IMG/VR virus record: IMGVR_UViG_3300048839_000136
Coordinates: 1 to 41,737 of that record
Reading direction: 5' to 3' (one strand)
Source: a virus
Length of the DNA stretch: 41,737 nt
Positions 1 through 41,737 of this stretch are shown here, piece after piece. The stretch's first letter is position 1. Each line of letters starts with the position of its first letter. A program made the position numbers and the translations under genes. The notes beneath the pieces are model-generated. The model was given only the letters and a program-made list of their open reading frames with translations, searched no databases and was not told the DNA's origin.

Positions 1-82
1 CCTCAGCGCGGTCCTTCTCGAGGACGGCACGAACCGCATCCTCATCGAGGACGGCACCAGCAAACTGCTTCTGGAGGCTTGA
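1..82 (+). CDS. C-terminal end of a phage structural protein (partial)
   Basis: The frame is open from base 2 to the TGA at 80-82 and encodes a 26-residue tail containing two similar short units (LLEDGTNR and LIEDGTSK). The rest of the gene lies before the window. It sits directly upstream of the first fibre gene on the same strand, so a virion role is likely. No domain can be recognised in so short a piece. Confidence 0.55.
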   Translation, partial: LSAVLLEDGTNRILIEDGTSKLLLEA

Positions 83-84
83 CC

Positions 85-1302
85 ATGGCCGATACGAAAA
101 TCTCGGCGCTGACTTCCGCCACGCCGGCCGATGCCGACTATGTTGCCGGGGTCGACGTTTCCGACACGACCCAGAGCCCCGGCGGCTCGACCGTGCGGTT
201 CCTCTTCTCGGCGATCTGGAGCTACATCTCCGGCAAGCTCGGGGTCGTGGCCACGGGCGCGGTGACGGGCGCCTCCATCCTGGCGAAGACCGCGACCGGG
301 GCCGGCGCCTGGGCGGAACTCGTGTCCAGCGACAACACGGTCCTGCGCAAGGTCACGGGGAACCTGAGCTTCGGCAAGCTCAACAAGGAGCACCTGAACG
401 CGAACATCGCGGACAACACGATCCTCGCCCAGATGGCGACCCAGACGATCAAGGGGCGCACGACGGCGGCGACCGGAAATGCCGAGGACCTGACGATGGC
501 GCAGGTCGTGGCGATGATCGACACGCAGCTCGGCGGCACGGCGTGGCAATCTGGCGGGGCGGCCGGCACGGCCTACTACAACGGCACCGGCGGCGCGCTC
601 GCAAAGGGAACGCCGGTCTGTCTCGCCGCCTTCGACGCTGGTTCGGGCAATCCCGGCATGGCCGCGGCTGATGCCGACGGCGCGGGCCTCATGCCCTGCA
701 TCGGCATCCTTGGCGCGGCCGTGAACGCTGGCGCGAGCGGCATTCCCATCATCACCGGCGGCGAGATCACCGGCCTCGATACCTCGGCCTGGACGCTCGG
801 CGACCGGCTCTACGTCTCGACCGGCGGCGCCCTCACCAAGGTCCGCCCGACCGCGGGCTTCATCCAGTCCGTCGCGGTCGTCAGCCGCGTCGACGCCGCC
901 CTCGGCGAGATCATCGTCGTCATCGAGGAGGCGGGCGAGCTTTACACCGAAGTCCTCGAACGGGCGATCTCCGACGAGGTGACGAACCTCACCACGGGCA
1001 CGGCGAAGCTGACGTTCAGAATGCCCTTCGGTTTCGTCCTGACCGGCATCAGGGCCTCGGTGAACACCGCCCCCGTCGGCGCCGCGATCCAGGTGGACGT
1101 GAACGAGGGCGGCGTCTCGATCTTCTCGACGCCGCTCACCATCGACGATGGCGAGAAGACCTCGGTCACGGCCGCGACGCCCGCCGTGATTTCCGACGCG
1201 ACGCTGGCCGACGACGCCGAGATCACGGTGGACATCGACACGGTCGGCTCGACGACGGCCGGCAAGGGCCTGAAGCTCGTCATGCTCGGGTATCGCACAT
1301 GA
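85..1302 (+). CDS. Phage fibre/structural protein with collar-type N-terminus
   Basis: The protein has 405 residues. The ATG at 85 follows GGAGG by about 7 bases and is preferred over the in-frame TTG at 79. The N-terminus (ADTKISALTSATPADADYV) resembles the segment found at the start of many tail or head fibre proteins of tailed phages. The middle is rich in Gly, Ala and Thr (about residues 150-290). The last 100 residues form a beta-rich module ending in KGLKLVMLGYRT. The protein has no signal peptide or membrane segment. The gene overlaps the next one by 4 bases and heads a block of four probable receptor-binding genes. The structural role rests on N-terminal type and position; which fibre it forms is not known. 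Confidence 0.7.
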   Translation: MADTKISALTSATPADADYVAGVDVSDTTQSPGGSTVRFLFSAIWSYISGKLGVVATGAVTGASILAKTATGAGAWAELVSSDNTVLRKVTGNLSFGKLNKEHLNANIADNTILAQMATQTIKGRTTAATGNAEDLTMAQVVAMIDTQLGGTAWQSGGAAGTAYYNGTGGALAKGTPVCLAAFDAGSGNPGMAAADADGAGLMPCIGILGAAVNAGASGIPIITGGEITGLDTSAWTLGDRLYVSTGGALTKVRPTAGFIQSVAVVSRVDAALGEIIVVIEEAGELYTEVLERAISDEVTNLTTGTAKLTFRMPFGFVLTGIRASVNTAPVGAAIQVDVNEGGVSIFSTPLTIDDGEKTSVTAATPAVISDATLADDAEITVDIDTVGSTTAGKGLKLVMLGYRT

Positions 1303-2030
1303 CGAACCTCCTGAACCCGTTCAGGATGGCGTCGCCGGGCGGTGGCGGCCTTGCCGGCTACGATGCTCCGACGCCGTTCAAGAACAGCACGACGCAGCAG
1401 ACCTTCGGTGGCGCCGGCGTCTGGGACTATCCGGTGGTGGCGGGTGAGCTTGTCCTCGTCTCGATGCACGCCGAGGGCAACGCGACGATCATCAACCCGA
1501 CGAACTTCGCCCTGTCGCTCGGCGGCACGGCGATGACGCGCATCACCGGGTCGGCCACCACGTCCTCCGGCGTGTTTCCAGGCTCCGCGCACTTCTGGAT
1601 CATCGCGCCGTCGACCTCCACGCTGGCGCTCGCGGCCGATGTGGGCGTGTCGGCCCGCGCCTGCGCCCTCGTCGCGCGACGGATCACCGGCTTCGATGCC
1701 GGGACGCCCATCGGCGCGGGCCTCGGCGCGCCGTCCAAGCTCAACGCCGACGACGTGACCCTGACTGCCGGGTCCGGGATCACGACAGGGCGCGCCGGGA
1801 ACGTGGTCATCGGCGACGCCTGCACCAAGGCCGGCACCGCCACGACCGCGAGTTCCACCGCCTTCGACGGCATGGCCTACGATACGACCGGCGCCACCAC
1901 GATCAGCGACCTCGGCTTCGGTTTCGGCCACAAGCTCCTGCCCGCCCCCACCCTCATCACCCCCGACTGGACCTTCGACGTGAGCGGCCGTCTTTCCGGC
2001 TCCTTCGTCGAGATCAACGTAGCGCCCTGA
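1299..2030 (+). CDS. Hypothetical phage structural protein (beta-rich)
   Basis: The protein has 243 residues, and its ATG overlaps the stop of the preceding fibre gene (ATGA). The composition is rich in Gly, Thr, Ser and Ala with alternating hydrophobic residues, as in beta-sandwich virion proteins. The segment from about residue 45 to 120 (VVAGELVLVSMHAEGN, HFWIIAPSTSTLAL) looks like one compact beta domain. No catalytic motif is visible. It lies between a fibre gene and a tailspike-like gene, so a minor tail or adhesin-accessory role is the best inference. The exact function is unknown. Confidence 0.6.
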   Translation: MTNLLNPFRMASPGGGGLAGYDAPTPFKNSTTQQTFGGAGVWDYPVVAGELVLVSMHAEGNATIINPTNFALSLGGTAMTRITGSATTSSGVFPGSAHFWIIAPSTSTLALAADVGVSARACALVARRITGFDAGTPIGAGLGAPSKLNADDVTLTAGSGITTGRAGNVVIGDACTKAGTATTASSTAFDGMAYDTTGATTISDLGFGFGHKLLPAPTLITPDWTFDVSGRLSGSFVEINVAP

Positions 2031-2032
2031 CC

Positions 2033-4981
2033 ATGAGCTACCTGACCCTCTCCGGCCGCAAGCTCGTCCTCGCCAAGGCAGGGCGGACGGCTGCGCTGAC
2101 GCGGAAGAACGGGCATAGCTTCGGTGCCCCGCCCGCTCCGCCCGCCGGCGCGCTCGCCGTGACCGAATGGCCACGCGACCGCTTTTCCTTTGACAGCGGC
2201 GCCTGGCGCGGCGAGAACAACGCCGACATCCCGGTACGGATCACCGCGACGGCGGGGCAGGACATCGAGGCGCGGCTCGTGCCCACCGAGGGCGGTGTCG
2301 CCTCGGCCTGGACGGACGTGGGCACCGCGAGCGGTGGTTCGGACCAGCTCGTCGGCTACCTCTCCACGCGCAAGCGGTCGTCGCCGTGCCTCTTGCAGGT
2401 CAGGCTGAAGGCCGCCCCGGCGACGACGGCGATCACGGCAAATTCGATCACCATCGGCCACATCGTCTCGATCTGGGGCCAGTCGGAACACGCCCAATGG
2501 CAGACGGCCGGAACGTCCGGCACCCCGCCAACGCCCGAGACGCTCTCGATCAAGCACGCCGTCATGGCGCTGAAGAACAGATGGGCGACCGGGCGGCGCA
2601 GCACGGCCGCGCTGAAGGTGCCCGGCGTCGATGCCCTCCCGGCCGGCATGTCCCGCAGCGGCGCCGACATCACGATCACCGGCACCCTGACCGAACTGAA
2701 AGATTGGGACTTCACCGGCTACAAGGTGACGGTCAACTCCGGTGGTTATGTCGGGTGGCTTCACGACTGCATCTTCGGTGAGCGCACCGGGCTGGCGAAC
2801 ATCGACACCTATCTCTTCGTGAAGGTTGGCGGCACCGTCCGCCTTGCCGAATACTGCGACGTGACCGGGTGGGACGGGCTCGCCGACAACTCCCTTGGAG
2901 CCAACAACCTCGGGGCGCCGAAGGCGTTCCGGGCCGAAATCACCGGCTCCGGCGCGAACATCAGCGTCGGCGATCTTGTCGAGACGCGGCGCTGCCGCTT
3001 CACGAACCTGCCGTCCGACGCGATGAAGATGACCGGATGCCAGTCGGAGCCGCAGGTCTTCGAATGGAACTACATCGGCCCTCCGGTGGCCTATGGCAAC
3101 GACCGCGCCGCCTGGGACGTCGGTCGCACCTACGTCTACGGCGAGTGCGCGGACAACGGCGGCGAAACCTACATCTGCAAGGTGGCGACCTCGCTCGGCG
3201 TCTCCCCACCGGCCGGGCTGACGAGCGGCAATACCGATTGGGCCTGGACCGATCCCCACAGCGACGCGCTGCAATTCCCCTCGGCCAAGACCGGGGTGAA
3301 CGTCCGGTTCAACTACATCGAGCAGGTCGAGACCCTGCGGAACCGCGGCGTCACGTCCTCGATCTTCCTTGCGCGGGATGCCAATGCGAACGATCGCCGG
3401 TTCGACAAGGTCTATGTCGAGTGGAACTACCTGCCCTTCACGATCGGCTCCTTCGGGGCGACGATCCGCACATCGAACGGATCGGGGACCAACATCGTCA
3501 CGCCGACGATCCGCAACAACTGGATCGGCAAGCGCGCGGCGAGCTTCAACCCCTACCTCAAGACCGACAACAGCCTGCCCTTCGAGTGGGGCGGCAACAA
3601 GGATTTGACGACCGACGCGCTCATCGACGCCTCCACCCTCACCAATGCGACCGATGTGCCGGCGCTGCCCGAATTTGCCGACAGCCGCGTCACGCATCTC
3701 TGGCATGACCGCTCGCTCGGCTCGGGCGCCGCTGGTATCCGCACCCGGATTTCGACCAATGCGACGCCCTATACCGCGGCTCTGGCCGCGATCACCAACG
3801 CGGTTCTCTCGGTCGTCGGCGACGACTTCGTGACCTTCGTCCATCACACGGTTTCCGGCACCGATTGGGTGGACGTGCTGAACGACATCACCGCGAACCG
3901 CGGGTGGAGCAACGATGAGGCGCTGCATCTCCATGCCACCGGCAACGGCCTCTCGTCGGTCGGGGCCGTCTATTCCTCCTGGTATGCAGCCCCCTCGGGC
4001 TACAAGGATGACTACGGCAAGGTCTGGGCCGCGGCCTTCCTCGGGCGGAACCTCGACGGCACCGCCGTCGTGACGCCGGTGACAGTGACCTACGGGGCCG
4101 GCGGGGCGTCGCAGGTGACGTTCCAGCGGACGCTCGCGCAGCTCTACGACTGGACCTACACCAAGGCGATCCTTCCCGACGCGCACCATTTCGCCATCAC
4201 CCCGGCCGCGACCCCGATGACCTGGTCGGAAAGCGGCACGTCGAACCACAAGGACAAGCGCCGCTCGACGATCAGCGCGCGGCTCACTCAGGCTCTTCCG
4301 GCCCTCTCGGGTTACTTCACCATGCGGCCCTTCGCCCCGAACGGTTACCACTCGGGCTTCCCGGCGACGGGTGGGAACCATGATCCGGCCGGCACGGCCC
4401 ACAGCGATGAGCCGCATCCGAACCGCTATGAGGACCGCGGCCAGAACACCTTCGCCCGGATGAGCGCCTATGCGATCCTCCAGGCTGCGAACCTCCTGCC
4501 GATTCCGGTGCCGGAGTTTGACGAGGTCACGCTGAAGACGGACGCCTCCGTCCTCCGCGTCGGATCGAGTGCCGGGCCGATCATCACCAGCCGCACGAAG
4601 AACGCCGAGGCCTCGATCTCGGACACGTCGGCCACCGATCACTGGACCGACGTCATGGGCTTCGAATATAGCGGCGCCCCGGTCTACCAGGCGCTCCTGA
4701 AGCCCGACGGCAAGGTCTACGTCTACCCCCGCTCCGGCACCCTGCCGACGAGCGGTCCGACGATCCCGAACGGCACGTTCACGCCGGGCTCGACCGGCAT
4801 GACCTTCGGCATGGGCGGCGCGACCGGCGGCCTCGTCCATCCGACCGACAACCTCGCCAACCTCGAACGCAACTGGCCGCTCGTCGATTTCGGGCTTCTC
4901 GGCATCGACGGCGTGCCCGTGCGCGCCATTCCCCCCGCGCTGGAAGGGACACACCCGACCGGCGCCTTCACTGTTCCGTAA
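2033..4981 (+). CDS. Tailspike-like protein with beta-helix and putative carbohydrate-binding module
   Basis: At 982 residues this is the largest protein of the left arm. Around residues 140-160 is a segment HIVSIWGQSEHAQW, which resembles an SGNH-hydrolase-like or carbohydrate-contacting start but has no proven catalytic set. Residues of about 220-500 show short irregular repeats (GYVGWLHDCIFGE, TRRCRFTNLPSDAMKM, VFEWNYI, VYVEWNYLPF) typical of right-handed parallel beta-helices of phage spikes. Within it, at about 355-405, is a module with the pattern WDVGRTYVYGECADNGGETY, similar to chitin-type carbohydrate-binding domains. A later part (DDYGKVWAAAFLG, LPDAHHFAITP) could be an esterase-like domain. 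The likely role is binding and perhaps cutting of surface polysaccharide. Start: ATG two bases after the previous stop. Confidence 0.7.
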   Translation: MSYLTLSGRKLVLAKAGRTAALTRKNGHSFGAPPAPPAGALAVTEWPRDRFSFDSGAWRGENNADIPVRITATAGQDIEARLVPTEGGVASAWTDVGTASGGSDQLVGYLSTRKRSSPCLLQVRLKAAPATTAITANSITIGHIVSIWGQSEHAQWQTAGTSGTPPTPETLSIKHAVMALKNRWATGRRSTAALKVPGVDALPAGMSRSGADITITGTLTELKDWDFTGYKVTVNSGGYVGWLHDCIFGERTGLANIDTYLFVKVGGTVRLAEYCDVTGWDGLADNSLGANNLGAPKAFRAEITGSGANISVGDLVETRRCRFTNLPSDAMKMTGCQSEPQVFEWNYIGPPVAYGNDRAAWDVGRTYVYGECADNGGETYICKVATSLGVSPPAGLTSGNTDWAWTDPHSDALQFPSAKTGVNVRFNYIEQVETLRNRGVTSSIFLARDANANDRRFDKVYVEWNYLPFTIGSFGATIRTSNGSGTNIVTPTIRNNWIGKRAASFNPYLKTDNSLPFEWGGNKDLTTDALIDASTLTNATDVPALPEFADSRVTHLWHDRSLGSGAAGIRTRISTNATPYTAALAAITNAVLSVVGDDFVTFVHHTVSGTDWVDVLNDITANRGWSNDEALHLHATGNGLSSVGAVYSSWYAAPSGYKDDYGKVWAAAFLGRNLDGTAVVTPVTVTYGAGGASQVTFQRTLAQLYDWTYTKAILPDAHHFAITPAATPMTWSESGTSNHKDKRRSTISARLTQALPALSGYFTMRPFAPNGYHSGFPATGGNHDPAGTAHSDEPHPNRYEDRGQNTFARMSAYAILQAANLLPIPVPEFDEVTLKTDASVLRVGSSAGPIITSRTKNAEASISDTSATDHWTDVMGFEYSGAPVYQALLKPDGKVYVYPRSGTLPTSGPTIPNGTFTPGSTGMTFGMGGATGGLVHPTDNLANLERNWPLVDFGLLGIDGVPVRAIPPALEGTHPTGAFTVP

Positions 4982-4991
4982 GGAGACACCC

Positions 4992-6179
4992 GTGACCGAG
5001 GACATTCGCAGCTTCATGACCGCCCGGATCGCCGAGTGCGACGAGAGCATCTTCAACGCCGGCGAGATCGTCGCGGCGGCGCAGAAGGCGCTTGCCGAGG
5101 CAACGACCATCGCGGCCGATACGACGAGCCAGCGCGACACCATGGCCGCGCTCCTCGCCGCCCTGCCTGCCCCCGAGCCCACCCCGGAGCCGCAACCGCA
5201 GCCCGGCCCCGCTCCCACCCCGACGCCAACTCCGACGCCCCCGCCCGCGCAGCCGAAGCCGCCGGGCGCCTACTACGACGCGGTTGCCGCTCTGAAGGAC
5301 AAGGTCATCGAGGTCCAGCATCCCTCCGGCCACATGGTGACGCAGACGCTCATCGACGTGGACGCTCTTCCGGCGATCGACAAGGGCGCCACGATCCCGG
5401 CCGGCGTTCAGGTGACGGCGACCGAGTGCATCCTGACCGGCGGCTTCGTCGGCGACTTCCGGATGCACATCGGCGACCGCCAGCTCACCCTGGCCCCGGG
5501 CGCCGACGTGGGCGAAGTGGCCATCTACGGCCGGGCGCCGAAGGGCAAGACGGCCGGCGTCGCCATCAAGACCGGCGCGCGCCTGCGCTCGCTCCGCGGC
5601 TCCGTGCTCGACGGAATCCTCGGCGTCTCGAAGGCCCTCCACCAGGAGCACAGCGGCACCGGCCCGGGCGCCCGCATCGGCTCCGTCGACGAGATTGTGG
5701 ACACGCAGGTCATCAACCAGCGCGGCGACGGGCTGAAAGTGGCCGGCTCTGAGTTCGGCCGCACGCTCATCGAGCGGACGCTCTTCGGTCAGCAGGAGCT
5801 GGGCTACACCGGCGCGCACTACGACCAGCTCACCGTCATGGCGGCGGTCGGCGGCCTCCTGGTCCGCCAGTGCTACTTCGACAACCAGATCGACACCGAC
5901 ACCGTCGGCGTCAACAACTGGATGCAGTTCGCGCCCTATTGGGATGGCGCGCTCTTCGGGGACATCGACACCGAGGAGTGCATCATGATCCACGAGAACG
6001 ACCGGTCGTTCGCGCTCGCCAAGGGCTCGCCGAAGCCCGGCACCTGGGCCGGCAATATCCGGTTCCGCAACTGCGCGGTCAGGAAGGCAGGCGGGGCGAT
6101 CAAGATTTTCTACGCCCGCAACAATTTCACCGACGAATGGTCGGGGATCTACGACCTCGCCACCGGGGCGATGATCTGA
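4992..6179 (+). CDS. Second tailspike/fibre protein with Pro-rich hinge and beta-helix
   Basis: The protein has 395 residues and begins with GTG behind AAGGAGA, a strong ribosome site. Residues 1-57 are helical and probably coiled coil. Residues 60-91 are a Pro-rich linker with PT and PEP repeats. From about 95 onward a right-handed beta-helix is likely (repeated short turns such as ARIGSVDEIVDTQVINQRGD and GSEFGRTLIERTLFGQQ). This architecture of helical attachment stalk, flexible hinge and beta-helix head suits a receptor-binding protein mounted on another fibre. It closes the fibre block immediately before the lysis genes. A polysaccharide lyase activity is possible but no catalytic residues can be assigned. 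Confidence 0.65.
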   Translation: MTEDIRSFMTARIAECDESIFNAGEIVAAAQKALAEATTIAADTTSQRDTMAALLAALPAPEPTPEPQPQPGPAPTPTPTPTPPPAQPKPPGAYYDAVAALKDKVIEVQHPSGHMVTQTLIDVDALPAIDKGATIPAGVQVTATECILTGGFVGDFRMHIGDRQLTLAPGADVGEVAIYGRAPKGKTAGVAIKTGARLRSLRGSVLDGILGVSKALHQEHSGTGPGARIGSVDEIVDTQVINQRGDGLKVAGSEFGRTLIERTLFGQQELGYTGAHYDQLTVMAAVGGLLVRQCYFDNQIDTDTVGVNNWMQFAPYWDGALFGDIDTEECIMIHENDRSFALAKGSPKPGTWAGNIRFRNCAVRKAGGAIKIFYARNNFTDEWSGIYDLATGAMI

Positions 6180-6194
6180 GGAAGGAGGGCGGCG

Positions 6195-6524
6195 ATGACC
6201 GACAACGATCCGAACATCTGGCGGGAAGTCTTCGGCCCGCTCGGGCAGGTCATCGCCTTCTTCGGCGGCCTGGGCGGGCTCGTGAATGCGCTTGTCACGC
6301 GCAAGCCGCTTCGGGAGACTCTGCGCGTCGTGATCGTCGGCGTCGCCGTCGCCTTCGGCCTTGGCACGATCAGCCCGCACATCCTCGCCAAGGTGGTGCC
6401 AGAGCTTTCCGCGGTCAGCGGAGCCGCGCTCGGCATCCTGACGGCATCCGCGTTTGTGGTGGGCCTCGTCGCCGTGGCGCTCGTCGAGCGCCTCATGGGG
6501 CGGGCCAATGGAGGTCAGCAATGA
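6195..6524 (+). CDS. Putative holin
   Basis: The protein has 109 residues with three hydrophobic segments (about 16-34, 43-60 and 79-97), a short charged loop (TRKPLRETLR) and a polar C-terminal tail. Size, membrane topology and position as the first gene of the lysis cassette, just before the amidase, fit a class I-type holin that would open the inner membrane and release the endolysin. There is no sequence signature that proves it. The RBS GGAAGGAGGG lies just before the ATG. It overlaps the next gene (ATGA). Confidence 0.6.
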   Translation: MTDNDPNIWREVFGPLGQVIAFFGGLGGLVNALVTRKPLRETLRVVIVGVAVAFGLGTISPHILAKVVPELSAVSGAALGILTASAFVVGLVAVALVERLMGRANGGQQ

Positions 6525-6652
6525 AGAGCCTTGGGAACATCCGGCGCGATCCGGAGAGCCCGTGCAAGGACTTCTGGCACGCGCTCCGCATCGGCTTCGC
6601 GGTCGCTGTCTTCATCTTCTTCGTCACATGGGGGATCTCGACATGGCTGTGA
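6521..6652 (+). CDS. 43-residue single-span membrane protein of the lysis cassette
   Basis: The ATG at 6521 overlaps the holin stop, and the TGA at 6650-6652 lies inside the start of the amidase gene. The protein starts MKSLGNIRRDPESPCKDFWH and ends with one transmembrane segment (about residues 24-42, RIGFAVAVFIFFVTWGIS). A short soluble N-terminus followed by a C-terminal membrane helix between holin and endolysin suggests a second holin component, antiholin or pinholin-type regulator. The coupled overlaps on both sides are the main evidence that it is a real gene. Confidence 0.6.
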   Translation: MKSLGNIRRDPESPCKDFWHALRIGFAVAVFIFFVTWGISTWL

Positions 6653-7104
6653 CCCAGGGCTCCGCGCGCTATCCGGTCCAACACATCGTCGTCCATTGCT
6701 CCGACACCCGGCCCGACTGGATGGAGGGGAAGCGGTCTTCGGAGAAGGTCGCCGAGATCCGCCGCTGGCATATCAAGGATCGCGGCTGGAAGGACATCGG
6801 CTACCACTATGTCATCGACCGCGACGGAACCACCATCCAGGGGCGGCTCGAAAGCGTGATTGGTGCCGGCGTCGTCGGCTTCAACCGCGGCGTCATCCAT
6901 ATCTGCCTGATCGGCGGCAACGGTGGAAACGAGAAGGACAGGTTCTTCGAGCGGTTCACCCCGGCTCAGGATCTCGCGCTTCGTCGCCGGATCAATGACA
7001 TCAAGAAGCGCGCCTCGATCAAGACGATCACCGGGCACAACGAACACGCCGCCAAGGCATGCCCGTGCTTCTCGGTCCCCGAATATCTCAGGGGCCTGAA
7101 ATGA
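6643..7104 (+). CDS. N-acetylmuramoyl-L-alanine amidase (endolysin, T7 lysozyme type)
   Basis: The protein has 153 residues, close to the 151 of T7 lysozyme. It cuts the bond between muramic acid and L-Ala in peptidoglycan. Visible zinc-site and catalytic positions of the Amidase_2 family are H18 (HIVVHCSDT), a Tyr in GYHYVID (about 54-56), H132 (ITGHNEH), K138 and C140 (KACPCF). This matches the His, His and Cys ligands plus the catalytic Lys of the T7 enzyme. It has no signal peptide, so export would depend on the holin upstream. The start at 6643 lies within the preceding small gene. Whether it also binds the phage RNA polymerase as in T7 cannot be told, since no such polymerase is seen here. 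Confidence 0.92.
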   Translation: MAVTQGSARYPVQHIVVHCSDTRPDWMEGKRSSEKVAEIRRWHIKDRGWKDIGYHYVIDRDGTTIQGRLESVIGAGVVGFNRGVIHICLIGGNGGNEKDRFFERFTPAQDLALRRRINDIKKRASIKTITGHNEHAAKACPCFSVPEYLRGLK

Positions 7105-7208
7105 CGCGCTATCTCGTCGCCGCGCTCCGCCGCGAGGGGCTGGCCTACAACGCCCGCCACGCCGGCCCGGACTTCCCGGACGGCCCGCACTACGAGGTTC
7201 TGGCATGA
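7101..7208 (+). CDS. 35-residue hypothetical protein in the lysis cassette
   Basis: The ATG overlaps the amidase stop (ATGA) and the TGA overlaps the next ATG in the same way. The product begins MTRYLVAALRREGLAYNARH and ends DGPHYEVLA. It is soluble, basic at the N-terminal half and has no recognisable domain. Double translational coupling and typical high-GC codon use argue that it is translated. Function unknown. Confidence 0.5.
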   Translation: MTRYLVAALRREGLAYNARHAGPDFPDGPHYEVLA

Positions 7209-7492
7209 CCGGCTTATCCCTCTTCATCCTCGCCGCCCTGCAAATCTGGGACGTCTGGCTCACGACCAGGATCCTGCGCGCCGGCGGGCGCGAGTTGAAT
7301 GGCTTCGTCGCCGCGATCATGGCGGCCGTCGGCAACGCCTGGGGTGCGGTCAAGTATGGCGTCGGCATGGCGGCGGCCCTCTGGGCGGCGGCGTCTGGCC
7401 ATGGCTGGATCATCTGGCCGATCATCGCCGTCATGGCGATGGTGGTCGACCGCAACCTGACCGAGTGGTGGAAGATCAGGGGGCGGACATGA
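7205..7492 (+). CDS. Small membrane protein (DUF5658-like)
   Basis: The protein has 95 residues with three hydrophobic stretches (about 3-18, 33-62 and 66-82). The pattern D(16)VWLTTRILRAGGRELN, an Asp in the first helix followed by a Thr and a GGxExN turn, resembles the DUF5658 family of small membrane proteins often found near phage lysis genes. It is coupled to both neighbours by ATGA overlaps. It may modulate lysis or be a second holin-like protein. The assignment is by pattern only. Confidence 0.55.
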   Translation: MTGLSLFILAALQIWDVWLTTRILRAGGRELNGFVAAIMAAVGNAWGAVKYGVGMAAALWAAASGHGWIIWPIIAVMAMVVDRNLTEWWKIRGRT

Positions 7493-7818
7493 TCGGCACG
7501 CTCCGCCTCTATGCCGCCCTTGCCGCGCTGGTGGCTGCCTTCGCCGGCATCGGCTATGTCCGCCACGTCATCGGTCAGAACGCGCTCCTGCGCGCCGAGG
7601 CGGCCGAGTTGCAGCGCGAGGTCAGGATCGCCCACGAGACCGCCGCGCAGGCCGCCCTGGCCCGCGACGTGGCCCGCGCGGAGGCATCCCGCCATGCGAA
7701 GGCCGCCGCCGAATATGCCGCCATCCGCGAGGCCCTTCTGAAAGGAGACGACGATGCGCCGATTCCTGAATGGTTCCGCGCTTTTCTTGATGGCCTCCTG
7801 CTCCGCCCCGCCCGTTGA
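7489..7818 (+). CDS. Rz-like inner-membrane spanin subunit
   Basis: The protein has 109 residues. The N-terminal segment 4-24 (TLRLYAALAALVAAFAGIGYV) is a signal anchor. It is followed by a long Ala- and Glu-rich helix (about 27-85), the expected periplasmic coiled coil of an i-spanin. Spanins join inner and outer membrane in the last step of lysis of Gram-negative hosts. The decisive context is that an Rz1-like lipoprotein gene starts inside its 3' end in another frame, as in lambda. It overlaps the upstream gene by 4 bases. Confidence 0.75.
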   Translation: MIGTLRLYAALAALVAAFAGIGYVRHVIGQNALLRAEAAELQREVRIAHETAAQAALARDVARAEASRHAKAAAEYAAIREALLKGDDDAPIPEWFRAFLDGLLLRPAR

Positions 7819-8014
7819 GACGCGCATGGTGGTGCCGGAGGTTCCCGCCGATCTGCGGGCGCCGTGTCTGGTCGCCGCGCGCGACTACGCGACACTCAAG
7901 GACGTGGCGCTCATCCTGACCGATCACGTCGAGGCGCTGGACTGCGCCAACGGGCGCATCGCCGCCATCGACGGCATCCTCACCGCCGCCGAGGCGAAGG
8001 CAGGCCCGCAATGA
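7754..8014 (+). CDS. Rz1-like outer-membrane lipoprotein spanin subunit
   Basis: The protein has 86 residues. The first 65 bases of the gene overlap the end of the Rz gene in a different frame. A short signal sequence MRRFLNGSALFLMAS ends in the lipobox LMASC, so lipid attachment would be at C16, followed by SAPP. An RBS (AAAGGAG) precedes the ATG. Mature length is about 70 residues and not very Pro-rich, so it is longer than lambda Rz1 (40 mature residues). Pairing with the i-spanin supports the call. Confidence 0.75.
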   Translation: MRRFLNGSALFLMASCSAPPVETRMVVPEVPADLRAPCLVAARDYATLKDVALILTDHVEALDCANGRIAAIDGILTAAEAKAGPQ

Positions 8015-8298
8015 GCCCGCTCCGCTTCCTCGCCATCGCCTGCCTCCTCGCATTCCCCGCGACCGCTCAGGATGTGCCGTGCATGTCACGCGCGGATCTG
8101 GTGGCGCAGCTCCGCGAAACCTTGGGCGAGAGCCTGACCGCGCGGCTCCTGACGCTCGACGGCTCGACGATGGTGGAGATCTACACCGCGCCCGGCTCGT
8201 GGACGCTCCTGGTCACGGATGCGGCCGGGACATCCTGCATGGTCGGAGCCGGTGGCGCTTGGGTCATCCAGGGCGTGCCGCAGGGCGAGGCGGGCTAA
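8011..8298 (+). CDS. Exported hypothetical protein
   Basis: The protein has 95 residues with a clear cleavable signal peptide (MSPLRFLAIACLLAFPATAQ, cleavage after ATA about residue 19). The mature part has two Cys (CMSRAD and TSCMVG) that could form a disulfide, and a beta-rich C-terminal half (TMVEIYTAPGSWTLLVTDAA). The start overlaps the Rz1-like stop (ATGA), so it is the last gene of the lysis operon. Function unknown; a periplasmic role at or before lysis is inferred from the signal peptide and the operon. Confidence 0.65.
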   Translation: MSPLRFLAIACLLAFPATAQDVPCMSRADLVAQLRETLGESLTARLLTLDGSTMVEIYTAPGSWTLLVTDAAGTSCMVGAGGAWVIQGVPQGEAG

Positions 8299-8306
8299 TT
8301 AGCCCG
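8291..8306. repeat. 16-bp perfect palindrome spanning two convergent stop codons
   Basis: CGGGCTAATTAGCCCG is its own reverse complement. It supplies the TAA stop of the plus-strand lysis operon (8296-8298) and the TAG stop of the minus-strand early operon (8295-8297). There is no run of T on either side, so it is not a classic terminator, although RNA from either strand could fold. It marks the exact boundary between late and early transcription units. Confidence 0.6.
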
Positions 8307-8873
8307 CGCGCGGAGTCCGGCTTCCTTCGCCGCGTTCAGCTCCACGGAGGCACCACCTGCGGCTCGCGCCAGTGCCTTGTAGGCGTCCGCGATCTGGTCG
8401 CGCGTGGCGGTCGGATCGACACCAAGCACGACCCACCACGCGGCTTCGCTGACCTCGCTCATGGCATCCGGCGGCGGCAGGGCCGTGAATCCCTCGAAGG
8501 CCTGATCGAGCACCTGGCCGGCGCCCCAACGGTCCATGTCGCGCAGCGCCTTGATCGAAAGGCCGAGCGCTCGGACGTTCTCGAACGGCAGTTGGTAGGT
8601 GTCGCAGGCGAGGCAGACGAGCCGCTTCTTGCGCATGAAGTAGACGGCCACGCCCGGGTCCGGCAGCGGATCATCCAGCGCGTCGGCGTAGGGCGTGCCA
8701 TCCTGCCGCAGTGGCGCATTGGTGCTGACGACGGGGCTCACGGCGCCGAAGCGGTGCAACTCTTCCATCAGCTCATCGAACGCCTTGCGCGGCGTGATCT
8801 TGAAGGCCGAGGAGGCGCGCTGCTTCGTGCGCGGGCGTCCGTGAGGCCACTGCAACGGGAAGGCCTGGGTCAT
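8295..8873 (-). CDS. J-domain-like protein lacking the HPD motif
   Basis: The protein has 192 residues. The start is at the ATG behind GAAAGGAGGAAGTG. The C-terminal 50 residues (AAWWVVLGVDPTATRDQIAD, then AYKALARAAGG) have the helix I-helix II pattern of a DnaJ J-domain. The HPD tripeptide that activates Hsp70 is replaced by RAA, and helices III-IV are degenerate. The N-terminal 130 residues are unassigned, with an RPRTK basic patch and FMRKKRLVCLACDTYQ in the middle. Proteins of this build occur in the early regions of many alphaproteobacterial prophages. Without HPD it probably does not stimulate DnaK. It is the last gene of the minus operon. Confidence 0.6.
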   Translation of the reverse strand: MTQAFPLQWPHGRPRTKQRASSAFKITPRKAFDELMEELHRFGAVSPVVSTNAPLRQDGTPYADALDDPLPDPGVAVYFMRKKRLVCLACDTYQLPFENVRALGLSIKALRDMDRWGAGQVLDQAFEGFTALPPPDAMSEVSEAAWWVVLGVDPTATRDQIADAYKALARAAGGASVELNAAKEAGLRARAN

Positions 8874-8874
8874 A

Positions 8875-9084
8875 TCACTTCCTCCTTTCAGCACGGAGAT
8901 GGGCGAGGGCGTTTGATGCTGACCTAAAATCGCTGGCGGAAACATGGTGCGCCGCGATAGCGCCTATTTCACCCATTGTCGCTTTGTTCGGTGCAGCCGA
9001 GGACAATGCAATAGCCCAAGCAACCGAGAATGGTGTCAGCGCCCGTTCCACCGCGTCCAGCGTCTCGTCGGATATGTCAGCCAT
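8875..9084 (-). CDS. Small hypothetical protein with DISDETLD N-terminus
   Basis: The protein has 69 residues and is all-helical by composition. Its N-terminus (MADISDETLDAVERALTPF) is nearly the same as that of the MazG-like gene at 9476-9787, and the DNA is repeated (9055-9084 and 9758-9787). The C-terminus LAHLRAERRK is echoed in the gene at 9077-9265 (ARLRAARAE). It overlaps the upstream gene by 8 bases. Function unknown; the shared ends suggest module exchange or duplication. Confidence 0.55.
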   Translation of the reverse strand: MADISDETLDAVERALTPFSVAWAIALSSAAPNKATMGEIGAIAAHHVSASDFRSASNALAHLRAERRK

Positions 9085-9265
9085 TGTCGTCCTCCGCCCG
9101 TGCAGCGCGGAGACGGGCAAGGGCGGCGCGGGCATTAGCGGCCTGATCGTTGGCGAACTCACGCCCCTTGTCGGATGCGACAATGAGGTTAAGAGTACAA
9201 GCGGTAACAATAGCTTCCATCAGCGCCGCCTCTACCTCTCTCAGGACATCGTCAGGTATCTGCAT
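9077..9265 (-). CDS. Small hypothetical helical protein
   Basis: The protein has 62 residues and begins MQIPDDVLREVEAALMEAIV, a relaxed version of the DISDETLDAVE start of two neighbouring genes. The RBS AAAGGAG precedes the ATG. It is rich in Ala and Arg in its second half and has no membrane segment. It overlaps both neighbours. No known domain is recognised; it is probably a divergent paralogue in the same small-gene cluster. Confidence 0.55.
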   Translation of the reverse strand: MQIPDDVLREVEAALMEAIVTACTLNLIVASDKGREFANDQAANARAALARLRAARAEDDNG

Positions 9266-9476
9266 CGTCGGTCTCCTTTGCGGGCACGAAAAAGAGACTG
9301 CCGCAGATCGGCTCGATGATGTCGAAGCCGTCCGGCAGGAACGTCAGGATGTGTGCGCGCAGCGCATCCTCGACCTCGTGCGCCTTGGCGTCAGATGGCA
9401 TGGGCACCGTGCCGCCTATGAACGGCTTGAGGCCGGGGAACTGCGCCTTGGCGCACCAAGGTCTCACGGCCGTCAT
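9252..9476 (-). CDS. Small hypothetical protein
   Basis: The protein has 74 residues, starting MTAVRPWCAKAQFPGLKPFI. The ATG overlaps the stop of the MazG-like gene (TGATG). One compact alpha/beta domain is likely (LRAHILTFLPDGFDIIEPIC). It contains two Cys far apart and no known motif. It belongs to the chain of translationally coupled accessory genes of the minus operon. Confidence 0.55.
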   Translation of the reverse strand: MTAVRPWCAKAQFPGLKPFIGGTVPMPSDAKAHEVEDALRAHILTFLPDGFDIIEPICGSLFFVPAKETDDADT

Positions 9477-9787
9477 CACTTCCTCCTGGCTTTGCAAATA
9501 CCTGACACTGGCGGCAGGCCGTGAACGCCATCGCCCTCGGCGTAGAGGCGGAAAAGCATGGCGATGGTCTGTCGCATTTCGGCGACCACGTTCTCCGGTG
9601 TCTCCCGCCGCTCTGCACAGTGGATCGCTGCCTTGACTACCTCCCCGGCTTCCTCTGCCACCTTGCTGATGACGTAGTTGGGCTGAGGGAATTTCTGCAT
9701 CGCCAGGATGGCTTCGGAGATCGCCGCATCGACAAGGATCAGGAAACCTTCCACTTCATCCAGCGTCTCGTCGGATATGTCAGTCAT
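9476..9787 (-). CDS. MazG-like nucleotide pyrophosphohydrolase family protein
   Basis: The protein has 103 residues. The segment VISKVAEEAGEVVKAAIH (about 40-57) and the later VVAEMRQTIAMLFRLYAEGD resemble the EExxE and ExxD magnesium-site helices of all-alpha NTP pyrophosphohydrolases (MazG superfamily). These enzymes hydrolyse (d)NTPs to monophosphates, and phage versions are thought to tune nucleotide pools or stress alarmones. The first 14 residues (MTDISDETLDEVEG) are shared with the gene at 8875-9084. The second acidic helix is weak (EMRQT), so activity is uncertain. Confidence 0.6.
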   Translation of the reverse strand: MTDISDETLDEVEGFLILVDAAISEAILAMQKFPQPNYVISKVAEEAGEVVKAAIHCAERRETPENVVAEMRQTIAMLFRLYAEGDGVHGLPPVSGICKARRK

Positions 9788-10205
9788 CGTTCCCTCCCGT
9801 CAGATCGCGGATTTCGGAGAGGGCGGCGCGGGATACCTTCTCCGCATTCATGCACCGGACGCGCCAAGCATCCATTTGCTTCTGCAACAGGTGATGTGGG
9901 CCAGCGTTTACAGTTTCAAGCGTCGCACGAACATATTCTTTGTGGACAATCTCGACGGATTCCGCCAACGCATCCTCCGCCTTGATGAGCGCGGCGGCGA
10001 GTTGCGGGGCGAGGGCGATCAGTCGGGCGTCTGCTTCCATGCGTTCATATTCGACGTTGTAGGCGTCTGACCTTTCGACGTTTGCACTGTCGCAGGTTGT
10101 AGCTACGTCCGTTCCGTCCGTCGCGATAATGGTCGTGTCATCGACCAAATGCGTTTTCCACGGCCCCGGCGTCGCCTCGTCCAGAATTTTGCGCAGGTCA
10201 GTCAT
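9780..10205 (-). CDS. Ea22-like phage protein
   Basis: The protein has 141 residues. The N-terminus TDLRKILDEATPGPWKTHLV and the middle segment DARLIALAPQLAAALIKAED match the typical pattern of ead/Ea22-like proteins of lambdoid early regions (ATPGPW near the start, DA.LIA.....AAL later). Their function is not established. The ATG at 10205 is preferred over the GTG codons just upstream because it forms the TGATG junction seen repeatedly in this operon. Confidence 0.65.
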   Translation of the reverse strand: MTDLRKILDEATPGPWKTHLVDDTTIIATDGTDVATTCDSANVERSDAYNVEYERMEADARLIALAPQLAAALIKAEDALAESVEIVHKEYVRATLETVNAGPHHLLQKQMDAWRVRCMNAEKVSRAALSEIRDLTGGNDD

Positions 10206-10236
10206 CACCACGTCCCCTCTCTTCTTTGTGCGTCCC
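10203..10236 (-). repeat. 34-bp junction repeat, copy 1
   Basis: This element contains the last ten codons (DAQRREGTW and stop) of the gene at 10205-11029 plus the ATG of the next gene. It is identical over all 34 bases to the copy at 11027-11060. Similarity stops sharply on both sides. Confidence 0.85.
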
Positions 10237-11029
10237 GATCAAGTGCCGCAACGAAAGTCATGTCATGCTCGGCGCAATATCGGCGGAACGCGGACTCGTG
10301 TAATTCGCCGGAACGCATCTCCGTCGAGTGCCCGATAGTCCCTCCCTTCCACGAGCCTTTCCGCTCGCCGGTCTCGCCTGAAAAGGCGATTTCGAGATAG
10401 CGGGAAATCTTCGGCTTGCGAAACAGAGACAGCCACTTGAACCAGCCAACGCCGAACCGCCACTCTCTTTCCTCAATGGTGGTGCGGGCGGTCAACTCCT
10501 CGCCGTCGAAATCCTTGAACGAGAACACTGCGGCTGGCACCGCGTTGCGGGCAGCGTCGAGAACGGTCCAGGTGTCGCCGTCAAATGCGCGGCATTCAGG
10601 CTCCGTCCAGACATGCTTTCCGGTCAGCCCGTAGTGACTGCGGCGAACGTGCCGCCACTGTGTCCACGGCAGGAAGCATCCCCATCGCTGTTCCGTCGCA
10701 CTGTCATTCGTGACCCGGCCAAGCGCGATGGACAGGTGGCCGTCACTCAGGGTAAAGCCATATTCGCGCTCGCCAGTGTCCCAATAGCCGCCGTTCGGGC
10801 CGGACCAATCATGGCGCGAAGTATCGACCCACCGCCGCCACGGCTTGATGATCGCCGGAAGGGCTGAAATCAGTGTCCACCCGAAGAGACTGATGCGGAG
10901 TCGGCATCCGGCGTATTCGTCGCCGTCGCCGGAGCCAAGGATGATCCCGGTATGCCGGAAAGTCCCGTTTCTCGACAGCGTGAACGGCCCTAGATACCTG
11001 TCGTTGTCACTCCACCTGATCGCTCTCAT
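10205..11029 (-). CDS. Hypothetical phage protein of about 270 residues
   Basis: The protein has 274 residues and starts MRAIRWSDNDRYLGPFTLSR. It is rich in Trp and Arg. Phrases such as GCFLPWTQWRHVRRSHYGLTG and KPKISRYLEIAFSGETGERKGSWKGG occur in a conserved but uncharacterised family of phage proteins from Alphaproteobacteria. It has no membrane segment or catalytic motif, and the overall composition is beta-rich. Its last ten codons are one copy of the 34-bp junction repeat, and its start lies in the second copy. Function unknown. Confidence 0.65.
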   Translation of the reverse strand: MRAIRWSDNDRYLGPFTLSRNGTFRHTGIILGSGDGDEYAGCRLRISLFGWTLISALPAIIKPWRRWVDTSRHDWSGPNGGYWDTGEREYGFTLSDGHLSIALGRVTNDSATEQRWGCFLPWTQWRHVRRSHYGLTGKHVWTEPECRAFDGDTWTVLDAARNAVPAAVFSFKDFDGEELTARTTIEEREWRFGVGWFKWLSLFRKPKISRYLEIAFSGETGERKGSWKGGTIGHSTEMRSGELHESAFRRYCAEHDMTFVAALDRDAQRREGTW

Positions 11030-11060
11030 CACCACGTCCCCTCTCTTCTTTGTGCGTCCC
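11027..11060 (-). repeat. 34-bp junction repeat, copy 2
   Basis: This is the end of the gene at 11029-11262 (RDAQRREGTW, stop) together with the start codon of the next gene. It is an exact copy of 10203-10236. Confidence 0.85.
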
Positions 11061-11262
11061 GTTCGGCGATCATGGCGTCTGCGGCGTGGTAAGAAATTTC
11101 CGCCGCTCGCGCCTCTGATATACGCTCATTGGCAGGCCACCCTGCCATTATTCCAGCCAGCGCCTGCCCGGCGAACCAGTCGCGCAGGGACATGCCAGCG
11201 TTACCGGGGTTCCATTCCGTCACCGGAAGCGGGAACGCAGGCCCGCCATCAATCTTTGCCAT
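11029..11262 (-). CDS. Small conserved phage protein (GMSLRDWFAGQAL family)
   Basis: The protein has 77 residues. The core DGGPAFP followed by GMSLRDWFAGQALAGIMAG is a frequent hallmark of small early phage proteins of unknown function. The last ten residues (DAQRREGTW preceded by R) are the repeat-encoded tail shared with two neighbours. The ATG overlaps the stop of the lipoprotein gene (TGATG). Confidence 0.7.
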   Translation of the reverse strand: MAKIDGGPAFPLPVTEWNPGNAGMSLRDWFAGQALAGIMAGWPANERISEARAAEISYHAADAMIAERDAQRREGTW

Positions 11263-11293
11263 CACCACGTCCCCTCTTCTCTCTGTGCGTCCC
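11260..11293 (-). repeat. 34-bp junction repeat, copy 3 (diverged)
   Basis: This has the same layout as the other two copies (tail DAQREEGTW, stop, next ATG) but with a few substitutions. It lies at the lipoprotein/small-protein junction. Confidence 0.8.
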
Positions 11294-11621
11294 TGTCCCG
11301 CTGCCAGTCCCGGTGCCCCTCGGGGTCCGTCCGGCTGTCCGGTTCGTTGTCGCGGGTAGCCCAATGCCCGCCGGGTTCCTCCGGCTCGGGGCGCTCGACG
11401 GCTGCGCGGTCACGGTCGCAGGCATCCCGCCACGTCGCGCCATCCGTGCAGTCGGCGCGGGACTGGATCTGCGCCGGAACGCAGGCGGTCAGTGCTAATG
11501 CCGCCAAGATGACCGCGGCTAATCGCGCACGATCACACTTGCGCTGATTTTGCTGATGGTCGATCTGACTACGAATCTGGGGGTCAGGAGTTCGAATCTC
11601 TTCGGGCGCGCCATATTTCAT
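11262..11621 (-). CDS. Lipoprotein gene whose 5' end runs through attP
   Basis: The protein has 119 residues. The ATG at 11621 has an excellent ribosome site (AAGGAGA, 6 bases before). Residues 3-18 (YGAPEEIRTPDPQIRS) are the antisense reading of the tRNA-derived attP core. Then come a basic stretch and a signal-type helix (about 34-46) with lipobox LTAC, lipid attachment at C47, and a charged Pro- and Glu-rich mature part. There is no other ATG, GTG or TTG upstream of the hydrophobic core. On integration the start and RBS would stay beside the integrase, while the lipoprotein body would move to the other junction. The N-region is unusually long for a lipoprotein, so translation of the full frame is probable but not certain. 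Confidence 0.55.
   Translation of the reverse strand: MKYGAPEEIRTPDPQIRSQIDHQQNQRKCDRARLAAVILAALALTACVPAQIQSRADCTDGATWRDACDRDRAAVERPEPEEPGGHWATRDNEPDSRTDPEGHRDWQRDRDAQREEGTW
11567..11613 (+). other. attP: attP core: 3' part of a tRNA-Arg(ACG)-type gene
   Basis: Read on the plus strand, the segment starts in the anticodon arm (GACTACGAATC, loop CTACGAA) and continues through a variable region, a T-arm with stem AGGAG/CTCTT and loop TTCGAAT, the acceptor strand CGGGCGC, a discriminator G and CCA. The 5' half of a tRNA is absent: the bases before 11567 do not pair with the anticodon stem. A 3' tRNA fragment next to the integrase gene (stop at 11677) is the classic attP layout, in which integration restores the host tRNA. 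The intact site inside the window shows the map is not broken at an integration junction. Confidence 0.85.
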
Positions 11622-11676
11622 TGATCTTCTCCTTCGGTGTCGGTTGTGAGTGTGATCGAAGTGTGATCGTCGTTGT

Positions 11677-12891
11677 TCACACTTGGTTTCGTCTCTTCCT
11701 GATGTCGATGACCTCGGCCACGGCGCGCGAGCGGTTGCGGACGTAACGGCCCGTCGTCTCGATCTGCGTGTGCTGGGCGGCCTGCGACAGCGTTTCTCGG
11801 CGCGCGCCCTTGGCGTCTGCCTCGCTGATGGCGCCGGCGCGGAGATCCATGCAGCGCACATCGTCTGACACGCGGCCGGCGCGGGCGAACCTGCGCCATA
11901 GCTTGCCCCACGTCTTCTGATCGTAGGGAAGGCCGGTGGACGACACGATGACGGGCCCCACGCGGCCGTTCGGCGCGATCGCTTCGAGCATCTTGCGGAG
12001 CCGTGGCAAGCCGGTGAGATCGAACCTGATCGGCTCTGGCAGGCTGTTGACGGTCTTGGAGATGACCTTCTCGAAGCCCGACAGGTTGGCGTCGAACGTC
12101 TCCCAAGTGAGCCCGTCCTGCCAGCGCCGGCCGTTGTGGACGATGCCACCCTGGCCCTGCGCCGGTAGCCACTGGCCACGCACGTCGACGGCGCGCAGGG
12201 CGAGTTCGTACTGAAGCAGGACGCCGGCCGCGAAGTGCAGGTAGCCAGCCATCCGTGCCTGCCCGACGACGCGGTAGACCTGCATCCGGCTTGGCGCGAC
12301 CTCGCGCTTCGGCGGCAGCTTGAACTTCACCATCGAAAGCGTCTCGCGCACGTCGCGCGCGCCTTCAGCCCGGATCAGGACGCCGTGCTTGATGATGGCG
12401 CGGAGCCGTTCCATCTTGCGGTGGATGAAGTCCAGCGACCGTCCCTTCGCCTTCATCGCAGACTCGATCGACATGATGGCCGGGAACGTGAGATCCGCGA
12501 TCAGCATCTCGCCGATGGCGTTCTCCCAATAGGCCAGATGGTCGTTGTAGTCGGCGCGGGTGTTCTCCTTCACGGAGCGGTACGCCGAGCCCTCGTCTGC
12601 CTTGTATCGGCCGATGAGCCACTTGATCGTGTGCGGGGCCGGGCGGCTGGCGTTGGCGCCGTCGAGCCAGCGCACCATCTCTCGCGTGAGGTCGCGGCAC
12701 TTGGCGGCTCTCTGGCGGTGCAGACCGTCTTCACGGTGCCCCTTGTCGAGCGGAAGATGAGTGATGGTGTAGCCGGCCTCGACGTATCGCCTTGGCGCTC
12801 TCCAGATCGGGTATCCGTTCGGGCGGTACATGATGCCGGGCGCGTAGTCAGGATCGCTCTCGTCCCAGAGCGCGGGTCTAAAGGCGGTCAT
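11677..12891 (-). CDS. int: Tyrosine recombinase / phage integrase
   Basis: The protein has 404 residues. The ATG at 12891 is chosen because CGGAGGA lies just upstream; an in-frame extension to 12978 has no such site. About residues 100-190 form the SAM-like core-binding domain. The catalytic domain shows Arg I in ELALRAVDVRGQ, Arg II in MDLRAGAISEA (the usual His of HxxR is Met), His at 374 in AAQHTQIETTGRY and the nucleophile Tyr at about 383. It would catalyse site-specific recombination between attP, 60 bp away, and the host tRNA gene. It overlaps the excisionase-like gene by 14 bases. Confidence 0.93.
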   Translation of the reverse strand: MTAFRPALWDESDPDYAPGIMYRPNGYPIWRAPRRYVEAGYTITHLPLDKGHREDGLHRQRAAKCRDLTREMVRWLDGANASRPAPHTIKWLIGRYKADEGSAYRSVKENTRADYNDHLAYWENAIGEMLIADLTFPAIMSIESAMKAKGRSLDFIHRKMERLRAIIKHGVLIRAEGARDVRETLSMVKFKLPPKREVAPSRMQVYRVVGQARMAGYLHFAAGVLLQYELALRAVDVRGQWLPAQGQGGIVHNGRRWQDGLTWETFDANLSGFEKVISKTVNSLPEPIRFDLTGLPRLRKMLEAIAPNGRVGPVIVSSTGLPYDQKTWGKLWRRFARAGRVSDDVRCMDLRAGAISEADAKGARRETLSQAAQHTQIETTGRYVRNRSRAVAEVIDIRKRRNQV

Positions 12892-13144
12892 GGTGGATGT
12901 GTCCTCCGGTGGTGTCAGAGGTCTCGACGATAGCACGGTCAGCCAGCTTCCGTCGCCGGGAAATCCACGCCTCGACATCGGCCTTGATCGTGAGCCCGGT
13001 GATGGCGTCCTTCGGCGGGAACTGGATCGCCTCCAGCGTCGGCCGCATCTTGCGGAACCACTCGACGGACTTGCCCATCGTCGCCGCGCACCAAGCGTCT
13101 GAGCCGAAGGCTGACACGTCGCTGAATGTGCGGTCGTGCTTCAT
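12878..13144 (-). CDS. Excisionase-like (AlpA-type) DNA-binding protein
   Basis: The protein has 88 residues. The pattern WCAATMGKSVEWFRKMRP followed by PPKDAITGLTIKADVEAWIS matches small winged-helix proteins of the AlpA/Xis type, in which a helix-turn-helix is followed by a conserved D-AW-R. Position directly before and overlapping the integrase gene supports a directionality-factor role. The C-terminal 20 residues are charged and unstructured. Excisionase function is inferred from context. Confidence 0.7.
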   Translation of the reverse strand: MKHDRTFSDVSAFGSDAWCAATMGKSVEWFRKMRPTLEAIQFPPKDAITGLTIKADVEAWISRRRKLADRAIVETSDTTGGHIHHDRL

Positions 13145-13179
13145 GTCTCGGCCTCGGTGAAGGTCGCGCGGCGGGTCAT
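13141..13179 (-). pseudogene. 12-codon mini-ORF, possible remnant of a small early gene
   Basis: ATG at 13179 overlaps the upstream stop and the TGA at 13143-13141 overlaps the next ATG, so it fills the gap between two coupled genes exactly. The peptide MTRRATFTEAET resembles the first residues of a family of 50-60-residue proteins that precede integrase genes in related phages (MTRRA-FTEAE type). It may be a truncated relic kept for translational coupling. Confidence 0.35.
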
Positions 13180-13658
13180 GCGCGAGCCCTCATGTTCAGG
13201 CTAAATGGGAGAGGGCCGGGCAGCACCCACAGGTGATACATATCGGCCTGATCCACGACTTCGCCCTGTGGCGGATAGACCTCGACCGCCGTGGCGTCAT
13301 CGCCCGCCAGCTCGTTCTTCATGCGCTGCGCTTCGGGCCAGGTCGGGCGGATGCCGGAGAGGCTGGAAATGGCCAGATGTCGGGCACCGCTGAAGTCCAT
13401 GCGGTCGAGAACCGCGAAAACCCTGTTGCGATGCACCGTCGAGAAGATGCCGAGGCCGCCGAAGTCACGCGGTGGGATGATCCGGAGGGTATTCCATTCC
13501 CCCCACTCTCCCGACCTCCGCAGACGGGCTTCCACCGCCAAAAGGCCGCGACGTTCTCTCCTCGTAATTTCAGCGAGCACTGGGTTCATATCAGCCTGTC
13601 CTGCGTGTCTTTCTCGACGTCCTTTACGGCATGAAGGATCGCCCATTCCCAAGGTCAT
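13176..13658 (-). CDS. DUF7694-like phage protein
   Basis: The protein has 160 residues from the ATG at 13658, which overlaps the previous stop (TGATG); an internal ATG at 13589 (MNPVLAEITRRERRG) gives 137 residues and is also plausible. The C-terminal half with SGIRPTWPEAQRMKNELAGD and VVDQADMYHLWVLP is characteristic of a conserved, uncharacterised phage family (DUF7694 as I recall it). The first 23 residues use rarer codons, which slightly favours the shorter form. No catalytic residues are known. Confidence 0.65.
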   Translation of the reverse strand: MTLGMGDPSCRKGRRERHAGQADMNPVLAEITRRERRGLLAVEARLRRSGEWGEWNTLRIIPPRDFGGLGIFSTVHRNRVFAVLDRMDFSGARHLAISSLSGIRPTWPEAQRMKNELAGDDATAVEVYPPQGEVVDQADMYHLWVLPGPLPFSLNMRARA

Positions 13659-14044
13659 CACACGATACTCCAGTCCGTTCCAGAGATCAGGCCGAGGCGA
13701 ACCCAATGCGCCCGCGTCTCGCAGCCGGCGGCCCAAAGGCGCTCATAGAACGCGCGCGGGAACTTCTCGATGATCCACCACACGCGGTCGTCGCGCCCGT
13801 CGATCAGATCGTGGCAGTGCAGGCAGGCGACGACGCCGTTGATGTCAGAGGTCTTCGTTCCCGTTCCTTTGCCAAGCGAGCCATAGTGCGCGAACACCGT
13901 GGTCTCATCGCTGGAGCACCTGTGGCCAGGGATGAAGGACGACACGCGCGCCGTGCAGCCGATGCCGAACTTGTGCCAGTTCGCGCTCTCCGTCAGATCC
14001 TCGCTGCGGACCTTCGGCAGCATGTGCGGGTTCTGGTAGGTCAT
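13658..14044 (-). CDS. DUF1364-like nuclease domain protein
   Basis: The protein has 128 residues. It contains a Cys/His-rich arrangement: C30 (GIGCTARVSSF), GHRCSSDETTVFAHYG, then ACLHCHDLIDGRD. This is the pattern of DUF1364 proteins, HNH-like recombination nucleases of lambdoid early regions. The HCHDLIDGR stretch would supply metal ligands. The protein probably acts on recombination intermediates together with the RecT and RecE-like genes upstream. The start at 14044 overlaps the preceding stop (ATGA). Confidence 0.65.
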   Translation of the reverse strand: MTYQNPHMLPKVRSEDLTESANWHKFGIGCTARVSSFIPGHRCSSDETTVFAHYGSLGKGTGTKTSDINGVVACLHCHDLIDGRDDRVWWIIEKFPRAFYERLWAAGCETRAHWVRLGLISGTDWSIV

Positions 14045-14313
14045 TTCTTCCACCGCCAGTTCGTGCCAAGGCCGGCCGTCTGGAGTTGCCCGCGTCTCTT
14101 TGCCTCGCTGATCGTCTGAGGTGTAAGGCCAAGGGCTTCGGCAGCCGCCTTCTGCGTAGGGTAGGTTACGCCGCGGATTGTGACCTCGTTTGGCCCCTGC
14201 TCTGGTGGAAGGTCCATGTAGTTTCTGAACGAAGAGTAGGTGATGCCATTGGCACGCGCTGCTTCCTTCATGGACGGGTAGGTCTTTCCGCTGAACTCTA
14301 TCTCGCGCGCCAT
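14041..14313 (-). CDS. Protein with two tandem NUMOD1/IENR1-like DNA-binding repeats
   Basis: The protein has 90 residues made of two similar units. The first is FSGKTYPSMKEAARANGITY (about 6-25) and the second IRGVTYPTQKAAAEALGLTP (about 47-66). Each has the form aromatic/Gly turn, Y-P-S/T, then an Ala-rich helix-turn-helix. This is the small DNA-binding module found in the C-terminal parts of homing endonucleases. Here it stands alone with no nuclease domain, so it may be a regulator or a relic of a homing enzyme. It is coupled to both neighbours. Confidence 0.6.
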   Translation of the reverse strand: MAREIEFSGKTYPSMKEAARANGITYSSFRNYMDLPPEQGPNEVTIRGVTYPTQKAAAEALGLTPQTISEAKRRGQLQTAGLGTNWRWKK

Positions 14314-14591
14314 CACCGTGCGCCTCCGGCACCGCACATGCCCTCGCATCCGTACTTCACCGGGTCTTTGGCGACGATGGCTGCGGCCTTTGACGACGTT
14401 GGTGCCTCGCCGATCTCCTTGGCGACTGCGGCGACGGCCTTGCGCCACGTCTCGGTGGTCTGCCAGCGCCAGAGCGCGCACTTCGGCCCGATGCAGCCGG
14501 CGTCGGCCGCCGTCACTTGCCCGACGCGGATGAACGTCCGAGCGAACGGGCACAGCATCTCGTGCGCCCTGTCTGCGGTTCTGTAGGTCAT
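14313..14591 (-). CDS. Cys-containing small phage protein
   Basis: The protein has 92 residues. Cys at 14, 33, 38, 82 and 86 (LCPFA, GCIGPKCALW, GCEGMC) suggest a bound metal. The motif CxGPxCALWRW is common in small early phage proteins of unknown role. It is coupled by overlaps on both sides. Confidence 0.6.
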   Translation of the reverse strand: MTYRTADRAHEMLCPFARTFIRVGQVTAADAGCIGPKCALWRWQTTETWRKAVAAVAKEIGEAPTSSKAAAIVAKDPVKYGCEGMCGAGGAR

Positions 14592-14845
14592 TCTGTCCTC
14601 GTCTTGATCACGATTTTCGTTGCCGGGATATCCATCGCCTCGATCACGTCGGGCGACAGGCGCACAGCATCGTCTTCGAGTTCGATACCGTAGCTGGCGC
14701 AGAAATGGTCGAGGTCGACCAGCACGTCGTCCATGCTCGCGCCCATGATGAATGCCTCGACGTGCGTGTCCGTCACCTCGTCCGGCTCCGTCACGAACAC
14801 GCTCTCAAGGAACTCCATCGCCTGCGGATAGGTGAGCCGTGTCAT
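14588..14845 (-). CDS. Acidic small hypothetical protein
   Basis: The protein has 85 residues, starting MTRLTYPQAMEFLESVFVTE, and is strongly acidic (many Asp and Glu) in the middle. The ATG at 14845 overlaps the recT stop. It has no known domain. Acidic small proteins next to single-strand annealing genes can be inhibitors or DNA mimics, but nothing here proves that. Confidence 0.55.
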   Translation of the reverse strand: MTRLTYPQAMEFLESVFVTEPDEVTDTHVEAFIMGASMDDVLVDLDHFCASYGIELEDDAVRLSPDVIEAMDIPATKIVIKTRTE

Positions 14846-15744
14846 TCCCGCGCCCTCTGTGCCATGCGCCACGCGCCGCAGAAGTCGACGGCCTCTGGCG
14901 TGCCAATGTCATAGGGGCAATCGGAAATCGGCCTGCCTTCATCGAAGTCCGCAAGGCCGCGATCCCATGCCTGAGAACCCGGAGCCGCGTCAGACACGTC
15001 CAGAGCCTCGTAGGGGCTGGCTTCGGGCTTTGCGGGTGTATCGGCCTGCCCGTCGATGATGTCTGCCTCTCCGGCGCTCTCCGGGGCTGTGGCGGGCGTG
15101 TCGATTTTCTCGACCGGATTGGAGGCAAGCCGTTGCGCGAGGTTCGGGCCTTCGCGCGGCGTCACATCGCGCATCCTCGGCGCATCCTGCATTTCCTCCG
15201 CGACCTGCAATCCCATGAGTGCATCGGCGGCACCGTCCCGCACGGCCCAAGAACGCGCCCGCATTGCCAGCATTCGCTTCGGGTAGGTCTGCCAAGGCCC
15301 GGTCTTGCCCCACAGGGAGGCTTTCTTGGCATCGGCAACAGAGAAGGTCCGCACGATCTGCTGGCCGGTGTCGCCCCGGATCAGTGTCGCCGTGGCGATC
15401 ATGCTCTCGCCCTCGCCGGTCACTTCGCAGTCAAGCTGGTGGCCGGCGCGCTGGATGATGGCCGGAAGCGCATCGCCCCACAGGCTCGCTCGCCCGTTGA
15501 TGACGGCGATGTTCGAAAGCGCCTGCATCGGCATCAGGCCAATCTCCGCGCCGCGCATGACTGCCGCCATTATCTGCTCCGGCTGGCCCTGAAAGTGCTT
15601 CGGCACCATCTCGCCGCTGCGAGCGAGCGCCTGAGACATCCTGAAAGCCTCGTCGAGAGTCTGCGGAACAAGCGCAGCGAGAGGACCGCCCGCCGCGATC
15701 TGCGGCTTCGGCTCGGCCTTGGCGAGTTGCGTCTGGTCGTTCAT
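14842..15744 (-). CDS. recT: RecT-family single-strand annealing protein
   Basis: The protein has 300 residues. It anneals complementary single strands after resection of DNA ends, replacing host RecA-dependent repair during phage growth. Family marks include LARSGEMVPKHFQGQPEQIM, the core GLMPMQALSNIAVINGRASL (about 89-108) and TYPKRMLAMRARSWAVRDGA (about 180-199). The C-terminal 80 residues are low in structure and probably serve partner binding. It lies two genes downstream of a RecE-like nuclease, with a nucleotidyltransferase gene between them, all overlapping by 4 bases. Confidence 0.9.
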   Translation of the reverse strand: MNDQTQLAKAEPKPQIAAGGPLAALVPQTLDEAFRMSQALARSGEMVPKHFQGQPEQIMAAVMRGAEIGLMPMQALSNIAVINGRASLWGDALPAIIQRAGHQLDCEVTGEGESMIATATLIRGDTGQQIVRTFSVADAKKASLWGKTGPWQTYPKRMLAMRARSWAVRDGAADALMGLQVAEEMQDAPRMRDVTPREGPNLAQRLASNPVEKIDTPATAPESAGEADIIDGQADTPAKPEASPYEALDVSDAAPGSQAWDRGLADFDEGRPISDCPYDIGTPEAVDFCGAWRMAQRARE

Positions 15745-16460
15745 GCGGCACCCTCTTGAGACAGCCCTTCAATGGGCGTTTCGTGATCGTCGTGAACGTC
15801 CAGCCCGTCGATCTGTAGCAGCGGGTCGACCTCTTGCAGAATCCCGGTCAAGACAAACGAGCGTCGGGATTCATCGCCGGCTTTGTCAAAGTCCACCCTG
15901 TCGATCAGGCGAGCGACAACACCGGCCAACGACTTGATCTGGATCGTGTAGCCCCGGCGCGTATACTTCAGGACGCGCATGAGTGACCCGCCAGCCTCTT
16001 CATCGCGGACAGGGTGCGTGTAGACCAAGCGACGCGCAGCGAGGTCCTTGTAGAAGGACGGCGCGCATAGGGACTGGTATTTGCCAAGGTGTCGCCAGAT
16101 AACCGACTGGCAAACCGTGAAGTCGAACGACGCGGCGCATTCCTGCGGCTGCACAAAGGTCCAGCGCGTGATGAACTGGATCGTAATGCGCCCCATGGAA
16201 ATGACGGTGATGGCGTTCTTTGTCTTGTGAACGCGGGTGTTCTCCCCGCGCTTTTCGGCCAGTCGTGCGGCCGCCTCTGCCAGAAGATCCTTGTCCGCGC
16301 CAAAGATGTCGATGTCGCTAGGGTCTTCTCCGGCGATCACAGCGCGGATGTAGCCGCCAGCAATGTAAAGCCGCCCCTCGTATTCCTTCAGCAGAGATCG
16401 AATGTCAGTCGGCAAGCGACGAACGACAAATTCCATGTCGCCTTCTTCAAGCGTGTTCAT
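15741..16460 (-). CDS. Nucleotidyltransferase-fold protein inside the recombination operon
   Basis: The protein has 239 residues. The stretch LYIAGGYIRAVIAGEDPSDI (residues 31-50) continues DIF: GG at 35-36 and D49/D51 form the helix-capping Gly pair and the DxD metal site of Pol-beta-type nucleotidyltransferases, close to the poly(A)-polymerase/CCA-enzyme head. The C-terminal 100 residues are helical (VLKYTRRGYTIQIKSLAGVV). There is no RNA-binding tail of the CCA enzyme. The substrate is unknown. Its place between the nuclease and recT genes, with ATGA overlaps on both sides, ties it to end processing or to early takeover of host RNA. The start could be the internal Met 9. Confidence 0.7.
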   Translation of the reverse strand: MNTLEEGDMEFVVRRLPTDIRSLLKEYEGRLYIAGGYIRAVIAGEDPSDIDIFGADKDLLAEAAARLAEKRGENTRVHKTKNAITVISMGRITIQFITRWTFVQPQECAASFDFTVCQSVIWRHLGKYQSLCAPSFYKDLAARRLVYTHPVRDEEAGGSLMRVLKYTRRGYTIQIKSLAGVVARLIDRVDFDKAGDESRRSFVLTGILQEVDPLLQIDGLDVHDDHETPIEGLSQEGAA

Positions 16461-17449
16461 GCTTGGCTCCTTTCGAGCATCGGGAGTTCTCCGTTAAGTT
16501 GCCGCTCGCCGATCCAGTGCTGCATCGTCGGCGGGAGTGAGTAGTGCTTCAGTTCGCGACCGATGCCGGGCCAGTCGCCCGTCTCAAGGCCGCGCGCGAT
16601 GGCGTTGATGCCGTGCCGCAGAAGAACGCGGCCCAAGTACAGGGTTTCCTCGTCAATCCTGATCGGCAGGCAGTCGTAGGGTTCGGTCGTCTGCGTGAAG
16701 ACAAGGGCGCATTCCTGTGCGGTCGTACCGAAGACGCGCTCCGCTCCCTCGACCGCCATCGCCATCTGGACGTAGTAGCCGAAGTCCGTGATCGACCGCT
16801 GACAGGACAAAGCGAAGTCCGCACCCTTCGGCGCGATGGTCTTGAGGTCCGAGAAGTCGAAGCCGTTGGACGGGATGCAGTCCGGGCGGCTCTTGAGCCA
16901 CAGGCCGGTCATCTCGTCCTGCCAAATCATTGATATTTCGACAAGATCGGCCTTGAGAAGTTCGACGCAGAGGGTGTTTTCAGAGAGGTTTTCGGCCATG
17001 TAGCCGATCTTCTTCACCTGATCTGCGGTCAGAAGTGAGCGACCGGCGGCGTCTGCGTCGAACGCAGCCCACCAGATACCACCTTCCTCTGCGGCCGGCG
17101 ACCATTTGCCATCCCGCTCGAAGTTCGCGACCTGCACCGAGGTCGGGCGCTTCGGCGCATCCTCCGGCACATAGGCGAAGTTCTCCGCGAAAACCTCGTC
17201 GCCCAGGATCAGGCAGTGCGCGGCCTTGCCGAGGATAAACGCCTCGCTATCAGGCTTCGGGGGGTAGCGGTGCGGGTTCAGGTCCGAGGTTTTCCAGAAC
17301 GCGAGCGGGCTTTGGAGCGCGGCCTTGCGGATGCCAGTCGATGACACCGACACGTCGGGACAGCACTGCGAATGATAGAGGCTCATCGGCATCCGGTAGG
17401 CGCCTGGCTCGGTCACTCTGTCGTCGGCTGCGAGGGTGCGGATGTCCAT
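16457..17449 (-). CDS. RecE-like PD-(D/E)XK exonuclease
   Basis: The protein has 330 residues. The start at 17449 overlaps the previous stop (TGATG). The order of motifs fits the phage exonuclease VIII/DUF3799 nuclease domain: HSQCCPDVSVSSTGIRKAAL, FILGKAAHCLIL, then WLKSRPDCIPSNGFDFSDLK containing the catalytic D-(x)n-D-x-K set (D of RPDC, D of SDLK and the Lys), and QMAMAVEGAERVFG after it. It would resect double-stranded ends to give single strands for the RecT protein encoded downstream. Confidence 0.82.
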   Translation of the reverse strand: MDIRTLAADDRVTEPGAYRMPMSLYHSQCCPDVSVSSTGIRKAALQSPLAFWKTSDLNPHRYPPKPDSEAFILGKAAHCLILGDEVFAENFAYVPEDAPKRPTSVQVANFERDGKWSPAAEEGGIWWAAFDADAAGRSLLTADQVKKIGYMAENLSENTLCVELLKADLVEISMIWQDEMTGLWLKSRPDCIPSNGFDFSDLKTIAPKGADFALSCQRSITDFGYYVQMAMAVEGAERVFGTTAQECALVFTQTTEPYDCLPIRIDEETLYLGRVLLRHGINAIARGLETGDWPGIGRELKHYSLPPTMQHWIGERQLNGELPMLERSQA

Positions 17450-17751
17450 CACGCGGATTCCCTTGCCAGACCATGCCATTGCATGAGCCGAACCCGATCT
17501 CCGAAGCACTGTGATGGAGTCGAGTTCCACAGGAACGACAGGATGCTCTTGATCCCCGCGAGACTGTCGTCATCGCCAAGGCGGATCGCTCCGTGAAGAT
17601 CGTTGCTGATCACTGCTTGCAGGAACGAACCAGGAATGATGCCGTGGATCACGTAGCGGGCCAGACCGTCGCGAAGATGCTCAGGCACCTTGTCGGCCAG
17701 GTCCTTGCGGAAGTCTGGGAAGTGGTTCTCGATCTCGTAAAGGGGGTTCAT
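17449..17751 (-). CDS. Small phage protein of the recombination operon
   Basis: The protein has 100 residues, with the start at 17751 behind TTGGAG. The segment ARYVIHGIIPGSFLQAVISN (about 31-50) followed by NDLHGAIRLGDDD and LSFLWNSTPSQCFG is a widespread uncharacterised phage motif (HGIPPGSFL-A-L-NDL). It lies immediately upstream of the nuclease gene with overlapping stop and start. No function is known. Confidence 0.6.
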   Translation of the reverse strand: MNPLYEIENHFPDFRKDLADKVPEHLRDGLARYVIHGIIPGSFLQAVISNDLHGAIRLGDDDSLAGIKSILSFLWNSTPSQCFGDRVRLMQWHGLARESA

Positions 17752-17892
17752 TTTTCGCTCCAAGAAAGTGCCCCCGGTGGCGACTTGGGGGGGCCGGGCT
17801 CGCCAAGGTGTGAAAACAGCCATGACGAGAAGCCACCGTGGGCCAGTTTCCGCGCGCCAACAGGGAGGAAAAACGCGCGGGGTGGACGGGGC

Positions 17893-18099
17893 TTAACCGT
17901 GAGTGGCGGCCCCGAGCTTGATCTGTCTGCGGTAGATGGCGGTCTGGAGTTCCGGCGTCATGCGCTCGGCCTTGAGCGCCTGCTTGCGGAACGCTTCAAG
18001 TTCATCGGCGTTGTCGATGGTCGTGACGTGATCCTCCGGCGTGATGATCTCGCCCCGGCGCCACTTCGCGAGAAGGGCCTGCTCTGCGGCGCGGGTCAT
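17893..18099 (-). CDS. Small hypothetical protein
   Basis: The protein has 68 residues, starting MTRAAEQALLAKWRRGEIIT. It is helical and basic in the middle (AFRKQALKAERMTPELQTAI). The ATG at 18099 overlaps the upstream stop. The 141 bases after it, up to the next gene, hold no recognisable signal apart from a G-rich stretch. No domain is recognised. Confidence 0.5.
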   Translation of the reverse strand: MTRAAEQALLAKWRRGEIITPEDHVTTIDNADELEAFRKQALKAERMTPELQTAIYRRQIKLGAATHG

Positions 18100-18422
18100 G
18101 CTGCCACCCATGCGATAACGGCGCCGAGTCCCGCGATCAGCATTGCAAGCCAGAACATGGCGGACGGGGACGACCACAGCGGCGGATAGATGTTCCGCAG
18201 AGCCCGCATGGCCTCGTCACGCCGCTTCGTCTCCGCGCGGCACTCGATGGCGTCCTGGACGATCCGGGCCGTCACAGTGTCGATGAAATCGCCGTGGCAG
18301 GTCAGCTCGTGGCAGGCGAAAAGCACCTCGTCTTCCGGGTATGTTCCGACCGGCGCCTTGATGATGGCGCGGGCGGTGCGAAGCGCGACCTCGACTGAGG
18401 CCGGGTGTGGAATGACGTTCAT
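18096..18422 (-). CDS. Hypothetical protein with C-terminal membrane anchor
   Basis: The protein has 108 residues. The first 80 are soluble and contain a Cys/His cluster (FACHELTCHGDF). The last 20 (AMFWLAMLIAGLGAVIAWVA) form a single transmembrane helix, giving a tail-anchored topology with the domain in the cytoplasm. It is the second gene after the early promoter, where phages often place host-takeover or exclusion proteins. Function unknown. Confidence 0.55.
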   Translation of the reverse strand: MNVIPHPASVEVALRTARAIIKAPVGTYPEDEVLFACHELTCHGDFIDTVTARIVQDAIECRAETKRRDEAMRALRNIYPPLWSSPSAMFWLAMLIAGLGAVIAWVAA

Positions 18423-18592
18423 TTGCCCTCCAGTTGATCGGCCTCGCGCTCCGCCACTTCGGCGTAGTGCAGGGCCATCTCGATGTCGCAGGAGACCCAG
18501 CCAGGGCGGCAACCGGGATATTGCTTTTCAAGGTCTGACGCTTCTTGAACCTTGCGTTCGGCAAATTCTCGGAGTTCGTTGGCTCTGGTCAT
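18419..18592 (-). CDS. First gene of the minus early operon, small hypothetical protein
   Basis: The protein has 57 residues (MTRANELREFAERKVQEASD at the start). It is highly helical with heptad-like spacing. The RBS GAGG lies upstream, and the operator-controlled promoter lies 25-50 bases before the start. The C-terminal half contains WVSCDIEMALHYAEVAERE. It is the most promoter-proximal gene and is thus expressed first in the leftward direction. No known family. Confidence 0.5.
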   Translation of the reverse strand: MTRANELREFAERKVQEASDLEKQYPGCRPGWVSCDIEMALHYAEVAEREADQLEGK

Positions 18593-18621
18593 CACTGCCT
18601 CGATTTGGTGATGACAGAAGA

Positions 18622-18644
18622 TACGCAAATTGCGTAGCAGTCAA
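18622..18644 (-). promoter_or_regulatory. Leftward early promoter with operator copy 1
   Basis: On the minus strand TTGACT (18644-18639) is followed after 15 bases by TATCTT (18623-18618). The spacer is filled by a perfect 15-bp inverted repeat, TACGCAA-A-TTGCGTA on the plus strand (18622-18636). A repressor bound there would block the polymerase. It would drive the minus operon starting at 18592. Confidence 0.6.
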
Positions 18645-18747
18645 GCGTGAAAATAAACAAAATGCGAAGGCACGAATTTTGCGGATCGCGCAGGCCGCAG
18701 GCCGTGCTATGAGAACATGATGAGAAACGCACTTAGCGGATTGCGTA

Positions 18748-18776
18748 TTGCCGTAGTTACGCAAATTGCTTAGTCT
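18748..18776 (+). promoter_or_regulatory. Rightward early promoter with operator copy 2
   Basis: TTGCCG (18748-18753), a 17-base spacer and TAGTCT (18771-18776) form a weak promoter pointing to the Cro-like gene. The second operator copy TACGCAAATTGCTTA (18758-18772) lies in the spacer, with 14 of 15 bases the same as copy 1. A half-site TTGCGTA lies at 18741-18747. The predicted transcript would begin at or next to the ATG at 18784. Confidence 0.5.
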
Positions 18777-18783
18777 GCCAGCC

Positions 18784-19026
18784 ATGCAGACAGTATCGGA
18801 TTTCATCGAGGCGGTAGGTCGGGACAAGTTCACGGCCGAAACCGGATACAGCGCGCAGGTCATCTCCCGCGCGATCACAGACAACATCATGCCTTCCGGC
18901 TGGTATGTGACCGTGCGGGACGCTGTGTGCGCGCCGCGTCGCATTTCGGTCCCTGAGCACCTGTTTCGGTGGGCTGACAAGCGAAAATCTCCCTCAGTTT
19001 CAGCGTCGTCTTCTGAGACGCAATGA
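18784..19026 (+). CDS. Cro-like HTH regulator
   Basis: The protein has 80 residues. DFIEAVGRDKFTAETGYSAQ followed by VISRAITDNIMPSGWYVTVR is a small Cro/YdaS-type helix-turn-helix with recognition helix around SAQVISRAI, and the end PEHLFRWADKR is typical of such phage repressors. It is the first gene of the rightward operon and faces the divergent leftward operon across about 190 bases holding two operator copies, so it most likely represses both promoters. There is no ribosome site before the ATG, and the predicted transcription start is at the ATG, so the message may be leaderless. No larger CI/S24-type repressor is seen in the window. Confidence 0.7.
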   Translation: MQTVSDFIEAVGRDKFTAETGYSAQVISRAITDNIMPSGWYVTVRDAVCAPRRISVPEHLFRWADKRKSPSVSASSSETQ

Positions 19027-19113
19027 TGGAGAGGTTACTGCCTGTCCGTAATGGGTTCGGTCAACGGCTGCGGTTGGCTGCTCCCCCACTTTTTCGCAGC
19101 ACAGGAGAGACGG

Positions 19114-19515
19114 ATGGAACTAGCAGTCCACCAGAACAAGATCATCAACACGTTCGACAAGATCGGGTCGCGCGAGAAGGAGCGCGCCTCGGATGCCGGC
19201 GAGGATCGGGAAGAGATCGGCAAACTGCTCGACCTCACGAACCTGAACAAGAAGGCCGTGTCCTTCTGCCGGATGCTGCACAAGCAGGAGCCCGACAAGC
19301 GCGCCGACATCATCCGGTCGCTGAAGCCGCTGCTCGACCTCATGGAGAAGCATTGGGACGGGCAGAACACGCCGGACATGTTCACCGGCAAGCCGGATGA
19401 GCCGGCCGAGCCTGAAGGCCAGCCGGAATCGACCTACGAGGGCAGCAATGCCGAGATCGCGGCCGAGGACGCGGCGTTCGAGGCGCACCTGGCGAACGTA
19501 GAGGCGGCCGAGTGA
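19114..19515 (+). CDS. Hypothetical coiled-coil early protein (possibly GapR/DUF2312-like)
   Basis: The protein has 133 residues, with the ATG at 19114 behind AGGAGA. Residues 1-80 are a charged helical region (NKIINTFDKIGSREKERASD, LNKKAVSFCRMLHKQEPDKR) whose spacing of acidic helices and a final LLDLM recalls the DUF2312/GapR type of nucleoid proteins of Alphaproteobacteria; the match is weak. The C-terminal 50 residues are Pro- and Glu-rich and probably disordered. It overlaps the resolvase gene by 4 bases. A DNA-associated role is only inferred. Confidence 0.5.
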   Translation: MELAVHQNKIINTFDKIGSREKERASDAGEDREEIGKLLDLTNLNKKAVSFCRMLHKQEPDKRADIIRSLKPLLDLMEKHWDGQNTPDMFTGKPDEPAEPEGQPESTYEGSNAEIAAEDAAFEAHLANVEAAE

Positions 19516-20012
19516 AGGTCGTCGCGTTCGATACCGCCACTCGCACTGGCGTCGCATACGGAAGCGCGGGGGACAAACCCCGCGCCTTCTCCGTCGACCT
19601 GAGCGTGCAGGAAGAGCGAGGCAAGGCGCCGTGGCCGCGGCGTTTTTCCCGGCTGATCCGGCTCACCGGAAAGATGATCGACGACCACTGGCCCGAGCTG
19701 ATCGTCGTCGAGGCGTTCGTCGGCGGCCCGAAGGCAAACACGGATCTCGCGGGCCTCGTCGCCTGCGTTCTGGGCGAGGCGGATCGGCGCGGCATTCGCG
19801 TGGCGTCCTACTACCCGGCCACCGTGCGCAAGCATTTCATCGGCATGGGCAAGGCCGACAAGATCAAGTCTGCGGTCATGGCTCGCTGCCACCTACTTGG
19901 ATGGCCCAGCGACGACGCCGACGCCTGCGATGCGCTCGCGCTGTGGGACTACGCCTGCTCGCTCGAAAGCCGGTCGCACCAAATCACCACGATAGGAGGG
20001 CTGTTCCGGTGA
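19512..20012 (+). CDS. RuvC-like Holliday junction resolvase
   Basis: The protein has 166 residues, near the usual RuvC length of about 170. The RNase H-fold signature starts with MKVVAFDTATRTGVAYG (catalytic D7). The second acidic residue is the Glu in ELIVVEAFVGG (about 68), and the last pair is in DDADACDALALWDYA (about 136-143). It would resolve branched DNA from recombination or replication before packaging. It is coupled to the methyltransferase gene by a GTGA overlap. Confidence 0.85.
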   Translation: MKVVAFDTATRTGVAYGSAGDKPRAFSVDLSVQEERGKAPWPRRFSRLIRLTGKMIDDHWPELIVVEAFVGGPKANTDLAGLVACVLGEADRRGIRVASYYPATVRKHFIGMGKADKIKSAVMARCHLLGWPSDDADACDALALWDYACSLESRSHQITTIGGLFR

Positions 20013-20659
20013 CACAATCAGCGAAGTCCCTGTTCCGCGCCCTGAAGCGTCAAGACAAGCCGCAGGAGGCGCGGCGGGCCGACGACTTCTATCCGACCGG
20101 TCAACCCGAGGCGATCCGCGCCCTGCTCGCCCGCGACGGCGCGCGAATCCTGTCTCTGCGCGAGGTTTGGGAGCCCTGCATCGGCGCCGGCGATCTGGCC
20201 AGACCGATGATCGAGGCCGGCCTTGATGTCATCGGGTCAGACATCGTGGATCGCGGTTTCCCGGGAACGGAGATCCGCAGCTTCTACGACTACGACCGCG
20301 CCGAGGCCCCGGCGATCATCACAAACCCGCCCTACAGCGAGATCAACGCGCGCGACGGTCACGGCCGCTGGCTCCGCCACACGCTTGGCCTGCCGGGGTG
20401 GGAATACTGCGCCATGCTCCTGTCATGGGACTGGCCAGCGGCGCGCGCCAACGGCCTCGGCGCCATGCTCGACTCCTCCCCGTTCTCCTACTGCTACCTG
20501 ATGAGGTGGAAACTGGATTTCACCGGCGAGGGCTCGCCGCCGCAGCGCAATGCCTGGTTCGTGTGGATCAGGGATTGGAGCGAGGTGCCAATGCAGATGC
20601 GGTTTATGGACCGAACTGACGGAGATGTGCTGCGGCAAAGAGGGCTGTTCGATGGCTGA
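20009..20659 (+). CDS. DNA adenine methyltransferase-like protein
   Basis: The protein has 216 residues from a GTG start with GGAGG about 9 bases upstream, overlapping the resolvase stop. Motif I is WEPCIGAGDLARPMIEAGL (about 54-72, SAM binding), followed by VIGSDIVDRG. Motif IV is NPPY at 106-109, the catalytic motif of N6-adenine methyltransferases. There is no separate target-recognition domain, and the protein is short, as in phage orphan methylases. It may protect phage DNA from restriction or mark it; the target sequence is not known. Confidence 0.82.
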   Translation: MTQSAKSLFRALKRQDKPQEARRADDFYPTGQPEAIRALLARDGARILSLREVWEPCIGAGDLARPMIEAGLDVIGSDIVDRGFPGTEIRSFYDYDRAEAPAIITNPPYSEINARDGHGRWLRHTLGLPGWEYCAMLLSWDWPAARANGLGAMLDSSPFSYCYLMRWKLDFTGEGSPPQRNAWFVWIRDWSEVPMQMRFMDRTDGDVLRQRGLFDG

Positions 20660-21182
20660 GGTATTGCTCCCGTGTGGACGGACGATGGTTATTGATGATG
20701 CCGATCTCGGTCGGATCGCTGGCCTGAAACTCCATTCCGAGGCGCGTGGCCAGACGCGATATGTCAGGTGCCGGCGCCCTGGGCAGCGCACGGGCGGCGC
20801 GTATCTTCACAATTTTCTCATAGGTGGCCGCGCCGATCACATAGACGGTGATGGCCTCAATAATGATCGGCGGAACCTAAGGCCGTGCACGCAGGCGCAG
20901 AATGGTCTGAACCGCGCTCCGAAGCGGGGAAAGCGATTCAAGGGGGTATACCGCCACCGTTCTGGCAACTTCTACGCGCAGATAGCCTTGGCTGGTCGCG
21001 TCTATTCTTCGCGGTCCTTCTGCGATGAAGTGACGGCGGCGCTTGCATACGACTGGATGGCACGGCGCCTTCATGGGCAGTGGGCGCGGCTAAATCTTCC
21101 TGATCGCAAGTGGACAGGGACGGAGCCCGCCTTTCGATGGCTCGACAAGGCAGACAATAGGCAAAAGGAGATGCCGCTATGA
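20652..21182 (+). CDS. Free-standing HNH endonuclease with AP2 domain
   Basis: The protein has 176 residues. The HNH part has the pattern YLHNFLIGGRADHIDGDGLN, then NDRRNLR and QNGLNR (about 53-95), as in the HNH-AP2 homing family: H of LHNF, DH of ADHIDG and N of NNDRRNLR. It is followed by an AP2-type DNA-binding domain (RFKGVYRHRSGNFYAQIALA, then TAALAYDWMARRLHGQWARL). Such genes are mobile intruders that cut unoccupied sites in related phages. It sits between the methyltransferase and the initiator genes, overlapping both by a few bases, and its codon use is less GC-biased than its neighbours. Confidence 0.88.
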   Translation: MAEVLLPCGRTMVIDDADLGRIAGLKLHSEARGQTRYVRCRRPGQRTGGAYLHNFLIGGRADHIDGDGLNNDRRNLRPCTQAQNGLNRAPKRGKRFKGVYRHRSGNFYAQIALAGRVYSSRSFCDEVTAALAYDWMARRLHGQWARLNLPDRKWTGTEPAFRWLDKADNRQKEMPL

Positions 21183-21919
21183 GCATCAAGATCATGCAGG
21201 AGGTCATGGAGTTGGCCCCTGTGGAAAAGGGGACGCTCCTCGTCCTGATCGCGCTCGCAGACAGTGCCGACGAAACGACGCGCGAATGCTGGCCGTCCGT
21301 GAAGCGGCTGGCGGCCAGAGCGAGGCTTTCCGAGCGCCAAGCGCAAGCGTGTCTGAGGCAGCTTGAGGAGGTGAACATCATCTCCGTCGAGGCCAATGCC
21401 GGGCGCTCTGGGACCAATCTCTACCGCGTGACACGACCTGAGACATGGGGGGTGCAGAAATTGCGGGGGGGTGAAGCCCACTTCACCGGGGGGGTGAAGC
21501 CCACTTCACCGGGGGGGGTGAAGCCCACTTCACCCGAACCGTCATATAGAACCATCACTGAACCGTCAGATATACGCGAGGACGAACCCTTCCTCTTCTC
21601 AGCAATGGACCAACCGGAGCCGAAGGTTGAAACGTCGGATCGCTTTGAAGAGTTCTGGAACGTCTACCCGAAGAAGACAGGGAAGAAGGCCGCGCGCGCG
21701 AAGTTCGCTGCCGCGGTCAAGGCCGGCTCCGACGCCGACGCGCTGATCGAAGGGGCACGGCGCTACGCAGACGCCTGCGTCGGTCGCGATCCGCATTTCA
21801 TCAAGTGGCCGCAGGGCTGGCTATCCGAGGAACGCTGGACAGACGATCCAGAGCCGCCAGAGCCAACGCGATCGAGCGGGCATCGCGTCTCGCGTCCGTG
21901 GGGCGAGGTGGTGCGGTGA
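21179..21919 (+). CDS. Replication initiator / replisome organizer (lambda O-like role)
   Basis: The protein has 246 residues. The N-terminal 85 residues form a winged-helix (HTH_36 type): LLVLIALADSADETTRECWP then SVKRLAARARLSERQAQACL. The middle (about 95-130) is a linker coded by the iteron DNA. The C-terminal domain FEEFWNVYPKKTGKKAARAK ... WPQGWLSEERW is the helicase-loader/organizer-type region seen in phage primosomal proteins. A DnaB gene lies one gene downstream. The plan of N-terminal DNA binding, ori iterons within the gene and C-terminal helicase contact is that of lambda O. Confidence 0.78.
   Translation: MSIKIMQEVMELAPVEKGTLLVLIALADSADETTRECWPSVKRLAARARLSERQAQACLRQLEEVNIISVEANAGRSGTNLYRVTRPETWGVQKLRGGEAHFTGGVKPTSPGGVKPTSPEPSYRTITEPSDIREDEPFLFSAMDQPEPKVETSDRFEEFWNVYPKKTGKKAARAKFAAAVKAGSDADALIEGARRYADACVGRDPHFIKWPQGWLSEERWTDDPEPPEPTRSSGHRVSRPWGEVVR
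21464..21535 (+). repeat. ori: Three palindromic iterons: candidate replication origin
   Basis: The 16-bp unit GTGAAGCCCACTTCAC (arms GTGAAG/CTTCAC) occurs at 21471-21486, 21494-21509 and 21518-21533, each preceded by 7-8 G residues. The spacing is 23 and then 24, so the first copy is read in another frame than the other two, yet the DNA is identical. This shows constraint at DNA level. An A/T-richer stretch with a repeated GAACCGTCA(T/G)ATA follows at 21537-21577 and could be the unwinding region. Confidence 0.75.
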
Positions 21920-22959
21920 TCGCCTACTACAACGACCATGACGAGGGCGTCTGCGCGTGGCTGCGCGAACTGATCCGGCGCGGGCTGATCGCGGATGGGG
22001 TGGTGGACAGTCGTTCGATCATCGACGTGCAGCCGGACGACCTTCGCGAGTTCACGCAATGCCATTTTTTCGCAGGGATCGGAGGGTGGTCATACGCCCT
22101 GCGGCTCGCCGGGTGGCCGGATGACCGGCCCGTGTGGACAGGATCGCCTCCATGCCAGCCGTTCAGCGCCGCGGGCGCACAGAAAGGAAAAGACGATGAA
22201 CGACATCTCGCGCCCCATTTCGCCGAACTCATCGACGCCGTGCGGCCTCCAGTCATCTTCGGTGAGCAGGTTGCCAGCGCGGCAGTCTTCGGAACGGCTT
22301 CAAATCGCGCTCGAAGATCGGTTGAAGGCGCGTCTTCTCCTCTCGAATGGGCCTGGCTCGACGATCTATTCGAGCGTCTGGAAGCCTCACGTTACGCCTG
22401 CGGGGCGAGCGATATTCCGGCTGCGGGCATCGGCGCGCCGCATATCCGCCAGCGAACCTTCTTCGGAGCGATCCGGCTGGCCGACGCCGACCACGCGGGA
22501 CCACAAGGACGGGACCGAGTGCCCGAACGTGCCGACAAATGCGCTGCTCGGCCGGGAAGTGTGGAAGGCGGGCTGGCCGACGCCGCGCCAAGCGGACGGC
22601 GAGAAGAACGTGCGCTCGACGGAGGGGGCGCTTGCGGAGATCGAGCGGAAGGGCGGCCCGCAGGATACGATGCAGGCGGCGCTATTGGCGGGCCCGGCTC
22701 GCCTGACGGCCCGTGGGGAGATGCTGACTGGCTCTACTGCCGGGATGACAAGTGGCGGCCAGTTGAGCCCGGCACACAGCCGTTGGCTCATGGGGTTCCC
22801 GCCAGAGTGGTGCGACTGCGCGGTTACGGCAACGCAATCGTCCCTCAAGCGGCGGCCGAGTTCGTCGGCGCGTTCGACGAAGCCGTCGAAATGATCCGCA
22901 ACGGATACCGAGAGCCGCGCGAGTTGACGCTTCTCGATCTCATGGAGGCCGCGGAATGA
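21916..22959 (+). CDS. DNA cytosine-5 methyltransferase
   Basis: The protein has 347 residues from a GTG overlapping the upstream TGA. Motif I is FFAGIGG at 51-57, motif IV GSPPCQPFSAAG with the catalytic C80, the motif VI region is PPVIFGEQV (ENV replaced by EQV), motif VIII is APHIRQRTFFGAIR, and motif X is GYGNAIVPQAAAEFVGAF near the C-terminus. It transfers a methyl group to cytosine C5, probably against host restriction. The variable target-recognition part (about 180-290) has low-complexity Gly, Arg and Ala stretches because the same DNA is open in another frame with its own start. Confidence 0.88.
   Translation: MIAYYNDHDEGVCAWLRELIRRGLIADGVVDSRSIIDVQPDDLREFTQCHFFAGIGGWSYALRLAGWPDDRPVWTGSPPCQPFSAAGAQKGKDDERHLAPHFAELIDAVRPPVIFGEQVASAAVFGTASNRARRSVEGASSPLEWAWLDDLFERLEASRYACGASDIPAAGIGAPHIRQRTFFGAIRLADADHAGPQGRDRVPERADKCAARPGSVEGGLADAAPSGRREERALDGGGACGDRAEGRPAGYDAGGAIGGPGSPDGPWGDADWLYCRDDKWRPVEPGTQPLAHGVPARVVRLRGYGNAIVPQAAAEFVGAFDEAVEMIRNGYREPRELTLLDLMEAAE
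22196..22894 (+). CDS. Overprinted gene in a second frame of the cytosine methyltransferase
   Basis: The protein has 232 residues, starting MNDISRPISPNSSTPCGLQS. Its ATG has a good ribosome site (AAAGGAAAAGACG) inside the methyltransferase gene. Features recall a recurring phage protein type linked to C5-methyltransferases: GSTIYSSVWKPHVTPAGRAI, LRASARRISAS, two GWPTP units (SGWPTPTTRDHKDG and AGWPTPRQADGEKN) and the ending LSPAHSRWLMGFPPEWCDCA. In some phages such a segment appears fused to the methyltransferase N-terminus in place of its usual end. It may therefore be an alternative C-terminus, a recognition partner or a relic. Confidence 0.5.
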   Translation: MNDISRPISPNSSTPCGLQSSSVSRLPARQSSERLQIALEDRLKARLLLSNGPGSTIYSSVWKPHVTPAGRAIFRLRASARRISASEPSSERSGWPTPTTRDHKDGTECPNVPTNALLGREVWKAGWPTPRQADGEKNVRSTEGALAEIERKGGPQDTMQAALLAGPARLTARGEMLTGSTAGMTSGGQLSPAHSRWLMGFPPEWCDCAVTATQSSLKRRPSSSARSTKPSK

Positions 22960-24338
22960 TCAACGTCGAGGCAGAGCAACAGATCCTTGGCGCGATCCTC
23001 GCGAACAACGATGTGTTCGACCGCGTGGGGGACGTGCTGAAGCCTGAGCACTTCGGCGATCCTGTCCATGCGCGGATCTTCGAGGCGGCGGGACAGCGCA
23101 TTGCCAAGGGGCATCTAGCGTCTCCAGTGTCGATGCGGATGGTCATGGAGGGCGACGAGGGTTTGAAGGCGCTCGGCGGCCCGGCCTATCTGGCGCGTCT
23201 TGTTGGCTTCTCGCCGCCGGTTGCAGCCGTGGCGCATTATGCGAAGGACGTGATCGAGGCTGCGGCGCGTCGTGCGCTTCGCCAGATCGCTCAGGACGGC
23301 GACGCCATGCTTTCCGAGGGCCGAGATAGCGCAGAGGTCAAGGCGGCTCTCCTACGGGCGCTGCAGAGCATTCCCGAGCCTGTCGGCGAGGAGTCGTCCT
23401 ACTCGCTGCTGCGCACGGTCAAGGACGCGATCGACGAGACGGTGCGCGCCTACAAGGGCGAGGTCTCGCTGCTGCGGACAGGGCTCGGGCCGTTGGATCA
23501 GATCATCAAGGGGCTGGCGCCGGGCGATCTGATGCTCCTGGCCGGCGCAACGTCGATGGGGAAGACGGCTCTGGCGCTGGAGGTGGCATCCAACTGCGCG
23601 TACCGCGGTGACGGGGTGGTGTTCGTGTCGCTTGAGATGACGCGCGAGCAACTGGCGAACCGGATGATCTCCACCAAGGCGCGCATTCCCTACACCAAGA
23701 CGCGGGATGCGCACTCGATGACAGAGGACGAGATGCGCAAATGGGTCGAGTCGAGCATGGACGTGTCGAAGGGCGACATGCGGATCGTGCCGAAGCACAT
23801 CCGCGACGTGCCGGGTATATATGCCGCGGCCAAGCGGTCTGGGCTGGATTTCAGGACAGGCAAGCCGTCGCTCGTCGTGGTGGACTACGCCCAGCTTGTG
23901 CGCGGGCACGGCAAGGGCCGCTATGAGCAAATGACCGACGTGTCGATCTCGCTGAAGCATCTCGGCGGCCTGCTGGAATGCCCGGTGATGGCGCTGGTGC
24001 AGTTGTCACGCGACATCGGGACTCGCGACGACAAGCGGCCTCAGTTGTTCGACATCAAGGAAACCGGCCAGTTCGAGAACGACGCCGATCAGGTCGCCAT
24101 GTGCCACCGCGAGGAATACTGGCTCGCGCGGCAAGGTCCGCGGCCCGACAAGAAGGGCGACATCTCGGCACAGTCGAAGGCGGATTGGGAAGCCGATCTC
24201 GCCGCGGTGAAGAACAAGATGGAAATCCTCGTGCGGAAGAACCGGCACGGCAGGGTCGCCGTGGCCGAGGTGGGGTTTCACGATGCGACGAATAGGTTCT
24301 GGGTGCTGGGACAAGAGCAAGGCGAGGATTTCAGATGA
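22956..24338 (+). CDS. dnaB: Replicative DNA helicase, DnaB type
   Basis: The protein has 460 residues, the standard DnaB length. The N-terminal helical domain (about 1-100, starting NVEAEQQILGAILANNDVFD) is followed by a linker and the RecA-like ATPase. Walker A is GATSMGKT at 197-204, SLEMTREQLANRMIS comes after it, and Walker B is SLVVVDYAQLV. Later come ALVQLSRDIGTRDDKRPQLF and NKMEILVRKNRHG, with the Arg finger region. It would unwind the phage origin after loading by the upstream initiator. There is no DnaC-like loader in the window. Confidence 0.95.
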   Translation: MINVEAEQQILGAILANNDVFDRVGDVLKPEHFGDPVHARIFEAAGQRIAKGHLASPVSMRMVMEGDEGLKALGGPAYLARLVGFSPPVAAVAHYAKDVIEAAARRALRQIAQDGDAMLSEGRDSAEVKAALLRALQSIPEPVGEESSYSLLRTVKDAIDETVRAYKGEVSLLRTGLGPLDQIIKGLAPGDLMLLAGATSMGKTALALEVASNCAYRGDGVVFVSLEMTREQLANRMISTKARIPYTKTRDAHSMTEDEMRKWVESSMDVSKGDMRIVPKHIRDVPGIYAAAKRSGLDFRTGKPSLVVVDYAQLVRGHGKGRYEQMTDVSISLKHLGGLLECPVMALVQLSRDIGTRDDKRPQLFDIKETGQFENDADQVAMCHREEYWLARQGPRPDKKGDISAQSKADWEADLAAVKNKMEILVRKNRHGRVAVAEVGFHDATNRFWVLGQEQGEDFR

Positions 24339-24553
24339 GCAGCGCAATTTTTACGATGTCGGAGATGGAGGCGGCCGACGCGGCCGATCGGATCAACGCC
24401 TATTGGCGAGAGCGCGGCCTGTGGGCCAATGCGCGGGCCGAGTTCACGATTGTACGCGGCATCAAGTCGTGGGGCGTGCGATCCGACACGATCAACGGTC
24501 GGCCAGTTGCAGTCGACCGACGCATGACAGTCATTCCGATAGGTGCGACATGA
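24335..24553 (+). CDS. Small hypothetical protein downstream of dnaB
   Basis: The protein has 72 residues, coupled to dnaB (ATGA) and to the next gene (ATGA). It has an N-terminal helix (EMEAADAADRINAYWRERGL) and a short beta hairpin after it (KSWGVRSDTINGRPVAVDRR). This pattern is common in alphaproteobacterial phages but no role is known. Confidence 0.55.
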   Translation: MSSAIFTMSEMEAADAADRINAYWRERGLWANARAEFTIVRGIKSWGVRSDTINGRPVAVDRRMTVIPIGAT

Positions 24554-25059
24554 AGAAAGTAAACCAAGACTTCCTTGCCGCGCTACAGATGGCTGGCTGG
24601 CTCATCAAGGCGGTTGACGAGGATCGGGCCACGGTCAGTTGCCCTCGGGCCGGGTGCGGGCTCGATCTCACCTATCGCCCTGGCGGGAAGATCCACGAAG
24701 CCTGCGCCAAGGAGCCGACGATCGCGCAATGCGCCGTCGAGTTGTTTGCGGACGCGCGCAAGTTCCTGCGCCAGCGCCGCGAGGATCTGGGGTTCTCGAT
24801 CAAGGATGTGGAAGAGGTGGCTGGCATGGCCGTCGATCACCTTGCCAAATTCGAGAAGGACGACGCTTACCGCATTCCGAACGCGCAGATTTTCTTCGAG
24901 TGGGCGCGGGCGCTGGGCTACCAGGTTGTGCTGCGTCCGCATCCGAAGGGCCTACCCAACTACGCGCTCCGCATGGTGGCAGAGACGCGCGACAAGCAGA
25001 CGATGCGCCGGCACCATTTCCGGGTGCACGGCGCACGTCGCGATCCGCAGGACGAATAG
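24550..25059 (+). CDS. XRE-type HTH regulator with N-terminal Cys motif
   Basis: The protein has 169 residues. Residues 31-55 contain CPRAGCGLDL followed by EAC, possibly a small metal site. At about 75-115 is a Cro/C1-type helix-turn-helix (FLRQRREDLGFSIKDVEEVA then DHLAKFEKDD). The tail YQVVLRPHPKGLPNYALRMV is typical of phage XRE proteins of this size. It is the last gene of the rightward early operon, which suits a delayed-early regulator of late transcription. Whether it activates or represses cannot be told. Confidence 0.68.
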   Translation: MKKVNQDFLAALQMAGWLIKAVDEDRATVSCPRAGCGLDLTYRPGGKIHEACAKEPTIAQCAVELFADARKFLRQRREDLGFSIKDVEEVAGMAVDHLAKFEKDDAYRIPNAQIFFEWARALGYQVVLRPHPKGLPNYALRMVAETRDKQTMRRHHFRVHGARRDPQDE

Positions 25060-25060
25060 G

Positions 25061-25336
25061 TCATTCAAGCCAAGTTGCCCATTCCGAGACGGTAGCGGCG
25101 GCCAGTTTCAGGTCGCCAAGTTGCTTCCGCATCAGCCAAAGTTCCACCAGCATGATTGCCATGATCGGAACGGTTTGATCGGCCTCCCAACGGTAGATCG
25201 TTTTCCGTGAGACGCCGATCTGGCGCCCGATCTCTACGCGATACGAATGGTTCCCGTGCAGCGAGACGCAAAAGTTGCACCAAGCCTGGGTGCGTTCCTC
25301 GGGCGTCATGGCGTCCAGTTTCTCGGCGGTCAGCAT
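25061..25336 (-). CDS. HTH regulator, small XRE-like
   Basis: The protein has 91 residues, with the start at 25336 behind ACAGGAGC. The helix-turn-helix is in YRVEIGRQIGVSRKTIYRWE (about 33-52); the preceding N-terminus (DAMTPEERTQAWCNFCVSLH) and the long C-terminal helix may serve dimerisation. It is the last gene of the second minus operon and converges with the XRE gene (stops one base apart). It is a candidate lysogeny or late-switch regulator. Confidence 0.6.
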   Translation of the reverse strand: MLTAEKLDAMTPEERTQAWCNFCVSLHGNHSYRVEIGRQIGVSRKTIYRWEADQTVPIMAIMLVELWLMRKQLGDLKLAAATVSEWATWLE

Positions 25337-25396
25337 TGCGGTTGCTCCTGTCGTGGTGTTAGGTGGTCTCGCCCGACTCCTCGGGTGCTTGCAAGC

Positions 25397-25426
25397 GGGG
25401 CCGGCGCTTGTGGTGAGCCCGGCCCC
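25397..25426. other. GC-rich hairpin between small minus-strand genes
   Basis: The arms GGGGCCGG (25397-25404) and CCGGCCCC (25419-25426) pair over 8 bp with a 14-base loop. No T run follows on either strand, so it is at best a pause or mRNA-end structure. It lies in the 97-base gap between the genes ending at 25434 and starting at 25336. Confidence 0.35.
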
Positions 25427-25433
25427 ATCTGCG

Positions 25434-25673
25434 TCATCCGAAAAGGTCCAGCTGTCGTTTCCCCGGCGCAAAGTTGCGTTCGCATCCGGGGATCACAGTT
25501 TGCTCGCCCGCGGGGGTGAGTTCGGTGCGGTAGTTGAGGCTAGCGAGGTAGTCACCGATCGGCACAGCCTCGAAGCGATCAAGGCGCAGGGCGTCAACTT
25601 TGCGCCGGTCGAATGTCTCGCAGATCACGGCGCCGGTTGCTCGTTCTCTGATGATCCAGCTAGCGTCGTTCAT
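25434..25673 (-). CDS. Small conserved phage protein
   Basis: The protein has 79 residues. The pattern SWIIRERATGAVICETFDRR ... AVPIGDYLASLNYR is frequent in small phage proteins of Alphaproteobacteria with no known role. The ATG overlaps the TGA of a 28-codon gene. The basic C-terminus ends in GKRQLDLFG, which resembles a peptide for binding the sliding clamp (QL-DLF type); that is a speculation worth testing. Confidence 0.55.
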   Translation of the reverse strand: MNDASWIIRERATGAVICETFDRRKVDALRLDRFEAVPIGDYLASLNYRTELTPAGEQTVIPGCERNFAPGKRQLDLFG

Positions 25674-25756
25674 GGCGTCATGCTCCAGATGGTGAGGAAA
25701 GCCGCGACCAGGCTGGTAAGCCCGATCGCGTCAAGGATGAGGTCGCGCGGGGTCAT
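25670..25756 (-). CDS. 28-residue membrane peptide
   Basis: ATG at 25756 overlaps the TGA of the upstream gene and its own TGA overlaps the next ATG. The peptide begins MTPRDLILDAIGLTSLVAAF and continues LTIWSMTP, a single hydrophobic helix. Exact coupling on both sides and absence of spare bases argue for a real gene. Function unknown; small membrane peptides of this kind can modulate host membrane enzymes. Confidence 0.45.
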   Translation of the reverse strand: MTPRDLILDAIGLTSLVAAFLTIWSMTP

Positions 25757-25932
25757 GCCTCGTCATCCAGTCCGAACCGCAAGGCGTGGCGCTGGCAGTT
25801 GGCGAAGTCACGCAAGGCGGCATTGATTGTGTCGTGCTTCGTCACCTGAAGGCCGTAGCGGACATTGAAGCCGAAAGAGGTCTGGATGATTGCAATATCG
25901 TTTACGGTGTCGTGTGCGATGAATCTCAACAT
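25753..25932 (-). CDS. 59-residue hypothetical protein
   Basis: The start ATG at 25932 has the ribosome site ATAGGAGC 8 bases upstream, and the stop overlaps the next gene (ATGA). The sequence starts MLRFIAHDTVNDIAIIQTSF and ends LRFGLDDEA, a likely alpha/beta mini-domain. No family is recognised. Confidence 0.5.
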   Translation of the reverse strand: MLRFIAHDTVNDIAIIQTSFGFNVRYGLQVTKHDTINAALRDFANCQRHALRFGLDDEA

Positions 25933-25990
25933 GGTGTCTCGCTCCTATGGTTTCCCCTGTGGTGCGGGGCGCGGGTCTGGCCCACGGTGA

Positions 25991-26010
25991 CGGAGCCCAG
26001 CAGGGCTCCG
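25991..26010 (-). other. Intergenic hairpin in repeated leader module
   Basis: CGGAGCCC-AGCA-GGGCTCCG is a perfect 8-bp stem with a 4-base loop. It lies about 10 bases after the stop of the gene at 26021-26554 in the direction of transcription, next to the repeated sequence GTCACCGTGGGCCAGAC (minus strand). No T run follows. It may be a processing or stabilising structure between cistrons. Confidence 0.5.
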
Positions 26011-26020
26011 CTGCGGTAGG

Positions 26021-26554
26021 TCAGGCGTTGCGCACGACGCGGCCGGCGCCAGCGTCAATCCATTCCGGTTCGGGCTTGTTCAGATCGGCCACGATCTGCT
26101 TGATCACGTAGTCCATGGAGATCGCCTGTCCGGTCGTGGTGCGCGCCCAGATGGTCATTCCGGCAAAGTCGCGGTCAACCTTCTCGCCGCGCGCTTCAAG
26201 CTTGTCGGCAAGCCAGTCGGACACGATCCAGTGTTCGAACACTTCGCACTCGACAAGCCCAGCGCCCGGCTCCAGCCCTGCGTCTGAACAGGCTTCCTCT
26301 GCCGTAGCGAAGCAGAATTTATTCGATCTGGTGTTGATCCATTTCCCGTCAACCTTGGACTGCGCGAAGCCTGCCTCGATTGCGGTCTCTACGTAGTCGG
26401 GCACGGGCGTGGAAAGATCGAAGGCTTGTTCGGTCAGTGCGTCCAGCGCGTCAAGGCTGGTTCCGGCGCCGTAGCTGGTTGCCAGCGTGTGAACGAGCGA
26501 GGAAACGCAGTAGAAGACTTCGCGGCGCACGAGATCGTCGGTCGTGATGGTCAT
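26021..26554 (-). CDS. Hypothetical phage protein of 177 residues
   Basis: The start at 26554 has the ribosome site AAAGGAGA. The protein is acidic, with an N-terminal helical part (DLVRREVFYCVSSLVHTLAT) and an alpha/beta second half (EHWIVSDWLADKLEARGEKV, FAGMTIWARTTTGQAISMDY). It has three or four Cys without clear metal spacing and no membrane segment. Related-looking proteins exist in phages and plasmids of Alphaproteobacteria, without function. It is flanked by two similar leader modules, so it may be a movable gene cassette. Confidence 0.6.
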   Translation of the reverse strand: MTITTDDLVRREVFYCVSSLVHTLATSYGAGTSLDALDALTEQAFDLSTPVPDYVETAIEAGFAQSKVDGKWINTRSNKFCFATAEEACSDAGLEPGAGLVECEVFEHWIVSDWLADKLEARGEKVDRDFAGMTIWARTTTGQAISMDYVIKQIVADLNKPEPEWIDAGAGRVVRNA

Positions 26555-26593
26555 GGTGTATCTCCTTTGGTTGTCGTGGTCTGGCCCATGGTG

Positions 26594-26613
26594 ACGCGCC
26601 CCGAAGGACGCGC
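26594..26613 (-). other. UUCG-tetraloop hairpin in repeated leader module
   Basis: On the minus strand GCGCGTCC-TTCG-GGGCGCGT folds into an 8-bp stem (two G-U pairs) with a UUCG loop; on the plus strand two positions mismatch, so it is meaningful only for leftward RNA. It lies just after the stop of the gene at 26623-26820 and before GTCACCATGGGCCAGAC, which is repeated at 25975-25991. Confidence 0.5.
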
Positions 26614-26622
26614 TGCAATGGG

Positions 26623-26820
26623 TCAAGCCGTGGTCGCGTAGATCGCCCAGCCGTGAAACAGCATCATCTCGCCGCCCTCAAGGCAGTATGCGCGAAAGTC
26701 GCCTTCAAGATCGGTGCCGGGCTTCACAAGCGCCGCGCCGCCAAACCCGTCGCCGCTGTCCCATTCGATCCGCTGCGTGAAGCCTACTTTGCGCGCGTCT
26801 TGTTCGCTGATCTTAGCCAT
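26623..26820 (-). CDS. First gene of the second minus operon, small hypothetical protein
   Basis: The protein has 65 residues, starting MAKISEQDARKVGFTQRIEW, with the ribosome site ACAGGAGA. It is likely a small beta-barrel type fold (GFGGAALVKPGTDLEGDFRA). No known motif is present. A good promoter lies 38-66 bases upstream of the start. The longer in-frame extension to 26952 crosses that promoter and has no ribosome site, so it is rejected. Confidence 0.55.
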   Translation of the reverse strand: MAKISEQDARKVGFTQRIEWDSGDGFGGAALVKPGTDLEGDFRAYCLEGGEMMLFHGWAIYATTA

Positions 26821-26857
26821 TTGGTGGTCTCCTGTGGTGTGGTGTCCCGATACAGGG

Positions 26858-26886
26858 AAGATAGCCCCAAAGCGGGTCGATTGCAA
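26858..26886 (-). promoter_or_regulatory. Promoter of the second minus operon
   Basis: On the minus strand TTGCAA (26886-26881), a spacer of 17 bases and TATCTT (26863-26858) form a sigma70-type promoter about 40 bases before the gene at 26820. The -10 hexamer is the same as that of the leftward early promoter near 18620. No operator-like repeat overlaps it. Confidence 0.6.
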
Positions 26887-26946
26887 GAGGCACAATGAAG
26901 AAAAACGGATCAATGCGAGAAATAACATGGAAGGCCACAAATCCCG

Positions 26947-26979
26947 GTGCATTGAACCACACCGAGGACGCGCACAATC
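26947..26979 (+). promoter_or_regulatory. Late element 1 (GTGCAT ... CACAATC)
   Basis: GTGCATT at 26947 and CACAATCC at 26973 (26 bases apart) precede the ATG at 26989, with CTCGCCCGC between. There is no Shine-Dalgarno sequence before this ATG. The same arrangement recurs upstream of 28444, 30048 and 35562, so this is a candidate late promoter. Confidence 0.5.
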
Positions 26980-26988
26980 CTCGCCCGC

Positions 26989-27495
26989 ATGAACGCTCTA
27001 GCCCCGCAAAATAAGTCCGACATCGTGCGCAAAGCGCCACGGATGCGCCCCGCACTGCGTCAAGCCGTCTCCCTCATCGTAGAACAAGGCATGACACAGA
27101 GAGCGGCCGCAGGCCGGGTGGGCATGAACGAGACAGCTCTAGGCAGAGCCCTCCAACGCAAAGACATCGCCGCATACGTCGAAAGCCAGAAAGCCTTACT
27201 CGCGCTAGATGCCGACAAAATCAAGGCAAGAGGACGATCCATGGCCCTCCTCGTCGGAATCGACCTCCTGCATAACGCCCAATCCGAAGCCGTAAGGGCC
27301 AGAATGGTCGAGTTCTTCGCGGGGGAGGCACGAGCGGCGCCGTCTGTGAGCGTCACTGTGAACCAGAATGCGGGTGGCGGCTATGAGTATGTGCGGCCGG
27401 GCCAAGTCATTGAAATCGTTGAAGGCAAGGCGAGCGCACCAGATAGGCAATCTGGTGGCGAGAACGCGCAACCCATTGATGATAATGAGGAATAG
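26989..27495 (+). CDS. HTH protein, candidate small terminase subunit
   Basis: The protein has 168 residues. The N-terminal part RPALRQAVSLIVEQGMTQRA then AAGRVGMNETALGRALQRKD (about 21-60) is a helix-turn-helix like that of small terminase (TerS) proteins. The middle is helical for oligomerisation, and the C-terminus GYEYVRPGQVIEIVEG and an acidic tail could contact the large subunit. It is the first rightward late gene, 0.9 kb before the large terminase gene with two small genes between. TerS binds the packaging site; a general regulator is the alternative. There is no ribosome site. Confidence 0.55.
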   Translation: MNALAPQNKSDIVRKAPRMRPALRQAVSLIVEQGMTQRAAAGRVGMNETALGRALQRKDIAAYVESQKALLALDADKIKARGRSMALLVGIDLLHNAQSEAVRARMVEFFAGEARAAPSVSVTVNQNAGGGYEYVRPGQVIEIVEGKASAPDRQSGGENAQPIDDNEE

Positions 27496-27505
27496 CCCAA
27501 GTCTG

Positions 27506-27576
27506 TGATCGTGCCCATGATCACACCCGCCCAGCTCGAGGGGGCCGGGGGTATCCATCGAGGGGGGGGTGGGGGG
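27506..27576 (+). other. Non-coding G-rich block, possible packaging site
   Basis: The gap 27496-27723 holds no gene. It starts with an inverted repeat (TGATC ... GATCA, 27506-27523) and then has four G tracts of 5-8 bases within 27539-27576, able to form a G-quadruplex on the plus strand. It lies between the candidate small terminase and the large terminase genes, a usual place for cos or pac. Confidence 0.4.
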
Positions 27577-27658
27577 AAAATCGCGCCGCGCAGTAAGGCA
27601 GTCGACCCTCTCCCTCGCGCGTTTCGAAATTTTTCTACCTCAATCAAACATCGTTTTG

Positions 27659-27690
27659 GTGCATTAGGTGGCAAAGCGCCATCGTTTATC
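27659..27690 (+). promoter_or_regulatory. Late element 2, partial match
   Basis: GTGCATTAGG at 27659 is followed 26 bases later by TTTATCC in place of CACAATC. It is 65 bases before the ATG at 27724, which has its own GGAGGG ribosome site. It has the left half of the late element only. Confidence 0.3.
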
Positions 27691-27723
27691 CGTTCAATAC
27701 GAGATTGTTTTGGAGGGTATCAG

Positions 27724-28155
27724 ATGGCTCGTGAGAAGGTTGGTTCGGACATGGGGCAGTTCCGGTTTCCTGATGGGACGTTTGGCCGGATTGAGGCGCT
27801 GGGGCATGTTCGCCCTGATTTTGTTCGGGAGGCGGTTATGGACCGTCTTGCGTTTTTCGAGGGGGGTGGTGAGCGGGAGGTTCCTGTGGCGGCGCGGCCT
27901 GCGGAGGCGCCGGTTCGGAACGCTGTCCCTGTGCGGCCAGTGGTTCCGGTTCGGCCGGTTGTTCGGAAGCGTGGGAAGCGGGACTGGTCTGGGGACTACG
28001 AGCGTGTGCTTGGCGTTGTGCGTGAGCGTCTTCGGTCGTCGCGGGAGCTTGCGTCTGATCTTGGGTGGCCTGAGACGCGGGTTGAGGCGGTTGTGTCTGC
28101 GATGGAGTTGGAGGGGCTGGTTCGGTTCGAGCGTGGCGGTGTGGTTGCGGTATGA
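27724..28155 (+). CDS. DNA-binding-like protein of unusual codon use
   Basis: The protein has 143 residues, with the ATG at 27724 behind GGAGGG. The N-terminal FRFPDGTFGRIEALGHVRPD could be a ribbon-helix-helix-like part. The middle is a Pro- and Val-rich linker (VRPVVPVRPVVRKRGKR). The C-terminal 60 residues form a winged helix (YERVLGVVRERLRSSRELAS, LGWPETRVEAVVSAMELEGL). Codons ending in T and the codons GTT, CGT and CTT are frequent, in contrast to the C-ending codons of its neighbours, which suggests recent arrival. It is coupled to the next gene (ATGA). The role is unknown; a regulator or packaging-associated protein is possible. Confidence 0.55.
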   Translation: MAREKVGSDMGQFRFPDGTFGRIEALGHVRPDFVREAVMDRLAFFEGGGEREVPVAARPAEAPVRNAVPVRPVVPVRPVVRKRGKRDWSGDYERVLGVVRERLRSSRELASDLGWPETRVEAVVSAMELEGLVRFERGGVVAV

Positions 28156-28403
28156 TAAAGAAGGTCACGAGCCTCTTCGGCGGACCGACGGGAGAGAGGA
28201 CCGTCAACGAAATAGCGGTAGCGGCGCTTGAAGAGTTGCTGGAAAAGGCGAGGTCCGGCGAGATTGTCGGCATCGCCGTCGCGGCCCTTCATTACGACGG
28301 ATGCGGCTCCTTTCAGTTGGCGGGACGGGTCGGAGGCTATTCGATGCTCGGGGCGCTGGACGATGCGCATTCACGGGTCATGGAAATCGTGAAGTCCGAG
28401 TGA
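28152..28403 (+). CDS. Small hypothetical phage protein
   Basis: The protein has 83 residues. The core GIAVAALHYDGCGSFQLAGR followed by GGYSMLGALDDAHSRVMEIV is a conserved small phage domain without known function, found in early or packaging regions. Codon use returns to the GC-rich type here. The ATG overlaps the previous stop. Confidence 0.6.
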   Translation: MIKKVTSLFGGPTGERTVNEIAVAALEELLEKARSGEIVGIAVAALHYDGCGSFQLAGRVGGYSMLGALDDAHSRVMEIVKSE

Positions 28404-28440
28404 GTGCATAGTCAGGCCACCGCTTCCGTGCTGATCTCGT
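28404..28440 (+). promoter_or_regulatory. Late element 3
   Basis: GTGCATAGTC at 28404 begins directly after the upstream stop codon, and CTGATCTCGT ends 3 bases before the large terminase ATG at 28444. The right half is less exact than in copies 1, 4 and 5. The ATG has no clear Shine-Dalgarno sequence. Confidence 0.45.
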
Positions 28441-28443
28441 GGC

Positions 28444-29994
28444 ATGGCGCTTCAGAAGACACCCCGGGGGAACAACGTCTACCTTCCTGACGGCGAGGTT
28501 CTGACGGACTACTTTTGGGATCGGTCGGAACTGGCGATCATCCAGGGGCCGATCCAGTCTGGCACGTCGACGTGTTCGTGCCACCGGATCTGGGCGCTGG
28601 CGTGCGAGCAGGAGGCCGACTACGACGGAGTTCGGCGGTCTCGGTGGCTGGTGGTGCGGAACTCGTACCGGGAACTGCGGAAGACGACGCTGGAGACGTG
28701 GCTGGAGTGGTTCCCCGAGAACGAGTGGGGGACGCTGATCCGGTCGGAGCCGATGACGCACGTCCTGATGCAGAAGCAGCCGGACGGGACGATGGGCCAG
28801 CGGACGCATCCGTCCGGCGACGGGACCATCGTTCACTGCGAGGTCATCTTCATCGCGATCGACAGCCCCGAGACCGCGGAGCAGGTTGCCGCGTCGTTCG
28901 AGATCACCGGATTTTTCGTGAACGAGGGCCAGTTCGTCGACAAGGGCGTCGTGGACGAGCTTCTTTCCCGCTGCGCACGCTACCCGTCGATGAAGAACGG
29001 GCCCGGCGCCACATGGCATGGCGGCTTCATCGACCTCAACGCGCCGGTCGAGGGGCACTGGATACCCTACATGCGCGGCGACATCCCCATGCCGGAAGAA
29101 TGGACAGAGGAGCAGAAGTCGGAGTTCCGCAAGCCCGAGGGTTGGACCTTTTTCGTGCAGCCGCCAGGCCTCATCGAGAAGAAGATCGAAGGCAAGATCG
29201 TGTACGTCCCGAACCCGAGCGCCGAGAACCAGTCCCATACCCGCAAAAGCTACCTCGAAATCATCAAGGGGAAGAAGAAGGAATGGATCGACCGCCGCGT
29301 TCTCAACAAGGTCGGGCTCTACGCTGATGGAAAAGCCGTCTACCCGACCTTCTCCGAGCAAGACCATGTTGCGCCGCGCGCTCTCACGCCTATCGACGGC
29401 GCTCCGGTCATCGTCGGCCTCGACTTCGGCCGCGACCCGGCCGCCGTCTTCTGCCAATGCGTCAACGGACAGTGGACGGTCCTCTCGGAACTGATCGGCG
29501 ACAACGAAAGCGCCCAACTCTTCGCCCCGCGCGTGCGCCGGCACCTCGCGCAACGCTTCCCCGGCCACAAATCCGAGTTCTGGGGAGACCCGCGCGGCGC
29601 AGATGGCGGCCAGAACGTCGAGACAACCGCCTACGACGTGTTCCAGGCGCAGGGAATGCGCGTCCTGCCCGCCACCACGGACAACAACCCGGAAATGCGC
29701 CGGTCCACCGTCGAAAGCGTCCTCGATCGACGCTACGCCCTCCAGATCGACACCGCCTGCATCACCCTCCGCACCGGCCTCGCCGGCGGATACCACTACC
29801 CGAAGATCAAGGGCGTCTCCGGCGTCTATTCAGAACGCCCGCGCAAGAACCGATACTCCCACGTCGTCGAAGCCCTCGAAAACGCGCTCATGGGCGGCGG
29901 CGAAGGCGATGCCGTCGTCATCCCGTCCTCGCGCCCAAAGTCCAGGCCGTCGAAGATCCACAGGCACCGCGTCTCCCTACGGCGCGTCGCCTGA
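28444..29994 (+). CDS. terL: Terminase large subunit
   Basis: The protein has 516 residues. It packages DNA into the prohead through an N-terminal ATPase and cuts it with a C-terminal RNase H-fold nuclease. The ATPase region starts ELAIIQGPIQSGTSTCSCHR, where the Walker A has Thr in place of the usual Lys (GPIQSGTS at 35-42). HCEVIFIAIDSPETAEQVAA may contain the Walker B region and VNEGQF the coupling Glu. The nuclease starts with VIVGLDFGRDPAAVF (first catalytic Asp), with later acidic sites in EFWGDPRGADG and near the end. It is followed by virion genes in the usual order. Confidence 0.9.
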   Translation: MALQKTPRGNNVYLPDGEVLTDYFWDRSELAIIQGPIQSGTSTCSCHRIWALACEQEADYDGVRRSRWLVVRNSYRELRKTTLETWLEWFPENEWGTLIRSEPMTHVLMQKQPDGTMGQRTHPSGDGTIVHCEVIFIAIDSPETAEQVAASFEITGFFVNEGQFVDKGVVDELLSRCARYPSMKNGPGATWHGGFIDLNAPVEGHWIPYMRGDIPMPEEWTEEQKSEFRKPEGWTFFVQPPGLIEKKIEGKIVYVPNPSAENQSHTRKSYLEIIKGKKKEWIDRRVLNKVGLYADGKAVYPTFSEQDHVAPRALTPIDGAPVIVGLDFGRDPAAVFCQCVNGQWTVLSELIGDNESAQLFAPRVRRHLAQRFPGHKSEFWGDPRGADGGQNVETTAYDVFQAQGMRVLPATTDNNPEMRRSTVESVLDRRYALQIDTACITLRTGLAGGYHYPKIKGVSGVYSERPRKNRYSHVVEALENALMGGGEGDAVVIPSSRPKSRPSKIHRHRVSLRRVA

Positions 29995-30026
29995 GTGCAT
30001 TGGCCTGAAACCGGCTCCTCACCATC
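29995..30026 (+). promoter_or_regulatory. Late element 4
   Basis: GTGCATTGGCC at 29995 and CACCATCCTCGCC starting at 30020 lie between terL and the next gene. Here the ATG (30048) has a true ribosome site AAAAGGAG after the element. The element is thus separate from translation signals and more likely transcriptional. Confidence 0.5.
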
Positions 30027-30047
30027 CTCGCCGCAAAAGGAGCCCAC

Positions 30048-30527
30048 ATGGCAGAGATCGTCGACCTCCCCGAAGACCTGTCGTCCACAAGCGACATGTA
30101 CCTCATCGTCTACCGAGACTCCGCGGGCGCGCAGAAGTCGCGCAAGATCGCGCGCGACGCCTTCCTGGAAATCGTTGCGTACCTCGACGACGACGTGTCG
30201 TTCGGAATCGCCACATGCGATGAGGTCGTCGCGCAGACCTCGCTCACAATCGGCGCAACCGTCGTCACATCCTGCATCAAGGCGACCGGAACCCTCACCC
30301 TCTCGGCCATCGCTGATGGCGCCTCAGAAACCGACACCTTCGCCGTCTCCGGCGCCGCAGCGGGCGACGTGGTGCTCCTCACCGTCGATGCCCCGGCTGA
30401 TGGCCTCGCCTTCAACGCCTACGTCTCGGCCGCCGATACCGTCACCGTGAAATCCGGCAACTTCTCGGGATCGCCCTTCGCCGGCGCCAGCTACCCCGTC
30501 TACATGCTCGTGATCAGGGCCGCATGA
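30048..30527 (+). CDS. Putative head fibre / virion surface protein
   Basis: The protein has 159 residues. The N-terminus (DLSSTSDMYLIVYRDSAGAQ then KIARDAFLEIVAYL) follows the same design as the N-terminus of the fibre at 85-1302, suggesting the same attachment mode. The C-terminal 90 residues are a beta-sandwich type repeat seen in small phage decoration proteins (VVTSCIKATGTLTLSAIADG, AADTVTVKSGNFSGSPFAGA). It lies between terminase and portal genes. The function is inferred from composition and position. Confidence 0.55.
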   Translation: MAEIVDLPEDLSSTSDMYLIVYRDSAGAQKSRKIARDAFLEIVAYLDDDVSFGIATCDEVVAQTSLTIGATVVTSCIKATGTLTLSAIADGASETDTFAVSGAAAGDVVLLTVDAPADGLAFNAYVSAADTVTVKSGNFSGSPFAGASYPVYMLVIRAA

Positions 30528-30934
30528 TCGTCGAGTGGTTCGTCGGCTTCCATCCGCGCTACCTTCGCGCACTCTCCGGCATCCTCACGATGACCGGCCT
30601 CTGGGGTCACTGCGAAATCTGGGGATACACCGTCGACGACACATGGATCTTCATCGACCCGCAGGGCAGGGTCGGAACCCGCGTCGTCGTCACGCACCTC
30701 TACGATGAGGTCATGGCCCAACTCGAAGCCCGCCACATCCTCTGCGAAACCATCCTGAAACTGCCAGCGGAAGGCGAATTTTCCTTCCTCCCCGTCTTCC
30801 CGCCCATGACCTGCGCCTCGATCGTCGGCCACATTCTCGGCGTCCGTGCATTTACCCCGGCCGGTCTGAAACGGAAGTTGCTCCGCAAAGGCGCGGAGAT
30901 CGTTCATGACACCCAAGGAAGACCCCAAGGATAA
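30524..30934 (+). CDS. Hypothetical protein, possible papain-like fold
   Basis: The protein has 136 residues. WGHCEIWGYTVDDTWIFIDP followed by MTCASIVGHILGVRAFTPAG has the look of circularly permuted NlpC/P60-type proteins often encoded near podovirus portal genes: a His in HCEIWG and a Cys in MTCASIV could form the pair. This is a structural guess with no family proof. The start overlaps the upstream stop, and the end overlaps the next gene by 29 bases. Confidence 0.5.
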   Translation: MIVEWFVGFHPRYLRALSGILTMTGLWGHCEIWGYTVDDTWIFIDPQGRVGTRVVVTHLYDEVMAQLEARHILCETILKLPAEGEFSFLPVFPPMTCASIVGHILGVRAFTPAGLKRKLLRKGAEIVHDTQGRPQG

Positions 30935-31136
30935 AGCCGATCGACTGCGCCAGCGTCGCATCGCGCAAGTCGACCGGATGCAGAGCGCCCAGGAAAACGC
31001 ACAGGGCCTCACAACCGACCTCCGTGGCGTCTATGGCCTTCGGGCCCTCTCCGCATTCGGCATGGGCGGCGGCATCGGCCCGTCGCGAACCGCACGGCCA
31101 ACGACATCGCTCTCGGGCGGCGGAAAGTCGAAGTAA
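30906..31136 (+). CDS. Small hypothetical protein before the portal gene
   Basis: The protein has 76 residues. The charged N-terminal helix (KEDPKDKADRLRQRRIAQVD) and Gly- and Ser-rich tail (SRTARPTTSLSGGGKSK) suggest a partly disordered virion or packaging accessory. Small proteins of this kind commonly precede connector genes in T7-like phages. The stop overlaps the portal ATG by one base. Confidence 0.5.
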   Translation: MTPKEDPKDKADRLRQRRIAQVDRMQSAQENAQGLTTDLRGVYGLRALSAFGMGGGIGPSRTARPTTSLSGGGKSK

Positions 31137-32638
31137 TGAACAAACCCTCCAAGGATTTCAGCACGCGCTACTCGGCCGCGAAGCAATGGCGCGATGCGGA
31201 GCGCCCCTACATCGAGGAAGTGCTGAAGTTCTGCTGCCCCGGCCGCGAGAAGGATTTCACCACGGCCGCAACCTCCAAGAACCAGAACGACACGGAAACA
31301 TACCTCTCGCTGCCAGAGGAATGCGCGACCGATCTGGGCGGCGATCTCGTCACCTACTTCACTCCGTCAGAGGTACGCTGGGCCACCTACGAGGTCGTGC
31401 AGGACATCCCCGAGGAAGCCGCCGACACCGTGCTCGAAATCGTGCAGGACCGCGAGGACAAGCTGTTCTCGCTCATCGAGGCGTCCAACTACAACGACAT
31501 CGCCCCGCAGTGGGGCTTCGAGGCGGCAACCCACGGAACCCCCGCCCTATGGGTGCAGGCCGCCCACATCGCGCAGCCGATCTTCGTAGAGGCCGTTCTT
31601 CCACACGAACTCCTCACGACGCCCGGCCACATGGGCATCCTCGACCGCTTCCGTGAGCGGTGGGTGCTCGCCGAAACGCTACCCACGCTCTTCTTCGGCC
31701 TCGGCTACAACCTCGCCGACCCGAAGATCCAAGCGAAGATCAAGAAGCCCGGCGCAATGGCGAAAGTGTGCTGGGGCTATTGGGTCTCATGGGAAGACCC
31801 TGGCTTCCCGATCTGGCTGTCCGAAGTGACCGTCGACGGCATCCGCGTCTCCCAGGAGCGCGAGCCGATCGGCCCCCTCGCCGGCGCCTGCCCGCTTCTC
31901 GTCGGCCGATTCAACCCGCAGCCAAATCGCCCGTGGGGCCGCGGCGCCGGACGCAAGGCGCTCCCAGACATGCGCGTCTTCGACAAGCTGGACGAGATCG
32001 TCCTGTCCGGCCTCGATCAGTCCGTCATGAACACCATCATCTACCCGGATGACGGCTTCCTCGACATGTCCGAAGGCGTGCAGGCCGGGCGCGCATACGC
32101 CGCGCACCGCGGATTCACCCGCGATCAGATCTATGACCTCTCGCGCAACGTGAACGTGGATCAGGGGTGGTTCGCCGAAGACCGGATGGAAGACCGCATC
32201 CGCCGGGCGTTCTATCAGGACGGCCCGCGCCAGCGCGGCGAAACCCCGCCCACGGCAGCACAGTGGCTCGACGAGCGCCGCCGCGTGCAGCAACGCCTCG
32301 GAAAACCATCCGCGCCCCTGTGGTCGGAACTCATCCTGCCGATGATCCAGCGGTTCGAGTACGTCGGCGTCCAGATCGGCGAACTCCCAGACGCCATCAC
32401 GCACAACGGCCGCGCCATCTCCGTGCGCCCGATCTCGCCGCTCCAGAAGGCGCAGAACCAGGACAAGGTGATGGTCTCGCGCTCGAACCTCGATCTCGGC
32501 TTTGCCGTCTTCCAAGATCAGGTTTCGTCCTTCATAGACCCCGTGCAGACGTTCCAGAATATCGTCCGCGCGTCGGGCGACGAACTGACCGTCATCCGAA
32601 AGGAACAAGCCCCTGTCGCTCCCGATACCGCTCAGTGA
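31136..32638 (+). CDS. Portal / head-to-tail connector protein (T7 type)
   Basis: The protein has 500 residues, near the 536 of T7 gp8. The N-terminal FSTRYSAAKQWRDAERPYIE, YLSLPEECATDLGGDLVTYF, GFEAATHGTPALWVQ, the central GKVCWGYWVSWE-like stretch and RFNPQPNRPWGRGAGRKALP, then MVSRSNLDLGFAVFQDQ near the end, fit the head-tail connector family of podoviruses. Twelve copies would form the ring through which DNA enters and leaves the head. It is followed by scaffold and capsid genes as in T7. Confidence 0.85.
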   Translation: MNKPSKDFSTRYSAAKQWRDAERPYIEEVLKFCCPGREKDFTTAATSKNQNDTETYLSLPEECATDLGGDLVTYFTPSEVRWATYEVVQDIPEEAADTVLEIVQDREDKLFSLIEASNYNDIAPQWGFEAATHGTPALWVQAAHIAQPIFVEAVLPHELLTTPGHMGILDRFRERWVLAETLPTLFFGLGYNLADPKIQAKIKKPGAMAKVCWGYWVSWEDPGFPIWLSEVTVDGIRVSQEREPIGPLAGACPLLVGRFNPQPNRPWGRGAGRKALPDMRVFDKLDEIVLSGLDQSVMNTIIYPDDGFLDMSEGVQAGRAYAAHRGFTRDQIYDLSRNVNVDQGWFAEDRMEDRIRRAFYQDGPRQRGETPPTAAQWLDERRRVQQRLGKPSAPLWSELILPMIQRFEYVGVQIGELPDAITHNGRAISVRPISPLQKAQNQDKVMVSRSNLDLGFAVFQDQVSSFIDPVQTFQNIVRASGDELTVIRKEQAPVAPDTAQ

Positions 32639-32693
32639 GCCCGGCCCGCTTCTCACCTACTACTCGCGCGCCCGCGCCGCAGACCCGAAGAAG

Positions 32694-32924
32694 ATGGACA
32701 AGGCCATCGCCGCGATCCGCGCGATGCTCTCTACGCCAGATGGCGCTATCTTCTTGGAAATGCTGGAAAATTCGACGGTAAACTGGCGCGTTCCCATCCT
32801 CGCCGACGACCGTGCATTAGCGGCACGCAATGCTCAGAGTTTCATTGCGCTCGATCTCAGGAGGATCATGAGCGATGAAACTGAACAACTTCTTGACCGA
32901 CAAAAGACTTCGGAACGCACCTGA
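32694..32924 (+). CDS. Small hypothetical protein between portal and scaffold genes
   Basis: The protein has 76 residues from the only ATG/GTG/TTG start in frame. The frame stays open to just after the portal coding end, and the bases upstream read as plausible protein (LSEPGPLLTYYSRARAADPK). A CTG at 32613 with AAAGGAAC before it could be the true start, giving 103 residues and overlap with the portal gene. The C-terminal part (AARNAQSFIALDLRRIMSDE) is helical. The gene overlaps the scaffold start by 50 bases. Function unknown. Confidence 0.5.
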   Translation: MDKAIAAIRAMLSTPDGAIFLEMLENSTVNWRVPILADDRALAARNAQSFIALDLRRIMSDETEQLLDRQKTSERT

Positions 32925-33642
32925 CGGCGGCACCGGCCTCCCGCCTGACCCGAATGCTGCCCCGCCCGCAGCAACCCCGGCCCCGGCTGTCCCTGCCTCA
33001 TCCGTGCCGGGGCCGGACCTCTCCTTCATCCCGGCTGACTACCTCGTCGACGGAAAGCCCGACACGACGAAGTTCTCGGAGCACTACACCGAACTCGTCG
33101 CCGACGCCGCGCGCAGGGCCGACCGGCTGAAGGAAGTCCCCACGGATGGCGTCTATGACTACACGCTGCCGCAGGACTTCAGCTTCGGCGACCTCGAACT
33201 CCCCGAAGGCTTCACCGTGCAAGTGTCCGACGACCCGGCCATCGCGCCGCTTCTCGGCGAACTCGGCACGATCCTGAAGGAACTCGACGCCCCGAAGGAA
33301 GCAGGCCAGAAGATCGCCGGCCTGATCGCCCGCTACGAGGCGACCAAGTTCGCCGACATGCTGAAGGCCCAGGCCGAAGATCTGAAGGTGCTTGGTACTC
33401 CGGCACAGGTGCAGGCCCGCAAGGACGCCCTGAAGCGCGTGATCGACTCGCGCGTCCCGGCCGACCTCGCACAAGCGATCCATCTCGACCACGCCAGCGC
33501 GGCGCAGATCAAGGTACTCGAAGCCCTTGCCATGCCGCGCACCGCCCAAGTTCCGCCGGCCCGGCCTTCCGCGGTCGATACGGAAGGCATGTCGGCTTAC
33601 GACATGTTGAAAGCAGCAAACGCCCAGCAGGCACGAGCCTGA
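32875..33642 (+). CDS. Scaffold / capsid assembly protein
   Basis: The protein has 255 residues. The Pro- and Ala-rich N-terminus (about 15-45) is followed by SFIPADYLVDGKPDTTKFSE, then VYDYTLPQDFSF and a long helical stretch (about 120-215), ending in SAYDMLKAANAQQARA. Acidic, helical, without beta core and immediately before the major capsid gene, this is the usual phage scaffold pattern. It guides prohead formation and leaves before maturation. Confidence 0.75.
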   Translation: MKLNNFLTDKRLRNAPDGGTGLPPDPNAAPPAATPAPAVPASSVPGPDLSFIPADYLVDGKPDTTKFSEHYTELVADAARRADRLKEVPTDGVYDYTLPQDFSFGDLELPEGFTVQVSDDPAIAPLLGELGTILKELDAPKEAGQKIAGLIARYEATKFADMLKAQAEDLKVLGTPAQVQARKDALKRVIDSRVPADLAQAIHLDHASAAQIKVLEALAMPRTAQVPPARPSAVDTEGMSAYDMLKAANAQQARA

Positions 33643-33662
33643 CGAGCAGAAAGGACTAGATC

Positions 33663-34634
33663 ATGGTGCATACCCTGCCCGAGTACGCGAAGACGGTCCC
33701 CGACCTGAAGTCGCGCGCAGTGATGGAACTCTTCCCGGCCGAGGCCGACATCCTCGGCGTCATCCCGTTCAAACCCGCCCCCGGCGGCCGCTACGGCTAC
33801 ATGCGTGAAGGCGCCCTGCCGAACAACATGGGCTTCCGCGGCATCAACGAAACGCCGTCCGAAGGCCACGGCCTGATCAACGACTACACCGAGCAGTGCT
33901 TCCCGATCGCCGGGAACATCGACGTGGACCGCGTGCTGATCAACCGCTACGGCATGGAGCGCCGCTCGATGGAAGAGCGGATGTCGATCAAGAAGAAGGC
34001 GAAAGTCTGGATCGACACGTTCATGGACGGCGACAACGCCACCGAGCCGCGTGAGTTCACTGGCATCAAGCAGCGCCTCCAGGCTGTCGGGTCCGGCGCC
34101 ACGTCGGTCGATGGCTCCAACTACGAGTCGCGGCTGATCGCCAACTCGACCGCTTCGGGCGGCGGCGCGCTGTCGCTCTCGATGCTCGACCTCGCGATCT
34201 CTCTCGTCGAGAACCCGACCCACATCCTCATGCCGAAGAAGATGAAGCATCGCCTTCCGGCTGCGGTTCGGGATGCCGGCGTCGGCGGTCTCTACACCAA
34301 CGACAAGAACGACATGGGCCACCGCGTCGAGATGTATGACGGTCTGCCGATCCTGACCGGCTACGGCATCACGCCGCTCGGTGCGTTCCTGCCGTTCAAC
34401 GAGGTCGGATACGGTGGCGGCTCAGCCGTGACGTGCTCGATCTACGTCATGTCGTTCACCGAAATGGGCGTCTGCGGCATCGAGACCTCGGCGATGGAAG
34501 TCAAGGATCTCGGTCTCCTCGACGATGGTGTCTACTACCGCACCAACATCGAGCACGACACGGGTATCTGCATCGAAAGCCCGTATGCGGCCATCCGGCT
34601 CTCGTCGATCACCGACGCGGCCATCGTGAAGTAA
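33663..34634 (+). CDS. Major capsid protein
   Basis: The protein has 323 residues. Position after the scaffold gene, an AAAGGAC-type ribosome site, and a sequence with an N-arm (VHTLPEYAKTVPDLKSRAVM), an E-loop-like part (RYGYMREGALPNNMGFRGIN) and a P-domain helix region (RSMEERMSIKKKAKVWIDTF) fit an HK97-fold capsid protein. The C-terminal part MEVKDLGLLDDGVYYRTNIE ends on the shell. The size suits a podovirus shell protein. Family naming is by context and fold pattern. Confidence 0.8.
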   Translation: MVHTLPEYAKTVPDLKSRAVMELFPAEADILGVIPFKPAPGGRYGYMREGALPNNMGFRGINETPSEGHGLINDYTEQCFPIAGNIDVDRVLINRYGMERRSMEERMSIKKKAKVWIDTFMDGDNATEPREFTGIKQRLQAVGSGATSVDGSNYESRLIANSTASGGGALSLSMLDLAISLVENPTHILMPKKMKHRLPAAVRDAGVGGLYTNDKNDMGHRVEMYDGLPILTGYGITPLGAFLPFNEVGYGGGSAVTCSIYVMSFTEMGVCGIETSAMEVKDLGLLDDGVYYRTNIEHDTGICIESPYAAIRLSSITDAAIVK

Positions 34635-34646
34635 GGAGCAACAGCA

Positions 34647-35084
34647 ATGGCATTCTCGAAATTCTACGCCTTTGACGCCCTTGCTGGCGTCCTGAAGCGC
34701 GATGTCGGCCTCGCGGCGCTGACCTCGGACGGCTACGTCGGAACGCAGTGGGACCAAGGCGCTGCGGCGCTGACCGACTGCGTTCTGGTGATCAACGTCG
34801 AGTCGATCGACGTGGCCGGCACGGACGAGATCTACAACTTCCGCGTTGTGGGCTCGAACGTGGCTGACCGATCGGATGGCGAGGTTCTGGCCGAGCGCGT
34901 GCTGGGTCACATCACCGCCATTCCGGGGCCGGAGACCGTCACCACGGCCGCAGGCGATCAGCATGTCGTTCCGTTCCGCACGGAGAAGAATGGCACCGCG
35001 TTCCGCTACATCGACCTGCACCTCGACGTGACCGGCGCCACGGCGTCGATCGGCTTCAACGCCTTCATCTCGAAGGAGATCTGA
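34647..35084 (+). CDS. Capsid decoration/cement-like structural protein
   Basis: The protein has 145 residues, with GGAGCAACAGC before the ATG. It is a beta-rich sequence (ALTDCVLVINVESIDVAGTD, FRYIDLHLDVTGATASIGFN) with no catalytic residues. Directly after the major capsid gene, such proteins usually decorate the head. A similar length and composition is seen in minor head proteins of related phages. Confidence 0.6.
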   Translation: MAFSKFYAFDALAGVLKRDVGLAALTSDGYVGTQWDQGAAALTDCVLVINVESIDVAGTDEIYNFRVVGSNVADRSDGEVLAERVLGHITAIPGPETVTTAAGDQHVVPFRTEKNGTAFRYIDLHLDVTGATASIGFNAFISKEI

Positions 35085-35085
35085 C

Positions 35086-35445
35086 ATGCCGAAGATGGTA
35101 AGGCTCGCTGCCAGTCAGACGTATGTTCCCAAGACCGACGAGGACAAGAAGGTCTTCGACGCGATCAAGAAGCGCGGTGTCATGGAGATGTCCTACGTCA
35201 CCGCGCGCGAGAACGTGAAGAACTCGAAAGGTATGCTCACGTTCTACGCGCCGGAACCGGTAGCTGCCGCGGCCCCTGGCCCGCGTCGGCTGGAGGACAT
35301 GGACATGGACGAACTGAAACTGTCCATGCTCTCGCTGGGCATCAAGACCCAGAAGAAGATGAAGCGCGACGACGTGATCCGCCTCATCCGCGACAGGATG
35401 AGCGAGGTGGAGATCGTCGACGACGAAGACGACGGCGCAGAGTAG
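35086..35445 (+). CDS. Virion protein with HeH/SAP-like C-terminal helix motif
   Basis: The protein has 119 residues. The C-terminal segment LEDMDMDELKLSMLSLGIKT then MKRDDVIRLIRDRM (about 64-105) has the two-helix pattern of HeH/LEM/SAP domains, as found in T4 and other phage head-closure or terminator-type proteins. The N-terminal VPKTDEDKKVFDAIKKRGVM is basic. It is the last gene before a terminator, in the position of a head completion or adaptor protein. Confidence 0.6.
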   Translation: MPKMVRLAASQTYVPKTDEDKKVFDAIKKRGVMEMSYVTARENVKNSKGMLTFYAPEPVAAAAPGPRRLEDMDMDELKLSMLSLGIKTQKKMKRDDVIRLIRDRMSEVEIVDDEDDGAE

Positions 35446-35490
35446 GCGCCCGCGAGCAGACGATCCTCCCGGTTCGGCTGGCGTCGAGGG

Positions 35491-35516
35491 AAGGGGCGGG
35501 GCAACCCGCCCCTTTT
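35491..35516 (+). terminator. Rho-independent terminator after the capsid block
   Basis: AAGGGGCGGG-GCAA-CCCGCCCCTT forms a 10-bp GC-rich stem with a GNRA-type loop (GCAA), followed by TTTT in total. It lies 46 bases after the stop at 35445 and just before late element 5, so it would end the capsid transcript before a fresh start for the tail genes. Confidence 0.85.
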
Positions 35517-35520
35517 CCAT

Positions 35521-35553
35521 GTGCATAGGGCCGGAAAGGCCATCGCCACAATC
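35521..35553 (+). promoter_or_regulatory. Late element 5
   Basis: GTGCATAGGGCC at 35521 and CACAATC at 35547 (26 bases apart) are followed by TCGCCGAC and the ATG at 35562, with no Shine-Dalgarno sequence. The element starts 5 bases after the capsid terminator, as expected for a promoter following a terminator. Confidence 0.55.
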
Positions 35554-35561
35554 TCGCCGAC

Positions 35562-36158
35562 ATGGCTACGAACCCTTCAATGCTCTCCATCATGAACGCG
35601 GCGCTTCTGTCGACCGGCTGCGATGAAGTAGTCGACGGAGAAGGCTCGAACGAGTGGCGCCTTCTGAGCCGCAACTGGCCCCTCATCGTCGAGGCGGAAC
35701 TGGAGGATGGCAACTACAACTTCACCCGCGAGACAAGGCAGATCACGACCTACTCGACCGGGAAGTATGGCTTCGAGTACGCCTACGCCATCCCGCTCAC
35801 GGCCGTTGCAGTCCGGCATGTGTGGACCGAGACCTCGGACGGCGTGCGCGACATGTCGATCGACTGGACGCAGGACGCGACCCACATCCACTCGCGCGAA
35901 GACGAGGGGATATGGATCGAGTACCTGACATGCGCCGCCGAGAGCCTGTGGTCTGCGAACTTCTCGCGCGGCGTGCAGATGAAGCTCGAAGCCACCATCC
36001 TTCGCGCGATCCGCGAGGAATACCCGGAAGCCCTCCAGGCCGAGCAACAGGCAGAGGTCTATTTCCAGCGCGCCCGCACGCTTTCGTCGCGGTCACGGTC
36101 GGCCCGATCCCCGTACAGGGAGGGGCAGCTTGCCGCGGCCCGGTTCGGCCGTGGCTAG
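35562..36158 (+). CDS. Tail tubular protein A-like (gp11 type)
   Basis: The protein has 198 residues, the same as T7 gp11 (196). SNEWRLLSRNWPLIVEAELE followed by NYNFTRETRQITTY is the characteristic start of TTPA proteins in T7-like phages, and LWSANFSRGVQMKLEATILR is the conserved C-terminal helical part. It forms the ring below the connector. The end overlaps the next gene by 29 bases. Confidence 0.85.
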   Translation: MATNPSMLSIMNAALLSTGCDEVVDGEGSNEWRLLSRNWPLIVEAELEDGNYNFTRETRQITTYSTGKYGFEYAYAIPLTAVAVRHVWTETSDGVRDMSIDWTQDATHIHSREDEGIWIEYLTCAAESLWSANFSRGVQMKLEATILRAIREEYPEALQAEQQAEVYFQRARTLSSRSRSARSPYREGQLAAARFGRG

Positions 36159-38322
36159 GGTCAAGCGTACCCTCACGCAGAGGAACTTCACGCTCGGGGA
36201 ACTGAAGGAAGACTTCCTCGAAGGCGATGACCTCGAAGCCCGCCAGCAGGCCATGCGCAGCGGCCTGAATACCCGCATCACGACGGCGAGAAGCGTCAAG
36301 GCGCGCGGCGGCACGCGCTGGCGCAGGACGCTCGGCACCGCGAACGACGTGGTTGAGATACGGCCCGGACCCGGCCTCATCTTCGGCCTCATCGTGAACA
36401 ACACGTCGCTCGACATCATCGACGAAAATGCCTACATCGTTCACTCGGAAGCATCCGTGCCGTGGTCCGACGCGACGAGCGTATGGATCGAACCCTTCCG
36501 CGAGCAGACTGTCATCGGCGGCCCGTGGGGCCTCTACATCCTCACCTATGGAAGCGGCCTCTGGTCTTTCGATCCGTTCGCCTACGAACTCGCAGCCGGC
36601 GGCGAGAAGGCGCAACCGTATTGGGCTTTCATCAAGGATGCGACCATCCAGCCATCCGCGCAGACAGGATACGTCACGATCACGGCGTCTCTGCCGATCT
36701 GGTCCGTCGAGTACGTCGGCCAGCGCATTCGCTACGGTCAGCGCGAGATCGACATCACGGACTATGTGAGCCCGACCGTCATCAAGGGCAACGTCATCTC
36801 GCGCCTGCCGCCGACCTACAACATCACCGTCACGGATGGGACGAACTTTCGTGTTGGCGATGCAGTCATCGGCAACGACACGAACTACCAGGGCCTCATC
36901 GTTGCCATCGCGACGAACGTGCTCACCGTCGTCACCTCGGAGTTCTACGATGGGCCCGACGTGGGCGAAGACCTTTCGAGCCCATCCGGCTCTTCTGCCG
37001 TCACCGTGAAAACGCTTATGTCTCCAGCGGCGTCGCCTGTCTGGGACGAACCCCTCATGTCGCCGATCCGCGGCTATCCGGGCGCCGGCTCATCCGTTGC
37101 CGGCCGCCTGATCCTCGTCGACTTCCCAGAGGTTCCAGATCTCGTCGCGTGCTCGTCCACGCGCTACATCACCGACTTCAGCGTCGGCGCAAGGGACGAC
37201 GATGCCATCACCCGGCAGGTGGGCGACAATGCGCCTCGCTTCCTTCATGTCGTCAACGCCGGCGACGTTCTCCTGTTTTCCGACCGCGGCCTCTACTACG
37301 TTCCGGTGCGCGACAACGGCATCCTTTCCCCGTCGACGTTCAACGCGGTGCGCTTCGACACGCGCGCGTCCAGTTCGATCCGGCCGGTGCAAGTCGAAGA
37401 TGGCGTCGTCTTCGTCGAGGCATCCGGCGAAACCATCTCTGCCGCGCTTCTCGACGGGAACATCTACCTGAAATGGTCCGTGCGCCCGATCTCGAACAAT
37501 CACTCGCATCTCATCCGCACGCCGCGGAAACTCTGTGGACCGTCGCTTTTCGCTGAAGCGCCCGAGAAATACCTTCACGTCGTCAACTCGGATGGCACCG
37601 TCGCGACGATCTCATGGTTCTCGGATTTCCAGCAGGAGGGAGTCGGCTTCGTTCCGTGGGAGACGCAGGGCTCCTATGTCTCCGTGTCGCCTATCTTCGG
37701 CGGGTACTGGCACATCGTCGATCGAACGATCAACGGCACGACATACCGCTTCCTCGAAGAGCAGGACGACACGTCATTCCTCGATTGTTCCGTCTACGCT
37801 GCGTCGCAGGAAATGCTCGACGTGAATCTCGACACTCTTCAGGTAAACGGCGCCGACCTCATTGTCGTGACGCCAGGGGCAACGCCATTCGCCGGAGAGA
37901 CCGTTCACGTCTACGGCGCCGGGTTCTACGGCGGCACGACGACGGTTGATGGCGCAGGCGAGGTGGTCGACAACGGAAGCGTCACGGAGGACAGCGAGGT
38001 CGGCTTCCACTTCGACAGCATCGTGTCACCGTTCCCGGTCGAGATGATCGAGAGCCCGCGCGCCGGAATGCTTCAGGCGCGGCTCATCCGGGTCTCTGTG
38101 TCGCTTCTCGGCACGGTCACGTTCCAGTGCCGGACGAACAACACGACGCGCACGATCGAGGGCTACGGCGTCGGAGACGATCTGAGCGCGGCCCCGCCCG
38201 AGAAGACCGCGGTCTACCGCTTCTCCGTCTTCGGAAACCGCGACCATCCCGAGGTCGAGTTCATCAAGCACCAGCCGGGCCCGTTTCATGTGCTGGCGAT
38301 CACGCAGGAGGTTCAGGCGTAA
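36130..38322 (+). CDS. Tail tubular protein B-like (gp12 type)
   Basis: The protein has 730 residues, near T7 gp12 (794). A TTG start at 36130 is preferred because GGAGG lies 6 bases upstream; the GTG at 36151 would overlap the previous stop but has no nearby ribosome site. FTLGELKEDFLEGDDLEARQ and NTRITTARSVKARGGTRWRR at the start, the repeated beta segments and SIRPVQVEDGVVFVEASGET in the middle are typical of podovirus nozzle proteins. It forms the tail tube tip. The stop overlaps the next ATG by one base. Confidence 0.82.
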   Translation: MPRPGSAVARVKRTLTQRNFTLGELKEDFLEGDDLEARQQAMRSGLNTRITTARSVKARGGTRWRRTLGTANDVVEIRPGPGLIFGLIVNNTSLDIIDENAYIVHSEASVPWSDATSVWIEPFREQTVIGGPWGLYILTYGSGLWSFDPFAYELAAGGEKAQPYWAFIKDATIQPSAQTGYVTITASLPIWSVEYVGQRIRYGQREIDITDYVSPTVIKGNVISRLPPTYNITVTDGTNFRVGDAVIGNDTNYQGLIVAIATNVLTVVTSEFYDGPDVGEDLSSPSGSSAVTVKTLMSPAASPVWDEPLMSPIRGYPGAGSSVAGRLILVDFPEVPDLVACSSTRYITDFSVGARDDDAITRQVGDNAPRFLHVVNAGDVLLFSDRGLYYVPVRDNGILSPSTFNAVRFDTRASSSIRPVQVEDGVVFVEASGETISAALLDGNIYLKWSVRPISNNHSHLIRTPRKLCGPSLFAEAPEKYLHVVNSDGTVATISWFSDFQQEGVGFVPWETQGSYVSVSPIFGGYWHIVDRTINGTTYRFLEEQDDTSFLDCSVYAASQEMLDVNLDTLQVNGADLIVVTPGATPFAGETVHVYGAGFYGGTTTVDGAGEVVDNGSVTEDSEVGFHFDSIVSPFPVEMIESPRAGMLQARLIRVSVSLLGTVTFQCRTNNTTRTIEGYGVGDDLSAAPPEKTAVYRFSVFGNRDHPEVEFIKHQPGPFHVLAITQEVQA

Positions 38323-38792
38323 TGCAGGCACTCATTGCACCAGCGGCGGCAGCAGTGGGCGGCGCGACTGGAGGCGCCCTGCTCGCACAGGCAGCAGTCC
38401 CAATCTTGGGCGGTCTGTCGGCGTTTTCTGAGGCGAAGGGCCAGAAGAAGGCCGCCGAGATCAACTCCTACATAGGTCGCACCCGCGCGCTCCAGACGGA
38501 CGCAAGCGCCAGATCCGGGCTTGAAGGCGAACTCGCCACGATGCGCGCCACCTTCGCCTCGAACCAGCAGCGGCCCGGCGTGGGCACGTTCGAGGTCATG
38601 AAGGAACTCCGCTCAGTGCGGAACACGGAGCGCGCCGTAGCCTTCGGAAACAGGATGCAGGAGGCGGCCGACTACCGCCTTGCAGGCAAGAACGCGATGG
38701 CGAAGGGCACGTCTGCGCTTCTCGGCGGGTTCATGAAGGCCGGGCCGTCGCTCTTCGACTTCTACGATTACCGGAGGAAGAGCGGTGGCTGA
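38322..38792 (+). CDS. Internal virion protein (gp14-like)
   Basis: The protein has 156 residues. The N-terminal hydrophobic Ala- and Gly-rich stretch (about 5-38) could insert into the host outer membrane. Then comes a long helix (SEAKGQKKAAEINSYIGRTR) and RPGVGTFEVMKELRSVRNTE. Size, topology and position after the nozzle gene match the smallest internal core protein of T7-like phages, which is ejected first with the DNA. It is coupled by overlaps on both sides. Confidence 0.7.
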   Translation: MQALIAPAAAAVGGATGGALLAQAAVPILGGLSAFSEAKGQKKAAEINSYIGRTRALQTDASARSGLEGELATMRATFASNQQRPGVGTFEVMKELRSVRNTERAVAFGNRMQEAADYRLAGKNAMAKGTSALLGGFMKAGPSLFDFYDYRRKSGG

Positions 38793-41271
38793 ACTCAAGA
38801 AGATCGTCCGCAACACGCAGCTCTCGAACTTCCGTCAGGTCGCCCCCGAAGCCGGTGGCGCCTTGCGCGTTTTGGCGGCGGCGGCAGACTCGGCCTACCA
38901 GATGCTCGCCCCGGCGGCGATCAAGGAGCAGGAGGCCGCTGGCGCGGAAGTAGGCCGCGAGGCGGCGCGTCGCCAGATCGGAGACCCGGCATCGTTCACC
39001 TCTCCGACGACGGCACCGGGGATCTCGGCCGGAGCCGATACGGCGTGGCGCTCGCTGCAAGCAGATTGGGGCCGCCCCCTGAAGGTAAATTCGGCATACC
39101 GCTCGCCCGAGCACAACGCCAAGGTCGGCGGCGCGAAGAACTCGCAGCACATTCACGGGAATGCCTTCGACGTGGATGTGAGCGGTCTGTCGCAGGACGA
39201 GCGCATCGACCTCATCACGCGCGCGCGGAAGGCCGGCTTCCGCGGCATCGGCGTCTACGACAATGCCCTTCACTTCGACGTGGGGGCGGATAGAGCGTGG
39301 GGAGCGTCATACAGCAGGGATAGCCTTCCGGCATGGGCCGCAGGCGCCGTATCCGCCCCGGTAGGCGGTGGCGCGGCCCCTGACTGGCAGCCGACGACAC
39401 TCCGCAACGGCGACGGGAAGCTGGAAAGCCGTCTCTACTCGCCGATGGCCGGGCCCATCCTTCAGGCGCACAACGCCGCGGCAGGCGTCGCCTACACGTC
39501 TGAGGTCATGCTGAAGGGCATGACGGACCTCATGCAGATGTCTGAGCAGTTCCCGCTCAATCCGCAGGGCTTCATGGACGCGGCGCGCGGATACGTCGAC
39601 GACATGGTGAAGGCGGCGCCGGAGCCGTTCCGGGCCGACATCCGCACGTCTCTGGAAAAGGAGACGCAGCGCAGGTTCCTCGGCGTCATGGAGGACCAGC
39701 AGCGCGACACGCGGCAGCGCGCGGCAAACTCGTCTGCGGCGCTCATGGAACGCTGGGGCCAGAACTATGCCGAGGCGCTGGCCGCCGGAAACCAGCAGGA
39801 GGCAGACAACGCCCTGGCCGAACTCAACAGCATCCTTGCGGCGCGCGAGACGCTTCCTGGACTGTCGTGGACGCGCGACCAGTCCGACAACGTGGTTCTG
39901 AAGGCGCAGGACGAGGCCGATCGCATTCGCCAGAAGGCAAAGACGGATCAGGAGGCGACGTGGAAGTCGGCGCTCAACACGATCATCAAGGCGGCGAAGG
40001 GCGGGTTCAACGCGGCAGACGAGAGCATCCTGTCAGACCCCTCGGTTCAGGCGGCAAACCCGGAACTCTGGCGCGAGGCGATGGCGTTCACCGCGCTCAG
40101 GGACGGGCTTCCTTCGTTCAACTCGTCCACCCAAGCGCAGCGGCAGGCGGCGATTGACGACCTAGCGTCGATGCCGGTCGCGGATGACTACCAGATCGAC
40201 ATCGTGAACGCAGCGAAGGCGGCAGATCGTGAAGTGACCGCGGCCTTCAAGGAAGATCAGATCGCCGCTGCGGAAGCATACCTGCCTGAGAAGCCGCCGG
40301 CGCTTCCCGACTTCACAGCAGAAGACCCGGCTGCATTCGTGAACGCACTCGCCGCCCGCCGCGCCTACGTCCTGAAGAACATCGAAAGCGGCCACTTCGG
40401 CTACAAGTCGTTCCTCTCGGACGACGAGGCGAAGAGCCTCGGTGCGCTCATGGGAAAGGACACCCCGCCCGAGATCAAGACGCTCATGTCGACGGCGCTT
40501 GTCAGCGGCTTCGGCGAGGATGCTCGCACCGTGTTTTCAGAGATCAAGAGCGACGATCCCGTCACGCTCTACGCTGGAATGCTTCAGGCGCGCGGCGGCT
40601 CACCGGAGACGGCGACGGCCGCCATGCGCGGTCAGGCGATGATCGACCAGGGGCTTGTTCAGATCCCCGAGAAGTCGGCGCGTATCGAGGCGGTGGACCC
40701 CGGAATCGCCGAGGCACTGTCGTACATCCCGAACTTGATCGAGGCGCAGGGCGACATCCTGAAGTTTGCCACGGCGATCTATGCGAACGGAGCCCGCGGC
40801 ATCGACCCGACGACAGACGCAGCCACGCAGGGATTGAAGGGCGCGCTTCAGGCGGCTCTCGGGCAATCCAAGAACAAGCGCGGCCAACTGACCGGAGGTG
40901 TTCAGGAGGTAGCCGGCCACAACGTCTTCCTTCCGGTTGGCGTCGCGGGCGAGGACGTGCAAGGGGCGCTTGAGAAACTGTTCGAGCCACAGATGTCGTT
41001 TGGCCAGCGCATCGCGCCAATTTTCGGCGACATCAAGATGGACGAGGCTCGCTGGGCGTCCGTGGGCGGCGTGCCGATGCTGCACGGAAAGCCGGTCGAT
41101 TTCTCCGTCTTCGGTCGCGACGAACTACGCCTCATCCCGGTCGGCGGAAAGGACGGCATGACCTACCGCATGACGATCGAGCGTGGCGGCGGCGGCGTGC
41201 TGGACGTGGAGGATGCCACTGGCAACATCTACATGCTTGACCTGTCACGGCTTCTGGAGGCCGCGCAGTGA
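38785..41271 (+). CDS. Internal virion protein with N-terminal M15 peptidase domain
   Basis: The protein has 828 residues from a GTG start with GGAGGAA upstream. At about 85-175 is a D-Ala-D-Ala carboxypeptidase-type M15A domain: NSAYRSPEHN, then SQHIHGNAFDVDV (zinc ligands H122 and D129) and ALHFDVG (H163). The rest is almost wholly helical and Ala- and Glu-rich (about 270-780), like the gp15/gp16 core proteins of T7. During ejection it would cut peptide crosslinks in the cell wall. In T7 the wall-cutting domain is a transglycosylase on gp16, so this phage uses a different chemistry. Confidence 0.82.
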   Translation: MAELKKIVRNTQLSNFRQVAPEAGGALRVLAAAADSAYQMLAPAAIKEQEAAGAEVGREAARRQIGDPASFTSPTTAPGISAGADTAWRSLQADWGRPLKVNSAYRSPEHNAKVGGAKNSQHIHGNAFDVDVSGLSQDERIDLITRARKAGFRGIGVYDNALHFDVGADRAWGASYSRDSLPAWAAGAVSAPVGGGAAPDWQPTTLRNGDGKLESRLYSPMAGPILQAHNAAAGVAYTSEVMLKGMTDLMQMSEQFPLNPQGFMDAARGYVDDMVKAAPEPFRADIRTSLEKETQRRFLGVMEDQQRDTRQRAANSSAALMERWGQNYAEALAAGNQQEADNALAELNSILAARETLPGLSWTRDQSDNVVLKAQDEADRIRQKAKTDQEATWKSALNTIIKAAKGGFNAADESILSDPSVQAANPELWREAMAFTALRDGLPSFNSSTQAQRQAAIDDLASMPVADDYQIDIVNAAKAADREVTAAFKEDQIAAAEAYLPEKPPALPDFTAEDPAAFVNALAARRAYVLKNIESGHFGYKSFLSDDEAKSLGALMGKDTPPEIKTLMSTALVSGFGEDARTVFSEIKSDDPVTLYAGMLQARGGSPETATAAMRGQAMIDQGLVQIPEKSARIEAVDPGIAEALSYIPNLIEAQGDILKFATAIYANGARGIDPTTDAATQGLKGALQAALGQSKNKRGQLTGGVQEVAGHNVFLPVGVAGEDVQGALEKLFEPQMSFGQRIAPIFGDIKMDEARWASVGGVPMLHGKPVDFSVFGRDELRLIPVGGKDGMTYRMTIERGGGGVLDVEDATGNIYMLDLSRLLEAAQ

Positions 41272-41737
41272 CCTACTTCCTGCAAAGCAGCGACGCACCG
41301 AAGATCAAGGCGCAGAACCCGCAGTCTGACCTCTCATCGTGGTTCGGCGGCCTCGGCGCAGCCTTCACCAAGTCGGCGATCGAGAACGACGCCAACTTCA
41401 CGGCGGCCAGAAAGCAGCGGGACGTTCAGTTCGAGATGGCGCAGCAGGCGGCGCCGCGCGTCGGCATCCAGGCGCTCAATGACTGGTACACGGAAACGGG
41501 TGCAGGCTACGATCACATCCGACCGGCGCCGCAGACGACCGACGAATTTTTCGCGATGCACGGAAACGAAGCCTACCGCATGGTTCTCGACGTGGCTCGT
41601 CAGCAGGCCGACGCAGATCCGGCGAAATGGGCCGACATGGACCTCTCGGATGCCGCCGTAGAGAAGCAGGTTAACGAGCGCCTGCGCACGGAATACGAGG
41701 ACGCGCAACTCACGCTCGACATGATGTCGGGCGGGCG
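41268..41737 (+). CDS. Next internal virion protein, N-terminal part
   Basis: GTG at 41268 overlaps the previous stop (GTGA), and the frame is open to the window end. It begins MTYFLQSSDAPKIKAQNPQS, then LSSWFGGLGAAFTKSAIEND, and continues helical and charged (EYEDAQLTLDMMSG). It is very likely the large core protein of the ejection machine (gp16 position in T7). The catalytic part, if any, lies beyond the window. Confidence 0.7.
   Translation, partial: MTYFLQSSDAPKIKAQNPQSDLSSWFGGLGAAFTKSAIENDANFTAARKQRDVQFEMAQQAAPRVGIQALNDWYTETGAGYDHIRPAPQTTDEFFAMHGNEAYRMVLDVARQQADADPAKWADMDLSDAAVEKQVNERLRTEYEDAQLTLDMMSGG

Follow-up and report, generated by a model that had tools for sequence, protein, structure and literature searches.

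The window analysed here, a 41.7-kb virus record with 64% GC taken at its full length, belongs to a temperate podovirus of the RecE/RecT/DnaB type, in which genes for RecE/RecT, RuvC, a RepO-like protein and DnaB are followed by the late genes. These include terL (28444-29994, plus strand) and the genes for the portal (start 31136), the capsid (start 33663), the tail adaptor (start 35562) and the nozzle (start 36130). The nearest relatives are metagenome phages and prophages of marine Rhodobacteraceae, the latter carried by Roseovarius (R. amoyensis GCL-8, for example), Primorskyibacter, Oceanicola, Jannaschia, Pseudooceanicola (P. endophyticus CBS1P-1) and Ruegeria (Ruegeria sp. EL01), and TerL is 35% identical to that of Burkholderia phage BcepC6B and 43% identical to that of Microcystis phage Mwe-JY08. 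The latter (L137, PP395640.1) has 65% GC in the compared stretch, is of lysogeny type and is kin to Rhodobacteraceae phages; a second look at its Microcystis host assignment may be worthwhile. A contig binned as a Flavobacteriaceae MAG (L029) carries a Rhodobacteraceae-type prophage of this group, and that binning is likely wrong. Towards the other side of the window, the minus-strand gene at 10205-11035 strongly matches the CBASS inhibitor Acb3 (Pfam PF25187, E=2.7e-84) and is probably an anti-defence gene of the phage. The minus-strand gene at 11680-12978 encodes a protein of 433 aa that matches neither Pfam nor NCBIfam and is kept in five related records at the same end, a position that suggests an integrase of unrecognised type.

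Eight copies of GTGCATW are present in the window, every one of them on the plus strand and within 26.9-35.6 kb (26947 to 35521), with none on the minus strand. An earlier note had paired such copies with a right half, CACAATC, and proposed the pair as a late promoter. Exact pairs of the form GTGCATWG-N(14-22)-CACMATC do lie where it had placed them, at 26947, 29995 and 35521, on the plus strand only, and none of 100 dinucleotide shuffles of the window contains even one. The combined-PWM scan of the window alone returns 6 sites against a shuffle mean of 3.0 and maximum of 6, and this excess is modest, so it is the genome comparison that carries the proof. The copy at 33666 falls within the first bases of the capsid gene and seems to have arisen by chance.

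Viewed from left to right on the plus strand, the putative late promoter of the terS-like gene (26947-26989; site 1) has its box, GTGCATTG, at 26947-26954 and a -10-like ATCCTC with its A at 26977 and its T at 26981. Its predicted +1, 26988/26989, falls at the ATG, making the message leaderless by prediction, and orthologous sites precede terS in relatives. A probable late promoter before the ORF at 27725 (27659-27699) combines box GTGCATTA with a -10-like TATCCG at 27687; an ordinary Shine-Dalgarno sequence (GGAGG) follows the predicted +1 at about 27699, and similar sites lie between terS and terL in relatives. The probable terL promoter (28404-28444), recognised in the note as a looser copy, has box GTGCATAG, a weak -10 (TGATCT) and the ATG at offset 40, and is again leaderless by prediction; clade C relatives (see below) carry GTGCGTTGAG at the same place. 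Palindrome-like words, TGTAATACA/GTATTAC, are repeated and clustered upstream of terL in several relatives (L013, L028, L059, L072 and L075, between terS and terL), and may possibly mark an operator or packaging site.

Beyond terL, the candidate promoter of the gene at 30048 (29995-30035) has a GTGCATTG box that abuts the terL stop codon, a -10-like ATCCTC (A at 30024, T at 30028) and a predicted +1 near 30035, giving a 13-nt leader with AAGGAG. Site 2 (30846-30886) lies inside the ORF at 30524-30931 and before the ORF at 30906, with box GTGCATTT and a -10-like GAAGTT. Site 3 (32812-32852) falls in the last part of the ORF that precedes the gene in the scaffold position, 32875, with box GTGCATTA and a weak -10. 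An intrinsic terminator at 35498-35516 (plus strand), a GC hairpin with a T-run ending at 35516, closes the capsid block and is present at the orthologous site in most relatives. Site 4 (35521-35562), the copy said to follow a strong terminator, lies between it and the tail-adaptor gene at 35562, with box GTGCATAG, a -10-like AATCTC (A at 35550, T at 35554) and the ATG at predicted +2, hence leaderless by prediction; this place too is conserved in relatives. The late genes named as lying downstream do begin with start codons at 26989, 28444, 30048 and 35562. The copies at 27659 and 32812, listed as left halves only, do carry the box and are probably working sites rather than half sites. The list was also incomplete: it had missed 30846, which comparison marks as a conserved site and which is probably likewise a working site.

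The proposed right half did not hold. Across relatives the second element takes the degenerate form A(-11)...T(-7), of which CACAATCTCGCC is a local version. Expectation maximisation on 57 candidate sites outside the window, a few of them probably false, learned the box ANNNTC(C/G)(C/G), which begins at offset 29/30 at 46 of these sites, with a score of 300.8 against 146 ± 9 (maximum 172) in 100 null runs. Its conserved A and T (frequencies 0.79 and 0.89) are four apart, like positions -11 and -7 of sigma70 promoters, so the sigma70-type -10 feature is present; the TTGACA of a -35 element is not, and a GTGCATWK box takes its place. Given normal -10 geometry, GTGCATTG would sit at about -40 to -33. 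No consensus sigma70 promoter was found by a scan of 26.5-36.5 kb, as is expected if an activator is needed. A search of viral contigs with a bipartite pattern containing CACMATCN(0,1)TCGCC gave only near-identical copies (L018, L019) and a chance pair (L016, L017), and CACAATC itself was rejected as the signal.

The same geometry bears on translation. The A of the ATG falls at predicted +1 in 26 of the 57 sites and at +2 in a further 16, so that in 42 of 57 transcription is predicted to begin on the ATG or one base before it. This supports the suggestion made earlier that late messages are leaderless, with their 5' end predicted at the A of the ATG. Mapping in Sinorhizobium, also an alphaproteobacterium, yielded 171 leaderless AUG mRNAs, and conservation of the sigma70 -10 is poor there (PMC3616915), which makes a degenerate -10 and leaderless starts plausible in this phage.

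The strongest evidence comes from about 60 TerL relatives. Wherever the locus covers them, and with the exception of clade C, GTGCAT is found on the coding strand at the same four places: before terS, at about +320, +2300 and +5000 from the end of terL, the last of these directly after a terminator and before the tail-adaptor gene. The orthologous positions extend to relatives with TerL identity down to about 40%, and the spacer between the boxes is free to vary in sequence. The boxes of sites 2 and 3 (+320 and +2300) fall within the upstream ORF, with an ordinary Shine-Dalgarno sequence and ATG 60 bases further on, and unbiased tblastn mapping allowed codons to be counted there. Alanine at the box is encoded by GCA in 46/46 cases at site 2 and 35/35 at site 3 (about 11% and 10% in the terL background), arginine by CGT in 43/46 and 28/28 (background about 8%), and leucine at site 3 by TTR in 31/31. 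Conserved residues neighbouring the box use mixed codons; the fixation of rare codons at the box itself reflects selection on the DNA. A terminator lies immediately upstream of site 4 in 23 of 36 candidates, compared with 7% of random late positions. In seven full or near-full records further matches occur past the tail genes (for example G012 42334 and 42878, and G016 40938); single-record counts in the PWM scan of seven records barely exceed shuffles, and the strength lies in orthology. Three relatives, L076-L078, do not serve as negatives, since GTGCGTTGAG takes the place of the usual box in them. Neither box form precedes the late genes of BcepC6B or of Pelagibacter phage Hodr.

The full box pattern is a phage signal. 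Sixteen Rhodobacteraceae genomes gave 12 matches, including one within a prophage, where the control gave 5, and the lack of a clear surplus argues against a host regulon. A stricter pattern that includes the -10 and CATG matched two family members among 11 contigs, the others being chance-like, and the element thus appears limited to this phage group. There were no Rfam family matches in 26-36 kb, and our literature search found neither a paper with GTGCATTG as a phage promoter nor a description of late promoters in these Rhodobacteraceae prophages.

Among the genes common to all seven records, only that at 24550-25056 (plus strand) has a regulator fold. It directly follows the replication genes, ahead of the late block, and encodes a candidate cognate activator of 169 aa with an N-terminal Cys-containing domain and a Cro/CI-type HTH domain of the XRE family (Pfam HTH_3, PF01381; E=2.9e-7, 30.9 bits, cut-off 23). 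Its AF2 model (pLDDT 89.6, pTM 0.57) matches mainly XRE domains in Foldseek (HipB, SinR and DdrO, E at least 0.02), and among its invariant residues are both N-terminal-domain cysteines and, in the recognition helix, K100. Homologues accompany 31 of 35 loci with upstream sequence, as well as the L013 and L061 records, but were found in only 2 of 395 Rhodobacteraceae genomes; tblastn found none in INPHARED phages, a single-protein search of viral contigs gave no match, and the XRE alignment was too divergent to use. One homologue in a Rhodobacteraceae chromosome (G075:C1:2478988-2479452; L117-L119) has no clear GTGCATTG late promoters nearby, and this locus is perhaps a decayed prophage or a regulator retained by the host.

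Box and candidate reader also vary together, three clades having three box forms and three XRE recognition helices. Clade A, which includes the window, has the helix ..DHLAK.. and GTGCAT with mostly [TA][GT] after it; clade B (L070-L074) has ..GYVNK.. or a close form and box GTGCATTGCG, whether the site is coding or not. Clade C (L076-L078, L083 and Mwe-JY08) has GTGCGTTGA(G) at the orthologous sites, including a terL start that is leaderless by prediction, and in two records a diverged XRE protein whose helix reads ..GYTGK..; no XRE gene shows up in the 14.1 kb of another of its records, L076. In the GTGCGTTG clade the XRE proteins (L137 8260-8778; L114, minus strand, 1435-2187) have the HTH match only, without the N-terminal Cys domain of the other two clades. 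This co-variation is circumstantial and no more than suggestive, because three clades are few and they share ancestry while differing in lineage and GC.

Judged from these comparisons, the conserved element is real, and its strand, its restriction to the late region, the terminators upstream, the -10-like box at fixed spacing, the orthologous positions and the constraint on DNA make the late-promoter interpretation offered earlier by far the likeliest one. We infer that the element drives transcription, with sigma70 as its sigma factor and with leaderless translation. It is probable, in our assessment, that GTGCATTG and ANNNTC(C/G) 29-30 bases on form a late promoter at which a phage activator, likeliest the XRE protein, replaces the -35 contact. 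Host RNA polymerase with sigma70 would read the weak -10, while a phage-made DNA-binding protein on GTGCATTG, at about -40 to -33, would substitute for the missing contact. As the XRE-type product of 24550-25056, the likeliest such protein, built up, each late block (terS, terL, the pre-portal ORFs, scaffold and tail) would be turned on from its own promoter, and as the predicted +1 of the terS, terL and tail-adaptor blocks falls on the ATG, their mRNAs would be leaderless. The weak -10 at 28404 and at 32812 weighs against this model.

The XRE protein is thus probably the reader of GTGCATTG, and we infer that it binds the box and activates transcription. XRE proteins usually bind palindromes as dimers, whereas GTGCATTG is not palindromic, which counts against this assignment, as do the clade C proteins that match in the HTH alone and the L076 record in which no XRE gene shows up. 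Other conserved genes of no known function, such as 19051-19512, leave it short of proof. That gene likewise recurs in every one of the seven full records and matches no family, and it, or a small unannotated protein, could read the box at otherwise genuine promoters while the XRE protein serves, for example, in early repression. We consider this unlikely, as, of the genes found in all records, the XRE gene alone encodes a protein with a recognised DNA-binding regulator fold, it adjoins the late block, and the helix changes of its product track the box.

The two-box layout with a fixed spacer, and a left box close to the -35 position, would also suit an alternative sigma factor, host-encoded or an unrecognised phage product, reading GTGCATTG as -35 and the right box as -10. 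This is less likely still, since no sigma-like gene was found among the scanned proteins, host genomes show no clear enrichment of the pattern, and the -10 keeps the sigma70-typical A(-11)/T(-7) while the left box varies by phage clade. Stoperator-like repressor sites that silence late genes in the lysogen are a somewhat weaker candidate again. XRE proteins are often repressors, mycobacteriophage stoperators are likewise asymmetric and oriented with transcription, and Pfam recognises no separate CI-like repressor in the window. However, the sites are confined to the starts of late blocks with a -10 at fixed spacing and an ATG at fixed distance, site 4 shows no second promoter despite the preceding terminator, and Mwe-JY08 has a LexA-like gene separate from its XRE gene. 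The ATG close behind sites 1 and 4 would also fit a signal tied to translation or to gene starts, or a site for packaging or recombination, but such a reading is very improbable given the position of sites 2 and 3 inside an upstream ORF, the terminator before site 4 and the lack of Rfam matches.

Should the activator reading hold, these boxes would be a late-gene code, readable from sequence, for a widespread and uncharacterised group of Rhodobacteraceae prophages. It would permit operon annotation from sequence alone, and the predicted master regulator could be used to induce or block these prophages. The three clades form a ready-made series in which variants of the protein are paired with variants of its DNA site, and if the leaderless prediction holds, why virion genes rely on leaderless translation becomes a question. 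More tentatively, and with slightly less than even confidence, we suggest an undescribed switch in which an XRE fold with a Cys domain captures sigma70 through an asymmetric, -35-replacing box at each late block, box (GTGCATWK, GTGCATTGCG, GTGCGTTGAG) and reader change together, and the packaging and tail operons are leaderless.

Among described systems, the middle promoters of T4 use a MotA box at -30 with AsiA and a sigma70 -10 (PMC6024815). The putative promoters here similarly place a phage-specific box in the -35 region and keep a sigma70 -10, but their box lies at -40 to -33 rather than centred at -30, has another sequence, and would be read by an XRE-HTH protein, a fold that MotA does not have; they also drive late genes, with many starts leaderless by prediction. 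No MotA or AsiA homologue was matched by Pfam, PHROG or NCBIfam among the submitted ORFs, and the putative late promoters of the window would work like T4 MotA promoters without being members of that class. P2 and Mu have several late promoters, one per block, with a small phage activator (Ogr and C, respectively) encoded before the late genes, an arrangement that the per-block promoters and the candidate small activator here resemble. Ogr is a zinc-finger protein that binds near -55 at sites with dyad symmetry, unlike the single asymmetric box at -40 to -33 and its XRE-fold candidate.

The GafYZ and GafA promoters of gene transfer agents in Caulobacter and Rhodobacter combine a degenerate -35, a phage-derived activator and sigma70 (PMC11150451, PMC6363796), and, as here, belong to prophage-like elements in Alphaproteobacteria. 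GafY binds far upstream and needs IHF (PMC11150451), whereas the candidate reader would bind at -35; GafA is DnaA-like and sigma-like, whereas the candidate matches HTH_3/XRE only; and those elements have one main promoter where this phage has a box at each late block. The location of the regulator gene between replication and late genes recalls lambda. There Q acts at a single late promoter, from which transcription reads through, whereas here new promoters follow the terminators. No phage RNA polymerase of the T7-like single-subunit kind was found among the scanned proteins. On present sequence evidence, a private -35 box at each late block with an XRE-type candidate reader appears to differ from the described phage systems compared here.
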